Shown here: positions 1 through 64,000 of the stretch, in pieces
How the letters are laid out: each line of letters opens with the position of its first letter
Position numbering within the stretch: position 1 is the first letter of the stretch
Program-made: the position numbers and the translations under genes
The notes under the pieces: generated by a model
The model's database searches: none
Told to the model about the DNA's origin: nothing
Seen by the model: the letters and a program-made list of their open reading frames with translations, nothing else
DNA from: Fibrobacterota bacterium
Lineage (GTDB): Bacteria > Fibrobacterota > Fibrobacteria > UBA11236
Direction: 5' to 3'
Assembly (NCBI GenBank): GCA_028287465.1
Contig: JAQBPO010000100.1
Span: 1 to 64,000 of the forward strand
DNA: 64,000 bases

Positions 1-23
1 AATGACTATTTTAGTTTTACGCC

Positions 24-548
24 ATGCATTTGAATTTCCTCGCGATACCGATGTTCCTTCTCCTCTTCCTCCTCTCCGAATCCCTCGAGTTCTCCAAGAC
101 CGAATGGGACAACCCCGGCCAGGCCGGCAGCTCCGTCTGGATCAGGAATGATAAGGCCGCGCCGGTGCGCGTGGAAGCCCTGTTCGTGCGCGACAACGGC
201 ATCCGCAAATATGACGAGGTCGCCCTCCGGGTCGGTCCCGCCAAGTACGTCTACAAGGTGGAAAAGGCCGGGCACGGAAAATGGGCCAGGCTCAGGCCGA
301 TAGGCGGCGGGAAGATCCGCATCCGGGCCCGGGACAGCCTGTTCGTGCGCGGATTCGAATATGGGAGCCGGTTGCAGGGAAAGAAGGCGCACAAGGTCCT
401 GACGCAGGAATACGTGCTGGACCTCAAGCTGATCGACAATACCGGGGACTCGTGCCTGGTGAAGGTTTCGGAATCCTCCTCGAAGTATTACATCGAGGGC
501 GCGGCCGAATGGGCGGATTTGCGGTCCCCCGGAATCGCGGCGGACTGA
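24..548 (+). CDS. hypothetical secreted protein
   Basis: A 174-residue protein of unknown function. It begins with a hydrophobic run (about residues 4-18, Leu/Phe-rich) that looks like a signal peptide or membrane anchor. The rest is a mixed charged domain with several short beta-strand-like stretches, giving the impression of a small extracytoplasmic beta domain. I do not recognise a family. The ATG lies only 24 bases from the window edge and no clear Shine-Dalgarno is visible, so a start further upstream outside the window cannot be excluded. It converges with the pirin gene, with 28 bases between the stops. Confidence 0.6.
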   Translation: MHLNFLAIPMFLLLFLLSESLEFSKTEWDNPGQAGSSVWIRNDKAAPVRVEALFVRDNGIRKYDEVALRVGPAKYVYKVEKAGHGKWARLRPIGGGKIRIRARDSLFVRGFEYGSRLQGKKAHKVLTQEYVLDLKLIDNTGDSCLVKVSESSSKYYIEGAAEWADLRSPGIAAD

Positions 549-576
549 ATGGACGGACGCGCGCCGACGCCACCGC

Positions 577-1449
577 CTACTCCAGGTTCCCGAACTTCCC
601 CGAATTGAAATCCTCGATCGCCTGCATGATTTCCTGCTGGGTATTCATCACGAACGGCCCGTAGGTGGCGATGGGCTCTTGGATGGGCTCGCCGCTCAGG
701 ACCAGCACAACGCTGTCCTCGTCCGCCTCCACCGTGATCGCCTCGCCCTCGTTCGCGAACAAGGTGAAATGATCGGCCGGGGCCTTGGAGGTCCCGTTGA
801 TCGTGACCGCGCCTTCCACCACCAGCATGCCGGTGTTATGGAGCGCCGGGAAGGAGAACTCCGCGGACGCGCCGCGCTTGAGATGCGCATTGTACAACTG
901 CACGGGCGTGAAGGTGTACGCGGGGCCCTTGGTCCCCAGGTACTCCCCGGCAATCACCTCGATCCGGCTCCCGTCGGCCAGGGCATGGTTCCCCATGCCG
1001 GCGCGGGCGAGCTCCTGGTATTTCGGCGGCGTCATCTTACGGCTTGCGGGCAGGTTCACCCAGAGCTGGACCATCTGCATGATCCCGCCGCTGCGGCTGA
1101 ACCCCTCCTCATGGTATTCCTTGTGCAGGATGCCGGAACCGGCCGTCATCCATTGGACGTCCCCTTCGCCGATGATGCCGCTGTTGCCGGCGCTGTCATG
1201 GTGGGCCACCTTGCCGTGATAGGCGATGGTCACGGTCTCGAAGCCGCGATGCGGATGGGCGCCGACGCCCCTGGGCGTTTCCGTGGGGGCGAACCGCGTC
1301 TTGGCGCCGTAGTCCATCAGGAAGAACGGGCTCATCCGATGGGCGCCGATGCGGGTCCCTCCGGGGAAGAAATTATGGACCTTGAACCCGTCGCCTACCA
1401 TGTGCGGGGCGGTGGGAGCATAGACTTGTTGGACGGTTTTCGTTTTCAT
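577..1449 (-). CDS. pirin family protein
   Basis: A 290-residue pirin of the bicupin superfamily. The N-terminal cupin carries the metal-ligand pattern HPHRG (His65, His67) followed by the GSGILHKEYHE stretch (His109, Glu111), matching the four ligands of quercetinase-type pirins. A second cupin and the usual pirin C-terminal domain follow. Known pirins are iron-binding redox sensors or flavonol dioxygenases; which applies here cannot be told from sequence. The reading frame extends upstream to 1539, but the family start MKTKTVQQVY is at 1449, so I chose that. The next gene (NADPH-dependent FMN reductase) is divergent, about 110 bases away, and could share a redox role (inference). Confidence 0.9.
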   Translation of the reverse strand: MKTKTVQQVYAPTAPHMVGDGFKVHNFFPGGTRIGAHRMSPFFLMDYGAKTRFAPTETPRGVGAHPHRGFETVTIAYHGKVAHHDSAGNSGIIGEGDVQWMTAGSGILHKEYHEEGFSRSGGIMQMVQLWVNLPASRKMTPPKYQELARAGMGNHALADGSRIEVIAGEYLGTKGPAYTFTPVQLYNAHLKRGASAEFSFPALHNTGMLVVEGAVTINGTSKAPADHFTLFANEGEAITVEADEDSVVLVLSGEPIQEPIATYGPFVMNTQQEIMQAIEDFNSGKFGNLE

Positions 1450-1562
1450 GTTCCTAATATACGTTGAAACGGTATTTGTTGCAACAGGTAAAATGCCGGG
1501 GAAAATGCCCATAAAATGGGATCGGAAGCTAAGACGCATGGGGAATGCTAGTTTTCAAAGGA

Positions 1563-2108
1563 ATGAAAATCCTCGGCATATCGGGCAGCCTGCGGGAATG
1601 CTCTTCCAACACCACCTTGCTGAAAATCCTGCGGGACCTTCCTTTCCCGGAAGTGGAATTCGGAATCTACCCGGACCTGGGCCGGCTCCCGTTCTTCAGC
1701 CCGGAGCTGGATGACGGCGATACGCCGGGGATCGTCACGGAATTCCGGGCCCGCCTGGCCAACGCGGAGGGCATCCTCATCTCCACGCCCGAATACGCCT
1801 TCGGCATGCCCGGCGTGCTCAAGAACGCCCTGGACTGGACCGTATCCTCAGGGGAATTCACCGGGAAGCCGGTGGCGGCCATCAGCGCTTCGCCCACCTA
1901 TGGCGGCGGGGACAAGGCCCATGCGTCCTTGCTGCTCGTGTTGAGCGCGCTTTCCGCGCGCGTCGCGGTAAAGGGATCCTTCCCGATCCCTGCCATCTAC
2001 GGGAAAATCTCCAAGACGGGGGAGATCGTGGACCCGGCCATAAGGGATCTGTTGCGCGGCGTGCTTTCCGAACTCGTCGCCACCATCCGCGCCCCGGTGG
2101 AAGAATGA
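1563..2108 (+). CDS. NADPH-dependent FMN reductase family protein
   Basis: A flavodoxin-fold oxidoreductase of about 181 residues. It opens with the FMN phosphate-binding loop MKILGISGSLRECSSN and carries the family motif PEYAFGMPGVLKNALDW about 70 residues later. Members reduce FMN, quinones, azo dyes or metals using NAD(P)H; substrate cannot be assigned. An in-frame ATG six codons upstream (1545) is possible, but the family start is at 1563, directly after AAAGGA. It is divergent from the pirin gene. Confidence 0.88.
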   Translation: MKILGISGSLRECSSNTTLLKILRDLPFPEVEFGIYPDLGRLPFFSPELDDGDTPGIVTEFRARLANAEGILISTPEYAFGMPGVLKNALDWTVSSGEFTGKPVAAISASPTYGGGDKAHASLLLVLSALSARVAVKGSFPIPAIYGKISKTGEIVDPAIRDLLRGVLSELVATIRAPVEE

Positions 2109-2153
2109 CCCTCTTCCGTGGCCGATGGGGCGGAGAAGTAATATGATGAAGGT

Positions 2154-2360
2154 ATGATGAGCCCAGGCAAGCTGTTCGTAGAGTTCCTGTTCGGGATGGT
2201 GGGGATGGGATACTTCATGGCCGGCAAGCGCAGGGGGGACGGGCGCCTGTTGGGTTGCGGTCTGGCCTTGGGCGTATTCCCGTACTTCGTCGACAATTTC
2301 TGGCTGATCCTCCTGTTGGGCGGGGCCCTCACCGCCATCCCGTTCATTTTCCGCGATTGA
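2154..2360 (+). CDS. small two-helix membrane protein
   Basis: A 68-residue protein with two hydrophobic segments (about residues 9-22 and 33-63) separated by a basic GKRRGDGR loop. The pattern MGYFMAGKRR...PYFVDN...AIPF resembles a widespread small membrane protein family, sometimes annotated loosely as an amino acid transport protein; real function unknown. Two adjacent in-frame ATGs (2154, 2157) follow GGAGAAG and GAAGG. It ends 17 bases before the methionine aminopeptidase start, so co-transcription is likely. Confidence 0.65.
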   Translation: MMSPGKLFVEFLFGMVGMGYFMAGKRRGDGRLLGCGLALGVFPYFVDNFWLILLLGGALTAIPFIFRD

Positions 2361-2377
2361 ATCCCGAAAGGCAACCC

Positions 2378-3130
2378 ATGACCATACGCAACCAGTTCGA
2401 TATCGAGGCCCTCCGCAGGATCGGGCACATCGTCGCCGAGACCTTGGAACTCATGAAGGACGCCATCGAGGAGGGCATCACCACCCTCGAGCTGGATGCC
2501 ATCGCGGAAGCGAACTTCCGCAGGCATCGCGCGACCTCGGCCCCCAAGAAGGTCTACAATTTCCCGGGACAGACCTGCATCAGCGTGAACGAAGCCATCG
2601 CCCACGGCATCCCTTCCAAGCGGAAGATCCGCAAGGGCGATCTGATAAACCTGGACGTGTCCGCGGAACTGGACGGCTACTTCGCCGACACCGGATTCAC
2701 CATCCCGTTCGCGAGCGTGGACAAGGAAATCCGGATGCTATGCGAGTGCTCCAAGCGCGCGTTGGACAAGGGCATCGCCCAGGCCATGCCTGGAGCCAAG
2801 CTGAACCTGGTGGGCAAGGCCATCGAGCGCGAGGCCCATCGCAACGGTTTCAATACCATCCGCAACCTCACGGGGCACGGGACGGGCGGCGCCCTGCACG
2901 AATATCCCGACCATATCTTCAACTATTACGAGCCCAAGCAGAAGGGCGTCTTCGGGAACGGGATGGTCGTGGCCATCGAGACCTTCGTTTCCACGGGCGC
3001 GGATTCCGCCGAGGACGCGGGCGACGGCTGGACCCTGACCACGGGGGATCGCAGCCGGGTCGCGCAATACGAGCATTCCCTCATCGTCACCGACCAGGGC
3101 CCCATCATCCTCACCCAAGTCATGAAATGA
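2378..3130 (+). CDS. map: type I methionine aminopeptidase
   Basis: A 250-residue enzyme removing the initiator methionine from nascent proteins in the cytosol. All catalytic positions of the family are visible: His76 (EAIAHGIPS), metal ligands Asp93 and Asp104 (NLDVSAELDGYFADTG), His167 (TGHGTGGALHE), Glu201 (VAIETFV) and Glu232 (QYEHSLIVT). Length fits the short type I form with no zinc-finger N-terminal extension. The frame is open upstream to 2255, but GAAAGG sits seven bases before the ATG at 2378, which matches the family start. It follows the small membrane protein closely. Confidence 0.96.
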   Translation: MTIRNQFDIEALRRIGHIVAETLELMKDAIEEGITTLELDAIAEANFRRHRATSAPKKVYNFPGQTCISVNEAIAHGIPSKRKIRKGDLINLDVSAELDGYFADTGFTIPFASVDKEIRMLCECSKRALDKGIAQAMPGAKLNLVGKAIEREAHRNGFNTIRNLTGHGTGGALHEYPDHIFNYYEPKQKGVFGNGMVVAIETFVSTGADSAEDAGDGWTLTTGDRSRVAQYEHSLIVTDQGPIILTQVMK

Positions 3131-3313
3131 CCCCGCGCGGAGCCGCGGGACCGTAATCCGGCGGCGATCCCGGCGTCCCGGAATGGCGCAACGGTCCGGG
3201 ATTCCGCCCTGTCCGCGGCCCAGGCCGTAACCGGCCGCCCAATCCGTCCCGGACCCGGCCCCCGGCCTTCCGGGTAAAACCTATGGTTATGGCGAGTCAC
3301 CCAGGAGACCGCC

Positions 3314-4048
3314 ATGTTACCCCATTTCCACATGCCGTCCTTCCATTTCCGTAACCCCTTCCGCCGCGCGGAGCCGTCGCGCAACGGCCGCGGCCAAGGG
3401 GCGGATCATGGGGAGCCGCCCCCTTACTCGCCGCCCTCGCCTTCCCCGGGCCCGGTCCAGGCAGCGACCAACCTGGGCGGCGCGCGTCCCGATGGATCCG
3501 AATCCTTCGATATTCCCGCCGCGCGCGTCGGCCGGCCTCCCCGCCGCGTCAGCTTCGCCCCGGGAGTGCATCCTTCCGAAACGACGCCCGTCCGGTCGCG
3601 CTCCAACTCCCGATCGGAACCCGGCTCCACGGCCCATTCCCGGTCCGGCTCACCGCCGCCGCAATACTCCGGCGGGAATTCCCCGGCTCATCCCTTCGCG
3701 GATCCCCCGTCGCCCCGTTCCGATCCCTTCCCGCCCGACTCCCCGCCGCCGCTCTACCGGAGCCGCCCCGCCCATGACGAGCGCACCATGGACAGGAACG
3801 GGCATCCGATGCCGCTCGGCCTCGAGGCAGGGGATTCGCCGGAGGGTTCGACCGTGTCCTTCCACCTCCCAGGCACCGGGCAGATCACCCCGCTCGATCT
3901 CAACGGGTCTCCGCCTGCGTCGCCCGGAGGCCCCCGCCGCGGCAGCCACTCCGGCAGTTCCGGCTCCCTGTCTTCCGAGGCTTTGGACGCGCTCCTCGAC
4001 AGTCTCCCGCCGCTGTCCCGTTTTCCCACGCCGCCCGACCGCGCTTGA
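3314..4048 (+). CDS. proline/serine-rich, probably disordered protein with PPxY and RVxF motifs
   Basis: A 244-residue protein of very low complexity rich in Pro, Ser, Gly and Arg, with no predicted globular core and no clear signal peptide. Three PPxY motifs are present: PPPY (35-38), PPQY (115-118) and PPLY (145-148). RRVSF (77-81) matches the RVxF docking motif for protein phosphatase 1. The C-terminus (about 214-230) has a short amphipathic segment, LSSEALDALLDSLPPL. The N-terminus contains FRNPF, echoed by FSNPF at the N-terminus of the disordered protein at 41464-42624. Codon use is strongly GC-rich like its neighbours. I do not recognise a family; being a real gene is likely but not certain, since GC-rich DNA can give such frames by chance. 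Confidence 0.6.
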   Translation: MLPHFHMPSFHFRNPFRRAEPSRNGRGQGADHGEPPPYSPPSPSPGPVQAATNLGGARPDGSESFDIPAARVGRPPRRVSFAPGVHPSETTPVRSRSNSRSEPGSTAHSRSGSPPPQYSGGNSPAHPFADPPSPRSDPFPPDSPPPLYRSRPAHDERTMDRNGHPMPLGLEAGDSPEGSTVSFHLPGTGQITPLDLNGSPPASPGGPRRGSHSGSSGSLSSEALDALLDSLPPLSRFPTPPDRA

Positions 4049-4166
4049 CCTGGGAGCGGGGGTTGCCGGTTTTCCCGGCGACTTCGCCGGGGCGGTGAAG
4101 TAGATTTGCCTCAATGACGGTCCGTATCCGGAGGGGCATCCTCCCGGCGGCCGAGTGGGGTACCGC

Positions 4167-5726
4167 ATGCGCAACGTCTCAGCCTTCCTCGCCTCGACCG
4201 GCATCTGCGTCCTCGGGTGGGCCGCCTCCGGGTGGGGCCTCACGGTGAAGGATACGGTCATCTACAACCGGCCGAACCATCTGATCGCCTGGACGGACCA
4301 AGGCGGCAAGGAACGCAAGGCGGCGCTGGTCAAAAGCGGGGATCATACCGGCGTCTGCCAGTACCTGACCTATTACGATGGCGCGAACAAGGTCACCGTA
4401 TCCCCCGGCTCTCCCGACGCCGATCCCCTGAATAGCGGGATCGGATCCATGTGCCATCACGGTTCCTCCGTGTTCTACAAGCAAGGGGCGCTGGCCCTGC
4501 GCTGGTCGGGCGGGGGCATGGCCGTCTTCGATTGGACCTCCATCATCGACGGCGCGGCCGAGACCATAACCTACGCCTTCATGGACGGCCATGAGTATTT
4601 CCAATGGGCCGTGACCGTGGACGCTAGGGCCGGAACCAAGGCGGGGGACTCCCGCGGACCCTATGCGACCGTGAACTGGGACGGCATGGGCGGCCCCGCG
4701 GAAGGCGTCGAATACGGAGCCAAGCGTTATTTCAAGCAGCCCTTGCTGTCCGGCAGCGGGTTCCCCAACCGCACCGGCCCATGGACCTTGAACGGCGCAT
4801 GCGATATCCCCTACGCATGGGAGTGGGCGCACAATCGCGAGATCGGTTACCTGGCCAGCCAGACCTTCGCCCAGCAGAACCAGGGGGTGCCCGCTTGGAG
4901 CGATGGCCTGCCGGCCAGTGGAGCGGGGATGGATCCCGCGGGGGAAGTCTGGCGCACGGATTACCAGATGAACTTCTACGACCAAGGCCTCAAGATCACC
5001 TGGGGCCAGCCGTACGGATGGATGAACAACAGCGCGGACGCGGCGGCGCCTGCCTGCCTCAAGGGCGGTTGGGGGCAATATTCCCTTTCCATCGTCCTGG
5101 ACGCGAAGCCGGACGGCGGCGTCATGCGCGTGCGCGACGAGAACCGCGCCATCCATTCCGGGAAGGTGGCGTTCACGGCCTCCGTGGGCGCGGTCAAAGC
5201 CCAGGGCCCGGTAGGCACGGTGAATCCGGCCCTGCAGACCCTTTCGCCTCCGGGCTACGATCACAATTACCGGGCCTGGTGGGCCGTCGCGGCGGACAAC
5301 CAGGCCTCGGTCGCCTTGGACATCGACGATGCGGCGGAATCCCTCGTCTCCCCCGCGTTCCGTTTTTCCGGGATGACGGCCCTTCCCTCCGGCGTCACTC
5401 TGAACGGGGCCGCGTTGATATCGGGGAAGGATTATTATGCGTCCCTGGACTCGGCCGCGAAGGAGACATGGCTCACCCTGGCGAGGACCCTCAGGGGCAA
5501 GAACCGGATCGTGCTTTCCCCGGGGCGGACCGGGATCCATTTCCCGGGCCAGCGCCGGGAGCCTCTCCGCCCGCGCGCCGGCGATGCGCCGGTTTCCGCG
5601 AACGCATCCTTCTCCGCCTTCACGGTGGATGGAGCCGTACGGCGGTTCCGATACGGCGATCCGGTTCCGGCCAACGCCTGGCTGGGCTTGACACCGGAAT
5701 CCGGAAAAGGCTTATTACGGAAATGA
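4167..5726 (+). CDS. hypothetical secreted protein
   Basis: A 519-residue protein with an N-terminal signal peptide (hydrophobic segment about residues 5-24, ending near SGWG). The mature part is rich in Gly, Trp, Tyr and Asn, typical of extracellular beta-sandwich proteins, with many aromatic clusters such as YAWEWAHN and GWMNNSADA. No catalytic motif or known domain is recognised. A GTG at 4155 is in frame, but ATG 4167 starts the signal peptide cleanly. The stop codon overlaps the ATG of the next gene (ATGA at 5723-5726), indicating translational coupling. Confidence 0.75.
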   Translation: MRNVSAFLASTGICVLGWAASGWGLTVKDTVIYNRPNHLIAWTDQGGKERKAALVKSGDHTGVCQYLTYYDGANKVTVSPGSPDADPLNSGIGSMCHHGSSVFYKQGALALRWSGGGMAVFDWTSIIDGAAETITYAFMDGHEYFQWAVTVDARAGTKAGDSRGPYATVNWDGMGGPAEGVEYGAKRYFKQPLLSGSGFPNRTGPWTLNGACDIPYAWEWAHNREIGYLASQTFAQQNQGVPAWSDGLPASGAGMDPAGEVWRTDYQMNFYDQGLKITWGQPYGWMNNSADAAAPACLKGGWGQYSLSIVLDAKPDGGVMRVRDENRAIHSGKVAFTASVGAVKAQGPVGTVNPALQTLSPPGYDHNYRAWWAVAADNQASVALDIDDAAESLVSPAFRFSGMTALPSGVTLNGAALISGKDYYASLDSAAKETWLTLARTLRGKNRIVLSPGRTGIHFPGQRREPLRPRAGDAPVSANASFSAFTVDGAVRRFRYGDPVPANAWLGLTPESGKGLLRK

Positions 5727-6142
5727 AATCCAGCATGCCGGACGCGAAGTCCATCGTCAGGGAATATCTCTCCCAGGTCTGGGACAAACAGGACCGCTCC
5801 GCGATCGATCGGTGCATCGCCACCGGCTATATCCAGCATGCGCGGGCCACGCCGCCCGGCCGCGAGGGCGTGAAGGCCTTCTTCGCCATGATCGATTCCG
5901 GCTTCTCCGGCGCGGAATACCTGGCCGAGGATTTCATCGCCGAGGGGGACAAGGTTTCCTGGCGCTGGGTCCTGCGCGCCAAGCATACCGGCACCTTCCA
6001 GGGCCTGCCCGCCACCGGCAAGCCCGTGGCCATCTCCGGCATGTCCATGGTCCGCGTGGAGGACGGGAAACTCGCCGAACATTGGGGCGAGCAGGACATG
6101 TTGGGACTGCTCCAGCAGTTGGGCGTGCTGCCCGGCAAATAG
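5723..6142 (+). CDS. SnoaL-like (ester cyclase type) protein
   Basis: A 139-residue protein of the NTF2-like superfamily, SnoaL-like branch. Hallmarks are the N-terminal helix VREYLSQVWDKQDRSAIDRCIATGYIQH, the GREGVKAFFAMI segment, the strand pattern DFIAEGDKVSWRWVLRAKHTGTFQGLPATGKPV and the C-terminal VEDGKLAEHWGEQDMLGLLQQLG. Such proteins bind small hydrophobic ligands, and some are polyketide cyclases or hydrolases; function here is unknown. Its ATG overlaps the upstream stop codon; a second ATG at 5735 is also possible. Coupling to a secreted protein of unknown function gives no clear pathway. Confidence 0.82.
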   Translation: MKSSMPDAKSIVREYLSQVWDKQDRSAIDRCIATGYIQHARATPPGREGVKAFFAMIDSGFSGAEYLAEDFIAEGDKVSWRWVLRAKHTGTFQGLPATGKPVAISGMSMVRVEDGKLAEHWGEQDMLGLLQQLGVLPGK

Positions 6143-6281
6143 GGCCTTCGCCGGTCCGTCCTCCGCGCCCCCCTCGGGGATCCCCCAAAAACCCAAGCCG
6201 TCCTTGCCTTTTCCCCCGCGATTAGGGCATTTGCGGATTTCCTTTGATCAATCACCCGGGTAGACTGTACATTTGTGCAGT

Positions 6282-7292
6282 ATGCAAGATTGGACTCCCG
6301 CCGAACGCCATCCCTCCTCCTCCGCCCCCGATCCAAAGCCGGCCCCGCGGCCCGCCTCCGGTCAGCCGCCGGCGCCCAAGGTGCCTCATGAGTTACGGGT
6401 GCCCCGCCTGTTACCGCCCCCGCCCCCCGCCGGATTCCCCGGCAACCTCCTACCTGCCTCCGGCCCCGTTCCGGGCCCGTCCGCGGCCGGAGCCTGGCGG
6501 CCCCTGGACATCCCCCCGGACATCTCGCGCCTGGGCTTGCACGTGGGCACCAGCGGCTACCAGTTCGACGATTGGGCCGGGCGCTTCTACCCGCCGGGGC
6601 CGGGCAGGGAGCGGTACCCGTTCTACCAGCTTTATTTCTCCTTCCTGGAGATCAGCCATACCTTCAACCAGGAACCGATGATCCAGCAGTTCGCGGAACT
6701 GGAGCGGCGCAGCAAGCCGGGCATGATGTTCTCGGTGAAGGTGCATCGGGACATCTCCCATAAAGGCACCTGGGACGCGCGCGCGTCGCGCTCCCTGATG
6801 CGCAAGCATGCGGAGGCGGTGGCGCCGCTGGTCGAGGCGGGGCGTTTCTATTCCTTCCTCATCCAGCTGGACGAGGCCCTGGAGCGGGACCGCAAGGCGT
6901 TGGATTACCTGTTGGAGACGGCCTCGGCGGCGATCTCGGAGGGACTGGACGTCCACGTGGAATTCCGCAACCGCACCTGGCACCAGGAGGCGGTGCTGCA
7001 ATCCCTCAAGGACGCGGGCGTGGGCATCTGCAATACGGATCGCCCGGACCTGCCCGACGCGTTCCCGCTCAAGACCTACGCCACCACGGACAAGGCCTAC
7101 GTGCGGTACGGCGGACGGGACCACCGGTATTCCCTGGCGGAGCTGGAGGAGCGGGTGCGCGGGCAGATCCTGCTGCTGAAGAAGACCGGGTCCGTGGCCT
7201 CGGTCTTCAGCAATCACGGGGGGGCTAACGCGGCCCTGAACGCCGTGCAGGATATCCACCTGCTGCTGAGGAACCTGGGTCCGGGGCGGTAA
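6282..7292 (+). CDS. DUF72 domain-containing protein
   Basis: A 336-residue member of the DUF72 (YecE-like) TIM-barrel family. The family signature is present: LHVGTSGYQFDDWAGRFYP near residue 90, the EISHTFNQ strand, FSVKVHRDISHK and, near the C-terminus, VFSNHGGANAALNA. Family function is not established. The first 75 or so residues are a proline-rich, probably disordered extension not usual for the family. A TTG at 6273 is also in frame, but ATG 6282 is preferred. It converges with the GH99-like gene; a strong palindrome separates them. Confidence 0.85.
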   Translation: MQDWTPAERHPSSSAPDPKPAPRPASGQPPAPKVPHELRVPRLLPPPPPAGFPGNLLPASGPVPGPSAAGAWRPLDIPPDISRLGLHVGTSGYQFDDWAGRFYPPGPGRERYPFYQLYFSFLEISHTFNQEPMIQQFAELERRSKPGMMFSVKVHRDISHKGTWDARASRSLMRKHAEAVAPLVEAGRFYSFLIQLDEALERDRKALDYLLETASAAISEGLDVHVEFRNRTWHQEAVLQSLKDAGVGICNTDRPDLPDAFPLKTYATTDKAYVRYGGRDHRYSLAELEERVRGQILLLKKTGSVASVFSNHGGANAALNAVQDIHLLLRNLGPGR

Positions 7293-7300
7293 CCGGCCCC

Positions 7301-7332
7301 GGCGCCTTGGCCGGCCAAGGCGCCTTGGCCGG
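7301..7332. terminator. nested perfect palindromes between convergent genes
   Basis: Positions 7301-7324 form a perfect 24-base palindrome (half-site GGCGCCTTGGCC). Positions 7311-7332 form a second perfect palindrome sharing half of it, so two alternative cruciforms or hairpins can form. It lies nine bases after the DUF72 stop and 19 bases before the stop of the convergent gene. Bidirectional transcription termination is the likely role, although no T-tract follows. Confidence 0.5.
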
Positions 7333-7350
7333 CCCGGGTCGGACGGATCC

Positions 7351-9384
7351 TTACAGGACGACCAGCCGTTTCACCACAGTCGTCTTCCCGTTCCGCATCC
7401 GCATCCAATACATCCCCGTCCGGAAAACGGATCCGGGGATCCGCAAGGTTCCGGAAGCCTTCGCCTCCAGGCGGAGTACGCTCTTTCCGCCGGCATCGCA
7501 AATCTCCAGCGTAGCCGCTCCCGCATGGGGAACCTGCAGTTCCGATCCCTGGAACATCAATGCGCCCGGGTCGGCCGCGCCGCGGATGGACCGGTCCCGG
7601 GACGCGGTGGCGATGGCGCAGGAACCGTCATCGGTCTCGGCGGTCGAGTCGAATTCCGCGTAACGGGGATTGGTGCAACCCCGGATCGGATCCCGTCCCC
7701 AGGCTTCGAGCTCGGTAACGCGGGAATACCCTTGCAGGGAGCCGGTGATTTCCAGGCGGATTTTCGAAGCGACCACGGGCTTGAAAACGAATTGCCGGTG
7801 GAGCTTGCGGTTGCCCGCGACCTCGCCGCCGGGCACGGTTTTCCAGGCGGCGCCGTCCCAGTATTGGACCTTGAAGTCCGTGATCCCGGCGAGGGTGAAT
7901 TCCGTTCTCAGGGAAACGCCCATGGGTTTGCCCGCCCCGCCGGGATAGCCGGAGTAGGCATCGTGCAAGGTGAAGACATCGATCTTGCCGATCGACTTGG
8001 GTCCGGCGAAATCGACCTGGAGCCAATCCGGTTGGCTGTTTTCCGTATCATCGTTCCAGCCGCCGCCCTTGCTCCAGGCGGTTCCGGTCCGTTCGCCGTC
8101 GATGACGGATCGCTCGGGGTAATTATCGCTGTAGGTCGAGGACGCGGTAACCCTGCCGCCATTGGTCACGGCTGCGACGTTGCTCCAATTCCTCTGGAAG
8201 ACGTCCTGGACCGCTTCCAGGTATTCCATCCGGTACAGCGTGTCCGGTTCCAGGTAGCTGCCTTCCGGCCATTCGTTCCAGGAATTGATGACGATCAGCT
8301 TCTTCCGCTCCGGATGCTTGTCCAGGTATTCCCTGGCCTTCCAGAGATAGCGGGCGAAGCGGTTGGGGGTATTGCCCGTGATATGGTTGGGATCGAAAAC
8401 GGTGCGCCGGGGATTGGTGTCCCAGCTGATGGTCACGTTGGGGAAATAGGGCACGGGGAAATCGACGTCATAGCGCTTCCAGGCGGTCACCCCCGATTCC
8501 GCCCAAGGCACGTAATCCCCGACGGGGCTTACGTAGTGGGTCCAGGTATAGGTGCTGAGACTGGAAAAGGCGAGGTCGGCGATGGTCTTGCCTTGGGTGG
8601 GAACCTTGTCTCCCGGCACGCCGTTCAGGCCGGCGGGAATGCTGCCCCAGATGACGCCTTGGAGATGCAGTCCGGGAAATCCCGCGGCCCTGGTCTTGGC
8701 GCGGAAGGAGTTCAACGCATCTTTGGTCGGTTCGATCCCGCCCAGGCCCGCGATCAAGGTGCCCAGTTCGTAGATGGAGAAGACCGGTTCCCCGTCGATC
8801 TTATAGTAGGTCGGCTGCATGAAGTAATCCTTGATGACGTGATCGACCACGTTGTCGAAGGTGGCGCGGTTCACCTCGCCGTCGAAGATCTTGCCCAGGT
8901 TCCCGGGGCGGCCGAGCGGGAAGATGTCCTCCCAATCATGGTTCGCCCACATCAGGTAGAACTTGACCCGGTCCCGGTTTTTCGCCTTGAGATATCCCTC
9001 GTTGAGGCACCGCTCCAGGAAGGGTTTGTTCTCGTACCAATACCAATCGAAGATGAAGGCGGTGACGCCATGATCGGCCGCGGCCGCGATTTTGATTTCC
9101 ATCTCCGAGGCGAGGGCTTCATCCTGGTATCCCCACAAAGGCACGCGCGGTTGGAAATGGCCGTCGTATCCGGGTTTGGCGGCCTTGATGTTCCGCCACT
9201 CCGTGTATCCGGTTCCGAGGGTGGCCTCGTTGCGCGGGTCGATGTGGAAGCCCGGGAAGTAATAGGCGGCGATATCGTATTTTGGGGCGATTGGGGTTGC
9301 GGGCGTTCCTGCGTAAAGGAGCTGCATGGCCGGTAGTCCCAGCAACCATGGCAAAATCCGCGACTTCCGAAGCATTGCGCTCAT
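7351..9384 (-). CDS. secreted GH99-like (WbsX-type) glycosidase candidate with discoidin-like and sorting domains
   Basis: A 677-residue exported protein. After a signal peptide (about residues 1-27) comes a GH99-like/WbsX domain, recognisable from AAYYFPGFHIDP, the GTGYTEWRNIKAAKP motif, GHFQPRVPLWGYQDE, FIFDWYWYENKPFLE and INSWNEWPEGSYLEPD. A beta-sandwich module like F5/8 type C (about 430-560) follows, then a Cys-containing linker and a C-terminal tail (TGMYWMRMRNGKTTVVKRLVVL-like) resembling a T9SS type A sorting domain. Known GH99 members are endo-mannosidases; this branch is poorly characterised. ATG 9384 has GGGGGGA just upstream. It is divergent from a TIGR02147 regulator, which may control it (inference). 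Confidence 0.85.
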   Translation of the reverse strand: MSAMLRKSRILPWLLGLPAMQLLYAGTPATPIAPKYDIAAYYFPGFHIDPRNEATLGTGYTEWRNIKAAKPGYDGHFQPRVPLWGYQDEALASEMEIKIAAAADHGVTAFIFDWYWYENKPFLERCLNEGYLKAKNRDRVKFYLMWANHDWEDIFPLGRPGNLGKIFDGEVNRATFDNVVDHVIKDYFMQPTYYKIDGEPVFSIYELGTLIAGLGGIEPTKDALNSFRAKTRAAGFPGLHLQGVIWGSIPAGLNGVPGDKVPTQGKTIADLAFSSLSTYTWTHYVSPVGDYVPWAESGVTAWKRYDVDFPVPYFPNVTISWDTNPRRTVFDPNHITGNTPNRFARYLWKAREYLDKHPERKKLIVINSWNEWPEGSYLEPDTLYRMEYLEAVQDVFQRNWSNVAAVTNGGRVTASSTYSDNYPERSVIDGERTGTAWSKGGGWNDDTENSQPDWLQVDFAGPKSIGKIDVFTLHDAYSGYPGGAGKPMGVSLRTEFTLAGITDFKVQYWDGAAWKTVPGGEVAGNRKLHRQFVFKPVVASKIRLEITGSLQGYSRVTELEAWGRDPIRGCTNPRYAEFDSTAETDDGSCAIATASRDRSIRGAADPGALMFQGSELQVPHAGAATLEICDAGGKSVLRLEAKASGTLRIPGSVFRTGMYWMRMRNGKTTVVKRLVVL

Positions 9385-9575
9385 ATTCCCCCCAGATCCA
9401 AGACGCCGGACCATTCCGAAAGCGGCATCCCCGAGGGCCCACCGCTTCCGTGGATGGAATAGTAACGCGATCCTTAGGGGTCGGCGGCCATCCGTAGGGA
9501 GCCCGCAGGAATAGCGTTGTAGATTTCTTTCAACGGTTTGTTCCGGGCCGGCAAGCCCACGGGCCGGTCGCGCCT

Positions 9576-9581
9576 TATAAT
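9576..9581 (+). promoter_or_regulatory. candidate -10 box upstream of TIGR02147 gene 1
   Basis: A consensus TATAAT at 9576-9581 lies 66 bases before the chosen start codon in the roughly 260-base divergent intergenic region. No good -35 is visible at the expected distance (9553-9558 reads AAGCCC), so this is a weak promoter or one needing an activator, if real. Confidence 0.4.
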
Positions 9582-9646
9582 CCCATTATGCGGAATTGCC
9601 TCCAGGGTGGGCCGATGAACCTCGTATCGACATGGGCCGGGAACGG

Positions 9647-10483
9647 ATGCTGAGCGGCCCGGTTCCGAACGTTTTCGATTACCTGAACTACCAGGCCTTT
9701 TTAAAGGACCTGTACGAGGTCAGGAAGGCGCGCAGCCCCTATTTCTCCTATCGCTACCTGGGCAAACGGCTGTCCGTGGACCCGGGCTACCTGGTGAAAA
9801 TCATCCAGGGGAAACTGCAGATCCCCGTCAAGAGCATCGACCGGATCAACCAATACTGCGGGTTCCACGGCCGCGAGGCTGAGTACCTCAGGGAGATGGT
9901 GATTTACGGCAGGGCGAAACGGATCAAGGATATCAAGGTCCATTTCGAAAACATGATCCGGCTGCGCGACAAGGAACTGCGGAAGGTCGAGATCAGCCAG
10001 TATTCCTTTTTCAGGAAATGGTACCATTCGGCGATCCATTGCCTGCTCATGTTCCATGAGTTCGACGGCGACTTCAAATCCCTGGCGGCGAAGCTCAGCC
10101 CGAGGATATCCGCCGAGGAGGCGGAGGAATCGATCCGGTTGCTGATCGAACTCAAGTTCCTCCGCAAGACCCAGGCGGGAAAATACCTCGTGACGGACAA
10201 CCGGTTGTCCACGGGCGAGAAATGGCAATCCGCCGCCATCCGCAACTACCAGGAGGAATGCCTTAAGCTGGCGGGCGAGTCCCTCAACCGGCACGAGAAG
10301 GATATCCGGGATATCTCCACCGTAACCATACCCATGTCGGACAAGGACTTCGAGGAAGTGAAGGATCGGATCAAGGAGTTGCGCCAATCCCTTCTCCATC
10401 TGGATCCGGAAAACGGCAAGCCGATGTCGGTGTATCAGGTGAATATCCAATTGTTCCCCCTGACGCAAATCGGGGTCGCCTAG
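9647..10483 (+). CDS. TIGR02147 family protein (DUF4423-like C-terminal domain)
   Basis: A 278-residue protein of the TIGR02147 family, a large paralogue family first defined in Fibrobacter. The N-terminal third has a helix-turn-helix-like segment (FDYLNYQAFLKDLYEVRK...FSYRYLGKRLSVDPGYLVKIIQGK) resembling XRE-type DNA binding. The C-terminal part matches the DUF4423 type (FFRKWYHSAIHCLL...DFKSLAAKLSPRISAEEAEESIRLLIELKFL), probably a winged helix. It ends in YQVNIQLFPLT. In-frame ATGs at 9596 and 9632 exist; 9647 gives 278 residues, matching 277 for the second copy at 32861-33694. Its stop overlaps the next gene's GTG (TAGTG). Role inferred: transcription regulator coupled to a lipoprotein. 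Confidence 0.88.
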   Translation: MLSGPVPNVFDYLNYQAFLKDLYEVRKARSPYFSYRYLGKRLSVDPGYLVKIIQGKLQIPVKSIDRINQYCGFHGREAEYLREMVIYGRAKRIKDIKVHFENMIRLRDKELRKVEISQYSFFRKWYHSAIHCLLMFHEFDGDFKSLAAKLSPRISAEEAEESIRLLIELKFLRKTQAGKYLVTDNRLSTGEKWQSAAIRNYQEECLKLAGESLNRHEKDIRDISTVTIPMSDKDFEEVKDRIKELRQSLLHLDPENGKPMSVYQVNIQLFPLTQIGVA

Positions 10484-12168
10484 TGGATCGGCGCTTGCGG
10501 CTCGTGCCGGTCCTGTTCACCGTCCTGGTGGTATCGGGCTGCGATCTGATGCAGTCCTCCGGGAAAGGCGGAGTAGAAACCACCAACGGGGTTTCCGGCC
10601 TCATCAAGGATCCGTCCGGCAATCCCGTGGCTCACGCCCAGGTGCTTCTGGTTCCGGAAGCCTACGATGGGGCGGCTCCGGGCCAAACCACGGCGCCGGA
10701 AAGAACCGAGACCGATGCGCAAGGACGTTACCGATTCGATAGGGTTACGCCCGGTACGTACAATCTGGAGTCCCAGGTTCCGGGCCGGAACGTGAAGGCG
10801 TGGATGCCGGGCCTGGCCATGGGAACCGGGCAAAAGGGGGAAACCCTCGCCGATGCGGTCTTGAAGGCTCCCGGCGTCCTGAAAATCCCTTTTGCGGACA
10901 GGCATCTTTCCGAGAACGCCGTACTTTTCATTCCCGGAAGCACCATGGCGACGTCCATCGTCGGCAAGATCGATGCCCATGGGGATTTGACCCTGCCGGG
11001 GCTGCCCGAGGGACGGTTCCCTTCCTTGATGGCGTATTTTCCGGACACGTCGGATGGCGGCGCGGCGGAAGTCTGCCCGGCATTTACGATCCGGTCCGGC
11101 GACACCACGCGTATGACGGGACTCGAAGCCTGGAGCGGCCGGAAATCCCTCGGCCTCGATTTTTCCGGGGCGGGTGGGATATCGGAACCGATGGCGGGCC
11201 ATCCCATTCTGATCCGCCTCGATGCGGCCGACTTGGATTTCAGCGCGGCGGGCGCCGGCGGCAAGGACGTCCGGTTCACCGATGCCGCGGGCACCGGGCT
11301 ACCCTTCCAGATTGAACGGTGGGACGCGGCCGCGAAAGAGGCCGCGATCTGGGTCCGGCTCACGGCTTCGCCGGGAGTCCCGCCTGCGGGCGGGAAAAAG
11401 GATTCCCTGATCGTTTACTGGGGCCGGAAGGACGCCATCGAGGTTTCCGACGGCGCGGCGGTTTTCGATTCCGCCCAAGGGTTCGCCGCCGTCTGGCATT
11501 TGGGAGAAGCCGGAAACGCGGTCGCAGGCGGATACAAGGACGCGACCGCGGGAAGGTATCATGCGACCGGCGCCGGAACCGCCGGAGATCCCGGGTTGCA
11601 GGCCGTCGCCGGAAACGGAAGGCTTTTCCAGGACAGCGGTCACGGACTGACCGCGCCCATGCCCGCTTCGTTGAAAGGCGGGACGAGTTTTTCCGTGACC
11701 TTCTGGATGGACTTCAAGCCGAACCCGCGCCGCCAGACCATCCTGTCCCTGGGCGAGGAGCTTACGGACCTGGGGTTCCACTTTCTGATCCGTCCGGATA
11801 CTTCGGCCCAATTCGGCCCCTTCAATCTGGCCGGCCCCGAAACCCCATCGCCCAAGCAGAATTCCTTCAGCCTTTCCCCTTACGCGGATCGATGGGTCTT
11901 CGTCGCGACGGTGTATGACGCGCCCAAGGGGACGCTGACGACTTATGTGAACGGGGTCGAGGCCGCGGCCAGTTCCGTTCCGGCCTTTGCGATGGGCGGT
12001 TCCGGCGGCGTGAAGATCGGAGCGGCGATCCAGGACGCGCGCGATGCGCAGTCCGATTTCTCCGGCGCCCTCGACGAGGTCCGGCTCTACGGCAAGGCGA
12101 TGGACGGGAAGTCGATCCGCTTGGAGTATTCCATCCAAAGGAAGGATTCTTCCATCGTCCTCAAGTGA
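10483..12168 (+). CDS. surface lipoprotein: carboxypeptidase-regulatory-like, DUF2341 and LamG-like domains
   Basis: A 561-residue lipoprotein starting at GTG, which overlaps the upstream TAG. The lipobox is VVSGC (Cys19-20 region). Domains in order: a carboxypeptidase-regulatory-like beta-sandwich (about 35-110, GLIKDPSGNPVAHAQVLLVPEAYD ... TDAQGRYRF); a segment containing VLFIPGS; DUF2341 (about 225-310, HPILIRLDAADLDFS ... DVRFTDAAGTGLPFQIERWD); and a concanavalin/LamG-like domain (about 335-550, AVWHLGEAG ... SFSVTFWMDFKP ... GALDEVRLYGKAMDG). These folds bind glycans in many proteins. Its N-terminal half is paralogous to the lipoprotein at 32235-32864, which is also coupled to a TIGR02147 gene. 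Confidence 0.88.
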   Translation: MDRRLRLVPVLFTVLVVSGCDLMQSSGKGGVETTNGVSGLIKDPSGNPVAHAQVLLVPEAYDGAAPGQTTAPERTETDAQGRYRFDRVTPGTYNLESQVPGRNVKAWMPGLAMGTGQKGETLADAVLKAPGVLKIPFADRHLSENAVLFIPGSTMATSIVGKIDAHGDLTLPGLPEGRFPSLMAYFPDTSDGGAAEVCPAFTIRSGDTTRMTGLEAWSGRKSLGLDFSGAGGISEPMAGHPILIRLDAADLDFSAAGAGGKDVRFTDAAGTGLPFQIERWDAAAKEAAIWVRLTASPGVPPAGGKKDSLIVYWGRKDAIEVSDGAAVFDSAQGFAAVWHLGEAGNAVAGGYKDATAGRYHATGAGTAGDPGLQAVAGNGRLFQDSGHGLTAPMPASLKGGTSFSVTFWMDFKPNPRRQTILSLGEELTDLGFHFLIRPDTSAQFGPFNLAGPETPSPKQNSFSLSPYADRWVFVATVYDAPKGTLTTYVNGVEAAASSVPAFAMGGSGGVKIGAAIQDARDAQSDFSGALDEVRLYGKAMDGKSIRLEYSIQRKDSSIVLK

Positions 12169-12190
12169 AGGCGGGGAGAAAGCAGGTCAA

Positions 12191-12397
12191 TCAGGCAAGC
12201 CGATCCTGGTCGGTCTCCAATAGGATCCGGCGCTCGAAGTAGAGGCAGACCGATTCCATCAGCTTGTCGGTATCCGCGCGCAGGAACACCCAACCCTGGT
12301 CCCACCATTTCTCCACCTCGCGCTCGATGACGCGGGCCATGGTTTCGGGCTTCCAGTCGGGAGGGATGGGGATGAGCGATTCGCGCCTTTCCTTCAT
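12191..12397 (-). CDS. small hypothetical protein
   Basis: A 68-residue protein starting MKERRESLIPIPPDWKPE, after GAAGG on the minus strand. It contains KWWDQGWVFLRADTDKLMESVCLYFERRI; the Gly-Trp followed by an alternating hydrophobic strand and a terminal Phe-Glu-Arg resembles the small DUF4177-type fold, but this is a weak impression. The frame continues upstream to 12463 without a good start. It is convergent with the LamG lipoprotein and follows the region upstream of no other minus gene closely, so it is probably monocistronic. Confidence 0.5.
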   Translation of the reverse strand: MKERRESLIPIPPDWKPETMARVIEREVEKWWDQGWVFLRADTDKLMESVCLYFERRILLETDQDRLA

Positions 12398-12490
12398 GCC
12401 TTCATTATAGCGAAGAGGGGTGGTCCGATGCCAGCCCCGGGCGGGCCCGGGGGCGTCCGGCAAGGCGGGCGCGGACCGGGCGATCGTCGC

Positions 12491-13657
12491 CTATTTCTTA
12501 TGGTCCTTGCCGGGCGAGGTCGCCGGCGGGTCTTCCCGGAGCATGCGGGCGATTTTCCCGGTACGGTAGCCGGTCTGGCGGTTGAGGGCCAGTTCGTCCG
12601 CGAAAACCTCCTCGAAGATGTTCCAGATGCTCAGGAACATGGAGGCGATGATGGGACCGATGATGAAGCCGACCAGGCCGAACAGGCCCAGGCCGCCCAG
12701 GGTGCTGAGAAGCACCAGCAGGTCATGCATCTTGATGTCCTTGCCGACGAGCACGGGCCGCACGAAGTTGTCCACGCTGCCGATGACGAAGGCCCCGCAG
12801 AGGACCACGGCCAAGGCGGCGCCCCACCGGCCTTCGAAAAGGAGCACAATGGCGGCGGGCCCCCAGATGGCCGCCGTTCCCAGGGCCGGCACGATGCTGG
12901 CGAAAACCATCAGCACGCCCAGGAAGACGGGCTGGCTCATGCCCACGGCCCAGAACAGGAGGGCCCCCAGGACGCCTTGGATGATACCGATGAACAGGAT
13001 GCCCTTCAGGGTCCCTTTGCTCACGGATACGAATTTCGCGATCAGGATGCGCTCGTATTCGTCCTTGAGCGGCGACCATTTGATGACCCGCTCCAGGATG
13101 CGCGGGCCGTCCATGTAGAAGTAGAACATGATGAACAGCATCAGGAAAAAGCTGAGCAGGTTGTTGGCCAGGGAAAGGGAGATGTCGGCGCTGTTCTTCA
13201 GGATCAACTGAAACGCGTTCTGCAGGCCGCTGATGGCCATCCCCGTGAGGTTCTGGGTGTTCACGCGCTGCAAAAGGGTGGGGAACCGTTCCCTCAGGCC
13301 CTGGGCGATCGATTCCAGATGGGCCCGCCAGGTATTGAGATCGAGGCCGGTGAAGAAGCCGACCGCCTCCTGGTACGCGACCGCGCCCACGGCGATGAGC
13401 GGGACCACTAGCACGACGAGGAGGCAGATGATGGTCAAAAGGGATGCGAAGATGGGCTTGCGGACCTTGGAGAGGATCCAGTTATAGACGGGGTAGGTGA
13501 GGCCGGTGAATACCGAGGCCAGCAGGATGGGCATCAGGAAGCTGCGCAGCAGGTACAGGAAAGCGGCGGTCACCGCCAGCAGATAGAGGAGGAAGGAGGC
13601 TTTTTGGAAGGTGGTGCTGCCGTCTCTCGCTTCGCTCGCTTTGGCGGATTTATCCAT
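12491..13657 (-). CDS. AI-2E family transporter
   Basis: A 388-residue inner-membrane permease of the AI-2E (PerM/YdiK) family, with about eight hydrophobic segments. Typical features are the N-terminal pair of helices (SFLLYLLAVTAAFLYLLRSFLMPILLASVFTGL), the central cytoplasmic stretch, the helix group ILFIGIIQGVLGALLFWAVGM and the C-terminal motif GGLGLFGLVGFIIGPIIASMFLSIWNIF. Members export AI-2 or other small solutes or act in Na+/H+ exchange; substrate unknown. I chose MDKSAKASE at 13657, although it lacks a Shine-Dalgarno; an upstream start at 13735 would add a non-homologous leader. It is divergent from the TrpD-like gene. Confidence 0.9.
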   Translation of the reverse strand: MDKSAKASEARDGSTTFQKASFLLYLLAVTAAFLYLLRSFLMPILLASVFTGLTYPVYNWILSKVRKPIFASLLTIICLLVVLVVPLIAVGAVAYQEAVGFFTGLDLNTWRAHLESIAQGLRERFPTLLQRVNTQNLTGMAISGLQNAFQLILKNSADISLSLANNLLSFFLMLFIMFYFYMDGPRILERVIKWSPLKDEYERILIAKFVSVSKGTLKGILFIGIIQGVLGALLFWAVGMSQPVFLGVLMVFASIVPALGTAAIWGPAAIVLLFEGRWGAALAVVLCGAFVIGSVDNFVRPVLVGKDIKMHDLLVLLSTLGGLGLFGLVGFIIGPIIASMFLSIWNIFEEVFADELALNRQTGYRTGKIARMLREDPPATSPGKDHKK

Positions 13658-13802
13658 GGAGAGAAAATGGATAACTATTCCGTTAAATGCAAACCCGATC
13701 AATCCCGCCGGCGCCCCGGGCCCGGTATCCGGCACGCTTCCGGTTCGCCATTTCCGTTCCGCCGGGGTGTCTTACTAAATTATGGATTAGGAGGCCGTCA
13801 CC

Positions 13803-14888
13803 ATGACATCCGAGGCAGGTTCCCAGAAGGCTCCGGCGGAGCCTTCCGCCGCGTCCGCGAAAGCCCAGCCGGCTTCCCGGCCGGTCGATTTCGTGAAGAA
13901 GGTGGGGAAGGGCAGGACCCTCTCGGCCGATCTCGCTTCAGGGGAGGCCCGCACAGCGTTCAACCTCTTGCTGGATGGCGCTTTCCATCCCGCCCAGGCT
14001 GGGGCCTTCCTTCAGGCCCTGCGCATCAAGGAACTCTCCCAGGAGGAGCTGGATGCCCTTGCGGAGACGTTCCGTTCCCGCATGGCCGCCTTGCGGCCCC
14101 TGGCCGGGGAAAAGTCCCTGGTCCTAAACATGGCATCCGATACCCAGCGCAAGGGCGGGCTGGCCTCCTTGCTGGCGGCGCATCTGCTCCGGCGCTTCGG
14201 AATCGGGGTCGGTATCGTCCGGAGCGCTCCCGTGCTCCAGAAGAACAAGGCGTCTTTCGAGGAGACCTGGGAGCTGGCCAAGCTGCTGGACCCGGCCGGA
14301 CCTCTTTTCCCCATGGCCTCCGGACCCGCCCCGGCACCCGCGCCGGTGCTGGCGGATTGCGCCGCCCTGGTACCGGGCCTCGCCTCCCTGGACGACCTCC
14401 GATCCCAGCTCGGCTTCCGGTCCTGCCTCCATACCGCGGAGAAGCTGGTCAACCCATGGCCCGCCTCGCCCATGCTGCTCGGCATCTCCCATAAGCATTA
14501 CGCCCTGCGCCTGGCCGCCACCATGGCGGCCCAAGGCGCGCGCGGCCGCATCCTCCTCGGGAACCACGGCACCGTGGACCTGGTCCTGCACAAGGAGACG
14601 GAAATGGTGGCCGTGGAGACCGGGGCGGCCATCCGCGAAGAGACCGTCTCACCCGCGGAGCTCGGCCTGGAGATCCCTTCCGACGTGTATTCCCTGGGCA
14701 AATTCCCCCAATGGCGGGAATGGCTCCTCGCCATGGCGGTTTCCGCCCCTCCGGAGGGCCGGGACAACGGGCTGCGCAAGGCGGTACAATATCACTTGGC
14801 CGTCCACTTGTGGGCCGCCGGCGCCGCGGAGAACGCGGCCGAGGGCCTGGCCTCGGCAAAGCGAGCAATACCTACATTGTTCGTATAG
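13803..14888 (+). CDS. degenerate anthranilate phosphoribosyltransferase (TrpD)-like protein
   Basis: A 361-residue protein with the glycosyltransferase family 3 N-terminal helical domain (about 40-105, LLDGAFHPAQAGAFLQALRIKELSQEELDALAETFRSRM) and the alpha/beta domain. The PRPP-binding GTGGD loop of true TrpD is replaced by SDTQRKGG, and FRSCLHTAEKLVNP stands where functional enzymes have the RxxxNxLGPLxNP motif. It probably does not make phosphoribosyl anthranilate; YbiB/TrpD2-type paralogues bind nucleic acid. AGGAGG precedes the ATG by eight bases. The stop TAG is the first three bases of a tandem hairpin array (14886 onward), and argA follows. Confidence 0.75.
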   Translation: MTSEAGSQKAPAEPSAASAKAQPASRPVDFVKKVGKGRTLSADLASGEARTAFNLLLDGAFHPAQAGAFLQALRIKELSQEELDALAETFRSRMAALRPLAGEKSLVLNMASDTQRKGGLASLLAAHLLRRFGIGVGIVRSAPVLQKNKASFEETWELAKLLDPAGPLFPMASGPAPAPAPVLADCAALVPGLASLDDLRSQLGFRSCLHTAEKLVNPWPASPMLLGISHKHYALRLAATMAAQGARGRILLGNHGTVDLVLHKETEMVAVETGAAIREETVSPAELGLEIPSDVYSLGKFPQWREWLLAMAVSAPPEGRDNGLRKAVQYHLAVHLWAAGAAENAAEGLASAKRAIPTLFV

Positions 14889-15060
14889 TGGCTCACGGCT
14901 TTGGAGTTGCCGAGGGCAACTCCACGCCGCTCGCTTGATGGTAGGATAGTGGCTCACGGGTTTGGAGTTGCCGAGGGCAACTCCACGCGGCTCGCTGGAT
15001 GTAGGACGATAATGGCTCGCGGTTCCGGAGTTGCTTGAGCAACTCCACGCCGCTCACCGG
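14886..15060 (+). repeat. GGCTC hairpin repeat, array A (three units)
   Basis: Three tandem units of about 60 bp start at the stop codon of the TrpD-like gene (TAGTGGCTC). Stems: TGGAGTTGCC/GGCAACTCCA at 14902-14911/14915-14924 and at 14963-14972/14976-14985; GGAGTTGCT/AGCAACTCC at 15027-15035/15038-15046. Each unit reads GGCTC-NCGG, hairpin, CACGC, CTCGC. The same family recurs at 24247-24438, 34771-34889, 38492-38612 and 42953-43070. The array ends 21 bases before argA. Confidence 0.85.
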
Positions 15061-15080
15061 ATTGCAGGGAGATTTGAGGC

Positions 15081-16451
15081 ATGGAAGGCAACGGAAAGAG
15101 GAAATCCGCGAAGGCGGCGGGGCAGACGCTGGCAGGCCAATCGGGATTCCCCGTGCAGTCCATCCGCGAGGTCTTCGGGTATCTCCGCCGTTACCGTGAC
15201 CAGGTATTCGTCCTCAAGATCGACGATCACCTCATGTCCAAGCCCCTGTTCTCCCTGCTCATCAAGGACATCGTCCTCCTGCAGAAGATCGGGGTACGGG
15301 TCATCCTGGTGCCGGGCGCCAAGCATTCCATCGACAAGGTCCTCAAGACCTACCGGGTCAACTCGCCCATGAAGGACGAGGTCCGCATCACCACCGAGGA
15401 GGCCATGCCCCTGGTGAAGCTAGGCGCATCCAACGTCACCAACGTGGTCCTCTCCCTGCTCACCGAGAACGGAGCGAACGGGGTGGTGGGCAATTGGGTC
15501 CGCGCGCGCGCCATGGGCGTGCTCAACGGCCTGGATTACCAGCACACCGGCCGGGTGGAAAAGGTCGACGTCGCGCTTATCAACAACATGCTGGATGACC
15601 GGCTCATCCCCATCGTTCCCAACATCGGCTGGAACCTGGTCGGCCGCGACTACAACCTGTCAAGCAGCGAACTGGCCGTCGCGATCGCCAAGGCCTTGCG
15701 CGCCACGAAGCTCTTCTTCATCGGCGTCGATACCGGCATCCCCGTGGTCCCCGATTGCGACTTCGCGGACGCGGGCGAAAAGGCGAGCGGCTATTTTTCC
15801 AACCTGGATCTGGAGGAGGGCAATATCCTCCTGCGCGATTTCTCCCATTCCCTCAAGGCCGAGCACCGCGAACTCGTTTCCCTGGCCATGGACGCTTGCG
15901 CCGCCGGCGTGGACCGCGTCCATTTCATCGACGGCTCCCTGGACGGCATCCTCCTGCAGGAAGTCTTCTCCAGCGCCGGCCACGGCACCATGTTCTACGC
16001 CAACCAATACGACAAGATCCGCCCCGCCAAGGCCTCGGACATCCCGGAAATCCTCCGCATCATGCAACCCTACGTGGACGACGGCGTCCTCATCCAACGC
16101 TCGGCCGACACCCTGGCGCAGGAACTGGACAACTTCGCGGTCTACAAGATCGATACCACCCTGCACGGCTGCGCCGCCCTGAAAATCTATCCCGACAAAT
16201 CCGCCGAACTCTACGCCGTCGTGGTGGATTCCGGCTTCACCGGCCAGGGCACCGGACGCAAGATCATCTCCTACCTACTCGACAAGGCCCGCAAGGCCGG
16301 TGTCAAGACCGTGTTCCTCCTTACGACCCAGACCAGCGACTTCTTCATGCGCAATGGGTTCCGCGAGGCCGGCCTTTCCGTCATGCCGCCCGAACGCCAA
16401 GCCGAATACAACCCGGACCGCAACTCCCGCGTCCTGGCCGTAACCTTCTAG
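15081..16451 (+). CDS. argA: N-acetylglutamate synthase (ArgA type)
   Basis: A 456-residue protein with an amino-acid-kinase fold (about 30-310) followed by a GNAT acetyltransferase domain (about 315-456), the architecture and length of ArgA, which makes N-acetylglutamate, the first step of arginine synthesis. Visible features: VLKIDDHLMSKPLFSLLIKDIVLLQKIGVRVILVPG, the IVPNIGWNLVGRDYNLSSSELA segment, GNAT motif A in VVVDSGFTGQGTGRKIISYLLDKA, and TSDFFMRNGFREAG. The kinase domain lacks clear catalytic conservation, as in other ArgA proteins where it serves for arginine sensing. TGAGG precedes the ATG. It lies downstream of hairpin array A. Confidence 0.9.
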   Translation: MEGNGKRKSAKAAGQTLAGQSGFPVQSIREVFGYLRRYRDQVFVLKIDDHLMSKPLFSLLIKDIVLLQKIGVRVILVPGAKHSIDKVLKTYRVNSPMKDEVRITTEEAMPLVKLGASNVTNVVLSLLTENGANGVVGNWVRARAMGVLNGLDYQHTGRVEKVDVALINNMLDDRLIPIVPNIGWNLVGRDYNLSSSELAVAIAKALRATKLFFIGVDTGIPVVPDCDFADAGEKASGYFSNLDLEEGNILLRDFSHSLKAEHRELVSLAMDACAAGVDRVHFIDGSLDGILLQEVFSSAGHGTMFYANQYDKIRPAKASDIPEILRIMQPYVDDGVLIQRSADTLAQELDNFAVYKIDTTLHGCAALKIYPDKSAELYAVVVDSGFTGQGTGRKIISYLLDKARKAGVKTVFLLTTQTSDFFMRNGFREAGLSVMPPERQAEYNPDRNSRVLAVTF

Positions 16452-16715
16452 CCCAGACCATCCCTCTTCTTCTCTCCGGGCAACCTATCCCAAGGTTGCC
16501 CGCAGCCCAGACCAACCATTTTTCTTCTCTTCTTCCCGGACAACCTATCCCAAGGTTGTCCGCCCCAGCCCAGACCAACCTCTTCTCTTCTTCTTCCCGG
16601 ACAACCTATCCCAGGGTTGTCCGCCCCAGCCCAGACCAACCACTTCTCTTCTTCTCCCCGGGCAACCTAACCCAGGGTTGCCCGCCACAGTCCAGACCAA
16701 CCTCTTTTTTTCCTT
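16450..16715. repeat. pyrimidine-rich tandem hairpin array (four units plus partial)
   Basis: Units of 58-62 bp begin with AGCCCAGACCAACC, continue with a C/T-only spacer and end in a hairpin. Stems: CGGGCAACCT/AGGTTGCCCG (16477-16486/16493-16502), CGGACAACCT/AGGTTGTCCG (16537-16546/16553-16562), CGGACAACCT/GGGTTGTCCG (16598-16607/16614-16623) and CGGGCAACCT/GGGTTGCCCG (16659-16668/16675-16684). The fourth stem pair switches G-C to A-T and back with both sides changing together. A fifth unit lacks the hairpin. The array begins at the argA stop codon. Confidence 0.85.
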
Positions 16716-16815
16716 TCGACCATGACATCCGAATCGAACCCCTGTGACCCCATCCGCTCTTCAAACCTCCGCGCCCCCCCCCACGCGAACACGGATTTGG
16801 AGTTCCAGGGGTTGG

Positions 16816-17045
16816 GGTCCCGGTCGCCCGGGGGCGGGGTCGGGGCTGTCAGGCGGAGGCCGGTGAATGGGGAGTCTGTCCGGGCGAACGCGAGGAAGTC
16901 GCGCGACCCGGAGCGTGTGATGTCCGTTTGCGAGCGTTTGCGATAGACCGGGCTTATTGCCGGATAGGCGACCCGCGTCCCCGCAGCCTCGTCATGAACC
17001 GGCCGCAGCCGTAAGCCCCGACCCCGCCCCCGGGCGACCGGGACC
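16816..17045 (+). repeat. inverted-repeat element 1 (possible structured RNA or MITE)
   Basis: Two perfect 32-base arms (16816-16847 and 17014-17045) are inverted copies separated by 166 bases. Inside the arms the pairing continues: GGCCGGT pairs with ACCGGCC. A second hairpin lies at 16880-16911, formed by CCGGG/CCCGG and CGCGA/TCGCG. Blocks GTCAGGCGGAGGC (16848-16860), CCGGGCGAACG (16880-16890) and AAGTCGCGCGACCCGG (16896-16911) recur on the opposite strand in the element at 23535-23800 at matching spacing. It ends seven bases past the stop of the minus-strand gene at 17053. The rest of the 16716-17052 gap holds no gene I can support. Confidence 0.75.
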
Positions 17046-17052
17046 GCGCGAC

Positions 17053-17577
17053 CTACCTGAACTCCCGATCCAACACCGACGCGATAAACCGCTCAAGGCT
17101 AATAGGATAAAACCGCGGCTGCGGGCACCAGATCACCCCCATATTGATGATCTCCGCCCGACCCATCTCATTCAGTACCTTATCCAGCAACTCCAGATCC
17201 GGATCCGCGAACGCCTCCACGGTCAGATTCTCATTGCGGATGCGGTAGTTCTTCTTGTACGCCGTGCTGAACGAGAACATCCTCGCCACAAGGCTCTTGT
17301 CCATGAACGGTTCGGCCTCCGGGAACATTTCCGCGAATCCCTCGTCGCCGGGGGAAAGGGAAAGCACCAGCTTGGGGCTCACCATGATCTTCCCGGTCAG
17401 CTTGAGGGAGCCGGGGTTGGCCTTGCCCTCATCCGTCTCGTCATTCGGGCCGATTAGGGTGAACGGAAGGGTATGGTAACCGGCGACGATACCGGTCATG
17501 GGAAGGCGGCGCACGTCCGTCTTCCTGTAGATTTGCTTCATCCGATCCTGGTCGGAGTTCTCGAACATATCGGACAT
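17053..17577 (-). CDS. conserved hypothetical protein
   Basis: A 174-residue cytoplasmic protein (no signal peptide or membrane segment). The sequence is well balanced, with many charged residues and alternating strands (MKQIYRKTDVRRLPMTGIVAGYHTLPFTLIG ... LTGKIMVSPKLVLSLSPGD), and looks like a folded alpha/beta or beta-barrel domain. The mid-region FSTAYKKNYRIRNENLTVEAFADPDLELLDKVL has a helical tail. I do not recognise the family. The ATG at 17577 gives MSDMFENSDQD; a TTG at 17586 is also in frame. It lies directly downstream of comEC, overlapping nothing, with only five bases between comEC's stop and this start, so it is the last gene of that transcript. Confidence 0.7.
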   Translation of the reverse strand: MSDMFENSDQDRMKQIYRKTDVRRLPMTGIVAGYHTLPFTLIGPNDETDEGKANPGSLKLTGKIMVSPKLVLSLSPGDEGFAEMFPEAEPFMDKSLVARMFSFSTAYKKNYRIRNENLTVEAFADPDLELLDKVLNEMGRAEIINMGVIWCPQPRFYPISLERFIASVLDREFR

Positions 17578-17582
17578 CCCAG

Positions 17583-20096
17583 TCAATCTACATTTTTGCG
17601 CCTGCCGCCATTCCGGTCAAGGCGGCGATGGGATTTGCGTACCCCCCGCGCCGCGTCGATTCCATGGTGGCCCGCGGTATCGAGGGTGGCGGGAAGATAG
17701 GTCGTCCATCCATCGGATTCCCCGCCATGGCCGTCCTTGCCCGTACCGCCCTCGCCGGCCGGGATTACCCGATCCCGGCCGCACGAGAAGGTAACGGCCC
17801 CGTCGCGCGCGGTCAGGAAGAGGCGGGAATCCAATTCCTCAAGGGCAGCGACCGTAACCGGCCCGGGATGCCCGAAGCGGTTGCTCCGCCCGGCCGAAAG
17901 CACGGAGACGGGCGGCCGCACCGCATCCAGGAAGGATCGCGCATTGGACAGATCGCTGCCGTGGTGCGGCACCTTGAGGATGGCATTGCGCAGCGGTCCG
18001 CCGCCCTTCGCCAAGAGGTTCGCTTCCGCATCCGGGCCCATATCGCCCGTGAAGAGGAACTCCCGGCCCCTCATATCCAGGAGGGTCACCACGGAATTGT
18101 CGTTCCGATCGGAAAACTGCCCGGGCCGATCCGGCGAGAGCACGGATAAGCGGATATCGCGGGATGCATAGAGGGCCTGTCCCCGCGCGACCTTGACCAT
18201 CGGCACTCCCCGTTGGGCCAGGGCCGCGCGCAAATCGTTCCAAGCGCGGGTGTCCGCTTCTATCCCGGGATAGACCACCTTGCCGATGGCCATATGGGCG
18301 GCCACGTAGGCCAGGCCGCCGTAATGATCCAGATCGGGGTGGGTGACCACGACAAGGTCGAGCCGGTTGATGCCTTCGTGGCGGAGATAGGGGAGGATGA
18401 CATTGCGTCCCGCTTCGGGCGGACCGGCATCGATGAGCACGATCGCGCCCGGCAATCGGCAAAGGGCCCCGTCGCCTTGGCCCACGTCCAGGTAGGCGAC
18501 GGATGCGGGCCCACGCCAGGCTTCCCAGGCCTCTCCGCAGGCCCAGCGTCCCGAGAACGCGGCGGCGCCCGCCAGGACCAGCAACAGGCCCCTGCGCGTT
18601 CTCGCGGCATAGGGAAAGGCGAATACGAAGAACAACAGGGCCAGGCTCCACCCCAATGGAAGGGACGGGACCGAGTAGGCAGAACCGGGCCAGAGCGCCA
18701 GGAGATGCACCGCATGCGTGAGCATGGCCCCGAAGGCTCCCGCGCTTTCCCCGAAGCAGGCCGCGATGGGGGCCACCGGGCCCGATAGCAGGCAGAGGCA
18801 CGCGGAAACGATCATGCCCGAACTCGCGCCCACGGTGGCCAGGTTCCCCAGGATCGAGGAGGGCGCGGCCGTGTGCACCACGGCAGCGAGCAAAGGGTAG
18901 ACGCCGAGGTAGATCACGATGGAAAGGGCGGGAGTGGAAACCAGGTAGACGGCCAAGGGCCCGGTGAGGCGCCACCGGGAAAGCAAGGTCGCGAGGGCCG
19001 GCGAGTACAGGATGAGGAAGAAGGTGGCCGCGAAGGAGAGCTGGAATCCCAGGGAGAGGATCTGATAAGGCATGAACGCCAGGGAGGCCGCGGCGGCCCA
19101 GCCCAGGTTGTTCAAGGCGGAACCGGGCCGCTCCCAGAGGACGGCGGGCAGGCAGGACCAGAACATGATGGCGGCGCGCAAGACGCTTATCTGCATTCCG
19201 CATATGGGCACGTATAAACCCAGGGCCGCCCCCGTGGCCAGGTAGGCGAGCTTGCGCGGCAGCCGGAGCAGAGCGAAAACCTGCAACAGGATCAGAGCGA
19301 AAATGCCCACGTGCTGGCCGCTGATGGCCAGGATATGCAGCATCCCGCTCGCCTTGAAGTCCTCGACCAGGCCCGGATCGAGATCATCGGTGGCGCCCAG
19401 CATGGCGGCCCGTAACAGGGGAGCCTGATCCCCGGGTACGGAGCGGTCGAGGGCCCGCTCCAGGGTTCCGCGCAGAAAGGCTATCAATCGATTGAACGGC
19501 CCCGGCTTTCCGATCCGTACCAGGCCGCGCGCCTCGAGGATGCCATCGAGATCCTGGGAACGCAGATAGGCGGGATAGTCGAACTGGCCGGGATTGGTGG
19601 GCGGTCCGGGCGGAGCCTCGCGCGCCCGGCACCGTAGCCTTTGACCGGGCGCTATCGGGAAGGACGGGGTATCCGACATCACCCGGTAGCTTCCGCGCTC
19701 CGTGGCCAGATTGAAGGTCAGCCTCCGCTTTTGGGAGGGGAAGCCCTCGACCGTCCCTTCCAGTTCGAAAAAAACCTTCGCTTCGGAAGAGGCGGGGGGG
19801 AAAGGCGGTGGCGCCGGCGCGGGAATATGCGACCCTCCCAGCCAAGTGGCCCAACAAACGAACAGGAAGGCCTGGGCGGCCAGACGCTTTCCGACGCCCC
19901 CTTCCAGGAACAAGGCGGTGGCGAGGAATCCCAGGTAGGAGAAACCGGGAAAGCGATAGGCCTCCAGGCAGCCCCATACCATGGGGAGGGCGGCATAGAG
20001 CCCGTGCATGCGATGATAGGCGGCTACGGAAGCCCTCCGCCATCCTTTCAGGAAAGCGGATCCCGCCCGGATCTTGGCGCGCCCGATCCTCCGCAT
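17583..20096 (-). CDS. comEC: ComEC/Rec2 family DNA uptake channel
   Basis: An 837-residue inner-membrane protein. Order of parts: N-terminal membrane helices, an OB-like DUF4131 region, the Competence domain with the conserved segment MLHILAISGQHVGIFALILLQ and about eight further helices, then a C-terminal metallo-beta-lactamase-like domain with THPDLDHYGG (HxDxDH type) and VPHHGSD. ComEC carries single-stranded DNA into the cytosol during natural transformation; the C-terminal domain is the proposed nuclease. Start 20096 has GGAGAGG just upstream, better than the TTG at 20141. The presence of comEC suggests competence, but no other com genes are in the window. Confidence 0.93.
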   Translation of the reverse strand: MRRIGRAKIRAGSAFLKGWRRASVAAYHRMHGLYAALPMVWGCLEAYRFPGFSYLGFLATALFLEGGVGKRLAAQAFLFVCWATWLGGSHIPAPAPPPFPPASSEAKVFFELEGTVEGFPSQKRRLTFNLATERGSYRVMSDTPSFPIAPGQRLRCRAREAPPGPPTNPGQFDYPAYLRSQDLDGILEARGLVRIGKPGPFNRLIAFLRGTLERALDRSVPGDQAPLLRAAMLGATDDLDPGLVEDFKASGMLHILAISGQHVGIFALILLQVFALLRLPRKLAYLATGAALGLYVPICGMQISVLRAAIMFWSCLPAVLWERPGSALNNLGWAAAASLAFMPYQILSLGFQLSFAATFFLILYSPALATLLSRWRLTGPLAVYLVSTPALSIVIYLGVYPLLAAVVHTAAPSSILGNLATVGASSGMIVSACLCLLSGPVAPIAACFGESAGAFGAMLTHAVHLLALWPGSAYSVPSLPLGWSLALLFFVFAFPYAARTRRGLLLVLAGAAAFSGRWACGEAWEAWRGPASVAYLDVGQGDGALCRLPGAIVLIDAGPPEAGRNVILPYLRHEGINRLDLVVVTHPDLDHYGGLAYVAAHMAIGKVVYPGIEADTRAWNDLRAALAQRGVPMVKVARGQALYASRDIRLSVLSPDRPGQFSDRNDNSVVTLLDMRGREFLFTGDMGPDAEANLLAKGGGPLRNAILKVPHHGSDLSNARSFLDAVRPPVSVLSAGRSNRFGHPGPVTVAALEELDSRLFLTARDGAVTFSCGRDRVIPAGEGGTGKDGHGGESDGWTTYLPATLDTAGHHGIDAARGVRKSHRRLDRNGGRRKNVD

Positions 20097-20382
20097 GAAC
20101 CTCTCCGTGCGCGCCCGGTGATCCCCGGGCGACGGAGGCAAATGTAGCCGGCGGCGGGATTGGGTTCGTGAATACCGTCACGTCTTGGCCGTATTACCCG
20201 TCGGCTGGAACCCGGTCCTTGCGCTGGATCACGGACCGGAAGGAACGCGGAACGGCAGGATGCGATCCGGAGCAAGGGAATCAAGGTCAAGAGCAGGCCG
20301 GGAGTGTTTTGAAGCGGAAGGGGAGTAGATGGGGAAGAGGAGGAGGCGGAGAGCGGAAACGGAAATCGGAAGGGAAAAAGAA

Positions 20383-20403
20383 GGGGCCGGCGATGCCGGC
20401 CCC
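20383..20403 (-). terminator. intrinsic terminator of the HU gene
   Basis: A 9-bp GC-rich stem (GGGGCCGGC at 20383-20391, GCCGGCCCC at 20395-20403) with a three-base loop begins seven bases past the HU stop. On the minus strand it is followed by CTTCTTTTTCCC, a T-rich run. This is the clearest intrinsic terminator in the window. The rest of 20142-20382 shows nothing coding. Confidence 0.85.
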
Positions 20404-20410
20404 GACAGGA

Positions 20411-20734
20411 TTACTTCTTGCCTTTTTTGGCGGCGGCCTTCTTAGCGGGAGCGCCGCCGATGGCTTCCTTCGCGGCCTTGGCCACGCGGAACTTCACCAC
20501 CTTCTTGGCGGGAATCTTGATCGCTTCACCCGTGGCCGGGTTGCGGCCCATGCGGGCTTTCCGGTTCACCAGCACAAGCTTGCCGAGGCCGGGAATGGTG
20601 AAACCATTCTTGGCGTTCTTGTAGGCAAGTGCGGATTGGCTCTCGAGGAACGAGCGGACCTGCACCTTGGTGAGGCCGTTCGCGGTTGCGAGCTGATCCA
20701 CGATTTGCGATTGGGTAAGGGATTTATCTGCCAT
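20411..20734 (-). CDS. HU family DNA-binding protein
   Basis: A 107-residue nucleoid protein of the HU/IHF family. The two-helix dimerisation region (KSLTQSQIVDQLATANGLTKVQVRSFLESQSALAYKNAKN) is followed by the beta arm with the signature GRNPATGEAIKIPAKKVVKFRVAKAAKEAI. A C-terminal Lys/Ala tail (APAKKAAAKKGKK) extends beyond the usual 90 residues, as in some high-GC bacteria where it adds non-specific DNA affinity. AAGGA sits seven bases before the ATG. A good promoter and terminator frame it as a single-gene unit. Confidence 0.95.
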   Translation of the reverse strand: MADKSLTQSQIVDQLATANGLTKVQVRSFLESQSALAYKNAKNGFTIPGLGKLVLVNRKARMGRNPATGEAIKIPAKKVVKFRVAKAAKEAIGGAPAKKAAAKKGKK

Positions 20735-20791
20735 GTGGCATCCTTTCTAGAGGGTGAATGAGCAAAGGAAAAAATACATCGGCACAGTCTT

Positions 20792-20819
20792 TATATAAAA
20801 AAATACGGATCATCTTCAA
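20792..20819 (-). promoter_or_regulatory. promoter of the HU gene
   Basis: On the minus strand TTGAAG (20814-20819) and TATATA (20792-20797) are separated by 16 bases, inside an AT-rich island unlike the GC-rich surroundings. The spacing and sequence fit a primary-sigma promoter about 58 bases upstream of the HU start codon. Confidence 0.7.
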
Positions 20820-20873
20820 CTAATTTCGCTTCCCGACCCGATAAAGATTGCCCCGCGATGCGGTGGGACGTCT

Positions 20874-21272
20874 TCATCTGGCGAGGTCCCCGACGACGCG
20901 CACGAGGGTGTCACCGTTGAAAACCATGCCCCGCTTGACCGAAACGCTGTCCGAGCCGAAGTAGTTCCACAGGGAATCCCGGTTGTCCGCCACCGCGGTG
21001 GTGTCGCCGTCTCCGCCGTTCCAGCTGATCCCGTATCGATTGTTCTCGGTCCGATCGGGCTGCCCGTAAAGGAAGACGACCATTTCCTTGGTCATGCCCG
21101 CGGCCGCTTTCCCCACGACGAAATCGTCCTTAAGACGTTGTGGTATAAGGGCTCCCGTCTGTTCCACGTATTCCTGGCGCTCGTCCGGCGTGAGGGCGCC
21201 TTTGACCAAGGCGCGGCTGGAGCAGCCGATGCATATGGCCGCGAAGAGGGACAGGGGAATGTAATTGCGCAT
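20874..21272 (-). CDS. small lipoprotein
   Basis: A 132-residue lipoprotein with signal MRNYIPLSLFAAICIGC, the lipobox Cys being residue 17. The mature part has LTPDERQEYVEQTGALIPQRLKDDFVVGKAAAGMTKEMVVFLYGQPDR, a pattern like BamE/SmpA-type small outer-membrane lipoproteins, in which 'G.t.eev..l.GxP' precedes two strands; this resemblance is an impression, not a domain call. An ATG at 21287 would add five residues. It is divergent from the DUF4416 gene. Confidence 0.7.
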   Translation of the reverse strand: MRNYIPLSLFAAICIGCSSRALVKGALTPDERQEYVEQTGALIPQRLKDDFVVGKAAAGMTKEMVVFLYGQPDRTENNRYGISWNGGDGDTTAVADNRDSLWNYFGSDSVSVKRGMVFNGDTLVRVVGDLAR

Positions 21273-21435
21273 AAGAGTTGGGATCATTCTATCATTTTTT
21301 CCCGCCAATGCTTGGCATTTCTGCGCCCGGCCCGATTTTCTTCCGAGGTCCCAGGCCCTCTCCCGAGCCCGCCCCATCGGCTCCGGAAGCAGCCAAAGGT
21401 GTTCCTTGCCCGGGAATACTGTTACTTTTCCTCCC

Positions 21436-22008
21436 ATGAACGCATCCGATGTTCCCGCCGGACCCCCTCGGGAGGCCCTTTGCAAGCGGGTGATGGCCGT
21501 GCTCGCCCCGTACCCCCAGCCTTCCGAGGCCCTGTGGCCGGGCCTGGAAAGCGTGTTCGGCCCCATCGACTTCAAGGGCCCCTTCCTGCCTTTCGATACC
21601 ACGGACTATTACCGGGACGAGTTCGGGCCTGGCCTGCATCGAGGGTTCATTTCCTTCCGGGGCTTGGCGAGCCCGGAAGGATTGCCCGGGCTGAAGCACG
21701 ATGCCGCACGCCTCGAAGCGGCGATGGCCAAGGAGGGTAAGCGCTTCTATAATCTTGACATAGGATACATGGACTCTGACAAATTGGTCCTCGCTTCTTT
21801 CAAGCGCGGACCGTGCAAATTGTATCTTACCCATGGCGTTTACGCGGACCTCCTGATAAAATACGCAAAGGGCCGTTTCGAGCCCTTTCCATGGGCCTTT
21901 GCCGATTTCCAGGACGGAAGATACCAGAAGAGCCTTTTGACCATCAGGGAAAAATTGAAATCGGAGCTTCGCAAGTCCAGGGAAGAAGCTTCCGGAGAAT
22001 CGGATTGA
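21436..22008 (+). CDS. DUF4416 family protein
   Basis: A 190-residue protein matching the DUF4416 pattern: the FDTTDYYRDEFGPGLHRGFISFRGLASPEGLPGLKHDAARLE core, then YNLDIGYMDSDKLVLASFKRGPCKLYL and an FPWAFADFQDGRY motif. Family function is unknown; members occur in deltaproteobacteria and other anaerobes. ATG 21436 lacks a Shine-Dalgarno (preceded by a pyrimidine run), so a leaderless or alternative start is possible; the frame is open to 21265. The following lipoprotein gene begins six bases after its stop. Confidence 0.85.
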   Translation: MNASDVPAGPPREALCKRVMAVLAPYPQPSEALWPGLESVFGPIDFKGPFLPFDTTDYYRDEFGPGLHRGFISFRGLASPEGLPGLKHDAARLEAAMAKEGKRFYNLDIGYMDSDKLVLASFKRGPCKLYLTHGVYADLLIKYAKGRFEPFPWAFADFQDGRYQKSLLTIREKLKSELRKSREEASGESD

Positions 22009-22013
22009 ACACT

Positions 22014-23228
22014 ATGGCATCGCTCGACCGGTTCCCGTCCACCCTCGCCCAGGCAGTCCTGGCCGCCTTCCTGGGCCTTTGCATCGCCTCCTGCGGCACC
22101 TTCACCCTGGGCGACGATTCGCCCACCCCCAACCGTTCCGTCAAACGCCGCGTCTACGTCAATGACAAGGCCCCGAACGACTCCTTGCGTTCCGACCTGA
22201 TCCTCAGGGGAGTCAAGTTCGTCCTCCAACCCAACCGTTCCTACGAGTTCGCCCTGGATTCAACCGCCCGGACCGGTGACAAGCTCAAGCTCTTTTATTT
22301 CAAGGACAACGTTCCGGACCTGTACAAGACCCTCGACGCGGCCAGCAATGGAACCCGGGAGGTATTCTCGTTCGTCTCCGATCGCGCCGCGGCCCAATTC
22401 TTCATGGTCCAGCTTTCGACCCCGGACGGCGCCCAGGCCATCTCCAGCCTCAGGCATGTATCCCTGGCCAACGCCTCCGCCCTCTCCTCGGATACCCTGC
22501 AGGTCCGCCTGATGTTCATCCGCAACCTGCGCAACTTCCCGGATTCCGCCTCCAAGGCCGCCTTCGCCAAGAGCCTATTCACCGAGATGGCGAAAATCTA
22601 CTCCCCTCTCGGCATCGTGCTGCAAGGCTCCATCGACATCATCGAACCGCTGGCGCCGGCCCTTACCTTCCCCTTCAGCAATACCTACGTCCCCCTGCCT
22701 GGCAACCGGGCCCCCAACCACGCCCATCTTTACATCGTGGACAGCATTTCCATCGGCGACCCCGCCTCCGGCCTCGTAGGCGAGGTCCTCGGCTTCGCCC
22801 CCCGCGAAGTCGTCGATATCGACAACCATCCCGAAAGCCGCGTCCTCCTCTCAGGCCGCATCAAGGACCCGGTCAGCCTCGCCATAACCGCCACCCACGA
22901 ACTCGGCCACTTCTTCGGCCTCCGCCACACCGTATCGACCAAACACGACTTCCTCCAAGACGCCGACTTCTCCAACGTCGAGGACGGTTTCACGGACACC
23001 CGTTTCTGCCAACTCGACATCGCCTTCGCCAAACAGGCCGCCCCCGTCTGGCTCGAGCCCGCCGACACCAAATACTGCCTCCGCATCGCCGACAATTCCT
23101 GCAGCAACCTCCAATGCGACCTAACCAACCTCATGCATCCGGTCGACTGCGGCTCCCGCAACCAGATCCGCTTGAGCCCCCAGCAGATCACCTTCCTGAA
23201 AACCAACCTCGCCAGCTACAAGCACTAG
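22014..23228 (+). CDS. lipoprotein metzincin-like zinc metallopeptidase
   Basis: A 404-residue lipoprotein (signal ends CIASC, Cys27) with the extended zinc motif HELGHFFGLRH at residues 295-305, i.e. HExxHxxGxxH, and a downstream NLMHP that fits the Met-turn of metzincins. The region before it has the wrapped beta/alpha character of matrixin or pappalysin-like catalytic domains. Several Cys residues follow the zinc site, possibly disulphides. Substrates unknown; the lipid anchor places it on the outer membrane or cell surface. It begins just after DUF4416, so the two are probably co-transcribed. Confidence 0.82.
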   Translation: MASLDRFPSTLAQAVLAAFLGLCIASCGTFTLGDDSPTPNRSVKRRVYVNDKAPNDSLRSDLILRGVKFVLQPNRSYEFALDSTARTGDKLKLFYFKDNVPDLYKTLDAASNGTREVFSFVSDRAAAQFFMVQLSTPDGAQAISSLRHVSLANASALSSDTLQVRLMFIRNLRNFPDSASKAAFAKSLFTEMAKIYSPLGIVLQGSIDIIEPLAPALTFPFSNTYVPLPGNRAPNHAHLYIVDSISIGDPASGLVGEVLGFAPREVVDIDNHPESRVLLSGRIKDPVSLAITATHELGHFFGLRHTVSTKHDFLQDADFSNVEDGFTDTRFCQLDIAFAKQAAPVWLEPADTKYCLRIADNSCSNLQCDLTNLMHPVDCGSRNQIRLSPQQITFLKTNLASYKH

Positions 23229-23253
23229 AGACCTCCAGCCACGGCCGCCAAAC

Positions 23254-23339
23254 CTCCCTTCCCCTTTCTCCTTTCCTTCCTCTCTTTTCTCCTTTCTTTT
23301 CTCTTTTCTTTTCTCTTTTCTTTTCTCTTTTCTTTTCCG
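23254..23339. repeat. 86-base pure pyrimidine tract with 12-bp repeats
   Basis: Every base from 23254 to 23339 is C or T on the plus strand. The last part is three perfect copies of TCTCTTTTCTTT (23301-23312, 23313-23324, 23325-23336). Such mirror-like homopurine/homopyrimidine DNA can form triplex structures; in RNA it is an unstructured pyrimidine run. It starts 26 bases after the metallopeptidase stop. Confidence 0.9.
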
Positions 23340-23534
23340 CCAGACAAACCGCCGCGCGCATTCCAAAGCAAGGCCCCACAGCCACCGCGGCCTCCTCGCC
23401 CCCTGTATCCGAAATAGGGCCCCACACCGAATCGACCCGCCGCCCAGACGCATACGTCCAAGCCACCCCCCCGACGAACCCAACCAGCCACGGTTGCGAC
23501 CCCGGAGTCCGCTCGAACAGAAGGCGCGTTGGGT

Positions 23535-23800
23535 CTGGGGCGGCGGCTGGGGAGCGCGGGGGGCGGATATCAGGCGTTGCCGACGACCCGCCGGCTTCGG
23601 CGGGGCGCTCGGTTCGCAGGAGCGGTGGCAGGGCGAGGGCCGGGCGTCCGCGAGACTTGATATCGAGAGGCGTCCGTTCGCCCGGCCCGCGCAGCGGACC
23701 CGAAGCCTCGGCCTGACGCCGATCCGAAAGACCCAGCGCATCGAAGCGAACTCGGCAATGCCGTCATCCGCCCCCCGCGCTCCCCAGCCGCCGTCCCCGG
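23535..23800 (-). repeat. inverted-repeat element 2 (possible structured RNA or MITE)
   Basis: Arms at 23535-23568 and 23766-23800 pair over 34 positions with one G-T pair and one bulged T (23794). Pairing resumes inside (GGCGTTGCCGA with TCGGCAATGCC, one G-T). Inner hairpins include CCCGCC/GGCGGG near 23590 and GGGCCGGGCG/CGCCCGGCCC (about 23637-23688). On the minus strand, blocks matching element 1 lie at 23705-23717, 23675-23685 and 23640-23658; the first two are 32 bases apart start to start, exactly as in element 1. It ends 19 bases before the stop of the minus gene at 23820. No supported gene lies in 23340-23534. Confidence 0.75.
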
Positions 23801-23819
23801 CTCCAAGGTCAATCCAGCG

Positions 23820-24245
23820 TCACTCCATCGCCAGGGGTTGCAAGGAGTTCACGATATCGTAGAACGCCTGGATCCTGGCGTCCATGCCGTCCTTGCGGGC
23901 CCCATGGTAACGGATGAAGGCGCAGTAGTTGTTCCAGAACGCATGGCAGACGATCCAAAGGCGCTCATCGATGCCGATGCCGCGGGTGACGATGGTGATG
24001 ATCTTGTAGGGATTCTCCGTCATCACGGTCTTCAGGGGTTGGATCTTCTCTTCCCGCAGGTAGTTCTCGTGGAACTCGGAAATCTCCACGTCCTCGGCCT
24101 TCTTGATCTTGCGCGCCGCGATCAGTTCGATGAAGCAGGAGTTGTCGTTGGCCGTCACCATGGTCTTGTCCGGCAGGTCCTTCACCTGCCATCCCGTGGA
24201 CTCGGCGAAATCGAAGCAGTACCAGGCGCATGGGGAGACGTGCAT
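23820..24245 (-). CDS. conserved hypothetical protein
   Basis: A 141-residue soluble protein of unknown function, with alternating strands (KTMVTANDNSCFIELIAARKIKK ... YKIITIVTRGIG) and C-terminal helices (RIQAFYDIVNSLQPLAME). There is no signal peptide. It has the feel of a small stress- or regulator-type domain, but I do not recognise it. Its GAGGAG Shine-Dalgarno, five bases before the ATG, is the end of a hairpin-repeat unit (array B), so the repeat appears to supply its ribosome binding site. It follows ruvX on the same strand. Confidence 0.65.
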   Translation of the reverse strand: MHVSPCAWYCFDFAESTGWQVKDLPDKTMVTANDNSCFIELIAARKIKKAEDVEISEFHENYLREEKIQPLKTVMTENPYKIITIVTRGIGIDERLWIVCHAFWNNYCAFIRYHGARKDGMDARIQAFYDIVNSLQPLAME

Positions 24246-24246
24246 T

Positions 24247-24438
24247 ATGGCTCCTCGCTGGGAGTTCGCTGGGCGAACTCCACGCTTGGTCGCTTCGGGC
24301 GAGTGCTGGGCGCACCCGCAGACATGAGCTCCCTGGTCATCAAGGCTCCTCGCTGGGAGTACGCTGGGCGAACTCCACGCTTGGTCGCTTGGGGCGAGGG
24401 CTGGGCGAGCCGGCAGATATGAGCTTCCCGTTCATTTG
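24247..24438 (-). repeat. GGCTC hairpin repeat, array B (two 96-bp units)
   Basis: Two units of 96 bases share most positions. Stem 1 is GGAGTTCGC/GCGAACTCC at 24261-24269/24273-24281; stem 2 (24356-24364/24368-24376) has a single A-A mismatch. Read along the genes (minus strand), each unit ends in GCGAGGAGCC, and the last one is followed by ATA and the ATG of the 23820-24245 gene. The units also contain a longer spacer (CCCAGC.CTCGCCC) not seen in other arrays. The second unit overlaps the ruvX stop. Confidence 0.85.
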
Positions 24439-24896
24439 GCGTCTCCGCGGGCCGTTGGACCGTGGTCGAGGAAATCCTGGAGGATGTAGCAGGCGGCCAC
24501 GCGATCGATCTCGGCCTTGTCGCGGCCGTGGTCGCGCCTTCCGCGTTTCTTCTTGGAGCGGGTCTTGAGGCTTTGGGCCGCCATCTGGCTCGTGAAGCTT
24601 TCGTCCTCGCGGTGGACCGGCAGGCCGAAACGGGTTTCCAGTTGGGTTATGAAGGCGTCCACGGCCTCGGTCTTGGCGCCCGCGACGGATTTGCCGTCCG
24701 TGCGCAAGGGATAGCCCACCACGATGGCCTCAACGTCCTCTTCGCGGATGATATCGCCGAGCGCGGACAGGAAGTCCGGGTTCTTCCGGCAATCGAGGGT
24801 GGTGAGCCCCGTCGCCAGGGACTTTCCGGTATCGCTGAGCGCCACGCCGATGCGCCTTTCCCCGAAATCAAGTCCGAGTATGGTGGTTGCTTTCAT
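24432..24896 (-). CDS. ruvX: YqgF/RuvX family nuclease
   Basis: A 154-residue RNase H-like protein. Motifs: LGLDFGERRIGVALSD with the first catalytic Asp, AIVVGYPLRTDGK, DESFTSQMAAQSL and KAEIDRVAACYILQDFLDH with the final acidic residue. Members process 16S rRNA 3' ends and have been proposed as Holliday-junction resolvases. Its first 29 bases overlap the upstream DUF4388 gene, indicating co-transcription. Confidence 0.92.
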   Translation of the reverse strand: MKATTILGLDFGERRIGVALSDTGKSLATGLTTLDCRKNPDFLSALGDIIREEDVEAIVVGYPLRTDGKSVAGAKTEAVDAFITQLETRFGLPVHREDESFTSQMAAQSLKTRSKKKRGRRDHGRDKAEIDRVAACYILQDFLDHGPTARGDAK

Positions 24897-26037
24897 CCTT
24901 GGTCTTGGCCCAATCCATCAGGATTTTCTGGGTGTTCATGGCGCCTTCGGGCGCGGCTCCGGGGCCCGCATCCCGTTCGTGGAATTCGAACGCTCCCGAA
25001 GCCAGGTTCAATATAGCTTCCGCGGCTTTCGCCCCGGACAGGCCTTTCATGGTGGCTTTGGCGATGTCGCCCTTATGGAGCACCAGTTCGCTCTTGGAGG
25101 AACCGGAGACCGCGAGCAATTGCCCCGATTTCTTCACGGCACCCAGGAAATGCAGCAGTTCCATCAGGGTCCCCGGATGGATATCCCCCTTGAGGGCTAT
25201 GGGCTTCACGGAGTAGCGGATTTTTTCGGGGGATCGCTTGAGGCAAATGGAAATGGCGTCGCTGAGGTCCTTTTCGCTCGCGTTGGAATCAAGGAAGGCG
25301 CGGATGCGGTTTTCCGCCTTCGCGGGCTCCTTGCGGCAGTGCAGGTAGACGACCGGAGTATTGATGAGGAGAGCGTCCGTTTCCACCATCTTTTCCACCT
25401 GGCCGTGGAAATCGAATCCGGCGATGATCAGATTTGGCTTGAAGGCTTTGCAGGAGTGCAGGAATTTCTCCGGATCGTTCTCCAGGTTTGCGACGTACCC
25501 GATGCTTTGCAGGCATTCGCGCAGGTCCACCTCGTCCATCACCAGATGGGAGTGGATCTTCGGCTCTACGTGGAACAACAGTTGGATCTTGTTCTGCAAC
25601 CGGCGCCTGGCGTCCGCCATGGCCTGCCGGGACCGTTCCTGGCTTTCGCCGCGTCGTTTGATGTGCAGGGAGACGGCCAGGAACAGGAAGGTGGTCAGCC
25701 CCAGGCCCCCCACAACGGCAAGGACGACCTTGACGTAGCCCGGGTTCAGGTTCACCGGGGGGCCGGAAGGGGAGACGGAGGTGGCCGGCACCCAGCCGTC
25801 CAGGGTATCGTTGACCCGGACCTTGATCCAATTCTCGCCGGTCTTCTCCACCGCCAGGACCTCGCCCTTGCGCGTGAAACCCTTGATCACGGCATTGCGG
25901 GTGGTATTGTCGCGGATGGGCAGGACGGTTTCTTCCACCTGAATCCACCGGAGTTGATCCGATTCGATGGTCAGGGCCGGGGCCGGGATGGGCGCGAGGA
26001 AAAAGGACACCAGAATGGGGTAGAAGGCCTTCCTCAT
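24868..26037 (-). CDS. SH3b - membrane helix - DUF4388 protein
   Basis: A 389-residue protein. An N-terminal signal/anchor (FYPILVSFFLAPIPAPALT) is followed by a bacterial SH3 domain (about 25-90, ending WVPATSVSPS), one membrane helix (about 100-125), a cytoplasmic segment resembling a degenerate receiver (FKPNLIIAGFDFHGQVEKMVETDALLINTPVVYL) and a C-terminal DUF4388/PATAN-like domain (GTLMELLHFLGAVKKSGQLLAVSG ... LVLHKGDIAKATMKGLSGAKAAEAILNLASGAFEF). It could link a periplasmic cue to cytoplasmic signalling (inference). Start 26037 chosen; 26097 is also open. Confidence 0.78.
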   Translation of the reverse strand: MRKAFYPILVSFFLAPIPAPALTIESDQLRWIQVEETVLPIRDNTTRNAVIKGFTRKGEVLAVEKTGENWIKVRVNDTLDGWVPATSVSPSGPPVNLNPGYVKVVLAVVGGLGLTTFLFLAVSLHIKRRGESQERSRQAMADARRRLQNKIQLLFHVEPKIHSHLVMDEVDLRECLQSIGYVANLENDPEKFLHSCKAFKPNLIIAGFDFHGQVEKMVETDALLINTPVVYLHCRKEPAKAENRIRAFLDSNASEKDLSDAISICLKRSPEKIRYSVKPIALKGDIHPGTLMELLHFLGAVKKSGQLLAVSGSSKSELVLHKGDIAKATMKGLSGAKAAEAILNLASGAFEFHERDAGPGAAPEGAMNTQKILMDWAKTKDESNHHTRT

Positions 26038-26254
26038 GGCGGAGACCGCGATAGCCTTGAAACGATGGGTTTTCCATCCATACCCGAAAATTAGCATATT
26101 CCCGATTGTAGTACCTGGAAGCCCGAGAGGGTCAAGATTCCCGGATTTCCCAGGCCCGGATATGAAAATCCCCGGCTTTAGGGATAAAGCCGGGGAATGC
26201 AAGACCCGAAAAGTGAAACGCGGTCCGGGTATAGGCTCCGGACCCCGATAGCCA

Positions 26255-28057
26255 TCAAGCGCGCTTGCGCTGGTTCTCTTCGAGCAGGATCTTCCGGATG
26301 CGGATGTTCTTGGGGGTGATTTCCAGGGCTTCATCGTCGTTGATGAATTCCAGGGCCTCTTCCAGGGACAACTGCTTGTGGGGCGTCAGGATGGTGGCCT
26401 CATCGGACGAGGTCGTCCGCATATTGGTCAACTGCTTGCCCTTGTTGATGTTGATGACCATGTCCTCGCCGCGATTGTTCTCGCCGACGATCATGCCGGG
26501 GTAGACGTCCACCTGGGGGCCGATGAACATGGTGCCGCGTTCCTCGAGCTTCCACAGCGCATAGGCCACGGAAACGCCGCGCTCCTTGCAGATGAGGGCG
26601 CCGTTGGTGCGCTGCTCGATATGGCCCTTCATGGGCTCATAGCCCTTGAAGATCTGCTGGAATACCGCGTAGCCCTTGCTCAGGGACATAAGCTTGGAGC
26701 GCAGGCCGATGAGGCCGCGGGCGGGCAGATCATAGATGAGCTTGACCTGGGTGCCTTCCAGCTGCATGTCCTTCATCTCGCCCTTGCGCTTGTTGATTTC
26801 GTCGATGACGGCGCCGGAGTAGTTCTCGGGCACGTCGATGGTGATGGTTTCAACAGGCTCGTATTCCTCGCCGTCGATCTCCTGGGTGATGACGCGGGGA
26901 CGGCCGACCGTGAACTCGTAACTTTCGCGGCGCATCTTTTCGATGAGCACCGAGAGATGCAGCACGCCGCGGCCGGAGACGATGTGGGCGCCGGCTTCGG
27001 GAGCCTTGATGACCCGGAGGGCGACGTCCGATACGGCTTCCCGCTCGAGGCGTTCGGCGATATGGTTCGAGGTCAGGAAGCGTCCGCCGTCCTTGCCGCA
27101 GAAGGGCGAATCGTTGACGGAGAAGCGCATGGAGATCGTGGGCGGGTCCACCTTGATGCGGGGAAGGGCCACGGGGGGATCTTCGCCGGTCAGGGTATCG
27201 CCCAAGGTGAAATCGGGAATGCCGGCAAGGCATACGATCTGGCCTGCGATGGCGTCGTCGACTTCCTTGAGCTTCACGCCTTCGGGGAACAGGATCTTGG
27301 TGATGCGCACCTTCTTGTGCTGGCCCGCTTCATTGATATGGGTGACGGTCTGGTTGACCTTGAGGCTGCCCTGGCGCAGGCGGCCGACGGCCAGGCGGCC
27401 CATGAACTCCTGGAAATCCAGGCTGGTGATCTGCAAAAGCGGATTCGGCGAGGTTCCGATGGTCGGAGGCGGAATCTTGTTGATGATCATTTCGAACAAA
27501 GGCATGAAATTGGAATCCGGATCCGTCATCTCGCGGCGGCAGGTGCCGGAACGGCCCGAAGCGAAGATATGCCCGAAGTCGAGCTGCTCATGGGTGGCTC
27601 CGAGTTCGCCGAAGAGATCGAATACCTTGTCCAGGGCCTTGTGGGGCTCGCTGCCGGCACGGTCGATCTTGTTGATGACGACGGCCAGGGTGAGTCCCAT
27701 CTCAAGGGCTTTTTTCGTCACGAAGCGGGTCTGGGCCATCGGGCCTTCGAAGGCGTCCACGATCAGCAGGGCGCCGTCGACGGTCCCGAGCACGCGCTCC
27801 ACCTGTCCGCCGAAATCGGCGTGGCCGGGGGTATCCACGATGTTGATCAGGTAGTCTTTGTATTGGACCGAGGCGTTCTTGGAAAGGATGGTGATGCCGC
27901 GCTCGCGTTCCTGATCGTTGGAATCCATGACGCGTTCGGTCATGACCGAGCCTTCGCGGAATACGCCGCTCTGGCGGAGGAGGCCGTCGACGAGGGTGGT
28001 CTTGCCATGATCAACGTGTGCGATGATGGCGACATTGCGGATATGGGAACTTTTCAT
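26255..28057 (-). CDS. typA: ribosome-associated GTPase TypA/BipA
   Basis: A 600-residue translational GTPase. G1 AHVDHGKT (13-20), switch region [15 protein letters not shown] and NKID are all present, followed by the EF-G-like domains III and V and the TypA-specific C-terminal domain ([22 protein letters not shown]). TypA assists ribosome assembly and stress adaptation. Length is typical. The start codon has no clear Shine-Dalgarno, but the [19 protein letters not shown] start is the family start. A strong promoter lies 118 bases upstream; the terminator is not obvious, and the DUF4388 gene begins about 218 bases downstream. Confidence 0.96.
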
Positions 28058-28174
28058 GGAGCAACTCGGTGAAATCGCCCTAAGGCGTGGGGTTGGAAAC
28101 GAACGTTTTCTATTTGCCGGTTGGTGTTACGGGGCTAGGCCTAATAGAGTACTGTTTTTTATAAAGCCAGGCAA

Positions 28175-28203
28175 ATAAGACTAGAAAACGGGGTTTTTGT
28201 CAA
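28175..28203 (-). promoter_or_regulatory. promoter of typA
   Basis: On the minus strand a consensus TTGACA (28198-28203) and TCTTAT (28175-28180, 4 of 6 matches to TATAAT) are separated by 17 bases in an AT-richer stretch. The predicted leader is about 110 bases long. No typical cold-shock element was recognised, although typA is cold-induced in other bacteria. Confidence 0.65.
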
Positions 28204-28296
28204 CCGGGGCGCGGCGCCGGCGACGGGATCCGCCAAGGAACGGCGAATTCCGACCCGAAATGGAAACCGCTCAAAGGCGCAATCCTCGGCAACGGG

Positions 28297-29976
28297 TCAT
28301 TTTACCCATCCTTGCCCGGACCGGCCATGCGCCTGGCGAAGGGCCTTGCGGCCGGAGGCGGTGACTCCGAAGCTCCCGGGACCCCCGGTTTTGGGCCGGG
28401 CATTCGGCCTTAGCGACGGCCCATTGGTTCCGGAAACGCGACCCAACCGCCGTTCCACCTGGGATGCATACAGGTCCGCCGGTTCCGGATCGGAAAGGGT
28501 TTCCAGCCATTCCCGGTCCGTGGTCCGTTTGTCCTCGGTGGTCCCAACCACGTTGAACTGGACGAAGGCGAAGGGCGGCGGGGTCACCGGCCCCTTGGCG
28601 GTCCGGACGTTCCAAACCGTGCCACGGGCCCCCGACCGCAAAACGTCGCCTCCGGCGCCTGCCACGGGAAGGTAAGGGTAGGCTCCCAAACCCAGATCCA
28701 GATCCGAATACAGGTTTTCGAAGGGGCTTCGGCTATGGTGGTCGAGGTTCAGATCGGACCCGCGCCCGGATCGCGCCACATTGCCGCTGGCATTGTATCC
28801 CACGCTTACCCCGTGGATGAAGGAGGCTTTGAAATCGAAACCGCTGAGCAGGTTGTCATGGGAATCGATGTTGAAGCTGAAGCCATGATGCCCGGAGATG
28901 CGGCCGTTGATGGCCAGGATGGTGCGGGGAAGCTGGGTCAGGTCCAGCACCGAGCAATTCTTGGTCAGCTCTTCCAGGGACGGTCCGTTATCGCAGTTCT
29001 TGAGGACCAGGTTCCGCGCCCAGCAATTGAGGGCTCCCTCGAAGGCGAGGGCGTTGAACCCTTCCTCCAATTGGTGGCCTGGGTAGGCCGTATCCGGGAA
29101 TTCGCAACGCAGGTTCTCGACACCGCTCTCCTCGATCGGCCGATAGCGGTTGATCCGGGGCTTCCACTCCGGACGCACGTCGAAGCGCAGGGGTTGGGCC
29201 AGTTCCAGGACCGTTCCATCCACCGACCGGATCTGCGCCACCCAGCGCAAAGGCATATCCTGATTGTATCCGTTCGAGCCCTGGCCGTTATGCAGATGCG
29301 CATTCAGGGATTTATCCGGCGGATCGATCTGGGTGAGAACGATGAATTGCCCAGGCTTGATCTCGACCGGAGTCGCGAGCCGGAGATGGGTATCCCCCCG
29401 CTTGGCCGCGGTGGAAACGGGACCGAGGAGCGCGCCCAGGGCCAGGTCATGGGTGGGAGGATGATCGGCCGCTTTCGCCAAGCCGTCCGGCGGCGCCTGG
29501 GCCGGGATGGGCGGAGCGAATCGAAGCAGGCCGCCCGCGCCCCAATTCGAGGGGTAGATGTTCCCGGTCAACTCCCGGAGCCCTTTGGACCAGACCAGGA
29601 CCGTGCCGTCCGGCCCGGATCCCTCGCCGCGCAGAACGAGTCCGCTTTTGCGCACCTGGATTTGGCGGGCGACCAGGTAACGTCCCTTGGGGATGAGCAA
29701 GGCGCCCCCGCCCGCGGCATCGATGGCGGCCTGCAGGCAAGGGGAGTCGTCGGTCCTGCCGTCGGCCAGGCATCCGAAATCCCTTACATTGGCCACGACG
29801 GCCGGCGAGGGCGGGGATCCGGCGCCGGCATGGTAGCCCGCGTAGGAGAAGTCCGGCAGGCGGCCGAGCGGATCCCAGAGTTCCCCGCGCGCCCCCCAAA
29901 GCCGCGAAGTGCCGGCATGGGAAGGGCCCAGGAAGGAAGCCAGGATCAGGATCCGGAGCAGGTTGAAAGGTTTCAT
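28297..29976 (-). CDS. pectate-lyase-3-like secreted protein (right-handed beta-helix)
   Basis: A 559-residue exported protein, signal MKPFNLLRILILASFLGPSHA. The N-terminal motif VRDFGCLADGRTDDSPCLQAAIDAAGGGALLIPKGRYLVARQI is that of the Pfam pectate lyase superfamily 3 beta-helix (polysaccharide lyases, tail-spike-like depolymerases). Later repeats (NDxA-like rungs with Asn, Gly, His) support a solenoid. Catalytic residues cannot be assigned. The ATG overlaps the stop of the intradiol-dioxygenase-like gene (ATGA at 29973-29976), so it is the last gene of the 33694-28297 operon. The tail is rich in Gly/Arg/Pro and poorly structured. Confidence 0.82.
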   Translation of the reverse strand: MKPFNLLRILILASFLGPSHAGTSRLWGARGELWDPLGRLPDFSYAGYHAGAGSPPSPAVVANVRDFGCLADGRTDDSPCLQAAIDAAGGGALLIPKGRYLVARQIQVRKSGLVLRGEGSGPDGTVLVWSKGLRELTGNIYPSNWGAGGLLRFAPPIPAQAPPDGLAKAADHPPTHDLALGALLGPVSTAAKRGDTHLRLATPVEIKPGQFIVLTQIDPPDKSLNAHLHNGQGSNGYNQDMPLRWVAQIRSVDGTVLELAQPLRFDVRPEWKPRINRYRPIEESGVENLRCEFPDTAYPGHQLEEGFNALAFEGALNCWARNLVLKNCDNGPSLEELTKNCSVLDLTQLPRTILAINGRISGHHGFSFNIDSHDNLLSGFDFKASFIHGVSVGYNASGNVARSGRGSDLNLDHHSRSPFENLYSDLDLGLGAYPYLPVAGAGGDVLRSGARGTVWNVRTAKGPVTPPPFAFVQFNVVGTTEDKRTTDREWLETLSDPEPADLYASQVERRLGRVSGTNGPSLRPNARPKTGGPGSFGVTASGRKALRQAHGRSGQGWVK

Positions 29977-30872
29977 ATGCGGATCGGCACCGATTCCTTG
30001 CGCAAGCCCTTCAAGGTCCACCAGGACAGGTCGACCATATAGGAGCCGGCCCGCAGGGATCCGATATCCAGTTCGACGGGAAGGCCGGTCATCAAGGATC
30101 GCTTTACCAGCGCGCCCGCAAGATCATAGACCCGGAGCTCCACGGGTTGGCGGGAGGTATTGGGGGGAAGGTGGAAGAGGATGGAATTCCCCAGCCTGCG
30201 GGCGTAGACGTCGAACTCCATCATGGCCGGATCATTCTGGGGGATGAGACCGGTGGTCACGCCCGGGATTTGGATGTTCCAGGTCCCTTTCCAGAGCGCG
30301 GGAACCGTCTTCACCCAGGGGATGATGCGGTTGGCGGCTCCGGGCTCATCGGCGCCGAAATCGCCTTTGATATAGGGATCGCCCGCGAAATAAAGTTGCG
30401 TGACGATCTGCACGCCGGGAGATTGGGAGATGATGACATGGATATGGCGCGGGCGGTAGGCCGATCCGTTGAGGTAGGCGCCGGGCAGGATCGATTCGAA
30501 CGCGAATTTCCCATCCCGGTCCGTGACCATCTGTCCCCGCAGCCGGAAGCTTTCCGGATGGCCGGGGATGTCCGGGCAGGCATCGCTGGGATGCTGGTAA
30601 CATCCGCCGTCCGTGGCATGCCAGACGTCCAGATTGACCCCGGATACCGGGCCGGAACAGTTGGCCACCGTTCCTTGGACGCTGATGCGCTGGCCCGGTT
30701 CGAATTCCGAGGCCAGCTTCACCTTCCGGGGCGCGCCGTCCGTATGGAACGGGCCCATGCCATAACGGTCGCCCAGGGTACGGTTGTCGCACGTTTGTCC
30801 CAGCAGGCCTTTGGGCACGGCCAAGGCGGCCAAGGCCGCGGTACCGGCTCCTACGAATTTCCTTCGGTCCAT
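29973..30872 (-). CDS. intradiol ring-cleavage dioxygenase-like protein with Tat-type signal and sorting tail
   Basis: A 299-residue protein. The N-terminus MDRRKFVGAGTAALAALAVPKG is a Tat-type signal (RR-x-F). The core carries the intradiol dioxygenase fold: GQRISVQGTVANCSGPVSGVNLDVWHATDGG, DRDGKFAFESILPGAY, and the iron site RPRHIHVIIS with nearby Tyr residues (GSAYRPRHIH, QLYFAGDPY). Classical members open catechols; secreted lipoproteins of this branch have unknown substrates. The C-terminus (about 225-299) resembles a T9SS-type sorting domain. AAAGGA precedes the ATG by eight bases. The last bases overlap the next gene. Confidence 0.83.
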   Translation of the reverse strand: MDRRKFVGAGTAALAALAVPKGLLGQTCDNRTLGDRYGMGPFHTDGAPRKVKLASEFEPGQRISVQGTVANCSGPVSGVNLDVWHATDGGCYQHPSDACPDIPGHPESFRLRGQMVTDRDGKFAFESILPGAYLNGSAYRPRHIHVIISQSPGVQIVTQLYFAGDPYIKGDFGADEPGAANRIIPWVKTVPALWKGTWNIQIPGVTTGLIPQNDPAMMEFDVYARRLGNSILFHLPPNTSRQPVELRVYDLAGALVKRSLMTGLPVELDIGSLRAGSYMVDLSWWTLKGLRKESVPIRI

Positions 30873-30907
30873 GGATGATCCTTTCGATGCGGGGTGGGAG
30901 AGGCGGT

Positions 30908-32170
30908 TCACGGCGCGGCCTGGGCGGCGCCCTTATCGAGAGCGGGAGCGGAAAGCCGGCCGTCCGGGCGGAACAATCCGCCGGCGGCATTTCCGTACCG
31001 CGGCATTTGATGGAACCGATCGGTATGCCGCGAAGCGTTTCCGGAGCGTGAGGCCCGATCCGGACGGAACAATCCGATGGGGGACCCGGCAATGGTGAAC
31101 ATTCCCTGTTCGGTCAAAGCATAAACCCGACCTTCCGGTCCCATGGCCATGGCTTCCGAATGGAGGTCGGTCAGGCCGCCATTGAAGGCTTGCCAGGTTT
31201 CTCCGCGATCGAGGCTGCGGTAGACTCCTTGCCCCCAGGTTCCCAGCCAGAGCACGGTCCTGCCGGATTCCCGTTGCACCTTGAGGGACGTTATCGCGGA
31301 ATCCGGGATCCCGGCGTTCGCATGCCGGTGCGCCTTCAGGGAGTCGCCGCTCCAGACGTATTCCACGACCTGGTTGGGTACGCGGTTCGACGCGGTCGCC
31401 ATCCAAAGGGATTCTTCCGGATAGGCCGGTTCGAGGGCGAGCAACCCGGAAGCCAAGTCGACGGTTTTGGGCGCGGCGGGATCCCGCTTGACCAGGGTCT
31501 GCTTTTCCGCCCACGTTTTTCCGCTGTCCCCGCTCACCAGCAGGTCGTCGAACTCCGGCGCGGCATAGGCCCTTCCCGTCGGCGAGATGGCGAAGTCGAT
31601 GATGCTGCCGAAGGTTTCGCCGAAGTGGACCGAGGTCGATTTCGCCCCCAAGGACGGGGCCCGATCCACCCCGTCGTTCCCGGCGGCGAACAGGCAATAA
31701 CCGGTGGGCGAAATGGCGGCCGCGGGATGGTACGGGGAAACGGTCCCGGACCAGCCGGTCCAGGCGGCGCCCCCGTCCACGCTTTTCCAGGGTCCCCAAA
31801 CGACCGTGCCGTTCCCGCCGATGGTTACCGAGGTATGGTAAAAGTCCGCGGTTTTCGATTCGATGGGAGCGGTCTTCCAAACGATAGTTGGCGTATTGGC
31901 GGACGCTTTGCCGATGTACAGGGAGTCCCCGATCGACACGAACAGGCTCCCAGGCGCATCGGCGCCCATCCGGGTCGGGGTTTTCCCATAGATGGGCCCC
32001 CAGGAGGCATTGGGAGTCCATTTCACGCCCAGGCTTTTCCATTCGGCCGGGCCGGACTGCGCGCATGCCGCCCCGGCGAGGGCGAAGAAAAGGATGGTGA
32101 GGGCGACAATGGCCGCCCGCAATGGTTTTCCGATGGCAATGGCTCTCCAATGGCCGGTGGTAACTGGCAT
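30908..32170 (-). CDS. secreted BNR/sialidase-like beta-propeller protein
   Basis: A 420-residue exported protein (signal about residues 13-38, ending ACAQS, which could also be a lipobox, LAGAAC). The body shows repeated BNR/Asp-box motifs such as SVDGGAAWTGW, SGDSGKTWAEK and SLDRGETWQAF, the mark of six- or seven-bladed propellers of the sialidase/VPS10/photosystem-stability type. No catalytic sialidase residues were identified; likely a binding or structural module. AGGAGG lies six bases before the ATG, the best Shine-Dalgarno in the window. It sits between the lipoprotein and the intradiol dioxygenase-like gene, 35 bases from the latter. Confidence 0.78.
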   Translation of the reverse strand: MPVTTGHWRAIAIGKPLRAAIVALTILFFALAGAACAQSGPAEWKSLGVKWTPNASWGPIYGKTPTRMGADAPGSLFVSIGDSLYIGKASANTPTIVWKTAPIESKTADFYHTSVTIGGNGTVVWGPWKSVDGGAAWTGWSGTVSPYHPAAAISPTGYCLFAAGNDGVDRAPSLGAKSTSVHFGETFGSIIDFAISPTGRAYAAPEFDDLLVSGDSGKTWAEKQTLVKRDPAAPKTVDLASGLLALEPAYPEESLWMATASNRVPNQVVEYVWSGDSLKAHRHANAGIPDSAITSLKVQRESGRTVLWLGTWGQGVYRSLDRGETWQAFNGGLTDLHSEAMAMGPEGRVYALTEQGMFTIAGSPIGLFRPDRASRSGNASRHTDRFHQMPRYGNAAGGLFRPDGRLSAPALDKGAAQAAP

Positions 32171-32234
32171 GATTCCTCCTGGGGATCTTTATGGATGGAA
32201 ATTCAGCGCTGCAGGCGCCGCGCCGCACAAGGCG

Positions 32235-32864
32235 CTAGGGATACAAGAACATGGTGCTCCGCGTTGCGATCACCTTCGCCGTATCGGATACGGATACCAA
32301 GGTCGTATCGTGGACCCAACCCGCCCGGCTCTCCACGACGAAGCGGAGCGCGCCCATGGGCACGGAATCGATCTCGGAAGGGAAGAGCCCATCGCACCGC
32401 GTCAGGATGTCCGTGCCCGGGAAATAGGCGATTCCGGAATCGGATTTCATGTAGTCCTCCGAATGCAGGGAGAAAAGGAACACCTTGGCGGTGGATAGGG
32501 ACAGGTCCTTCCGATCGGTTCCAGGCTGCAGGCCGGCGGCGATGGCCCAGGCCTTTTGCGCCGCGGACCCGGCGATGACATTGTAGGCCTTCCCCTTCTC
32601 GAGTTTATCGATGCGGAAATGGCCGGATGGGTCCGTCACCGCGCGGCGGATGCGGGCCGGATCCGGATGGCTGGGATCATAGTCCGCGGGAATGAGCTTT
32701 ACGGATGCGCCCGCGGCGGGAAGCCCCGAAGGGGAGGAGACCAGGCCGGTGAGGGTTTCCGTATCGGACCCTCCGCCTTGGGCGGTCTCTTCCTCCGGAA
32801 AGAAGAGGCAGGCGGCGGTGAGAAGGGGCAGGCCCAGGGCCAGCCATCGCAATAGGCGGGTCAT
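32235..32864 (-). CDS. lipoprotein with carboxypeptidase-regulatory-like domain, TIGR02147-coupled
   Basis: A 209-residue lipoprotein, lipobox LLTAAC (Cys19). The N-terminal beta-sandwich follows the pattern TLTGLVSSPSGLPAAGASVKLIPADYDPS ... AVTDPSGHFRIDKLEKGKAYNV, then a segment with IAYFPGTDI. The lipoprotein at 10483-12168 shares both the pattern GLxxxPSGxPxxxAxVxLxPxxYD and the FxPG(S/T) segment, so the two are paralogues, but this one lacks the DUF2341 and LamG parts. Its ATG overlaps the TIGR02147 stop (ATGA). The gap to the BNR gene is 64 bases. Confidence 0.85.
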   Translation of the reverse strand: MTRLLRWLALGLPLLTAACLFFPEEETAQGGGSDTETLTGLVSSPSGLPAAGASVKLIPADYDPSHPDPARIRRAVTDPSGHFRIDKLEKGKAYNVIAGSAAQKAWAIAAGLQPGTDRKDLSLSTAKVFLFSLHSEDYMKSDSGIAYFPGTDILTRCDGLFPSEIDSVPMGALRFVVESRAGWVHDTTLVSVSDTAKVIATRSTMFLYP

Positions 32865-33694
32865 TCCCGGGTCCCTTTCGACAGGGGGAAGAAGTTCAGG
32901 TTGAGCTGGTATGCCCGGGTAGGTTTGGGATCCAGGCGGGCGAGCTCGAGCAATTCGGCTTTGAGTTCCCGGATCTTCTTCCGGAACAAATCGAAGGTCT
33001 CCTCCGAAATCCCGAAGGTGGTGGTGGACATCAGGCGCTCTTCGGCCTTGGCCCTATCAAAGGCCTCCAAGGCGAGTCTCAGCATCTTCTGCTGGAACTC
33101 TATCACGACCTTCGCGTCCACCTGGCCGCCCGTAGTCAGCACCGGATCCGCCTGGCGCCAGCGCCCCTGGGCATCCTTCTTGGCCATACCCAATCGCGCC
33201 AAAAGGGCCAGGGATTCCTCCGCCTGCCTGGGCGTGATGGCCGGGGTAAGGCGCTTGGCCAGGGCCTCGAAATCCCCGGTGAAGCGCAGGCACTCGAGCA
33301 GTTCGCGGACGGCGCTATGGTGCCACTCCCCGTAGAAGGCGAATTGGGCCTCCTGGACCTGCCGCTTATCATAGTTGCCCCTGAGCCGGGTCAGGTTGTC
33401 GAAGTAGGTGTTCTTCTCCTTGATGGTCTTGGCCTGGTTGAAGAACACCAGGTTTTCGAAATACTCCGCGTCCTTATCCTTCAATTTCAGGGCCATGCAG
33501 GTCTTCAGGATGGTGGTCTTGGTCAGGTTCCGCTTGCCGTCCATGATGTACTTGTAGAAGGCCGAGGAGTTGATGCCGGCCTTTTGGGACAGGAAGCGGT
33601 AGGAGAAGTTGGGATTGGCCGATTTGTGCGTCTCATAGTATTCCTTGAGGAACACCCGGTAATCGGAATAGAGAAGCAGGTTGGGCAGGCTCAT
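32861..33694 (-). CDS. TIGR02147 family protein (second copy)
   Basis: A 277-residue paralogue of the 9647-10483 protein. N-terminal LLLYSDYRVFLKEYYETHKSANPNFSYRFLSQKAGINSSAFYKYIMDGKRNLT looks like an XRE-type helix-turn-helix; the C-terminal DUF4423-like part includes FAFYGEWHHSAVRELLEC ... ALAKRLTPAITPRQAEESLALLARLGM. It ends in YQLNLNFFPLS, closely similar to the other copy. The long upstream frame (to 34171) has no homologous sequence, so ATG 33694 is chosen. It heads a five-gene operon of lipoprotein, BNR propeller, intradiol dioxygenase-like and pectate-lyase-3-like genes (inferred from spacing and overlaps), which it may regulate. Confidence 0.88.
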   Translation of the reverse strand: MSLPNLLLYSDYRVFLKEYYETHKSANPNFSYRFLSQKAGINSSAFYKYIMDGKRNLTKTTILKTCMALKLKDKDAEYFENLVFFNQAKTIKEKNTYFDNLTRLRGNYDKRQVQEAQFAFYGEWHHSAVRELLECLRFTGDFEALAKRLTPAITPRQAEESLALLARLGMAKKDAQGRWRQADPVLTTGGQVDAKVVIEFQQKMLRLALEAFDRAKAEERLMSTTTFGISEETFDLFRKKIRELKAELLELARLDPKPTRAYQLNLNFFPLSKGTRE

Positions 33695-34007
33695 ATCGCT
33701 GTCTACAAGGTAATGGAAACTTCCGGAATGGGGATCCGGCCCGGACTCAAATACCGTTGCCGTATGTGAACGGTGAGGTGAACGGCGAAGTACTCGGCTA
33801 AGGGAACGATGAACGGCGCGCCTCAAAAAACCTGTAACCTTGAACCAGGCGGTTTCCAGCCCGGGTCTCCACGGGATCGCCCCGGAACGCGCCGGAGTCC
33901 GTTCCGGACCGGAAAGCCCTGTAATCAGCCGGTCCCCAAGGCCGGTTACGGCTCGTTGGTGACCTTTCGGGATCAATAGATTCATGGAAGCAAAAGGAGC
34001 AAGGCAC
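33695..34007. other. divergent intergenic region, TIGR02147 copy 2 / DUF6174 lipoprotein
   Basis: 313 bases between divergent starts. It contains a short direct repeat (GTGAACGG at about 33766 and again a few bases later), and no coding frame with family resemblance. Both promoters should lie here, but I cannot point to convincing -35/-10 pairs. Confidence 0.5.
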
Positions 34008-34511
34008 ATGAATTTTCGAATCGGTAAACAGGTATTGACGGCAGGGGCCTCGGTTGTCTGGGCCGTTATGGCGATGGGTTGCATCCAGGACGCGCCCGAC
34101 CCCGTCCCTGATCCCGCCCCTGGATCCGTCGCCCCCAGGTGGCAGGCCGCCAGGAAGCCGGATGGGTTCACCTATACCGTTACCCGGTTATGCTTTTGCC
34201 GGGAGGAGTATCGCGGCCCCTTCAATGTCGTGGCCTCGAAGGACCGGGTCATCCGGGCAGTCCGGGTGACCGATTCCGGGGAAGTGGACATCCCGGAGGC
34301 GGAACTCCAGGCGCTCTCCGTCGACTCCGTGCTCATGGATTTATCCTTGAAACTGGAATCGGGTTTTCACCTGGTCTCGAGCTTCGAAAACCCGGAAACC
34401 GGAATCCCGTCCCGGGTCGAGTTGGACCAGAGCGAGGCCGTTTATGATGACGAATTCGGCATCGCAATCGACTTTTTCCAGCCTGTGAAACACCGACCGA
34501 GGCCCCTCTGA
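34008..34511 (+). CDS. DUF6174-like lipoprotein
   Basis: A 167-residue lipoprotein (MNFRIGKQVLTAGASVVWAVMAMGC, Cys25). The mature part matches the DUF6174 pattern: FTYTVTRLCFCREEYRGPFNVVASKDRVIRAVRVTDSGE, with the CFC motif, then a predicted helix and strands. Family function is unknown. AAAGGAG lies eight bases upstream of the ATG. Monocistronic by its isolation. Confidence 0.75.
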   Translation: MNFRIGKQVLTAGASVVWAVMAMGCIQDAPDPVPDPAPGSVAPRWQAARKPDGFTYTVTRLCFCREEYRGPFNVVASKDRVIRAVRVTDSGEVDIPEAELQALSVDSVLMDLSLKLESGFHLVSSFENPETGIPSRVELDQSEAVYDDEFGIAIDFFQPVKHRPRPL

Positions 34512-34770
34512 TCCGTTCCGGATGGGACCTCGCCGGCGCTCGAACCCCAATAGAGGGGAGGGGTTTGAGATTATGGGGGTTTATACATTGTTGGCAACCC
34601 GGCCCCGGACTATGGGATAGGCCGTGGATAAAATGTTTGGAACGGCCCTAAGGCATTAGCATCAATGGATTTGGCTCCGGAGCGCTGTCAACAGGCTCTA
34701 AGGGGCTGCTTTCGAAGTCCCGTTGACTATCTTTTTCCTTGGTAATTGAGCCGGTTGGGGCTCCAGAAGT
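34512..34770. other. intergenic region upstream of array C and smc
   Basis: 259 bases without a supportable gene, AT-richer than average. A TTGACT lies near 34721, but no matching -10 at 17 bases was found. It probably holds the terminator of the DUF6174 gene and the smc promoter; neither is clear by eye. Confidence 0.4.
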
Positions 34771-34889
34771 CTAGTGAAGCGACGAGCGTAGAGTTTGCGA
34801 AGCAAACTCAATAGCGAGGAGCCAAACATCTAGTGAAGCGACGAGCGTGGAGTTTGCGAAGCAAACTCAATAGCGAGGAGCCAAACCAA
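34771..34889 (-). repeat. GGCTC hairpin repeat, array C (two units)
   Basis: Two nearly identical units of 59-60 bp, CTAGTGAAGCGACGAGCGTRG followed by the hairpin and AATAGCGAGGAGCCAAAC. Stem GAGTTTGC/GCAAACTC with loop GAA (34791-34798/34802-34809 and again 59 bases later). On the complementary strand each unit starts GGCTCCTCGCT, as in array B. The array sits immediately upstream of smc; GAGGAG in the last unit is 16 bases before the ATG, but AAGGA is closer. Confidence 0.85.
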
Positions 34890-34897
34890 GGATTAGC

Positions 34898-37800
34898 ATG
34901 TACTTATCGAAGTTGCGGATTTTCGGATTCAAGTCGTTCGCCAACAAGGTGGAAGTCAATTTCCCCGGCGAAGGCATCACCTCCGTGGTGGGGCCCAACG
35001 GCTGCGGCAAATCCAACATCATCGACGCCATCCGCTGGGTGCTGGGCGAGCAACGCGCCAAGGTGTTGCGTTCAGGCAAGATGGAGGACGTCATCTTCTC
35101 CGGTACCGCAGAGCGTCCGCCCCTCAATATGGCCGAGGTCTCCCTCCTCATCAACAACGATTCCGGGGTGCTCCCCTCCGAGTACACCCAGATCATGATC
35201 ACCCGCCGCGCCTTCCGGAACGGCGAAACCGAATACCTGATCAACAATACGCCCTGCCGACTCAAGGACATCCATAACCTGTTCTACGATACGGGAATGG
35301 GTGCCGCCTCCTATTCCTTGATCGAAGCCAAGATGATCGACAGCATCCTCTCGGACAAGGCCGAGGAGCGCCGCGTCATGTTCGAAGAGGCCTCGGGCAT
35401 CAGCAAGTACAAGCAGCAGCGCAAAGAGACCCTGCGCCAACTGGAGCGCACCGCCCTGGATCTGGCCCGCGTGGAGGACAACCTCAAGTTCGTCCAGCAG
35501 AACGTGAACATGTTCGAGCGTCAGGCCAAGAAGGCCGAGAAATGGCGCGAGATCAAGAAGGCCTACGTTTCCCTGGAACTGAGCTACAACCATGACTCGT
35601 TCGTGGAACTGGACGCCAAATTCCGGCAATTCGAGGCCGAGACCGAAAAGAACATCGAGAGGTCCGGCGCCCTCCAGTCCCAGATTACCGTCCGGGAATC
35701 CGAGTTGGAAGAAGGCAAGCTCCTCATCCTCGAAGAAGAACAGGAACTCAGCCGCCTGAACCAGGTGGTGGCCGCGACGAACGCGGAAGTGGTGCGCCTG
35801 GAGAACGAGCTCGACAAGTCCAAGGACCGGGTGGTCCATCTGACCGAGTCCATGCGCCGCCTGGAAGGCGAAAGCGATCAGGCCGGACGCCGGGTGGGGG
35901 AGATAGCCCTCGAGAAGCGTACCGACCATGAGGAGATCGCCCGGCTCGAAATGGAGAAAATGGACCTTGCCGCCCTGACGGAAGGCCATGCGGAGGAAAA
36001 GACCCGCCTGCACCAGAATTACGCGGAGAAGCGCCGTCGCGCCGATGAGCTCGCGGAGGAGCGCGTTCAGGCCCTGGAAGAGCTATCCCTCCTCAGGAAC
36101 CGGGCGGGTACGGCCAATTCGGAATTGCAGCATCTCAAGGAAGACGAAGGCGAACTGGACGCGGCCCTGAGCGAGGTGTCGGAGAAGTTCCTGACCTTCT
36201 CGGAAGAGCAGCGCACCCTGGAAGGGGAAGTCCGCAGGCTGGAGGCCCAGGTTACCGAACTCGGAGGCCGCATCGGGACCGGGTCCGCCCGCCTGGTCGA
36301 GATCAGCAAGGAACTGGAGTCCCTGCGTGCGGAAGACCGCGCGGCGAATTCCGAAAAAGTGGCCCTGGAAACGCGCTACTCCATGCTGAAAGGCCTGCAG
36401 GAGAGCATGGAAGGCGTGGACGGCGGCGTGAAGCATCTCCTGGCCAAGGCCAAGGACCGGATCCAATCCATGCTTTCGGACGCCTTGCAGGTACCGGATG
36501 ATGCCGTCGTGGTCGCGGAAAAATGCCTGGGACGCTATCTCCAGGCCCTTGTGGTCGCGGACCGCGGCACGGAACTGGATCTCCTGCGGGAGCTGAAGCA
36601 GTCGGAAAAGGGAGAAGCCCTATTGTTCGCCGCGGATGGCGCGCAAGCCGGCGGCTTTACCCGCCCGCGCCCCGATTTCTCCGGAGAAGGCGGATTCCAA
36701 GGCTGGATCATCGACAAGGTGAAGAGCGATGCCGGATTGCGGCCGTTGCTGGAACTGGCCATGGGCAATTACGCCCTGATGGAAAGCCAGGACGCAGCCT
36801 GGTCCCTGCTGCCCAAGCTGGCGGGCCGGGACATCTGGCTGGTCACGCCCACGGGCGAAATGCTGCACGCTTCCGGCCTGGTGCTGGGCGGGGCCAAGCA
36901 GGGCGGCCAGACCGGCCTCCTGCAGCGCAAGAATCTCATGGAGCAGACCGCGGCCCGCCTGGTTGAAGTGACCGCCAAGGTCAAGGAGCTTTCCGAGCGC
37001 ATCACCTCCCTGGACGCGGAGCGCAAGGTCCTGGAAGCGGGCCAGTCCGCCATGGGTCAGGAACAGAAGCAAGCCGAACGCAAGTGGCAGGAACAGAAGG
37101 GCAAGCTCAACTACCTGGTCTCGTCCATCGAAGCGATGGATAAGCAGAAGTCCCAGACCCGCATCAAGCTGGAAACCGTGCGCGAGCAGCTGGAAGAGCG
37201 CGAGCGCGGGCATGCGGACATGGCCGAGCGCCTGGAAGAGGGCGAAGAGGCCCGCAAGGTGCTGGAGAACCAGTTCCACCAGGCCCTGGAGGAAGTGCAT
37301 AAGGCCGAAGGCGAGCGGGCGCGTTTCGAGGAACGCCTCCGGGACCTGGACAAGAACAAGGCTCAGAACGAATCCCAGACCAAGGCCTTGAGGCTGCGGG
37401 TGGAATACCTGGACCGTTCCGAGAAGGAACAACAGGATCTGGTCGGCAAGAATGCCCTGCAGAAGGCGGAGTGGGAAGGCCTTGTCGCCCAGCTGCGCGA
37501 ACGCATGCAGGGCCTGGCGGATCAGATCGAGATCCTGCACGCCCGCATGACGGGCGAGGAGAAGCTGCGCGACGAGGCCAAAGGCGTGTACGACGGCAAG
37601 GTCGGCCGCCTGGACGAGATGCGCATCCTGATCCGCAACCTGAACGACGAGCTGCGCTCCACGACCGCGGGCCACCATGACTCCTCCATGAAGATGGAGC
37701 AGGCCCGCGCGGCGATGAAGAACATCCGCGAACGCATGTTCGAATTGCACGAAGTGGACCTGTCCAATCCGACCAAGCCGAACGATGAGGGCGAGGCGGA

Positions 37801-38494
37801 ACTGATCTTCGAGAAGGTCGCCTATGACGCCTCGACCGCGGCGGAGGAGATCGCCTCCTACAAGGACAAGCTGAAGAACCTGGGCAACATCAATCCCGGC
37901 GCCCTCGAGGATTACGAGGCCGAGAAGGCCAAGCTCGACGAGGTCAGCAAGCAATACACGGATCTGGAGAAGGCCCGCCTGGGCCTGGAGAAGGCCATCA
38001 AGAAGCTCGACAAGGTCGCGCGCGAGCAGTTCCTGGCCACCTTCGGCGTGGTCCAGAAGAATTTCCAGGAGGTCTTTTCAAGCCTGTTCGAAGGCGGCGA
38101 GGCCCAATTGGCGCTGGAGGACAACGTGGATCCCCTGGACGCCAAGATCGAAATCAATGCGCGGCCCACCGGCAAGAAGATGCGCGGCGTCTCGCTCCTC
38201 TCCGGCGGCGAACGAGCCCTGACCGCCATCTCCCTGCTGTTCGCCCTGTACCTGGTCCGCCCCTCCCCATACTGTATCATGGATGAGGTCGACGGCCCGC
38301 TCGATGACGCCAATATCGGGCGCTTCGTGAACCTGCTTCGCCGCTTCGCGCATCAGACCCAGTTCATCGTGGTCACGCATAACAAGCGCACCATGGCCGC
38401 TTCGGACATGCTTTACGGCGTCACCCAGGAAATCAAGGGGATATCCAAACTGGTGAGCGTGCAGTTGGATGAAGCCAGCCGGATAGCCGCATAG
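34898..38494 (+). CDS. smc: chromosome segregation protein SMC
   Basis: A 1198-residue SMC ATPase. The N-terminal head has Walker A GPNGCGKSN (32-40), followed by a long coiled coil, a hinge (about 500-680), a second coiled coil and the C-terminal head with signature LLSGGERALTAISLLFAL and Walker B YCIMDEVDGPLDDANI. It organises and segregates the chromosome with ScpA/ScpB, which are not in this window. AAGGA lies six bases before the ATG. The stop codon TAG is the first three bases of hairpin array D, and array C precedes it, so the gene is bracketed by the repeat family. Confidence 0.97.
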   Translation: MYLSKLRIFGFKSFANKVEVNFPGEGITSVVGPNGCGKSNIIDAIRWVLGEQRAKVLRSGKMEDVIFSGTAERPPLNMAEVSLLINNDSGVLPSEYTQIMITRRAFRNGETEYLINNTPCRLKDIHNLFYDTGMGAASYSLIEAKMIDSILSDKAEERRVMFEEASGISKYKQQRKETLRQLERTALDLARVEDNLKFVQQNVNMFERQAKKAEKWREIKKAYVSLELSYNHDSFVELDAKFRQFEAETEKNIERSGALQSQITVRESELEEGKLLILEEEQELSRLNQVVAATNAEVVRLENELDKSKDRVVHLTESMRRLEGESDQAGRRVGEIALEKRTDHEEIARLEMEKMDLAALTEGHAEEKTRLHQNYAEKRRRADELAEERVQALEELSLLRNRAGTANSELQHLKEDEGELDAALSEVSEKFLTFSEEQRTLEGEVRRLEAQVTELGGRIGTGSARLVEISKELESLRAEDRAANSEKVALETRYSMLKGLQESMEGVDGGVKHLLAKAKDRIQSMLSDALQVPDDAVVVAEKCLGRYLQALVVADRGTELDLLRELKQSEKGEALLFAADGAQAGGFTRPRPDFSGEGGFQGWIIDKVKSDAGLRPLLELAMGNYALMESQDAAWSLLPKLAGRDIWLVTPTGEMLHASGLVLGGAKQGGQTGLLQRKNLMEQTAARLVEVTAKVKELSERITSLDAERKVLEAGQSAMGQEQKQAERKWQEQKGKLNYLVSSIEAMDKQKSQTRIKLETVREQLEERERGHADMAERLEEGEEARKVLENQFHQALEEVHKAEGERARFEERLRDLDKNKAQNESQTKALRLRVEYLDRSEKEQQDLVGKNALQKAEWEGLVAQLRERMQGLADQIEILHARMTGEEKLRDEAKGVYDGKVGRLDEMRILIRNLNDELRSTTAGHHDSSMKMEQARAAMKNIRERMFELHEVDLSNPTKPNDEGEAELIFEKVAYDASTAAEEIASYKDKLKNLGNINPGALEDYEAEKAKLDEVSKQYTDLEKARLGLEKAIKKLDKVAREQFLATFGVVQKNFQEVFSSLFEGGEAQLALEDNVDPLDAKIEINARPTGKKMRGVSLLSGGERALTAISLLFALYLVRPSPYCIMDEVDGPLDDANIGRFVNLLRRFAHQTQFIVVTHNKRTMAASDMLYGVTQEIKGISKLVSVQLDEASRIAA

Positions 38495-38612
38495 TGGCTC
38501 GTCGCTCCGGAGTTCGCGGGGCGAACTCCACGCTTCCTCGCGTGATGGTCTTGGTGGCTCGTCGCTCCGGAGTTCGCGGGGCGAACTCCACGCTTCCTCG
38601 CGGGAGTGTCTG
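38492..38612 (+). repeat. GGCTC hairpin repeat, array D (two 60-bp units)
   Basis: Two units with exact 60-base period starting at the smc stop (TAGTGGCTCGTCGCTCC). Stems GGAGTTCGC/GCGAACTCC (38509-38517/38521-38529 and 38569-38577/38581-38589), loop GGG. The two hairpin cores are identical; the tails differ. Confidence 0.9.
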
Positions 38613-38621
38613 GGGTCCGGT

Positions 38622-38664
38622 GCGCTTCCGGTCCCCCGGAAGCGCCAAGCACACCGAAGGTGTG
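38622..38664 (+). promoter_or_regulatory. hairpins covering the leader of the histidine kinase gene
   Basis: Directly after array D, GCGCTTCCGG (38622-38631) pairs with CCGGAAGCGC (38636-38645). Next, CACACC (38650-38655) pairs with GGTGTG (38659-38664) across a GAA loop. GAAGG, the likely Shine-Dalgarno of the GTG start at 38667, lies in the second hairpin, so its opening could control translation. Confidence 0.5.
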
Positions 38665-38666
38665 CC

Positions 38667-40007
38667 GTGAGCATCCTGCGTGAGATGTTCCTCCGCAGCG
38701 TCCATATCCTGACGCTCCCGAATCCGGCGGAGCGCCGCCGCAATATCTGGTTCCAGGTGGAGGCGAAGGCCGAGCGATCGTCCAACGTCATACGGGCCGG
38801 GTACGTGCTGGTCTGGTTCATCTCGACCCTGGGGCATGCTCCCGGAAACCCATTCTGGTCCAACGTCGCCAACCTCGGCTGTGGCGGCTTCTGGCTGGCC
38901 TGGTGCATGGGCTACCAGTGGTATCTGCTGAAGCGCCCGTACCGGAAGTGGTTCAAATACCTCTCCACCACGGTGGACATGGGCGTAATCACCGCGATGC
39001 TCGCCTTCTACGCCTACGGTTCCGGCTATTCCTACGCTCTCAAGGTGCCCACCTTCTACAATTATTTCTGTTGCCTGGGCCTGGCGGCGATGCGGTACCG
39101 CCTGCACCTGGCCGTCTATAGCGGCGCGGCCGCGGTGATCTGCTACCTGTCCCTGTGCGTCTACCTCTACGTGAGCTTCCCGATCCGTTTCGGGACGGGA
39201 TTGGAACATGCCACCTCCGAGAAGATCTGCCCGGCCTACATCGGATTCAATTTCCTCTACCTGGTCGTCTTCACCTTCCTGATCTATTTCCTGGTATACA
39301 ACGTGAAGCGCCTCGTGAACGTGCGGGTGAGGGAAGGGGAAACGGCCTTGAAGGCCAAAGAGCGCGCGGCCATCGCCGCCAACGTCGCCCACGAGATCAA
39401 GAATCCCCTTGAAGGCATCTACGGCGCCGCGCAGATCCTGAAGGAGGAGGGAAAGGGAAGCCCGAAGTTCATCGAAATGATCCTCAAGGATTCGGTGCGG
39501 CTCAACGGCGTGGTGCAGCAGTTCCTGCAGTTCTCCCGTCCCTTCCGCACCAGCATGTCCGACTTCGACGTGGTGGAGGCCATTTCCGGATTCTGCCGGG
39601 AACAGGCGTCCCTCGCCGGCGACGGCAAGGTGCGCTTCCGTTCCGATTGCGAATCGGCCTTGGTCCATTCCGATCACGAGGGATTGCGGCAGGTGATGTT
39701 GAACCTTTACCAGAATGCGCGACGTTATCAGGCCGCCGATAGGCCCGTGGATGTCACCGTCCGTGCCAAGGACGGGTTCGCGGAAGTGCTGATCGAGGAC
39801 GATGGAGAGGGCATCCCGGAGGAGAACCGGGAACGCGTTTTCGATCCTTTCTTCACCACATCCTCGAAAGGGACCGGCCTGGGCCTGGCCATTTCGCGCA
39901 AAATCGCCCGGGAGATGGGCGGTGATTTATATTTAGAGCCGAAGCAGCCCGGAGCCCGTTTCGTGCTGTCGCTGAAACCCGGCAAAACCGCAGAGGCACC
40001 CGCTTGA
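38667..40007 (+). CDS. membrane sensor histidine kinase (NtrB-like)
   Basis: A 446-residue kinase. The N-terminal half has about five to six membrane helices (45-210), with no periplasmic sensor domain of note. The HisKA box is AANVAHEIKNPL with phospho-acceptor His242; then come the N box (MLNLYQNARRY), G1 (EDDGEGIP), F box (FDPFFTT) and G2 (KGTGLGLAI). GTG start at 38667 follows GAAGG. Its stop overlaps the TTG start of the next gene (40004), so the pair is translationally coupled and forms a two-component system. Signal unknown; the membrane-embedded sensor suggests a lipid or envelope cue (inference). Confidence 0.9.
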   Translation: MSILREMFLRSVHILTLPNPAERRRNIWFQVEAKAERSSNVIRAGYVLVWFISTLGHAPGNPFWSNVANLGCGGFWLAWCMGYQWYLLKRPYRKWFKYLSTTVDMGVITAMLAFYAYGSGYSYALKVPTFYNYFCCLGLAAMRYRLHLAVYSGAAAVICYLSLCVYLYVSFPIRFGTGLEHATSEKICPAYIGFNFLYLVVFTFLIYFLVYNVKRLVNVRVREGETALKAKERAAIAANVAHEIKNPLEGIYGAAQILKEEGKGSPKFIEMILKDSVRLNGVVQQFLQFSRPFRTSMSDFDVVEAISGFCREQASLAGDGKVRFRSDCESALVHSDHEGLRQVMLNLYQNARRYQAADRPVDVTVRAKDGFAEVLIEDDGEGIPEENRERVFDPFFTTSSKGTGLGLAISRKIAREMGGDLYLEPKQPGARFVLSLKPGKTAEAPA

Positions 40008-41371
40008 GCCAGACCGAATCCGTCCGCGGCCGATTCCTCATCGTCGACGACGAAGAGCATATCCGCGAAATCCTGAGAGCCACCCTGGAACCCCTCGCGA
40101 TTTCCGTCCATGACGCCGGGTCCGCGGAAGAGGCCCTGGAGATGGTCCGCGAAGAGAACCTCGACATGATCATCTGCGACGTGCAGATGCCCGGGATGAA
40201 CGGACTGGAGTTCCTGAACAAGGTCAAGACCGAGCAGCCGGCCATCAAGTTCCTGATGATCACGGCTCACGGCACCATGGATACGGCCGTAAAGGCTTTG
40301 CGCTACGGCGCTTCGGATTTCCTCACCAAGCCTTTCGAGAACGAAGCGGTGCGGCAGATAGCCCGGCGCCTCCTGCGCGAACGCTCCGGATCCTCCGATA
40401 CCATCGCCGTGACTCCCGGCCCCGCCAAAAGCGTGCTTGAAGGGGTCCTGGGGAAGAGTCCCGCCTTCACCGCCTGCCTGGAAAAGGCGCGCAAGGCCGC
40501 GGCCGCGGATACCACCGTGCTCATCTGCGGCGAAAGCGGGACGGGCAAGGAAGTCATGGCCCGCGCCATCCATAACCTCAGCCGCCGCGCCGACAAGCCC
40601 TTCATCGCGGTGAATTGCGGCGCCATCCCCGAGAACCTCCTCGAGAGCGAACTCTTCGGCCATGAGAAAGGCGCCTTCACCGGGGCCATCGCCTCCAAGC
40701 CCGGGAAATTCACCTTGGCCGACGGCGGAACCATCTTCCTCGACGAAATAGGCGAAATGCCCCTGCTCATGCAGGTCAAGCTCTTGCGCGTGATCCAGGA
40801 GCGCATGGTGGAACCCGTAGGGTCGACGCGCACCCAGAAGGTGGACTTCCGTCTTATCGCGGCCACCAACCGCAATCTGAAGGAAGAGATAAAGACCGGC
40901 CGCTTCCGCGAGGATCTCTACTATCGGTTGAACATCATCCCCATCGATCTCCCGCCCCTGCGCGATCGCGAAGGGGACATCCTCATCATGGCCCGGAGCT
41001 TCCTGGCCTATTACAACGATCGCTACGGTTGCCGCTACGAATTGACCCCGGCGAATGAAGCGGAACTGCAAAGCCATGGCTGGCCGGGGAACGTCCGCGA
41101 ATTGGCGAACGCCATCGAACGCGCGGTGGTGTTGGCTTCGGGGGACGGCTTGTCGTTCGCGGTCGATGGCGGAACCCTGCAGTCGGGGCAGAAGAACGGG
41201 ACCGGCGCGGGCGCCGGCCTGGCCATGAAGGAAAAGAAGCAAGCGGTCGAACGCGACGCGATCCTCAAGGCCCTGGATCTGAACCGCTGGAACAAGACCC
41301 AGACGGCGGAATCCCTGGGAATCAGCCGCCGCTCCCTGCTCTACAAGATCAAGGAATTCGGGATCGCTTAG
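40004..41371 (+). CDS. sigma-54-dependent response regulator (NtrC family)
   Basis: A 455-residue activator starting with TTG that overlaps the kinase stop. Receiver domain (1-125) has Asp residues DDEEH, phospho-acceptor Asp59 (IICDVQMPG) and FLTKPF. The AAA+ domain has Walker A GESGTGKE, the sigma-54 contact loop GAFTGA, Walker B GGTIFLDEIGEMP and an arginine-finger region. The C-terminus has a Fis-type helix-turn-helix (NKTQTAESLGISRRSLLYKIKEFG). GAFTGA is intact, so it should activate sigma-54 promoters. Targets are unknown. Confidence 0.95.
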   Translation: MSQTESVRGRFLIVDDEEHIREILRATLEPLAISVHDAGSAEEALEMVREENLDMIICDVQMPGMNGLEFLNKVKTEQPAIKFLMITAHGTMDTAVKALRYGASDFLTKPFENEAVRQIARRLLRERSGSSDTIAVTPGPAKSVLEGVLGKSPAFTACLEKARKAAAADTTVLICGESGTGKEVMARAIHNLSRRADKPFIAVNCGAIPENLLESELFGHEKGAFTGAIASKPGKFTLADGGTIFLDEIGEMPLLMQVKLLRVIQERMVEPVGSTRTQKVDFRLIAATNRNLKEEIKTGRFREDLYYRLNIIPIDLPPLRDREGDILIMARSFLAYYNDRYGCRYELTPANEAELQSHGWPGNVRELANAIERAVVLASGDGLSFAVDGGTLQSGQKNGTGAGAGLAMKEKKQAVERDAILKALDLNRWNKTQTAESLGISRRSLLYKIKEFGIA

Positions 41372-41385
41372 GGCGATTACGGTCC

Positions 41386-41431
41386 CGATCGGATCCCATC
41401 CTGATCGGATCCCATCCTGATCGGATCCTTA
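41386..41431. repeat. 16-bp tandem repeat, three copies
   Basis: The unit CTGATCGGATCCCATC occurs at 41386-41400 (shortened), 41401-41416 and 41417-41431 (with a changed end). Each holds the palindrome-rich GATCGGATCC. It lies between the response regulator stop and the stop of the convergent disordered-protein gene, so termination or simple slippage are both possible. Confidence 0.7.
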
Positions 41432-41463
41432 CGCCTGCGCTATCGGTGCGGGCCCCCTGGCCT

Positions 41464-42624
41464 TCAGGATTTCCCCCATGTCAGCGGATTGTACCACTTG
41501 GTGGGTTTCGGCTCCGGCGCCGGCCGCATGGGAAAGGATTCCGCCGATTCCGGACGCGGATGGGTCGCTCCAGGGCTGGGTATGTTCCTCCGGTATCCGA
41601 CGGTATTTCGCAACTGATCCCGGGATTGCTGAAGGTGGGATCTGGCCCTGTCCACGCTTTCCGGAACGGGAGGCTGGCTGATCGTGGGATATGGGTTCCC
41701 CGGCCCGAAAGGCCGGCTGAAGTTGGGCGCGGACTGGGTGCGCGCGGATTCGTGCCCGCCACCGGCTTCCGGGGAAGGCGTTCTGGACCGTGCCGGATCC
41801 GGGTTGGTGACATGCAGGGTTCCCCGCCCCCGGTATCCCTCCTGGACGGGCAATTCAAGGTGGGGGCTATGCGGATCGAATGATGAATCCGGAGAGCCCG
41901 CGCGCGGGGAGCCGGCGGGTGAGACCGAACCCGTTTGCGTCGGCTCCGGGACCCGCCTTCCTTCGGCGCGGAGGTCGTGGCGCATCTGCATCAGGTGCGC
42001 ACCGGGGCTGTTGTCGGATCGCATGGGCCTCGGTCCCAAAGGCAACCTGCCACCAATGGATCCCGCATCCACCGGGCTTGCCGGGGTAAAGGTGATTTCG
42101 GGCGGGGTGGCATGGGTCCGCGATGCCGAATCCGGATGTCCAGGTATCAGGGAAGTGGGATGTTCGCGTTGAGGCGTCGGGGACGACAGGAAAAGGTCCG
42201 GGTGGCTGAAATCCTGGCGACTTGGGGCCGAATCGGGATGGCCGGGTATCAGGCTGGTGGGATGCTGGTGGGAGCCCGATCCGCTCGCAAGCGGTTGGGA
42301 GGAGGGGCCAGCCTTGGCTTCGGCCTTCAATCCAGCCTTATTGTCGCTGTTGAACCGGTCCAGTTCGAATTTGGTCCGTTCATAATGGATGCTCGCGGTA
42401 TTGTATTCCGATCGTTTCGCGTGCTGCTCCGGGGTAGACGGGTAGCGGAAATTCTTGAAATCGGATTTCATCCCGTCCACCTTCTGCTTGGCGGCCTGGA
42501 AATCCCTGGTCAAGGCCTGTTGGCGCTGATGGAGGGGCATGCCCTCCAGGCTCGCATTACGGGCGCCGGCCTGTCCGGTCGTCTTGAACGGGTTGGAGAA
42601 TTTCGGCAGGTGCATGGATTGCAT
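41464..42624 (-). CDS. disordered Pro/Ser/His-rich protein with N-terminal coiled-coil-like segment
   Basis: A 386-residue protein without signal peptide. Starts MQSMHLPKFSNPFKTTGQAG; residues about 25-75 are helical (HQRQQALTRDFQAAKQKVDGMKSDFKN...ASIHYERTKFELDRFNSDNKAGLK), and the remaining 300 residues are low-complexity with two exact copies of HPTSLIPGHPDSA. The end is WYNPLTWGKS. The FSNPF near the N-terminus parallels FRNPF in the 3314-4048 protein. A GTG at 42630 is an alternative start. I do not recognise the family. Confidence 0.6.
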   Translation of the reverse strand: MQSMHLPKFSNPFKTTGQAGARNASLEGMPLHQRQQALTRDFQAAKQKVDGMKSDFKNFRYPSTPEQHAKRSEYNTASIHYERTKFELDRFNSDNKAGLKAEAKAGPSSQPLASGSGSHQHPTSLIPGHPDSAPSRQDFSHPDLFLSSPTPQREHPTSLIPGHPDSASRTHATPPEITFTPASPVDAGSIGGRLPLGPRPMRSDNSPGAHLMQMRHDLRAEGRRVPEPTQTGSVSPAGSPRAGSPDSSFDPHSPHLELPVQEGYRGRGTLHVTNPDPARSRTPSPEAGGGHESARTQSAPNFSRPFGPGNPYPTISQPPVPESVDRARSHLQQSRDQLRNTVGYRRNIPSPGATHPRPESAESFPMRPAPEPKPTKWYNPLTWGKS

Positions 42625-42890
42625 AGACACTTATCCTGTTTACTGGTTTCATGCGCGGCGGTTCGGCGCCGACAGGATAAAAATACGCCGAAGTCGGCCC
42701 GCGATTCCGGCCTGGGAAGGACTCTCGGGACCGGTAGTTACGTTTGGAGCGGCGCCCGGAGCGGATTCCCGGTTTTCCCCCTGGATTGGCCGCAGGGCGT
42801 ATGCATGCTGGTTACGGAACCGGGTCCGAAAAAGCCAAGGGCCTTGTTTTCCAGGGAGTCGGGGAGGGGGGCAATCTTGGGGGTGAAGTC

Positions 42891-42953
42891 TCTCGGAACA
42901 TGGCCCCCTGGCGCGGGTACCCCGGTTAAGGGGGTTCGGGGGCCATGCCGAGA
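42891..42953. other. imperfect long stem abutting array E
   Basis: TCTCGG (42891-42896) pairs with CCGAGA (42948-42953), and CATGGCCCCC (42899-42908) pairs with GGGGGCCATG (42938-42947), with a two-base AA bulge. The loop contains a smaller stem (CCCC/GGGG). The 3' arm joins directly onto the first unit of array E. The rest of 42625-42890 shows no gene; it should hold the promoter of the disordered-protein gene. Confidence 0.65.
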
Positions 42954-43070
42954 GTGGCTCGTTGCTACAGAGTTTGCTTTGCAAACTCTGCGCGCCTCGC
43001 ATTATAAGTCTTGTGGCTCGTTGCTACAGAGTTTGCTTTGCAAACTCTGCGCGCCTCGCATTAGTAGTCT
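42953..43070 (+). repeat. GGCTC hairpin repeat, array E (two units plus decayed copies)
   Basis: Two units with 59-base period: GTGGCTCGTTGCTA, stem CAGAGTTTGC/GCAAACTCTG (42968-42977/42981-42990; 43027-43036/43040-43049), loop TTT, then CGCGCCTCGCATTA. Fragments GGCTCGTCGCTAC (43074 and 43130) and CGGAGTCCTCCACGC (about 43237) downstream look like decayed units without the hairpin. The stretch 43071-43316 otherwise has no gene. Confidence 0.85.
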
Positions 43071-43316
43071 ACCGGCTCGTCGCTACGCTTCTCGCTTTTC
43101 CATACTACGGCTCACTTGTTGAATCGTCCGGCTCGTCGCTACCCTCCTTGGTTTTTCGGGCTTCATATTTCCATTTTGCATCTGCTCACCACGTGATGCT
43201 TTATGCTTTTCCATTCCTACCATCCGCCTTTTCGGAGTCCTCCACGCTTTCGATCCGATTCATTCCGTAATCGCCCTGGAGTCCGCTTTGCAAGGTCAGG
43301 GCTTTTCCGATTTGGA

Positions 43317-43943
43317 TCAGGCGTCGTCGCAATCTTCGGCGGTGACGCGGGCGTAGCCGGTTTCGCAGCGCATGTCTTCCAGGGAGTCTCCCAGCTCGGT
43401 TTTGAGGAGGGCGACCTTGGCCTGGAATTTGGCCAAACGCTTGGTGATGGCAACGCGGGACACGCCGCAGATTTCGGCGATCTCTTCGTGGGTCAGGCCC
43501 ACCTCGAAGCGGAGGAACACGACCTGGCGGTTGGCCTCGTCCATCCCGTCCAGGAGGCGGCGGAAAAGGCGTTTGGCGGGGTTGTCCGGGGACGCTTCCG
43601 GCGTGCGGCTGAAGGCGAGATCGTCCCCGTAGCCGGCGAGCAATTCCGTCTGGCGCTTCTTCCAGCGCAGATGATCCAGGCAGTGGTTCGTTGCCACGCG
43701 GTACAGCCAGGTGGAAGGCTGGGAATTGCCTTCGAAGCCCGAGAAACTGCCGTGGACCTTGACGAAGATCTCCTGGGACAGGTCGTCCGCCTCTTCCCTG
43801 TTTTTAGTATATCGGTAACACACACGATGGACGAGCTGGTAGTAGGTCTCGTACATGTTCCGGAAGGCGTCATGGTCCAGGGTCTTGTTTATGGATTCGC
43901 GGGTTTTGGATTCGGTCTGGTTCGGAAGCGTTGTGTTCATCAT
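43317..43943 (-). CDS. ECF-like RNA polymerase sigma factor
   Basis: A 208-residue sigma-70 family protein. Region 2: FRNMYETYYQLVHRVCYRYTKNREEADDLSQEIFVKVHGSF...PSTWLYRVATNHCLDHLR. Region 4: DEANRQVVFLRFEVGLTHEEIAEICGVSRVAITKRLAKF. No region 3, so it is of the ECF type. There is a longer C-terminal tail after region 4 (ELGDSLEDMRCETGYARVTAEDCDDA), perhaps an autoregulatory part. Start 43943 (two consecutive Met) has no Shine-Dalgarno. No obvious anti-sigma neighbour. Confidence 0.9.
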   Translation of the reverse strand: MMNTTLPNQTESKTRESINKTLDHDAFRNMYETYYQLVHRVCYRYTKNREEADDLSQEIFVKVHGSFSGFEGNSQPSTWLYRVATNHCLDHLRWKKRQTELLAGYGDDLAFSRTPEASPDNPAKRLFRRLLDGMDEANRQVVFLRFEVGLTHEEIAEICGVSRVAITKRLAKFQAKVALLKTELGDSLEDMRCETGYARVTAEDCDDA

Positions 43944-43987
43944 GGAATACAGGTAAAGCGAAGAGCGTGCCATACCGGAAAACCGGG

Positions 43988-44011
43988 TTTTCGCGATGAA
44001 TAACGCGAAAA
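43988..44011. promoter_or_regulatory. 8-bp inverted repeat upstream of the sigma factor gene
   Basis: TTTTCGCG (43988-43995) and CGCGAAAA (44004-44011) are separated by eight bases, 45 bases upstream of the sigma factor start. The symmetry and position fit an operator for a dimeric regulator, or an autoregulatory hairpin. Confidence 0.5.
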
Positions 44012-44031
44012 TAGGAGGTTTCCGCCAGGGA

Positions 44032-44105
44032 GTGCGCAAGGGTTTGCGCACGTCGCGCAAGCGGTCCTGCGCAACCTGAGCAGAGTCGGACCGGAGAGTG
44101 CGCAA
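44032..44105. promoter_or_regulatory. cluster of TGCGCAA motifs
   Basis: TGCGCAA occurs at 44033-44039, 44068-44074 and 44099-44105 on the plus strand and inverted at 44044-44050; a one-mismatch copy is at about 44054-44060. The first and the inverted copy also form an 8-bp stem (GTGCGCAA/TTGCGCAC). All sit in the 301-base region between the divergent sigma factor and outer-membrane operons. Confidence 0.5.
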
Positions 44106-44244
44106 ACGCGATCCCAATCCCGTCGGCAAGCCTGCCGCGCCGACTCCGATAAAGGCTTTAGGCCTTGCCCGGGCGAACGGGATTGGCCACAATGTTTCGA
44201 ATGCGGCTCCGGGAGCCGCTTACCGGGTCAGGTCAACCGTGCCA

Positions 44245-45168
44245 ATGAAAAAAGCGATGCCATTGCTTGCGACCATCCTATGGGCCGCCTGCGCGCCTTC
44301 GCTTCCTTCCTCCCGGCCCGGAAAGGCGGAATCCTCCGCCGCGGGAATCGGCTCCGCTTCCGCCGTAACCGTGGACGCGGTCCTTCCCACCGGTCGTAAC
44401 CTTTTCCTCTTCGATTTTTCCCGATCGCGATTCCGGAAATGGACCCTGTCCCGGGGACCGATGGACTCCTTGGGGCTATGCCGCGTCCTGGATACCTTGC
44501 AGGGTGATTGGGGCGACGCGGGCAATTGGAGGGCCCTGGCCGCCCCGAGCCGGCCTTTCGCGCCCATGCGCGCCTTTTGGGGACCGAGCGGGAATTTCTT
44601 CCTCCTGGATCGGGCGGGTAAGCGCCTGGGCCTCTACGATTCCAGCGCTCAATTCCTGTCCAGCTTCCCCCTGCCCTCGGAAATCCGCGAACGTAACCTC
44701 GATCGCATCGAGGTGTTCTGGACCCGGGACGGGCTTTTCTCCTTCCTGGATCTGGGCGAAGGGAAGGTCTGGCAGTACGCGGAACAGCGCAGCCCGGGGG
44801 GCCAAGGCGATTGGCGCTTGCGGAATACCGTCCGCCTGCCGGTAGGCCTGGAGTCCTGCCTATGGGAACCCTTCTTCCGGGACCCCTGCTGCATCCAAGG
44901 GGAGGCCGGTGGCGCGAATTCCGGGACCCGGACGGAATACGGCGCGAAAGGCGTCTGCTTCGACAAGTACTTCAATCCGATCGGCCCCTGGCCCGAAGGG
45001 TCGGCCGTTCCTGGCCTGCGCCCTGCGGTATCCGGTTCCGGGTCCGGATGGATCCTCAGGCTTGACGGAGGTCCCGCTTGCGGCCAATCCCCGCCCGCCT
45101 GCTTTTCGCCCGATAAGGGGAATCTCTCCACCTGCCCGACGGAAACGGACGCTGCGCCCGCCAGGTAA
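44245..45168 (+). CDS. propeller-like lipoprotein
   Basis: A 307-residue lipoprotein (MKKAMPLLATILWAAC, Cys16). Repeats such as GRNLFLFDFSRSRFRKWTLS, GNFFLLDRAGKRLGLYDSSAQFLSSFPLP and GLFSFLDLGEGKVWQYAEQR resemble the blades of a six-bladed propeller (NHL/6-bladed type), 40-50 residues each. It probably binds a partner at the outer membrane. There is no Shine-Dalgarno. It overlaps or abuts the large outer-membrane protein gene that follows, so the three genes to 50085 are probably one operon. Confidence 0.75.
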   Translation: MKKAMPLLATILWAACAPSLPSSRPGKAESSAAGIGSASAVTVDAVLPTGRNLFLFDFSRSRFRKWTLSRGPMDSLGLCRVLDTLQGDWGDAGNWRALAAPSRPFAPMRAFWGPSGNFFLLDRAGKRLGLYDSSAQFLSSFPLPSEIRERNLDRIEVFWTRDGLFSFLDLGEGKVWQYAEQRSPGGQGDWRLRNTVRLPVGLESCLWEPFFRDPCCIQGEAGGANSGTRTEYGAKGVCFDKYFNPIGPWPEGSAVPGLRPAVSGSGSGWILRLDGGPACGQSPPACFSPDKGNLSTCPTETDAAPAR

Positions 45169-48100
45169 CATCACGGCGACGGTATCCGCCTTGTTGCTTT
45201 CCGTCTGCCTGTCGCATGGCGCCGGCCGGGAGCCGGGATGGATCTGGACGCGCACCTGCCATGCCGGCCCCCCCCTTGCGGATTCGAATGCGTTGGCCGA
45301 TGGCTCCGTTGCGGACAGCTCCATCGCCGCCGCCGACTCCGTCCCCGCCCTCGCGGCCGCCGAAATGGACTGGCGGGCATCCCAGACCTTGTCGCCGAAG
45401 GAGGGCTTGGGATCCGTTCGGCGGCTCCGCGTCCTCCATGGCGACCAGCTTCTCCTGCCCGGGCAGGATTACCGGATCCCGCCGGGGGATTCCCTCGTCG
45501 TTTTCGCCGCGCCCATCCCCGCCGGAGACAGCGTCTGCCTGGAACGGGCCTATACGCCCCTCATGGCCAATCCCGGCTTCGGGCTTTACCGCTTGGACCG
45601 GGTGCCGGTCTACCGGGCCGGGGCCCTGGACAGCGCCTGGGAGGCGGGCGCGCATCCGACCCTTGATCCGTCGGACACGGCCTATTCGAAATATCGCCTG
45701 AATTATTCCGGCAGCAAATCAATGGCCGTCACCGTGGGAAGCGGGGGAGGCCTGGGCCTCGACGCATCGCTCTTCATCAACCTGGACGGCCAGGTGGCCG
45801 AGGACGTATTCGTGGAAGGCCAGCTTTCCGATCAGAACGTCCCCATCCAGCCGGAAGGGAACACCGCAACGCTCAAGGAGGTGGACACGAAATACGTGAA
45901 GGTATTCGGAAGCCATTACTCCTACGTGCTGGGGAACTACCTGATGGATTACGGGGTGGCCGGCGAAGATCGGTTCACGGCCAAGGTCCAGGGCGTGGAC
46001 GGGGCCTATTTCCGTTACGGCCACGTCCTGCGCGGAAGCTGGTCGGTGAGCGATGGTCAATACCAGAGCGATACCTTGCGCGGGGTGGACGGCAAGCAGC
46101 GGGGCTATTACCTGCGCGGAAGGGACGGCCGACAGTTCATCACGGTATTGGCGGGCACGGAAAGGGTGTGGCGGAACGGCGCGCCCTTGCTGAGGGGCGT
46201 GGACTATACCATCGACTACAGCGAAGGCCGGCTGGATTTCCTGCCGCCCCTGGTCGTCACGAGCGAAAACCTTTTTTCGGCGGAGTTCCAGTATACCGAG
46301 CAGGATTACCAGCGCAGCCTGGCTTCCGGGGAGGCGCGCGACAGCTCCGGCGCGTTCACCTGGTCCCTGCGGGCCATCTCGGAACTGGAGAACAAGGACC
46401 AGCCCCTGAACATGGTGCTGGATACGGCCTTGCGGCGCCGGTTCGCCGGCCTCGGGGATTCATCCTACCTGGATACCCTGGGCCGCCCGGTGGCCATGCC
46501 CCATCGCCAGTCCGCGGCCGCTGCGGACATCGCCCTGAAGCTGCGCGGCTACGAAGGGCGGGCGGCCCTGCTGTTCTCGCAATTGGACCGGAACCTGTAT
46601 TCGGCCCTGGGCGATGACGACAACCTGGGGTATTCCACGCGTTACCTGGGGACGCATACCGCGGGCAAGCCCTTCGACCAGGGCGGTTTCGGCCGCCTCG
46701 GGCTTACCTTCGACCACGAAGCGCGCGCCCCGCATTTCGAATCCTTCAAGCAGTTGATCGAAGCGCGGGGTTTCGCGGAAACCTGGAATCTGGACGCCCG
46801 CGTCGCCCAGCGGGGATTCATGGCCAACCGCCTGCGCCTGGAGGAACGTCCCATGACCTGGCTTCTCCTGGGCGGGGAACTGGGCCGGGCCGAGGCCGAC
46901 CTGGCGGCGGACGCGGCGAATCCGAGGGCGGGGATGGGCAGCCTTTCCCGTCGCGGCGGGGTTTCCGGCCGCTTGGGCGGCGACAAGCTTTCCCTGGAGG
47001 CCTCGACCGAAGCGAAACTGGCGCGCTCCCCGGACCGCCGGGACAACTATCGCCAATCCGGGCGGACCCATTGGGAGGCCGCCGGCATCATGCCTTCCTT
47101 TACCTGGACCCGCAACGAATGGCTTACGGAATTGCCGGGCGGGGCCATTGGAAGATCCATCAAGCAGGAACCGGATTTCTCCCTGGCCACGGTTCCGTTC
47201 TGGGGGAGGGTGAGCCTGACCACGGGAGCGTCCGCTCTGTCGCAACAGGCCAACTTCGACGGCAGGCTGCCGGGATTGCGCGACTCGGTGAGGGATTGGG
47301 GCGGGAGCCAGAAGGTTGCGGCCGTGGGCCTGGGGCCTTTGAATACGGATGTCTTCTATTCCTATCGCAACCACCGTCAATGGCGCCTGGACGGCCTGGG
47401 CGGTTACGCGGACCAGCCGGAGGAGACGGATTTCAACCAGGCGGAATGGAACAGCCAGCTCGCGGATCGGCGCAAGGGATATGGCCTGATGTCCTCCTAC
47501 CGGATCAGCCAGACGGCCGAGTTCCCCTTGGTCGAGGATTACCGGGAATTGAAGGGCCGGGGCGACTACGTATACGACTCCGCCGCGAACGCGTACCATC
47601 GCGTGGAGACGGGGGGGGATTTCGTCCTGATCGGTTTGAAGCGGGACACCACGGTGGGATCACGTCCCTATCAGGACCTCTCCTGGTCCGCCAACCTGCA
47701 ATTGACCCCCGGCAAATTCCCCTTTCCGGTATCGGGAGTGTTGGCCGATTTGGAATTCACCTTGGACCTGGCCGTGGACAACCAGGATACCAGCATGAAC
47801 CCGGGCCTCCTTCCCCTCTTCACCGACGATCAGATCGAATCGGTGCGCAGCGGCCGGGCCCGATACAGCCCCGCCCTGCATTGGACCGCCCCGGGCGGGG
47901 GCAAGGCCGCCAACCTTTACGTGGATCGCTCCTACGGCCGCGCTGCGGGAATATACGCCTTCCGCGAACGCCTGTGGAACCAGCGCGCGGACTATCGCCG
48001 GGAGATAGGGGACGATTGGGAATATTTCCTGGAGCAATCCTACGAGAACCGTTCGCGCGAAGGGCTGTCCGGCGGCGCGGCGTCGGAGTCCCGGAACCTG

Positions 48101-48490
48101 AACCAGGTTTACGGCACCCGGGTCACGCGTAAGCTGCCCAAATCCTTCCAGGTGGAAGGCCGCGGCCAATACCTCCTGCTCGAGGGGACCTCGGCTTCCG
48201 GCCCCACCGATCTGCAAGGCGTCAAGCCCGCCCTCAAGGTGGAGAAGACCTCGCTATACAACGGCCGGGCTTTCGTGGAATACGGGATGATCTATTTTTG
48301 GGGACGGGGCGAAGGCGGTTTCTACGCGACCGGGGATTTCGCCAAGGGATTGACCCATCGCGCGGAGGCCAACGCCAATTTCCAGGTAGGGCAGAACATC
48401 TATCTCAATTTCGATTACGTCGTCCGCCTGGAACCGCGCGGAACCCGGCTGGTGCAGAAGATGACGGCGGAAGCCAGGGCGGTATTCTGA
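45062..48490 (+). CDS. large outer-membrane beta-barrel protein with SprA-like sequence
   Basis: About 1140 residues; the frame is open upstream to 44909. Start uncertain: TTG 45062 is the best in-frame candidate before the hydrophobic signal-like ITATVSALLLSVCLSHG. The early part (GGLGLDASLFINLDGQVAEDVFVEGQLSDQNVPIQPEG) and VLAGTERVWRNGAPLLRGVDYTIDYSEGRLDFLPPLVV resemble a domain seen in SprA-type and related FCB outer-membrane proteins. The rest alternates short hydrophobic strands with charged turns, as in a barrel, ending in an aromatic-poor strand (LVQKMTAEARAVF). Its stop overlaps the ATG of the Omp85 gene (TGATG). True SprA is over twice as long, so this is a relative at best. Confidence 0.75.
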   Translation: MTEVPLAANPRPPAFRPIRGISPPARRKRTLRPPGNITATVSALLLSVCLSHGAGREPGWIWTRTCHAGPPLADSNALADGSVADSSIAAADSVPALAAAEMDWRASQTLSPKEGLGSVRRLRVLHGDQLLLPGQDYRIPPGDSLVVFAAPIPAGDSVCLERAYTPLMANPGFGLYRLDRVPVYRAGALDSAWEAGAHPTLDPSDTAYSKYRLNYSGSKSMAVTVGSGGGLGLDASLFINLDGQVAEDVFVEGQLSDQNVPIQPEGNTATLKEVDTKYVKVFGSHYSYVLGNYLMDYGVAGEDRFTAKVQGVDGAYFRYGHVLRGSWSVSDGQYQSDTLRGVDGKQRGYYLRGRDGRQFITVLAGTERVWRNGAPLLRGVDYTIDYSEGRLDFLPPLVVTSENLFSAEFQYTEQDYQRSLASGEARDSSGAFTWSLRAISELENKDQPLNMVLDTALRRRFAGLGDSSYLDTLGRPVAMPHRQSAAAADIALKLRGYEGRAALLFSQLDRNLYSALGDDDNLGYSTRYLGTHTAGKPFDQGGFGRLGLTFDHEARAPHFESFKQLIEARGFAETWNLDARVAQRGFMANRLRLEERPMTWLLLGGELGRAEADLAADAANPRAGMGSLSRRGGVSGRLGGDKLSLEASTEAKLARSPDRRDNYRQSGRTHWEAAGIMPSFTWTRNEWLTELPGGAIGRSIKQEPDFSLATVPFWGRVSLTTGASALSQQANFDGRLPGLRDSVRDWGGSQKVAAVGLGPLNTDVFYSYRNHRQWRLDGLGGYADQPEETDFNQAEWNSQLADRRKGYGLMSSYRISQTAEFPLVEDYRELKGRGDYVYDSAANAYHRVETGGDFVLIGLKRDTTVGSRPYQDLSWSANLQLTPGKFPFPVSGVLADLEFTLDLAVDNQDTSMNPGLLPLFTDDQIESVRSGRARYSPALHWTAPGGGKAANLYVDRSYGRAAGIYAFRERLWNQRADYRREIGDDWEYFLEQSYENRSREGLSGGAASESRNLNQVYGTRVTRKLPKSFQVEGRGQYLLLEGTSASGPTDLQGVKPALKVEKTSLYNGRAFVEYGMIYFWGRGEGGFYATGDFAKGLTHRAEANANFQVGQNIYLNFDYVVRLEPRGTRLVQKMTAEARAVF

Positions 48491-50085
48491 TGCGCGGTGC
48501 GATCCTTCCCATCTGGTTGCTGGTCTGGGCGGCCTCAATCCCCGTCCCGGCCCAGCCTTCCGCGGCCGGGGAAGGGGCGATCGCGCCCGTGCGTTCCGGA
48601 CCCGCGCCTGCCGAAAGCGCCTTGGCGCGGGCCATCGCGGATGGCCATCTGCGGGCGGCTACCGGGGAGGACGGGCGATTGGTTCCCGGACCTTCGTTCA
48701 CCTTCGGGGAGATCCGCGCCGCCAGCGCCCCGGGATTCACCACGGCGGATCTGGGCATCTCCGCCTTCGCCGGCGAACCCGCGACGGCGGCCAACCTCAA
48801 GGCCATCGGCGATCGCGTCCGCGCCTTCCTCCTGGATCATGGGCACCCCTTCGCCTCCGTCGCCATCGACTTCGCCGTAGGCCCGGATCCGGACAAGGCC
48901 GTCGCGGATCTCCAAATCTCCATCGACGCCGGCGACGGGTACAAGTTCGGGGGCTTCAAGCATTCCGGCGGCCGCACCGCTCCCGCGACCCTGGATCGGT
49001 TGTCCCTGCTCCGCTACGGGGAAACCTATAGCGAGACCCGCCTGCGCCTTTCCGCCGAGAGGCTTTCCCGGACAGGTTATTTCGAGGCCGTGGTCCCCGG
49101 CGCCCTGTTCCGGGATTCCACCCGCAACCTGCTGTATCCTACCCTGGCGCTCACGGACCTCAAAGGCAACCGGCTCAGCGGAATCCTGGGGTACGATTCG
49201 GAGAAGAAGGGCGGCGGCGGGGTCAACGGGTACATGGACATCCATCTCATCAACCTGCGCGGGACGGCGCGGGATCTGGACTTCACCTTCGACAGCAAGC
49301 AGATAGGCGAGGGTACCGCCTCCAAGGAGGCCCGGTTCGCCTATACCGAGCCCTGGCTGCTTTCGACCCATGTGGGGGCGCATATCGATCTGAGCGTGTC
49401 CCTTGAGGATTCGGTCTACGATGAACGGAACGGCGAATTAACCCTGTTCCAGGATCTGGATTTCCACTCACGCTACCTGGTGGCTTTCGCCCGCCAGTTC
49501 AACCATGACTTCCTCAACGGCGCCCGGACGGACGCGGATATCGCCGGCCTGGGTTTCCAATACGACGCGAGGGACCAGGTGCCCGCCACCTTGAAAGGCG
49601 CGCGTTATTCCCTGCGCCTCAACGGGGTCCACCGGGACCTGGGGGACTCGGCCTATTACCTGGTGCAAAGCATCAACCAATTGGCGCTCTGGCATAACCT
49701 GGGCAGATGGGTCGGGCATGCGCTTTTTTCAGGAAGCGGGAATTGGCCGCTGGAAGGCCGCGCCAACCGCGGGGAACTCTATGCGCTCGGGGGCGCCAAT
49801 ACCGTCCGCGGATTCCGAGAACGCGAATTCCTGACCAACCTTTTCCTTTACGGAAATTTCGAGCTGCAGTTCCTGTTGGCGCCGCGCAGCCGCGCCTCCG
49901 TCTTCGTGGTGCCCGCCTTCATAAACCGCTTGGGCGGGGACGTGTATTGGCGCAGGGTGGTGGGCTACGGTCTGGGCCTGGAGTCAGGAGCCAAGGATTG
50001 GACCTTCGGAATCAGCTACGCGCTGAACCCCGATCGCGACCTGGGCGACGGGTTCGTGCATTTGCGCGTTACCAACAATTTCTAG
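48490..50085 (+). CDS. Omp85/BamA-TamA family outer-membrane protein
   Basis: A 531-residue protein: signal peptide (1-22), POTRA-like region (about 65-200: ADLGISAFAGEPATAANLKAIGDRVRAFLLDHGHPFASVAIDFA...) and a C-terminal barrel with the family signature LYALGGANTVRGFREREF (the VRGF loop) and a final strand GFVHLRVTNNF ending in Phe. Only one or two POTRA domains, fewer than BamA (five) or TamA (three). Coupled by TGATG overlap to the large outer-membrane protein, whose assembly it may assist (inference). Confidence 0.88.
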   Translation: MRGAILPIWLLVWAASIPVPAQPSAAGEGAIAPVRSGPAPAESALARAIADGHLRAATGEDGRLVPGPSFTFGEIRAASAPGFTTADLGISAFAGEPATAANLKAIGDRVRAFLLDHGHPFASVAIDFAVGPDPDKAVADLQISIDAGDGYKFGGFKHSGGRTAPATLDRLSLLRYGETYSETRLRLSAERLSRTGYFEAVVPGALFRDSTRNLLYPTLALTDLKGNRLSGILGYDSEKKGGGGVNGYMDIHLINLRGTARDLDFTFDSKQIGEGTASKEARFAYTEPWLLSTHVGAHIDLSVSLEDSVYDERNGELTLFQDLDFHSRYLVAFARQFNHDFLNGARTDADIAGLGFQYDARDQVPATLKGARYSLRLNGVHRDLGDSAYYLVQSINQLALWHNLGRWVGHALFSGSGNWPLEGRANRGELYALGGANTVRGFREREFLTNLFLYGNFELQFLLAPRSRASVFVVPAFINRLGGDVYWRRVVGYGLGLESGAKDWTFGISYALNPDRDLGDGFVHLRVTNNF

Positions 50086-50122
50086 GCCGCCGGGCGCGGC
50101 CCGGAAGCCGCCGGCCCGAAAC

Positions 50123-53100
50123 CTATTTCCCCTTTTCCGTGAAGACCAGTTGGACGTCATCGTTCCGGACCACCTGGGTCAGGAAGTCGCGCAGCTTGGG
50201 CACGTCCTTGCCCGCGACCGGCTCCCCCAGATTGAGGACCGCGGACCGGGTATAACTCAACACGTTTCCCTTCAGGGTGAAGGTCAGGTTATAGTCCCCA
50301 TACGGTGATTTAAGCCGGACCGGCTCGGGGCGGTTGAGCAGCTTCCATTTCGGCGGGAAGGATACGGTGCCGCGCGTGGCGTAGGTTCCCACGCTGTACC
50401 AGGACGCGTACAGGTCCGCGCCGGCCGGCCTGGGCTGATCGTCCGGGATGTCCATATTCGACAGGCGATCCGGCATGTAAAGGGAGAAGATGCGCGTCGG
50501 GCCCGAGACCTTCACGGCTTGGCGACCGCGGAAATGATAGGCGTATTCGACGGAATCGGTCCCCGTTCCCAGATCTCCGAAGGAGAGGGAATCCAGCGCC
50601 ACGTCGGCATAATCGTCGGACAGCACCTTGAGCATTTCCTGGCGGCGCTCCTCCTGGTTCAGGAACCGGAAACCGTCCCGGTGCCCGCGCGCGAGTACGC
50701 CCGTCCGGACGGTGCGGGCGTCGATGTCCGCGGATCCGGAATCCGTGAGCGCGCATTTGAAGGTGCGGGAAACCCTGCGTTCCGCCGGAGCGTCCACGGG
50801 AAGCCGGATCAGGTCGCGGTTGCCCCTGGAAATCACCAAGGCCATCGAACCCTGATCGGCCTTGGGGATCCGGTTCCAATTCAGATGAGGATCGGTCAGG
50901 TCCACGAAATGCTGCGCGCCGTCCACGGTGAGGCCCAGGATGCAATGGTTGAAATGCGGGCCCACCGGGCCCGGCCGGGTACCGTATTCGTCGCGGGTGG
51001 CCACCAGCACCAATCGGCTTTGCATCCCGCCGAGCTGCAACAAGGTCTTGGCGAGAGCGGCCATGTCCTTGCAATCCCCGAGGCGGGAAGCGATGACTTC
51101 CTGGGAGGATTGCGGGATCCAGCCGCTCTGCCGGAAGGAGAGGCTGCTGTAGGCGATGTTGTCCGTGACGTAACGATGCACGCGCGCGACCTTTTCCGTT
51201 TCCGTCGCGGCCCCCGCGAAGAGCGAATCCGCGATCTTGCGCAGGATGGGCGAGGGTTCGGTCTTGTGGTCGGTCAGGTTGGCGTACCATTCGGTGATGC
51301 GGCCCCAATCGGAGAAGGTCGAGTACAGAACGTCCGGCGCGGTCTCCTCATTGATGGGCAGGAAGCGTTCATTGATGGGGGGGGCATAGGGTCCGCGGGT
51401 GAAGAGGCGCATTTTGACGCCGGCTTTTTCCGAAGCCGACTTGACGATGCCCTTGCCCCGGACCGAATAGCCGATGGTATCCGCGGCCATGTAGAGGCGC
51501 AGGCGGGAATCGAATACGGGCATCCCCAGCTTGAAGTCGTACACGCCCCAGGCCTGGCGGGCCATCTCGCCGTCGTAATCGTCCTTGATGGTCCACTCCA
51601 TCACGATGCAGTCGCCGGGTTCCAGGGACTTGAAGATCAAGGTCCGGCCGCCGACGACCTCGGCGTCCACCTCGCTTCCGGCGGCCTTGCGCGAGAAGGC
51701 CCGGGTCACGCCCAGGCTCTGGTAGGTGGAGTTGTAGGGGATGGAATATTGCTTCCAGTTGTTGACCGCATCCTGGCTGGGCAGGTGCACGACCAGGAAA
51801 CCGCGGTGGCGGACCGCGCGGCTAGGATAGAAGTATACGTCCTCGATATAGGAAAGGATGGATCCGCGATCCCGCTTCAGCCCTTCCCAGCCGGCGGAGG
51901 CGCGCACGAGGCTGTCCACGGAAGGAAGCGGCGCCAGGGATTCGAAAGTGGGCTTGCCGTCCATTGTCATCAACTTGTCCCAGGACGGGAAATCGTTGTA
52001 GTTGGATTCGACGCTCTGCTTAAGGGTCTTCTTGGCGCCGTCCTTGTCGCCGGCCAGGGAGCGCAAGGTCCCCTTCAAGCCCAGCAATCCCGGATTGAAA
52101 GGGGCCAGGGCCAACGCCGATGCCAGGTATTTCTCCGCCTCGTCGTACCGCTTCTGGTGCATGTTGATATTGGCCAGCGTCATGAGGAGATTGGGATTGT
52201 CCGGCAGGTATCCGGTGCCTTCCCGCAGGACATCCACGGCTTGGGAGAAGTCGCCGGACTTCAGGTACAGGTCCGACAAGGCGGAATAGGCGCCGACGTT
52301 CGCGTGGCCGTGCTTGAGATATTTCCTCCAGGCATCGATGGCTTCCTTCTTGCGGCCTTGGTTCATGTAGACGATGGAAAGGAAATTGGCGGTTTCATCG
52401 TCGAAATCCTGGTTCGCGTTCTCCAGGGTGGCGAAGACCTTGAAGGCTTCGTCGCGACGCCCAAGTTGCGCGAGCTTCCCCATCGTGGTGAGCAGAGCGC
52501 GCTTGGTCGATTTCATCTCGTCCGGGGATTTGGAGAGGAACTCGAGGACCGCCTCCGGCCCGGCGGAATTGATCAGGCGCGCCAGTTCCTGGTTCCATCC
52601 CGACGCGCAATACGGGCTGTTGCGGTACGCCGCCTTATAGTATTCCTGGGAACGCGTGGATTGGCGGCTGCGCATGAGGGTTTCGGCCATCAGGGAAAGC
52701 CATAGCGAGCTTTGCGGATGCCGCTCGAGCCTGCGCAAGGCCCACACTTCGCCGCTATCGGTCATCTCGTGTACGTTGAACAGGTCCATTACCAAAAGGG
52801 CCGCGTCCTCGTCGTCGGGATTCTTCCTCAGGCGCTCGCGCAGGTAGCCGATCTCGCGATCGAAGGCGGGCATGCTCTTGAGGTTCTCCGCCGTCCCCGG
52901 TTCCTTCGGATAGGCGCCTTCCGGCTTGGCGACCTTGAGATCGGCCGCGCCGCGCCCATCGGCTTCCATGAAACGCAGGAGGAAATTCGCGTAACGATCC
53001 TCGCTCCCCAATTTGACCAGGATGCGGTTGGAACCCTTCCGCAAGGTCACCGGTTGCACGAAGGCGTCCGCGCCCGTGTTCCGGAATGCCCGTTCGGCCA

Positions 53101-53983
53101 GCACCAATCTGTCGTTCAGGAATACCTTGAAGCTGCCCGAAGCCCCGAAGGCGAGTTGCACCTTGCGTTCCGAAGGGCTTTCCACCTGGGTCGCGTAATA
53201 GTTGACGGCGTTCAGGGCAGTGCCATGGTTGTTGCTCCAGATCCAGGTGGCGGGGGAGGGGACATTGAGGGGGAACCAGCGCACCTTGTCCCCGTTCTTG
53301 CCGTCGTGCGCCTGGCCCAGGGCGACCCCGGACTCGGGCGGATAAGCCATATCGAATCCGCTGCCGGAAATGTTCGAGAAGGGACCGACCGTCCACCACT
53401 TCCGGATGATGGACATGTCGGCCGTGATCTTCTCCGCCTTGGAGATTTCGCCGTCCTGCAGGTAACGATGGCTCAATTCGAAGACGGCGGGCGAGGTCAG
53501 TTGCGAAGGATGCCTGGCGAGCTCCTGGCCCAATTCGAATACCTTGGGCACGGAATAGGCCGCCCAGATATCCGAATGGTTCAGGTGGCGCAGCTGCCCG
53601 GCCATCAGGGCCAGGGTATCCTTGTCCCTGGCGAATCCATCCAGGGTCCATTTTATCTCATCCACGTTCTGTCCGATGAACCTGGAAACCACGCCGGCTC
53701 CGCGGCAGGCTTCCCCGGCGACGACCGGATCCTTGTCGGAGCATTTCATCCGGAAGGCATCCCTTGCCTCGAGGGGTTTATTGTCCAGGAACAGTTTCCA
53801 CGCGGCTTTGTTGCCCTGATCGGCGTTACCGCTTCCCAAGGCGGAACCGGCCTTGTCATCCCAGGTCGCCTTGGCCACCGCGGCGCCCCGGGCGTCGAAT
53901 ACGGATAAGGAAAGGGACGCGGCGAGGACACATGGAAAGACGTTGCGGGCGCGGACGGAAAAGGAAAGGGGCCAAACTGGCAT
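50123..53983 (-). CDS. TPR, DUF3857 and transglutaminase-like protein
   Basis: A 1286-residue exported protein (signal about 8-33). About 200-650: helical repeats, including TPR units (EAIDAWRKYLKHGHANVGAYSALSDLYLKSGDFSQAVDVL, NPNLLMTLANINMHQKRYDEAEKYLASALALAPFNPG). About 690-860: DUF3857 (YNSTYQSLGVTRAF...EVVGGRTLIFKSLEPGDCIVMEWTI). About 930-1040: a transglutaminase-like domain with GDCKDMAALAKTLL (Cys), HFNHCIL (His) and DLTD (Asp). The C-terminal 200 residues form a beta-domain. This architecture is common in FCB bacteria; role unproven. GGGAG precedes ATG 53983. Confidence 0.88.
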   Translation of the reverse strand: MPVWPLSFSVRARNVFPCVLAASLSLSVFDARGAAVAKATWDDKAGSALGSGNADQGNKAAWKLFLDNKPLEARDAFRMKCSDKDPVVAGEACRGAGVVSRFIGQNVDEIKWTLDGFARDKDTLALMAGQLRHLNHSDIWAAYSVPKVFELGQELARHPSQLTSPAVFELSHRYLQDGEISKAEKITADMSIIRKWWTVGPFSNISGSGFDMAYPPESGVALGQAHDGKNGDKVRWFPLNVPSPATWIWSNNHGTALNAVNYYATQVESPSERKVQLAFGASGSFKVFLNDRLVLAERAFRNTGADAFVQPVTLRKGSNRILVKLGSEDRYANFLLRFMEADGRGAADLKVAKPEGAYPKEPGTAENLKSMPAFDREIGYLRERLRKNPDDEDAALLVMDLFNVHEMTDSGEVWALRRLERHPQSSLWLSLMAETLMRSRQSTRSQEYYKAAYRNSPYCASGWNQELARLINSAGPEAVLEFLSKSPDEMKSTKRALLTTMGKLAQLGRRDEAFKVFATLENANQDFDDETANFLSIVYMNQGRKKEAIDAWRKYLKHGHANVGAYSALSDLYLKSGDFSQAVDVLREGTGYLPDNPNLLMTLANINMHQKRYDEAEKYLASALALAPFNPGLLGLKGTLRSLAGDKDGAKKTLKQSVESNYNDFPSWDKLMTMDGKPTFESLAPLPSVDSLVRASAGWEGLKRDRGSILSYIEDVYFYPSRAVRHRGFLVVHLPSQDAVNNWKQYSIPYNSTYQSLGVTRAFSRKAAGSEVDAEVVGGRTLIFKSLEPGDCIVMEWTIKDDYDGEMARQAWGVYDFKLGMPVFDSRLRLYMAADTIGYSVRGKGIVKSASEKAGVKMRLFTRGPYAPPINERFLPINEETAPDVLYSTFSDWGRITEWYANLTDHKTEPSPILRKIADSLFAGAATETEKVARVHRYVTDNIAYSSLSFRQSGWIPQSSQEVIASRLGDCKDMAALAKTLLQLGGMQSRLVLVATRDEYGTRPGPVGPHFNHCILGLTVDGAQHFVDLTDPHLNWNRIPKADQGSMALVISRGNRDLIRLPVDAPAERRVSRTFKCALTDSGSADIDARTVRTGVLARGHRDGFRFLNQEERRQEMLKVLSDDYADVALDSLSFGDLGTGTDSVEYAYHFRGRQAVKVSGPTRIFSLYMPDRLSNMDIPDDQPRPAGADLYASWYSVGTYATRGTVSFPPKWKLLNRPEPVRLKSPYGDYNLTFTLKGNVLSYTRSAVLNLGEPVAGKDVPKLRDFLTQVVRNDDVQLVFTEKGK

Positions 53984-54136
53984 CGGATCTCCCGGGGGAC
54001 GTTGCATCCGGCCTGGAGGGGCCGGAAAATCAAGGTATATAAACGCGTGGGTTGGGGAAAGCGGCGGGCAAACCGGCAAGGATACCGACGCGCATTCCGC
54101 GTGGGCCCTGCAGCGGAGCGGAACCGGGGGGGATGG

Positions 54137-55543
54137 TCAGGGAGAGATCGAGAACCGGGAGCGGGCGACCCTGCCGTCAAAGCGGGTTTCCACCACATAT
54201 AGGCCAGGGGCAAGGGTCCGGGCCCAGGGCATGCGGATCCGTCCCGACCGCGATCCCCGCATGGAACGGCTTTCCAGGATACGGCCGTCCGCGGTCATCA
54301 TGCGCACCTCGAACTCCTGATCGGCATCGGTCAGGAAGACGGCTTGATCGGCATCGGCTTCCAGAAGCCAGGGCGGCGCTTCCGGAGGCGATGAGGCGAT
54401 TCCCGTGACGGACATGACATTCACCTGCCATGCGGCCGAGTCGTTCAAAAGGCCGTCCGGATCCTTGCGGACCATATGGGTTGTGTCCGCCACCTTGACG
54501 GAGACGCGATGCGGGCCCGGGGCCAGCGCCTGGGTGAATTGCGGACCGGTGATTGAAGTCGAAGGATTCCCGTCCACGGTCCAGCGGATCTCGAGGCCAT
54601 GGGAGAGAGGCTGCTTGACCTTGATCCGTAATGGGGCGATTTGATTCGCGGCAACGGTCACGGGACCCGGTTTCGGGAGCGCGGAATCAATCGGGGAGAT
54701 CTGGGAATACAGGGAGAGAAGCACGGTTTCCGAACAGGCTTCGCAGAAGGGGATGCCGTTCTCGCGCATGCGGCAGTTCTGCTTGGGCCGGTACCAGCCT
54801 TTGGGGTTATAGGCTGCGCCTTCGAAAAGGCCGGGCAGGTTGGCATAGATCTGGGTCTCCGGGGTGGGCACCGGGGTGGCCGCCGCGATCCAATGGCTCC
54901 AGGGAATGGAGGAGCGCGACGTACGCTGGGTGGTGTTGGGCGCTTCCCAGGGTTCCACTCCGGCATAATCGTATTCGTCCCCCAGGCCGGCGAAGGAATG
55001 CTGGGCCTCATGCGCGATGATTTCCGGATTGGCGTAACAGGCGACCGCCACCTGGCCGCCGGAACCGCCGTACCGATCGCTGTTCACGACCGTGAACTGC
55101 ATATCCGCTTCCGGAAGGTATTTGTTGATGAGGGTCATGGCCTTGGAATCGTTGATGGTCAGCAACCGGCCGTCATAGCTGGCGCCGAAATAGGTGTCCC
55201 GGTAAACGCCTTCGGCGGGCACATCGGCCCCGGACTGGTTGGATGGAACGAAGATCGCGTAGACGTTGAAGTAGCCTTCGTAATCCCGGAAGGGTTCGTC
55301 CTTGATCACCCCATCCGCTATGGTCTTCAGGTGCATAAGGAACCTGGATTTCTCGGCGGCCGTGTATCCGTCCCCGAGAATGACCATGTTGACGCGCTTG
55401 TTACGCGGTCCGGTCTCCTTCACGATGGAGAATTCAGGGGTCTGCGCCAGGATCGGGAAGGCGAACGCGAACGCGGCCGCGACCAGGGGGATCCGTACGG
55501 CGGCGGAAAGGAGGCCGCGGTGTTTCGGCTCAGGTATCCTCAT
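54137..55543 (-). CDS. M64 family metallopeptidase with sorting tail
   Basis: A 468-residue secreted protein (signal about 15-34). The IgA peptidase M64 pattern is clear: NMVILGDGYTAAEKSRF near the N-terminus, FNVYAIFVPSNQSGAD, ALINKYLPEA-like helix and zinc motif IIAHEAQHSFAGLGDEYDY (HExxH). A beta-sandwich follows (about 290-360), and the last 80 residues, ending LAPGLYVVETRFDGRVARSRFSISP, resemble a T9SS sorting domain. ATG overlaps the stop of the upstream gene (55540-55543). Confidence 0.88.
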   Translation of the reverse strand: MRIPEPKHRGLLSAAVRIPLVAAAFAFAFPILAQTPEFSIVKETGPRNKRVNMVILGDGYTAAEKSRFLMHLKTIADGVIKDEPFRDYEGYFNVYAIFVPSNQSGADVPAEGVYRDTYFGASYDGRLLTINDSKAMTLINKYLPEADMQFTVVNSDRYGGSGGQVAVACYANPEIIAHEAQHSFAGLGDEYDYAGVEPWEAPNTTQRTSRSSIPWSHWIAAATPVPTPETQIYANLPGLFEGAAYNPKGWYRPKQNCRMRENGIPFCEACSETVLLSLYSQISPIDSALPKPGPVTVAANQIAPLRIKVKQPLSHGLEIRWTVDGNPSTSITGPQFTQALAPGPHRVSVKVADTTHMVRKDPDGLLNDSAAWQVNVMSVTGIASSPPEAPPWLLEADADQAVFLTDADQEFEVRMMTADGRILESRSMRGSRSGRIRMPWARTLAPGLYVVETRFDGRVARSRFSISP

Positions 55544-56112
55544 TCCAGGGGGAATTCCGCGATGAGGGTCTTCCGGGGCGAGGGTTGCGGGCCTAGGACC
55601 TCGGCGGCGCCGGCTTTGGGAGCCGCGGGGGCGGCCGGGCGCGCATGCCGGTAAAAGCGGATGGTCCGTGCCTCCGGTTCAGGAATGCGCAGGTAGATAT
55701 CCGATGTATCGACGCGCCGCTGCTGGGACCGCAAGCCATGATCGCCCTTTTCCTGGAATTCGACGCGTTGCACTCCGGGATCCCCCAGGAAGCGGGTGGA
55801 CAGCCTGCGGCCATCCGGGCCCAGCAGATCGAAACTGAATCCGGACCGCGGCGTTTCAGACGCCTCGGCCATCATCCGGGCCCGCTTGGCGCCGGTCAGG
55901 CGCGGGGTCTTGACCGCGGCGGGAACGCGCTGGCTCTCGATCAAGGTGAGATTCCCGATGGAGGAAACGGAGTCGGTCAGGGCCGCCGTATCGCGGGTCC
56001 AGCGGTAGTGGAGGAGCAGCAAGGTGCCTTCGCTATGGGCGGATTCCTGCGCGAGCGCGGACGCGGCCAGGGCCAGCATCAGGAGTATGGGCGGTGCGGT
56101 CCGGGGCTTCAT
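55540..56112 (-). CDS. exported partner of the M64 peptidase
   Basis: A 190-residue exported protein (signal MKPRTAPPILLMLALAASALA). The mature part has beta strands and motifs such as GTLLLLHYRWTRDTAALTDS and FSFDLLGPDGRRLSTRFLGDPGVQRVEF. Genes of this sort precede M64 peptidases in FCB genomes; function unknown. Coupled by a four-base overlap to the peptidase. The frame is open to 56481, but the signal peptide fixes ATG 56112. Confidence 0.72.
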   Translation of the reverse strand: MKPRTAPPILLMLALAASALAQESAHSEGTLLLLHYRWTRDTAALTDSVSSIGNLTLIESQRVPAAVKTPRLTGAKRARMMAEASETPRSGFSFDLLGPDGRRLSTRFLGDPGVQRVEFQEKGDHGLRSQQRRVDTSDIYLRIPEPEARTIRFYRHARPAAPAAPKAGAAEVLGPQPSPRKTLIAEFPLE

Positions 56113-56251
56113 GGGATTGAAATTACCGTCGAAGCGATTCAGGGGATGGGGGTATTTCCCCCTTGAAACCGGAATTCGTTGTCCCGTGGACATACCTGCG
56201 AGGCGACCGCGCGGGAACGGCAACCCAAATGCCTGCGGAAACGCCAGGACT

Positions 56252-57331
56252 TCAAACGGAAAGCGGAGTCTTGAAGGGTTCGCCCGCGGTCTCCCGGACG
56301 TACCTGGGGACGGCGTAACCGGGAAGTTTCCCCCTGAGGGCTTCGATGAGATCCCGGCCCTTCGCTTCCGGGGTTTCGAAATGGGCCGTGCCCACGACCC
56401 GATCCAATTGGTGCAGGTAATAGGGCAGGACGCCTTGGGCAAGCAGGCCGCGGGAGAGATCGGCCAGGACATCGGCATCATCGTTGATTCCGGCCATGAG
56501 CACGGCCTGGTTCAGAAGCATGGCGCCGGCGGCGCGCAGGCCGGAAAGGGCGCGGCCGGTCCCGGCGTCCAGTTCATTGGCGTGATTGGCGTGGATGACC
56601 ACGATCAGGGTCTTGGCCTCGGACAGGGAGCGGAGCATGGCGAGCAGGCCGGGTTCGATCCGGCTCGGAAGGACGATGGGAAGGCGGGTATGGAACCGCA
56701 CCGTCCGCAAGCGGGGAAGGGCTGCCGCCCTTTCCAGGATCCGTTCCAGGCGTCGATTGTCCAGGAAGAGGGGATCCCCGCCGCTGAGGACGATTTCATC
56801 CACGCCTTCCGCGCTTTCGAGATAGGCCCAGGCCTCGTCCCACCCGGCTTGGCCGCGCGGCATGTCGCCATAAGGGAACTCCCGGCGGAAGCAATATCGG
56901 CAATGGACGGCGCATTGATGGGAAACCATCAACAAAGCGCGGGAGTCGTACTTATGGAGGAGTCCGGGAACGACCTGGGAAGCAAGGTCCCCGACCGCAT
57001 CGGCCAGGAAGCCCGGAACCGATCGGGTCTCGCCGTCCCGGGGCAGGACCTGGAGCAGCAGCGGATCCCGCCAATCCCCTTTTACCATGCGGGACGCGAA
57101 GCTTTGGGGGACCAGGACCGGGAAGGCCGGATCGGGTGCCAAGCCTTCCGGGGCTTGGGCAGGGTCCAGGTCCAGGAATCGCAATAGGGATTCCCCGGTC
57201 CGGAAAGCGTCCTGCATTTCCTTTTGCCAGCGGACGGGCTCCCGGGACGTTGTCCCGGCCGTTTCGGGCCGTCCCGCATGGTCCAAGAGGCCGGATCGCG
57301 CGGTTACGGAGGTTTTTGGAAGGATTGGCAT
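56252..57331 (-). CDS. epmB: EF-P beta-lysylation protein EpmB (KamA-type radical SAM)
   Basis: A 359-residue radical SAM aminomutase. The [4Fe-4S] motif is CAVHCRYC (Cys140, Cys144, Cys147), followed by EIVLSGGDPLFL and PLP/lysine-binding-like GxxxxxxH segments. It converts (S)-alpha-lysine to (R)-beta-lysine for EF-P modification. It is 123 bases divergent from efp, with epmA downstream of efp, so the three form a functional set. Length and lack of a C-terminal multimerisation domain match EpmB rather than lysine 2,3-aminomutase. Confidence 0.93.
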   Translation of the reverse strand: MPILPKTSVTARSGLLDHAGRPETAGTTSREPVRWQKEMQDAFRTGESLLRFLDLDPAQAPEGLAPDPAFPVLVPQSFASRMVKGDWRDPLLLQVLPRDGETRSVPGFLADAVGDLASQVVPGLLHKYDSRALLMVSHQCAVHCRYCFRREFPYGDMPRGQAGWDEAWAYLESAEGVDEIVLSGGDPLFLDNRRLERILERAAALPRLRTVRFHTRLPIVLPSRIEPGLLAMLRSLSEAKTLIVVIHANHANELDAGTGRALSGLRAAGAMLLNQAVLMAGINDDADVLADLSRGLLAQGVLPYYLHQLDRVVGTAHFETPEAKGRDLIEALRGKLPGYAVPRYVRETAGEPFKTPLSV

Positions 57332-57454
57332 GATATTTCTATATCTTGTGGCCCAATTCGAGGTTTGTCGCCCGGGATTCGCATCGCAAATCCCCGCTTC
57401 CGGCCTGGATGAAAACAGTACTGAATATAATCAGAATCGACCCGGAGGGCCCCC

Positions 57455-58021
57455 ATGGGCACAGTAAGCACGAACGAATTCAGGAAGCGTTTGAAAATCA
57501 TGTTGGACGATCAGCCCTGCATGATCGTGGAGAACGAATTCGTCAAACCGGGTAAGGGGCAGGCCTTCAACCGCGTCCGGCTCAAGAACCTGATCACGGG
57601 CCGTCAGCTGGAGAAAACCTTCAAGTCCGGCGACTCCTTCCAGGAAGCCGACATCACCAACACCACCATGCAATTCCTCTATACGGACGGCGTCAACTAC
57701 ACCTTCATGGACACCAAGTCCTATGAGCAGGTGGAGATTTCCAAGGAGAACATGGACGGGGCGGAAAAGTGGCTGCTCGAGAACACGGAGTGCGACATCT
57801 CCTTTTGGGGCGATCGTCCCATTTCCGTGACCCCGCCCGTCTTCATGGATCTCACCATCACCTATACCGAGCCCGCGGTCAAAGGCGACACCTCGAACAA
57901 CGTGACCAAGGCGGCCAAGGTCGAGACCGGCGCGGAAATCCAGATCCCGCTGTTCATCGGCCAGGGCGACCGCGTGAAGATCGATACCCGCACCGGGGAA
58001 TACGTCGAACGCGCGAAGTAG
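57455..58021 (+). CDS. efp: elongation factor P
   Basis: A 188-residue EF-P with three domains: KOW-like N-terminal domain and two OB folds. The modification loop is KPGKGQAF with Lys34 at the tip, the residue beta-lysylated by EpmA/EpmB. It relieves ribosome stalling at polyproline, relevant because this window encodes very proline-rich proteins. GGAGG lies seven bases before ATG. The tail TGEYVERAK is the usual C-terminus. Confidence 0.97.
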   Translation: MGTVSTNEFRKRLKIMLDDQPCMIVENEFVKPGKGQAFNRVRLKNLITGRQLEKTFKSGDSFQEADITNTTMQFLYTDGVNYTFMDTKSYEQVEISKENMDGAEKWLLENTECDISFWGDRPISVTPPVFMDLTITYTEPAVKGDTSNNVTKAAKVETGAEIQIPLFIGQGDRVKIDTRTGEYVERAK

Positions 58022-58091
58022 TCCGGAAGAACGCTAGAATTGGCTTCAGGGGGATTTCCGTCCCCCTTCAATCCATCTCCTCTGATTCCAA

Positions 58092-59084
58092 ATGATTCCG
58101 TCCCACCTTCCCGATCTCCCCGCCCTCCGATTCCGGGCCGAAGCCCTCCGTAACATCCGCGAGTTCTTCCATCGCTCGGGCGTCCTGGAAGTGGAAACGC
58201 CCGTTCTCTCCCGCGGCATCTCCCTGGATTGCCATATCGATGTGTTCTCGTCCCGGTTCCATTCCCTGGGATACCCGCGCGGTTCCGAGGGCGGAGGGGA
58301 CCGCGAAGGCGAAACCTATTACTTGCAGACCTCCCCCGAGCCGCATATGAAGCGCCTTCTCTGCCTGGGTTTTCCGGACCTTTACCAACTCGGGAAGGCC
58401 TTTCGAAACGGTGAAAAGGGTGATTTCCACAATCCCGAATTCACCATGCTGGAGTGGTACCGCCGGGGCTTCTCCCTGATGGACCTGATGGAGGAGGTGG
58501 AAAAGGTCTGCCTAATCGTTACGGGGATCATGCCGAGCGTTCGCTTGACCTACCGGGACGCCTTCGGGGATCGATTGGGGGTCGACCCCCTGGAGATGAG
58601 CCGGGAGGATCTCCTCGCCTTGCCGGAATTGGTTGGACGAGCGCCCTCCCCGGATGCCTTTCCGACCAAGGCCGATGCCTTGGATTTCATCATGAGCCAT
58701 GTGATTGAGCCAGGCTTTCCCAAAGACCGGTTTACCTTCGTCCATGATTTCCCGGCCGAACAGGCGGCCCAGGCCCAGGTCCATGAAAGCGACCCCCGGG
58801 TAGCCCATCGGTTCGAGGTCTACGGCGGGGGCATGGAACTGGGGAACGGCTACCTGGAATTGGCGGATCCGGTGGAGTACGAACGCAGATTTAATGGGGA
58901 AAACGCCAAGCGTCGGGCCGCGGGAAAGCCGGAATTGCCCCAGGACCCGGCCTTATTGGGCGATTTGCGCCGGGGGTTGCCGGCTTGCGCCGGGGTGGCC
59001 ATGGGGGTGGACCGTCTGGTGCAACTCGCCTTGGGCCGGGAGAATATCCGATCCGTGCTGGCGTTTCCCTGGGACGTTTGCTAG
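58092..59084 (+). CDS. epmA: EF-P lysine aminoacylase EpmA
   Basis: A 330-residue class II lysyl-tRNA-synthetase-like protein lacking the anticodon-binding domain. Motif 2 (GKAFRNGEKGDFHNPEFTMLEWYR) and motif 3 (GVAMGVDRLVQLALG) are present; GNGYLELADPVEYERRF is the family sequence. It attaches beta-lysine to EF-P Lys34. ATG 58092 follows efp by 70 bases; the two are probably one transcript. Downstream 59085-59360 holds no supported gene. Confidence 0.95.
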   Translation: MIPSHLPDLPALRFRAEALRNIREFFHRSGVLEVETPVLSRGISLDCHIDVFSSRFHSLGYPRGSEGGGDREGETYYLQTSPEPHMKRLLCLGFPDLYQLGKAFRNGEKGDFHNPEFTMLEWYRRGFSLMDLMEEVEKVCLIVTGIMPSVRLTYRDAFGDRLGVDPLEMSREDLLALPELVGRAPSPDAFPTKADALDFIMSHVIEPGFPKDRFTFVHDFPAEQAAQAQVHESDPRVAHRFEVYGGGMELGNGYLELADPVEYERRFNGENAKRRAAGKPELPQDPALLGDLRRGLPACAGVAMGVDRLVQLALGRENIRSVLAFPWDVC

Positions 59085-59360
59085 TTCCCTTACCTCCGTG
59101 CCAGGCCGGTCGGAGGCCCGCTCCCTGTTGGGCTGAAGGGGGATCCGGAACAAAACGCTCCAGTGCCATTTTTTACCCCGCGCGCCTAAATTAGTTATCT
59201 TTGCAGGGGTTTCCGGAAATCCTTTTTTTCCGGTGACTTGGACAATTCCGCGGCCGCTCTTTCGAGGGCCGGGACCGCCTGGGGGCAGGCGATTTTCTTC
59301 GCCTCGTTTTTGTAGGTCGAATAATCAGGTTGATGCCGATTTCTCATTGTTGGAGATACC

Positions 59361-62300
59361 ATGTCAAACTTTCCCTTCAACCGCAAACCTTCACACCTCA
59401 GCACCTTGCTTGGTTACGGCGCGACCTGTTTCGCCTCCCTGGCCCTGGTGCTCGCCTTGGCCGGCGCGGTCCGGGCCGAGGCCCCGAAGTCTGCGGAGGA
59501 ATGGTTCAAGCGCGCGAACGAAATGTACCAGGAAGGCGCGGTGGATGAAGCCATCGGCTCCCTCCAGGAAGCGCTCAAGCTCAAGAAGGATTTCCCCGAA
59601 GCCCTGAGCCTCCTTGGCGCGGCCTACGTGGAGTCCGGCGAGTTCGCCAAGGCCGTGGAGCCTTACAAGGCGGCCAGCGAGCTGAAGCCCAACGATTACT
59701 CGATCCTGCTGGGCTACTCCAACGCTCTGGAAGGCGCGGGGCGACAGGAGGAGGAGCTTCCCGTCGTCAAGAAGCTGTTCAACCTGAACAAGAACGATAT
59801 GGTCACGGGAATCAAGTACCTGACCCTGATGGAAGCCGCGGGCCGGGAGAAGCATGTCGCCGACTACATCGCCGTGCTCGAGGACCTGCGCAAGCTTCCG
59901 AATTCCGATCCCACCTATACCGCCAAGCTGGCGCGCGCCTACAACAAGACCGGCGATTATGCCAAGGCCGTAGGCGCCTACACGGAACTGGTCAAGGCCT
60001 CGCCGGAATCCGGGGAATACTGGTCCGGACTCGCGAATGCCCAGGCCAAGATCGACCCCGTATCCGCCAAGGTATCCTACCAGAAGGCCATCCTCTATAC
60101 CGACAAGGCCGATGAGCGCGCCCGCCTGCAGAAGGCCATGGCGGCCCTGGGCAATGCTCCCGCTCCGGCCAAAACCGCCGCTCCCGCGGCCGCCGCCCCG
60201 GCCGCGCCCGTTGCCGTCGCTCCTTCCGCGCCCGCCGCCCCCGTAATCGCCGGTCCCAGCGCCGCCGATAAGGCCAGGGAAGCCGCCGAGGCCAAGGCCA
60301 AGGCGGACGCCGATCGCAAAGCCGCCGAGGTCGCCGCTGCCGCGGAAGCCAAGGCCAAAGCCGATGCCGACAAGGCCACCAAGGCCGAAGCCGCCGCCCT
60401 CGCCGCCGCCGAGGCGAAAGCCAAGGCCGATGCCGCGAAGCAGTCCAAGGAAGCCGCGGCCTTCCAGGCCGCCGCCGAAAAGAAGGCCGCCGCGGAAGCC
60501 AAGGCCCAGGCCGAAGCCTCCGCCAAGGCGCAAGCCGAAGCCGACAGGAAATCGAAACAGGATGCCGAGGCCCAGGCCGCCGCCGAGAAGAAGGCCGCCG
60601 CGGAAGTGACCGCCCAGACGGCCGCCGCCAACAAAGCCCAGGCTGAATTGGACAAGAAGGCCCTCGCCGAAGCGAAGGCCAAAGCCCATGCCGACAGCGT
60701 GGCCCAGGCCCAGGCCGATAAGAAGGCCAAGCTCGACGCGGTCGCCCAGGCCGCCGCTGAGAAGAAGGCCCTCGCCGAAGCGGAAGCCAAGGCCAAGGCG
60801 GATGCCAAGGCCGCCGCCCTTGCCCAGGCCGAAGCGGATAAGAAAGCCCGTGATGAAGCGGCCCGTCTCGCGCGGGAAGATGCCTCCCGCAAGGCCAAGG
60901 AACATGCGGACAGCCTGGCCACCGCCGCTGCCGCCAAAAAGGCCGCCGACCTGGCCGCCGCCGCCGACGCCAAGACCCGCGCCGAGATCGAGCGCAAAGC
61001 CAAGGAAGAGGCCCAGAAGCTCGCGAAGGAAGAAGCCGCCCGCAAAGCCAAGGAGCGTACCGACAGCCTGGCGCGCGTAGCGGTCGAGAAGAAGGCCGCC
61101 GCGGATGCGGAAGCCAAGGCCAAGGCGGAAGCCAAGGCCGCAGCGCTGGCCCAGGCCGCCGCCGAAAAGCAAGCGAAGGAAGAGGCCATCAAGTTGGCGA
61201 AGGAAGATGCGGCCCGCAAGGCCAAGGCGCGCGCGGACAGTCTCGCGCAGGTCCAGGCCGAGCGGAAGGCCGTCGCGGAGGCGGAAGCGAAAGCCAAGGT
61301 CGAGGCCCAGCGCCTGGCCCGGGAAGAGGCCTCGCGCAAGGCCAAGGAGCATGCGGACAGCGTAGCCACCGCCGTCGCCGCCAAGAAGGCCGCGGATCTC
61401 GCGGCGGCCGCCGACGCCAAGGCCCGCGCGGAAGTGGAGCGCAAGGCCAAGGAAGAGGCCCTGAAACTCGCGAAGGAAGAAGCCGCCCGCAAGGCCAAAG
61501 AACGCACCGACAGTCTGGCCCAGGTGGCCGCGGCGAAGAAAGCCGCCGCTGAAGCCGAAGCGAAGGCGAAGGCCGAAGCCCAGAAGCTCGCGAAAGAGGA
61601 GACCGATCGCCGCGCCAAGGCGCGCGCCGACAGCCTCGCCCAGGCCGCCATAGAGAAGAAGGCCGCAGCCGAAGCGGAAGCCAAGGCCAAGGCCGAGGCC
61701 CAACGCCTCGCGAAGGAAGACGCCGCCCGTCGCCTGAAGGCCCGCAATGACAGCCTGGCCCAAGTCGCGGCCGAGAAGAAGGCCGCGGCGGAAGCCGAGG
61801 CGAAGGCGAAAGCCGAAGCCAAGGCCGCCGCCCTTGCGCAGGCCGCCGCCGAAAAGGCCGCTGAAGCCAAGGCCAAGGCCGAGGCCCAGAAGCTCGCGAA
61901 GGAAGAGGCCGACCGCCGTGCCAAGGCCCGTGCCGATAGCCTATCCCAGGTAGCCGCCGAGAAGAAGGCCGCCGCCGAAGCGGAAGCCAAAGCCAAGGCC
62001 GAAGCGCAGAAGCTGGCCAAGGAAGAGGCGGACCGCCGGGCTAAGGCGCGTGCCGACAGCCTGGCCCAGGTCGCCATAGAGAAAAAGGCCGCGGCAGAGG
62101 CGGAAGCGAAAGCGAAGGCGGAAGCCCAACGTCTTGCGAAGGAAGAGGCGGACCGCCGCGCCAAGGCCAAGGCCGACAGCCTGGCCCAGGTCGCCATAGA
62201 GAAGAAGGCTGCCGCGGAAGCCGCCGCGAAGGCCAAGGCGGAAGCCCAACGTCTTGCGAAGGAGGATGCGGATCGCCGTGCCAAGGCGCGTGCCGACAGT

Positions 62301-64000
62301 CTGGCCCAGGTAGCCATCGAAAAGAAGGCCGCGGCGGAAGCCGAGGCAAAGGCGAAAGCCGAAGCCAAGGCGGCCGCGCTCGCGCAGGCCGCCGCCGAGA
62401 AGAAGGCCAAGGAAGAGGCCGCACGCCTCGCGAAGGAAGAGGCGGATCGCCGGGCCAAGGCCCGCGCGGACAGCCTGGCCCAAGTCGCCTTGGAAAAGAA
62501 AGCCGCGGCGGAAGCCGAAGCGAAAGCGAAGGCGGAAGCCCAGCGCCTTGCGAAAGAGGAAGCCGATCGCCGCGCGAAAGCCCGTGCGGACAGCCTCGCC
62601 CAGGTAGCGGCGGAAAAGAAGGCCGCCGCGGAAGCGGAAGCCAAGGCCAAGGCGGAGGCCGCCCGGGTCGCGAAAATCGAAGCGGATCGCCGCGCCAAGG
62701 CCCATGCCGATAGTCTGGCCCAGGTAGCGGCCGAGAAGAAGGCGGCGGCCGAAGCCGCCCGTCTCGCGAAGTTGGAAGCGGAACGTCTAGCCAAGATCGA
62801 AGCGGAACGGCGGGCCAAGGCCAAGGCGGACAGCATCGCGGTAGTGGTCGCGGAGAGAAAAGCCGCGGCGGAAGCCAAGGCGAAGGCGGATGCGGAAGCC
62901 GCCCGTCTCGCGAAGGAAGAGGCGGATCGTCGTGCCAAGGCCAAGGCCGACAGCCTCTCAAGGGTAGCCGCCGAGAAGAAGGCGGCCGCCGAAGAGGCCG
63001 CCCGTCTCGCCAAATTGGAAGCCGAGCGCAAGGCCAAGGCCCGCGCCGACAGCCTGGAACAGGTGGCTATCGAACGGAAGGCCGCGGCGGAAGCCAAGGC
63101 GAAGGCGGATGCGGAAGCGGCCCGCTTGGCCCGTGAAGAAGCCATCCGCGTCGCCAAGGCGCGTGCGGACAGCCTGTCCCGCGTGGAAGCGGAGCGCAAG
63201 GCGAAGGCGGAAGCCGAACGCCTGGCACGCGAAGAGGCCGCCCGCCTCGCGCGGGAAGAAGCCGCCCGCGTAGCCAAGGCCAAGGCCGACAGCCTCGCCA
63301 AGGTGGAAGCGGAACGCAGGGCCGCCGCCGAGGCCGAACGCGAGTTCCAGGGACAGGTCTCATCCCTGATCGCGCAACAGCCCGGTAAGCTGGATACCGC
63401 CACGGTTCTCGCCAAGATCCAGGATCGCAAGGCCACGGCCAAGATCCCGGACCCCCGCTTGTATCAAGCGGAAGCGGTCATCAATTTCCGGCAATGGAAC
63501 TTCCGGCCCGCGGTCGAGAACCTGCGCAAGGTGAAGGTCCTCTCCTCCTCGGAAAACCGGATGATGGCCCTTTCCCTGTTCGAACTCCAGGACTATGCCG
63601 GAGCCTTGAAATACTTCCAGAAGGTCCCGGACATCGCATCCAACCGCGCGGAATGGGGCAAGTACATCAAGACCTTGCTTGAAACCAAGCAGCGTCCCGT
63701 CGCCGCGGCCCAGTACGAAGGCTATCTGGCGAAATACCCGGACGCCGACGATGCCCTCAACTTCCTCGTCGACTACTACCGCCAGCCGCTCCAGAAGGAA
63801 AAGCTGATCCCCAAGCTCGAGATGCAATTGGCCAAGAACCCGAAGGATGCCGCCCTTCTTTCCGAGCTGATCGCCCTCTATGACAAGGCCAGCCCCAGGT
63901 CCATCGAGTACCGGGAGCGTTACCTCCAGGAGAATCCCGACGATGCCAAGCAGGCCATGGCGCTCGCCCAGGCCTATGAAGCCAAGAACAACCTCCCGGC
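59361..64000 (+). CDS. giant TPR protein with 20 charged helical repeats (partial at window end)
   Basis: Translated directly from ATG 59361 (GGAG six bases upstream); open to the last base, at least 1546 residues. Parts: signal peptide (about 15-40), TPR domain (about 45-265, EAIGSLQEALKLKKDFPEALSLLGAAYVESGEFAKAVEPY...), Ala/Pro linker, then about 1030 residues (about 300-1325) of Ala/Lys/Glu/Arg helix with twenty copies of a motif like RADSLAQVA at about 40-residue spacing, often KxRADSLAQVxxEKKAAAEAEAKAKAEA. A second helical repeat domain with TPR-like units (from about 1330, AVINFRQWNFRPAVENLRKV...) continues off the end. Very long antisense frames here are shadows. Role inferred: TolA-like periplasmic spacer or scaffold. 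Confidence 0.9.
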   Translation, partial: MSNFPFNRKPSHLSTLLGYGATCFASLALVLALAGAVRAEAPKSAEEWFKRANEMYQEGAVDEAIGSLQEALKLKKDFPEALSLLGAAYVESGEFAKAVEPYKAASELKPNDYSILLGYSNALEGAGRQEEELPVVKKLFNLNKNDMVTGIKYLTLMEAAGREKHVADYIAVLEDLRKLPNSDPTYTAKLARAYNKTGDYAKAVGAYTELVKASPESGEYWSGLANAQAKIDPVSAKVSYQKAILYTDKADERARLQKAMAALGNAPAPAKTAAPAAAAPAAPVAVAPSAPAAPVIAGPSAADKAREAAEAKAKADADRKAAEVAAAAEAKAKADADKATKAEAAALAAAEAKAKADAAKQSKEAAAFQAAAEKKAAAEAKAQAEASAKAQAEADRKSKQDAEAQAAAEKKAAAEVTAQTAAANKAQAELDKKALAEAKAKAHADSVAQAQADKKAKLDAVAQAAAEKKALAEAEAKAKADAKAAALAQAEADKKARDEAARLAREDASRKAKEHADSLATAAAAKKAADLAAAADAKTRAEIERKAKEEAQKLAKEEAARKAKERTDSLARVAVEKKAAADAEAKAKAEAKAAALAQAAAEKQAKEEAIKLAKEDAARKAKARADSLAQVQAERKAVAEAEAKAKVEAQRLAREEASRKAKEHADSVATAVAAKKAADLAAAADAKARAEVERKAKEEALKLAKEEAARKAKERTDSLAQVAAAKKAAAEAEAKAKAEAQKLAKEETDRRAKARADSLAQAAIEKKAAAEAEAKAKAEAQRLAKEDAARRLKARNDSLAQVAAEKKAAAEAEAKAKAEAKAAALAQAAAEKAAEAKAKAEAQKLAKEEADRRAKARADSLSQVAAEKKAAAEAEAKAKAEAQKLAKEEADRRAKARADSLAQVAIEKKAAAEAEAKAKAEAQRLAKEEADRRAKAKADSLAQVAIEKKAAAEAAAKAKAEAQRLAKEDADRRAKARADSLAQVAIEKKAAAEAEAKAKAEAKAAALAQAAAEKKAKEEAARLAKEEADRRAKARADSLAQVALEKKAAAEAEAKAKAEAQRLAKEEADRRAKARADSLAQVAAEKKAAAEAEAKAKAEAARVAKIEADRRAKAHADSLAQVAAEKKAAAEAARLAKLEAERLAKIEAERRAKAKADSIAVVVAERKAAAEAKAKADAEAARLAKEEADRRAKAKADSLSRVAAEKKAAAEEAARLAKLEAERKAKARADSLEQVAIERKAAAEAKAKADAEAARLAREEAIRVAKARADSLSRVEAERKAKAEAERLAREEAARLAREEAARVAKAKADSLAKVEAERRAAAEAEREFQGQVSSLIAQQPGKLDTATVLAKIQDRKATAKIPDPRLYQAEAVINFRQWNFRPAVENLRKVKVLSSSENRMMALSLFELQDYAGALKYFQKVPDIASNRAEWGKYIKTLLETKQRPVAAAQYEGYLAKYPDADDALNFLVDYYRQPLQKEKLIPKLEMQLAKNPKDAALLSELIALYDKASPRSIEYRERYLQENPDDAKQAMALAQAYEAKNNLP
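60280..63345 (+). repeat. 120-bp tandem repeats coding the 40-residue helix unit
   Basis: Within the 59361 gene, near-identical blocks recur every 120 bases, e.g. around 62041, 62161 and 62281 (GACAGCCTGGCCCAGGTNGCC). The protein unit varies more at its edges than at the DSLAQV core, and sequence identity between adjacent units is highest in the middle of the array (61990-62700), which suggests recent expansion there. Confidence 0.85.

Follow-up and report, generated by a model that had tools for sequence, protein, structure and literature searches.

What are the two long inverted repeats, E1 and E2, that lie between convergent genes in this 64,000-nucleotide stretch of a Fibrobacterota genome (hereafter, the window)? 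E1 is a 230-bp hairpin (16816..17045) and E2 a 261-bp hairpin (23537..23797); both are delimited by arm complementarity, by folding and by an orthologue in a sister species, G005, and both have the minus strand as their family orientation. The sequence-only reading of this DNA had described perfect 32-bp arms in E1 and near-perfect arms in E2, and both descriptions hold. The distal outer arm of E1, on the side away from the host gene (16816..16847), is complementary to the proximal outer arm (17014..17045) at 32 of 32 positions, and the distal arm of E2 (23537..23568) is complementary to its proximal arm (23766..23797) at 31 of 32, with more base pairs beyond a bulge outside the 32-nt arms. 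E1 and E2 are the sole inverted repeats in the window that score at least 16 within 450 bp, and their scores of 32 and 30 compare with best scores of 12–19 in 30 local dinucleotide shuffles. Both are GC-rich and fold over their entire length on both strands, and when both were folded, the minus-strand RNAs were found to fold far more strongly than shuffled sequences (z −8.4 for E1 and −7.1 for E2).

The interior of the hairpins required a new alignment. Two strings proposed as shared blocks are present, GTCAGGCSGAGGC at 16848 (+) in E1 and 23705 (−) in E2 and CCGGGCGAACG at 16880 (+) in E1 and 23675 (−) in E2, and their joint spacing was matched in 1 of 300 shuffles by a score picked post hoc, but they do not occupy homologous positions. 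In the true register, CCGGGCGAACG of E1 complements one side of the apical hairpin and opposes the other side in E2. A family-wide homologous alignment places both elements on the minus strand, and the supposed opposite-strand relation between them is therefore wrong. From this alignment, the genuinely conserved features are an apical core and a basal motif, GCCTGAY, which adjoins the distal arm. The motif is found as GCCTGA on the minus strand at 16849..16854 in E1 and 23570..23575 in E2 and is common to most copies beside the distal arm. The core, also on the minus strand, spans 16882..16944 in E1 and 23631..23690 in E2 as delimited by a model, R1, that has both elements among its training sequences; R1 contains just 3 base pairs and therefore tests the sequence of the core, not its fold.

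BLAST searches of the host assembly (5.8 Mb in 100 contigs) with E1 or E2 return weak matches only, because the copies diverge fast, and several of these matches fall inside other long hairpins. We therefore scanned for inverted repeats without recourse to sequence similarity in approximately 1.5 Mb of the host genome and in samples of sister species, to which targeted loci were added; the comparison set comprised five genomes of the same genus (G001–G005) and, from a sister genus, four small ones, all fragmented assemblies. The scan and the targeted loci together yield 25 elements: 12 in the host, nine in G005 (five of them from an unbiased sample of 0.34 Mb), two in G004 and two in G002. The density in the host is about 8 per Mb, which extrapolates to perhaps 45 per genome. 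In more distant relatives, approximately 139 kb around one locus contains no element. Across the family the hairpins are 183–301 bp long with outer arms of about 23–32 bp. Pairwise local alignment links most copies into a chain, mainly in one consistent relative orientation, within which three looser subfamilies are seen (E1/E2/E4/E6/E10-like, E3/E8/E12-like and E7/G5e/G5f-like); the interiors are homologous between copies, and the apical core is common to the first subfamily. The model of this core finds new matches on contigs C40 and C50 of the host (G000) and C85, C24 and C43 of G005, and at E ≤ 0.01 nothing in G001 or G003, in any of the four genomes from the sister genus or in a genome from another family. 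The 41 viral hits to a 16-base core pattern are attributed to chance, given that the core model never gives an E-value better than 0.045 there, and neither E4 against plasmids nor E1 against phages gives a match. We found no description of the family in the open-access literature. On these sequence comparisons, E1 and E2 belong to a family of self-pairing elements that had not been listed before and whose members lie by gene ends within a single Fibrobacterota genus.

Repeats of other kinds occur in the same genomes. A second type in the window (14902-14985, 24261-24376, 38509-38589 and 42968-43049) consists of 21–23 bp palindromes in pairs 36–74 nt apart, for example GGAGTTCGC-GGGCGAACTCC and CAGAGTTTGC-TTTGCAAACTCTG, arranged in REP/BIME-like fashion despite the lack of a RAYT in the genome. 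A short G005 repeat, GCGAACA-CCC..GGG-TGTGAGCCAC, lies near elements and is also inserted within one of them, G5d (sites at L178:1302-1365, directly before L105 18163 and inside L125:4633-4925). G005 and G004 also contain CGTCGGG-type tandem repeats arranged as inverted pairs and unlike CRISPR arrays (L120:1-120, L123:13015-13114 and L133:467-601).

In G005, an orthologue of each window element occupies the corresponding gene junction (L105:11583-11836 for E1 and L105:18163-18463 for E2), and G002 has a related element at the E2 junction. The outer arms of the G005 orthologues differ from those of the window copies; similarly, E4 and its G005 orthologue G5d share a flanking gene pair and have interiors that are alike and arms that are largely different. 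Outer arms in fact differ between all copies, and conservation is lowest at the ends of the element. Pairing is nevertheless kept: among 688 arm positions in the 25 elements, 664 are Watson–Crick pairs, four are G-T, five are A-C, 14 are other mismatches and one is a gap. In the outer helices of two subfamily alignments, two-sided changes number 12 and 17 and one-sided changes one and one, so that two-sided changes are about ten times as frequent, and every measure of whole-structure covariation exceeds 500 of 500 shuffles as well as slid controls. These alignments contain four and three sequences and use structures derived from the same sequences; the covariation count is therefore illustrative and is not a formal test. 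Stems that change quickly and stay paired suggest a maintained hairpin. The sequence-only reading had taken a conserved interior within diverged but pairing arms as the mark of a structured or mobile family, and the 25 copies and sister-species orthologues agree with it; the further copies, common fold and covarying arms that it predicted are likewise seen.

The kind of pairing retained bears on the level at which it matters. Selection on a one-strand RNA should favor G-U above A-C. The two are nearly equal in the arms, and in the wider pairing regions G-T numbers 13 and A-C 10; this points, though on small numbers, to copying at the DNA level or to a role for the pairing in DNA itself. Template switching provides a precedent, as it makes and repairs stems in one step (PMC8794818) and homogenizes arms and inverts spacers (PMC8604942).

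The elements have a preferred place and direction. E1 starts 7 nt past the stop codon of a minus-strand gene (17053..17586; 177 aa, no Pfam match) that adjoins a ComEC-like gene and faces a convergent plus-strand gene (15081..16451) with amino-acid kinase and GNAT domains, a composition resembling that of N-acetylglutamate synthase. E2 starts 22 nt past the stop codon of another minus-strand gene without a Pfam match (23820..24245; 141 aa) and faces a convergent gene of 407 aa, also without a Pfam match (22005..23228, plus strand). Internal sequence fixed the orientation, except that the basal motif alone was used for E9 and a few others; gene calls came from a simple codon model; and G5b, G4a, E11 and G2b were excluded from the count because their orientation is uncertain. 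In 12 of 16 independent loci (16 of 20 with orthologues included) the element starts 4–79 nt past the stop codon of a same-strand gene, a share that is suggestive and not significant alone (two-sided binomial ~0.08). By hand count, one constant end of the element is the nearer to the gene in 15 of 16 loci. E3, E10, G5f and G5g/G4b, at four of the 16 loci, are antisense to the gene nearest the abutting end. Only a small fraction of convergent junctions bear an element. Facing pairs of elements occur at two junctions (E3/E8 and G5e/G5f). At the rseP–purD junction the host element E6 is sense after rseP and its relatives in G005 and G004 lie in the inverted orientation; we accordingly dropped this junction as proof that an element trails the operon end in every species.

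On a fixed side, opposite the gene-abutting end, most copies carry a G-rich tail of about 200–300 bp. The minus-strand tails of E1 (16452..16815) and E2 (23229..23536) have skews of +0.44 and +0.43 over 300 bp, the majority of tails have skews of about +0.3 to +0.5, and those of E3, E8, E12, G5e and G5f are near zero. Among 27 convergent junctions of 120–900 bp in the host sample, the top six by skew are the element-bearing ones. Tail modules are common to several copies, such as E4/E6/G5d and E2/E10/G4a. Within the E1 tail, 16452-16730 consists of about four tandem 60-bp units, each with a GGACAACCTATCCCA-GGTTGTCC hairpin.

Mobility of the family is only indirectly supported. The closest copy pair, E4 and E6, has interiors that are 88% alike in unrelated flanks, and the same junction occurs with or without an element depending on the species; dispersed related copies and presence/absence therefore imply spread or loss. 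The mobile element raised by the sequence-only reading gains this much, whereas the target-site duplications that it suggested looking for were not detected (mean flank match 1.88 against 1.99 at random), and no shared ends or near-identical copies are present among the elements found. Neither a RAYT (Y1 transposase, PF01797) nor a reverse transcriptase is found in the host or G005, and we therefore reject REP/RAYT and retron-type machinery. In four related pairs, aligned columns show greater identity within the element than within the tail, suggesting constraint; with length-normalized identity, the two separate clearly in E6/G5g only. Long palindromes with short loops, checked as possible pre-existing targets yielding the outer arms, are present but few.

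Based on position and polarity, we tentatively favor, at less than even confidence, a conserved hairpin element that acts at transcript ends and whose stem is renewed by template-switch copying together with selection. Transcription of the adjacent gene would enter the element, and the folded RNA, or an extruded DNA strand, could end or shield the transcript and insulate it from the convergent neighbor. Copying of arm onto arm by template switching, coupled with selection for the hairpin, would turn single changes into two-sided ones, and loops and core might be maintained by some binding partner. This reading is the best supported, counting in its favor the 12 of 16 sense loci, the kept orthologues, the two-sided changes, the tail, the strong folding and the template-switch precedent; counted against it are the lack of a U-tract, the few convergent junctions with an element, the four of 16 antisense loci, the rseP–purD inversion and the near equality of G-T and A-C. 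The further proposal that these are a new class of genomic 3′-end element, a polar giant hairpin with a G-rich tail, a dedicated reader, inherited pairing and a template-switched stem, seems to us rather unlikely. Nearly as likely as the transcript-end element is a non-autonomous, MITE- or REPIN-like mobile DNA hairpin, the folded strand of which would be recognized by an enzyme encoded elsewhere and which would lie at gene ends through target preference or tolerance. Its dispersal in unrelated flanks (as in E4/E6), its presence or absence at one junction, pairing that lacks an RNA-strand signature and the inverted unit at rseP–purD would all fit such an element; unconserved ends, closest copies that are merely 88% alike, retention at orthologous junctions, and a host without target duplications, RAYT or reverse transcriptase would not.

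The remaining explanations account for less. That template switching alone perfects the arms of functionless palindromes would explain why arm changes are nearly all two-sided and poor in wobble, as copying predicts, but a conserved core, a basal motif, polarity and a tail are not expected of such palindromes. The greater similarity of element than of tail in the aligned columns of four related pairs also counts against this explanation, which we consider improbable. A processed RNA, in which the arms form a double-stranded stalk that RNase III would cut to free the conserved interior as a 3′-end small RNA, matches a variable, perfect stalk around a structured interior and the sense position past the stop codon at most loci; given the numerous diverged copies per genome, the four antisense loci and a stalk without wobble excess, it is quite improbable. 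The attC sites of integrons are variable palindromes often located directly after stop codons, properties comparable to those of the elements, and an integron integrase is above cut-off in G000, G005, G004 and G001 (curated cut-off 265 bits; in the host 376.7 bits, at L192:1950-2882 on contig C13, with an attC-like 142-bp palindrome upstream at L192:119-260). However, RYYYAAC/GTTRRRY boxes are absent from the terminal 25 nt of the elements, the elements have no similarity to the single attC-like site near the integrase, they occur as solitary units next to core genes and outside cassette arrays, and G002 carries elements yet has no integrase above cut-off. We therefore rejected membership in attC despite the integrase in the genome, and solitary integron attC sites are a highly improbable explanation.

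The family can be compared with several known systems. No Rfam family matches the window at gathering score, and at E ≤ 1 the element loci give one sub-threshold match only, outside the element. Like intrinsic terminators, the elements are GC-rich hairpins behind the last gene; unlike them, they are about ten times longer, have a conserved interior and lack a U-tract, and no terminator-like site is found at the elements, while ordinary terminators occur elsewhere in the host genome. Should their role lie at transcript ends, this would make them a polar 3′-end device of unusual length. REPINs and REP sequences (PMC3116915) are likewise multi-copy intergenic hairpin units with compensatory changes in a paired spacer, but their REP ends are highly conserved and they are accompanied by a RAYT transposase, neither of which is seen in this family or host; conserved REP ends in inverted pairs are not found in the elements, whose 183–301 bp hairpins also set them apart. 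Bacterial MITEs (PMC2229807) are similarly short, non-coding and dispersed with inverted-repeat ends, whereas the terminal repeats here vary from copy to copy and lack target duplications; if mobile, this would be a hairpin element with unconserved terminal repeats. Integron attC sites (PMC2727003) share with the elements a structure conserved above sequence and a location near stop codons, and the elements differ in being longer, with perfect outer arms and a G-rich tail and without terminal boxes or a cassette array. Stems shaped by template switching (PMC8794818, PMC8604942) are alike in their homogenized arms, two-sided changes and spacer inversion; there, it is a mutational process, and here, an element family. 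The family thus provides a natural set of near-perfect 23–32 bp stems that have diverged in place between sister species, are still paired and have scarce wobble intermediates, in which the question of whether stems evolve stepwise via G-U or in one templated event becomes directly testable.
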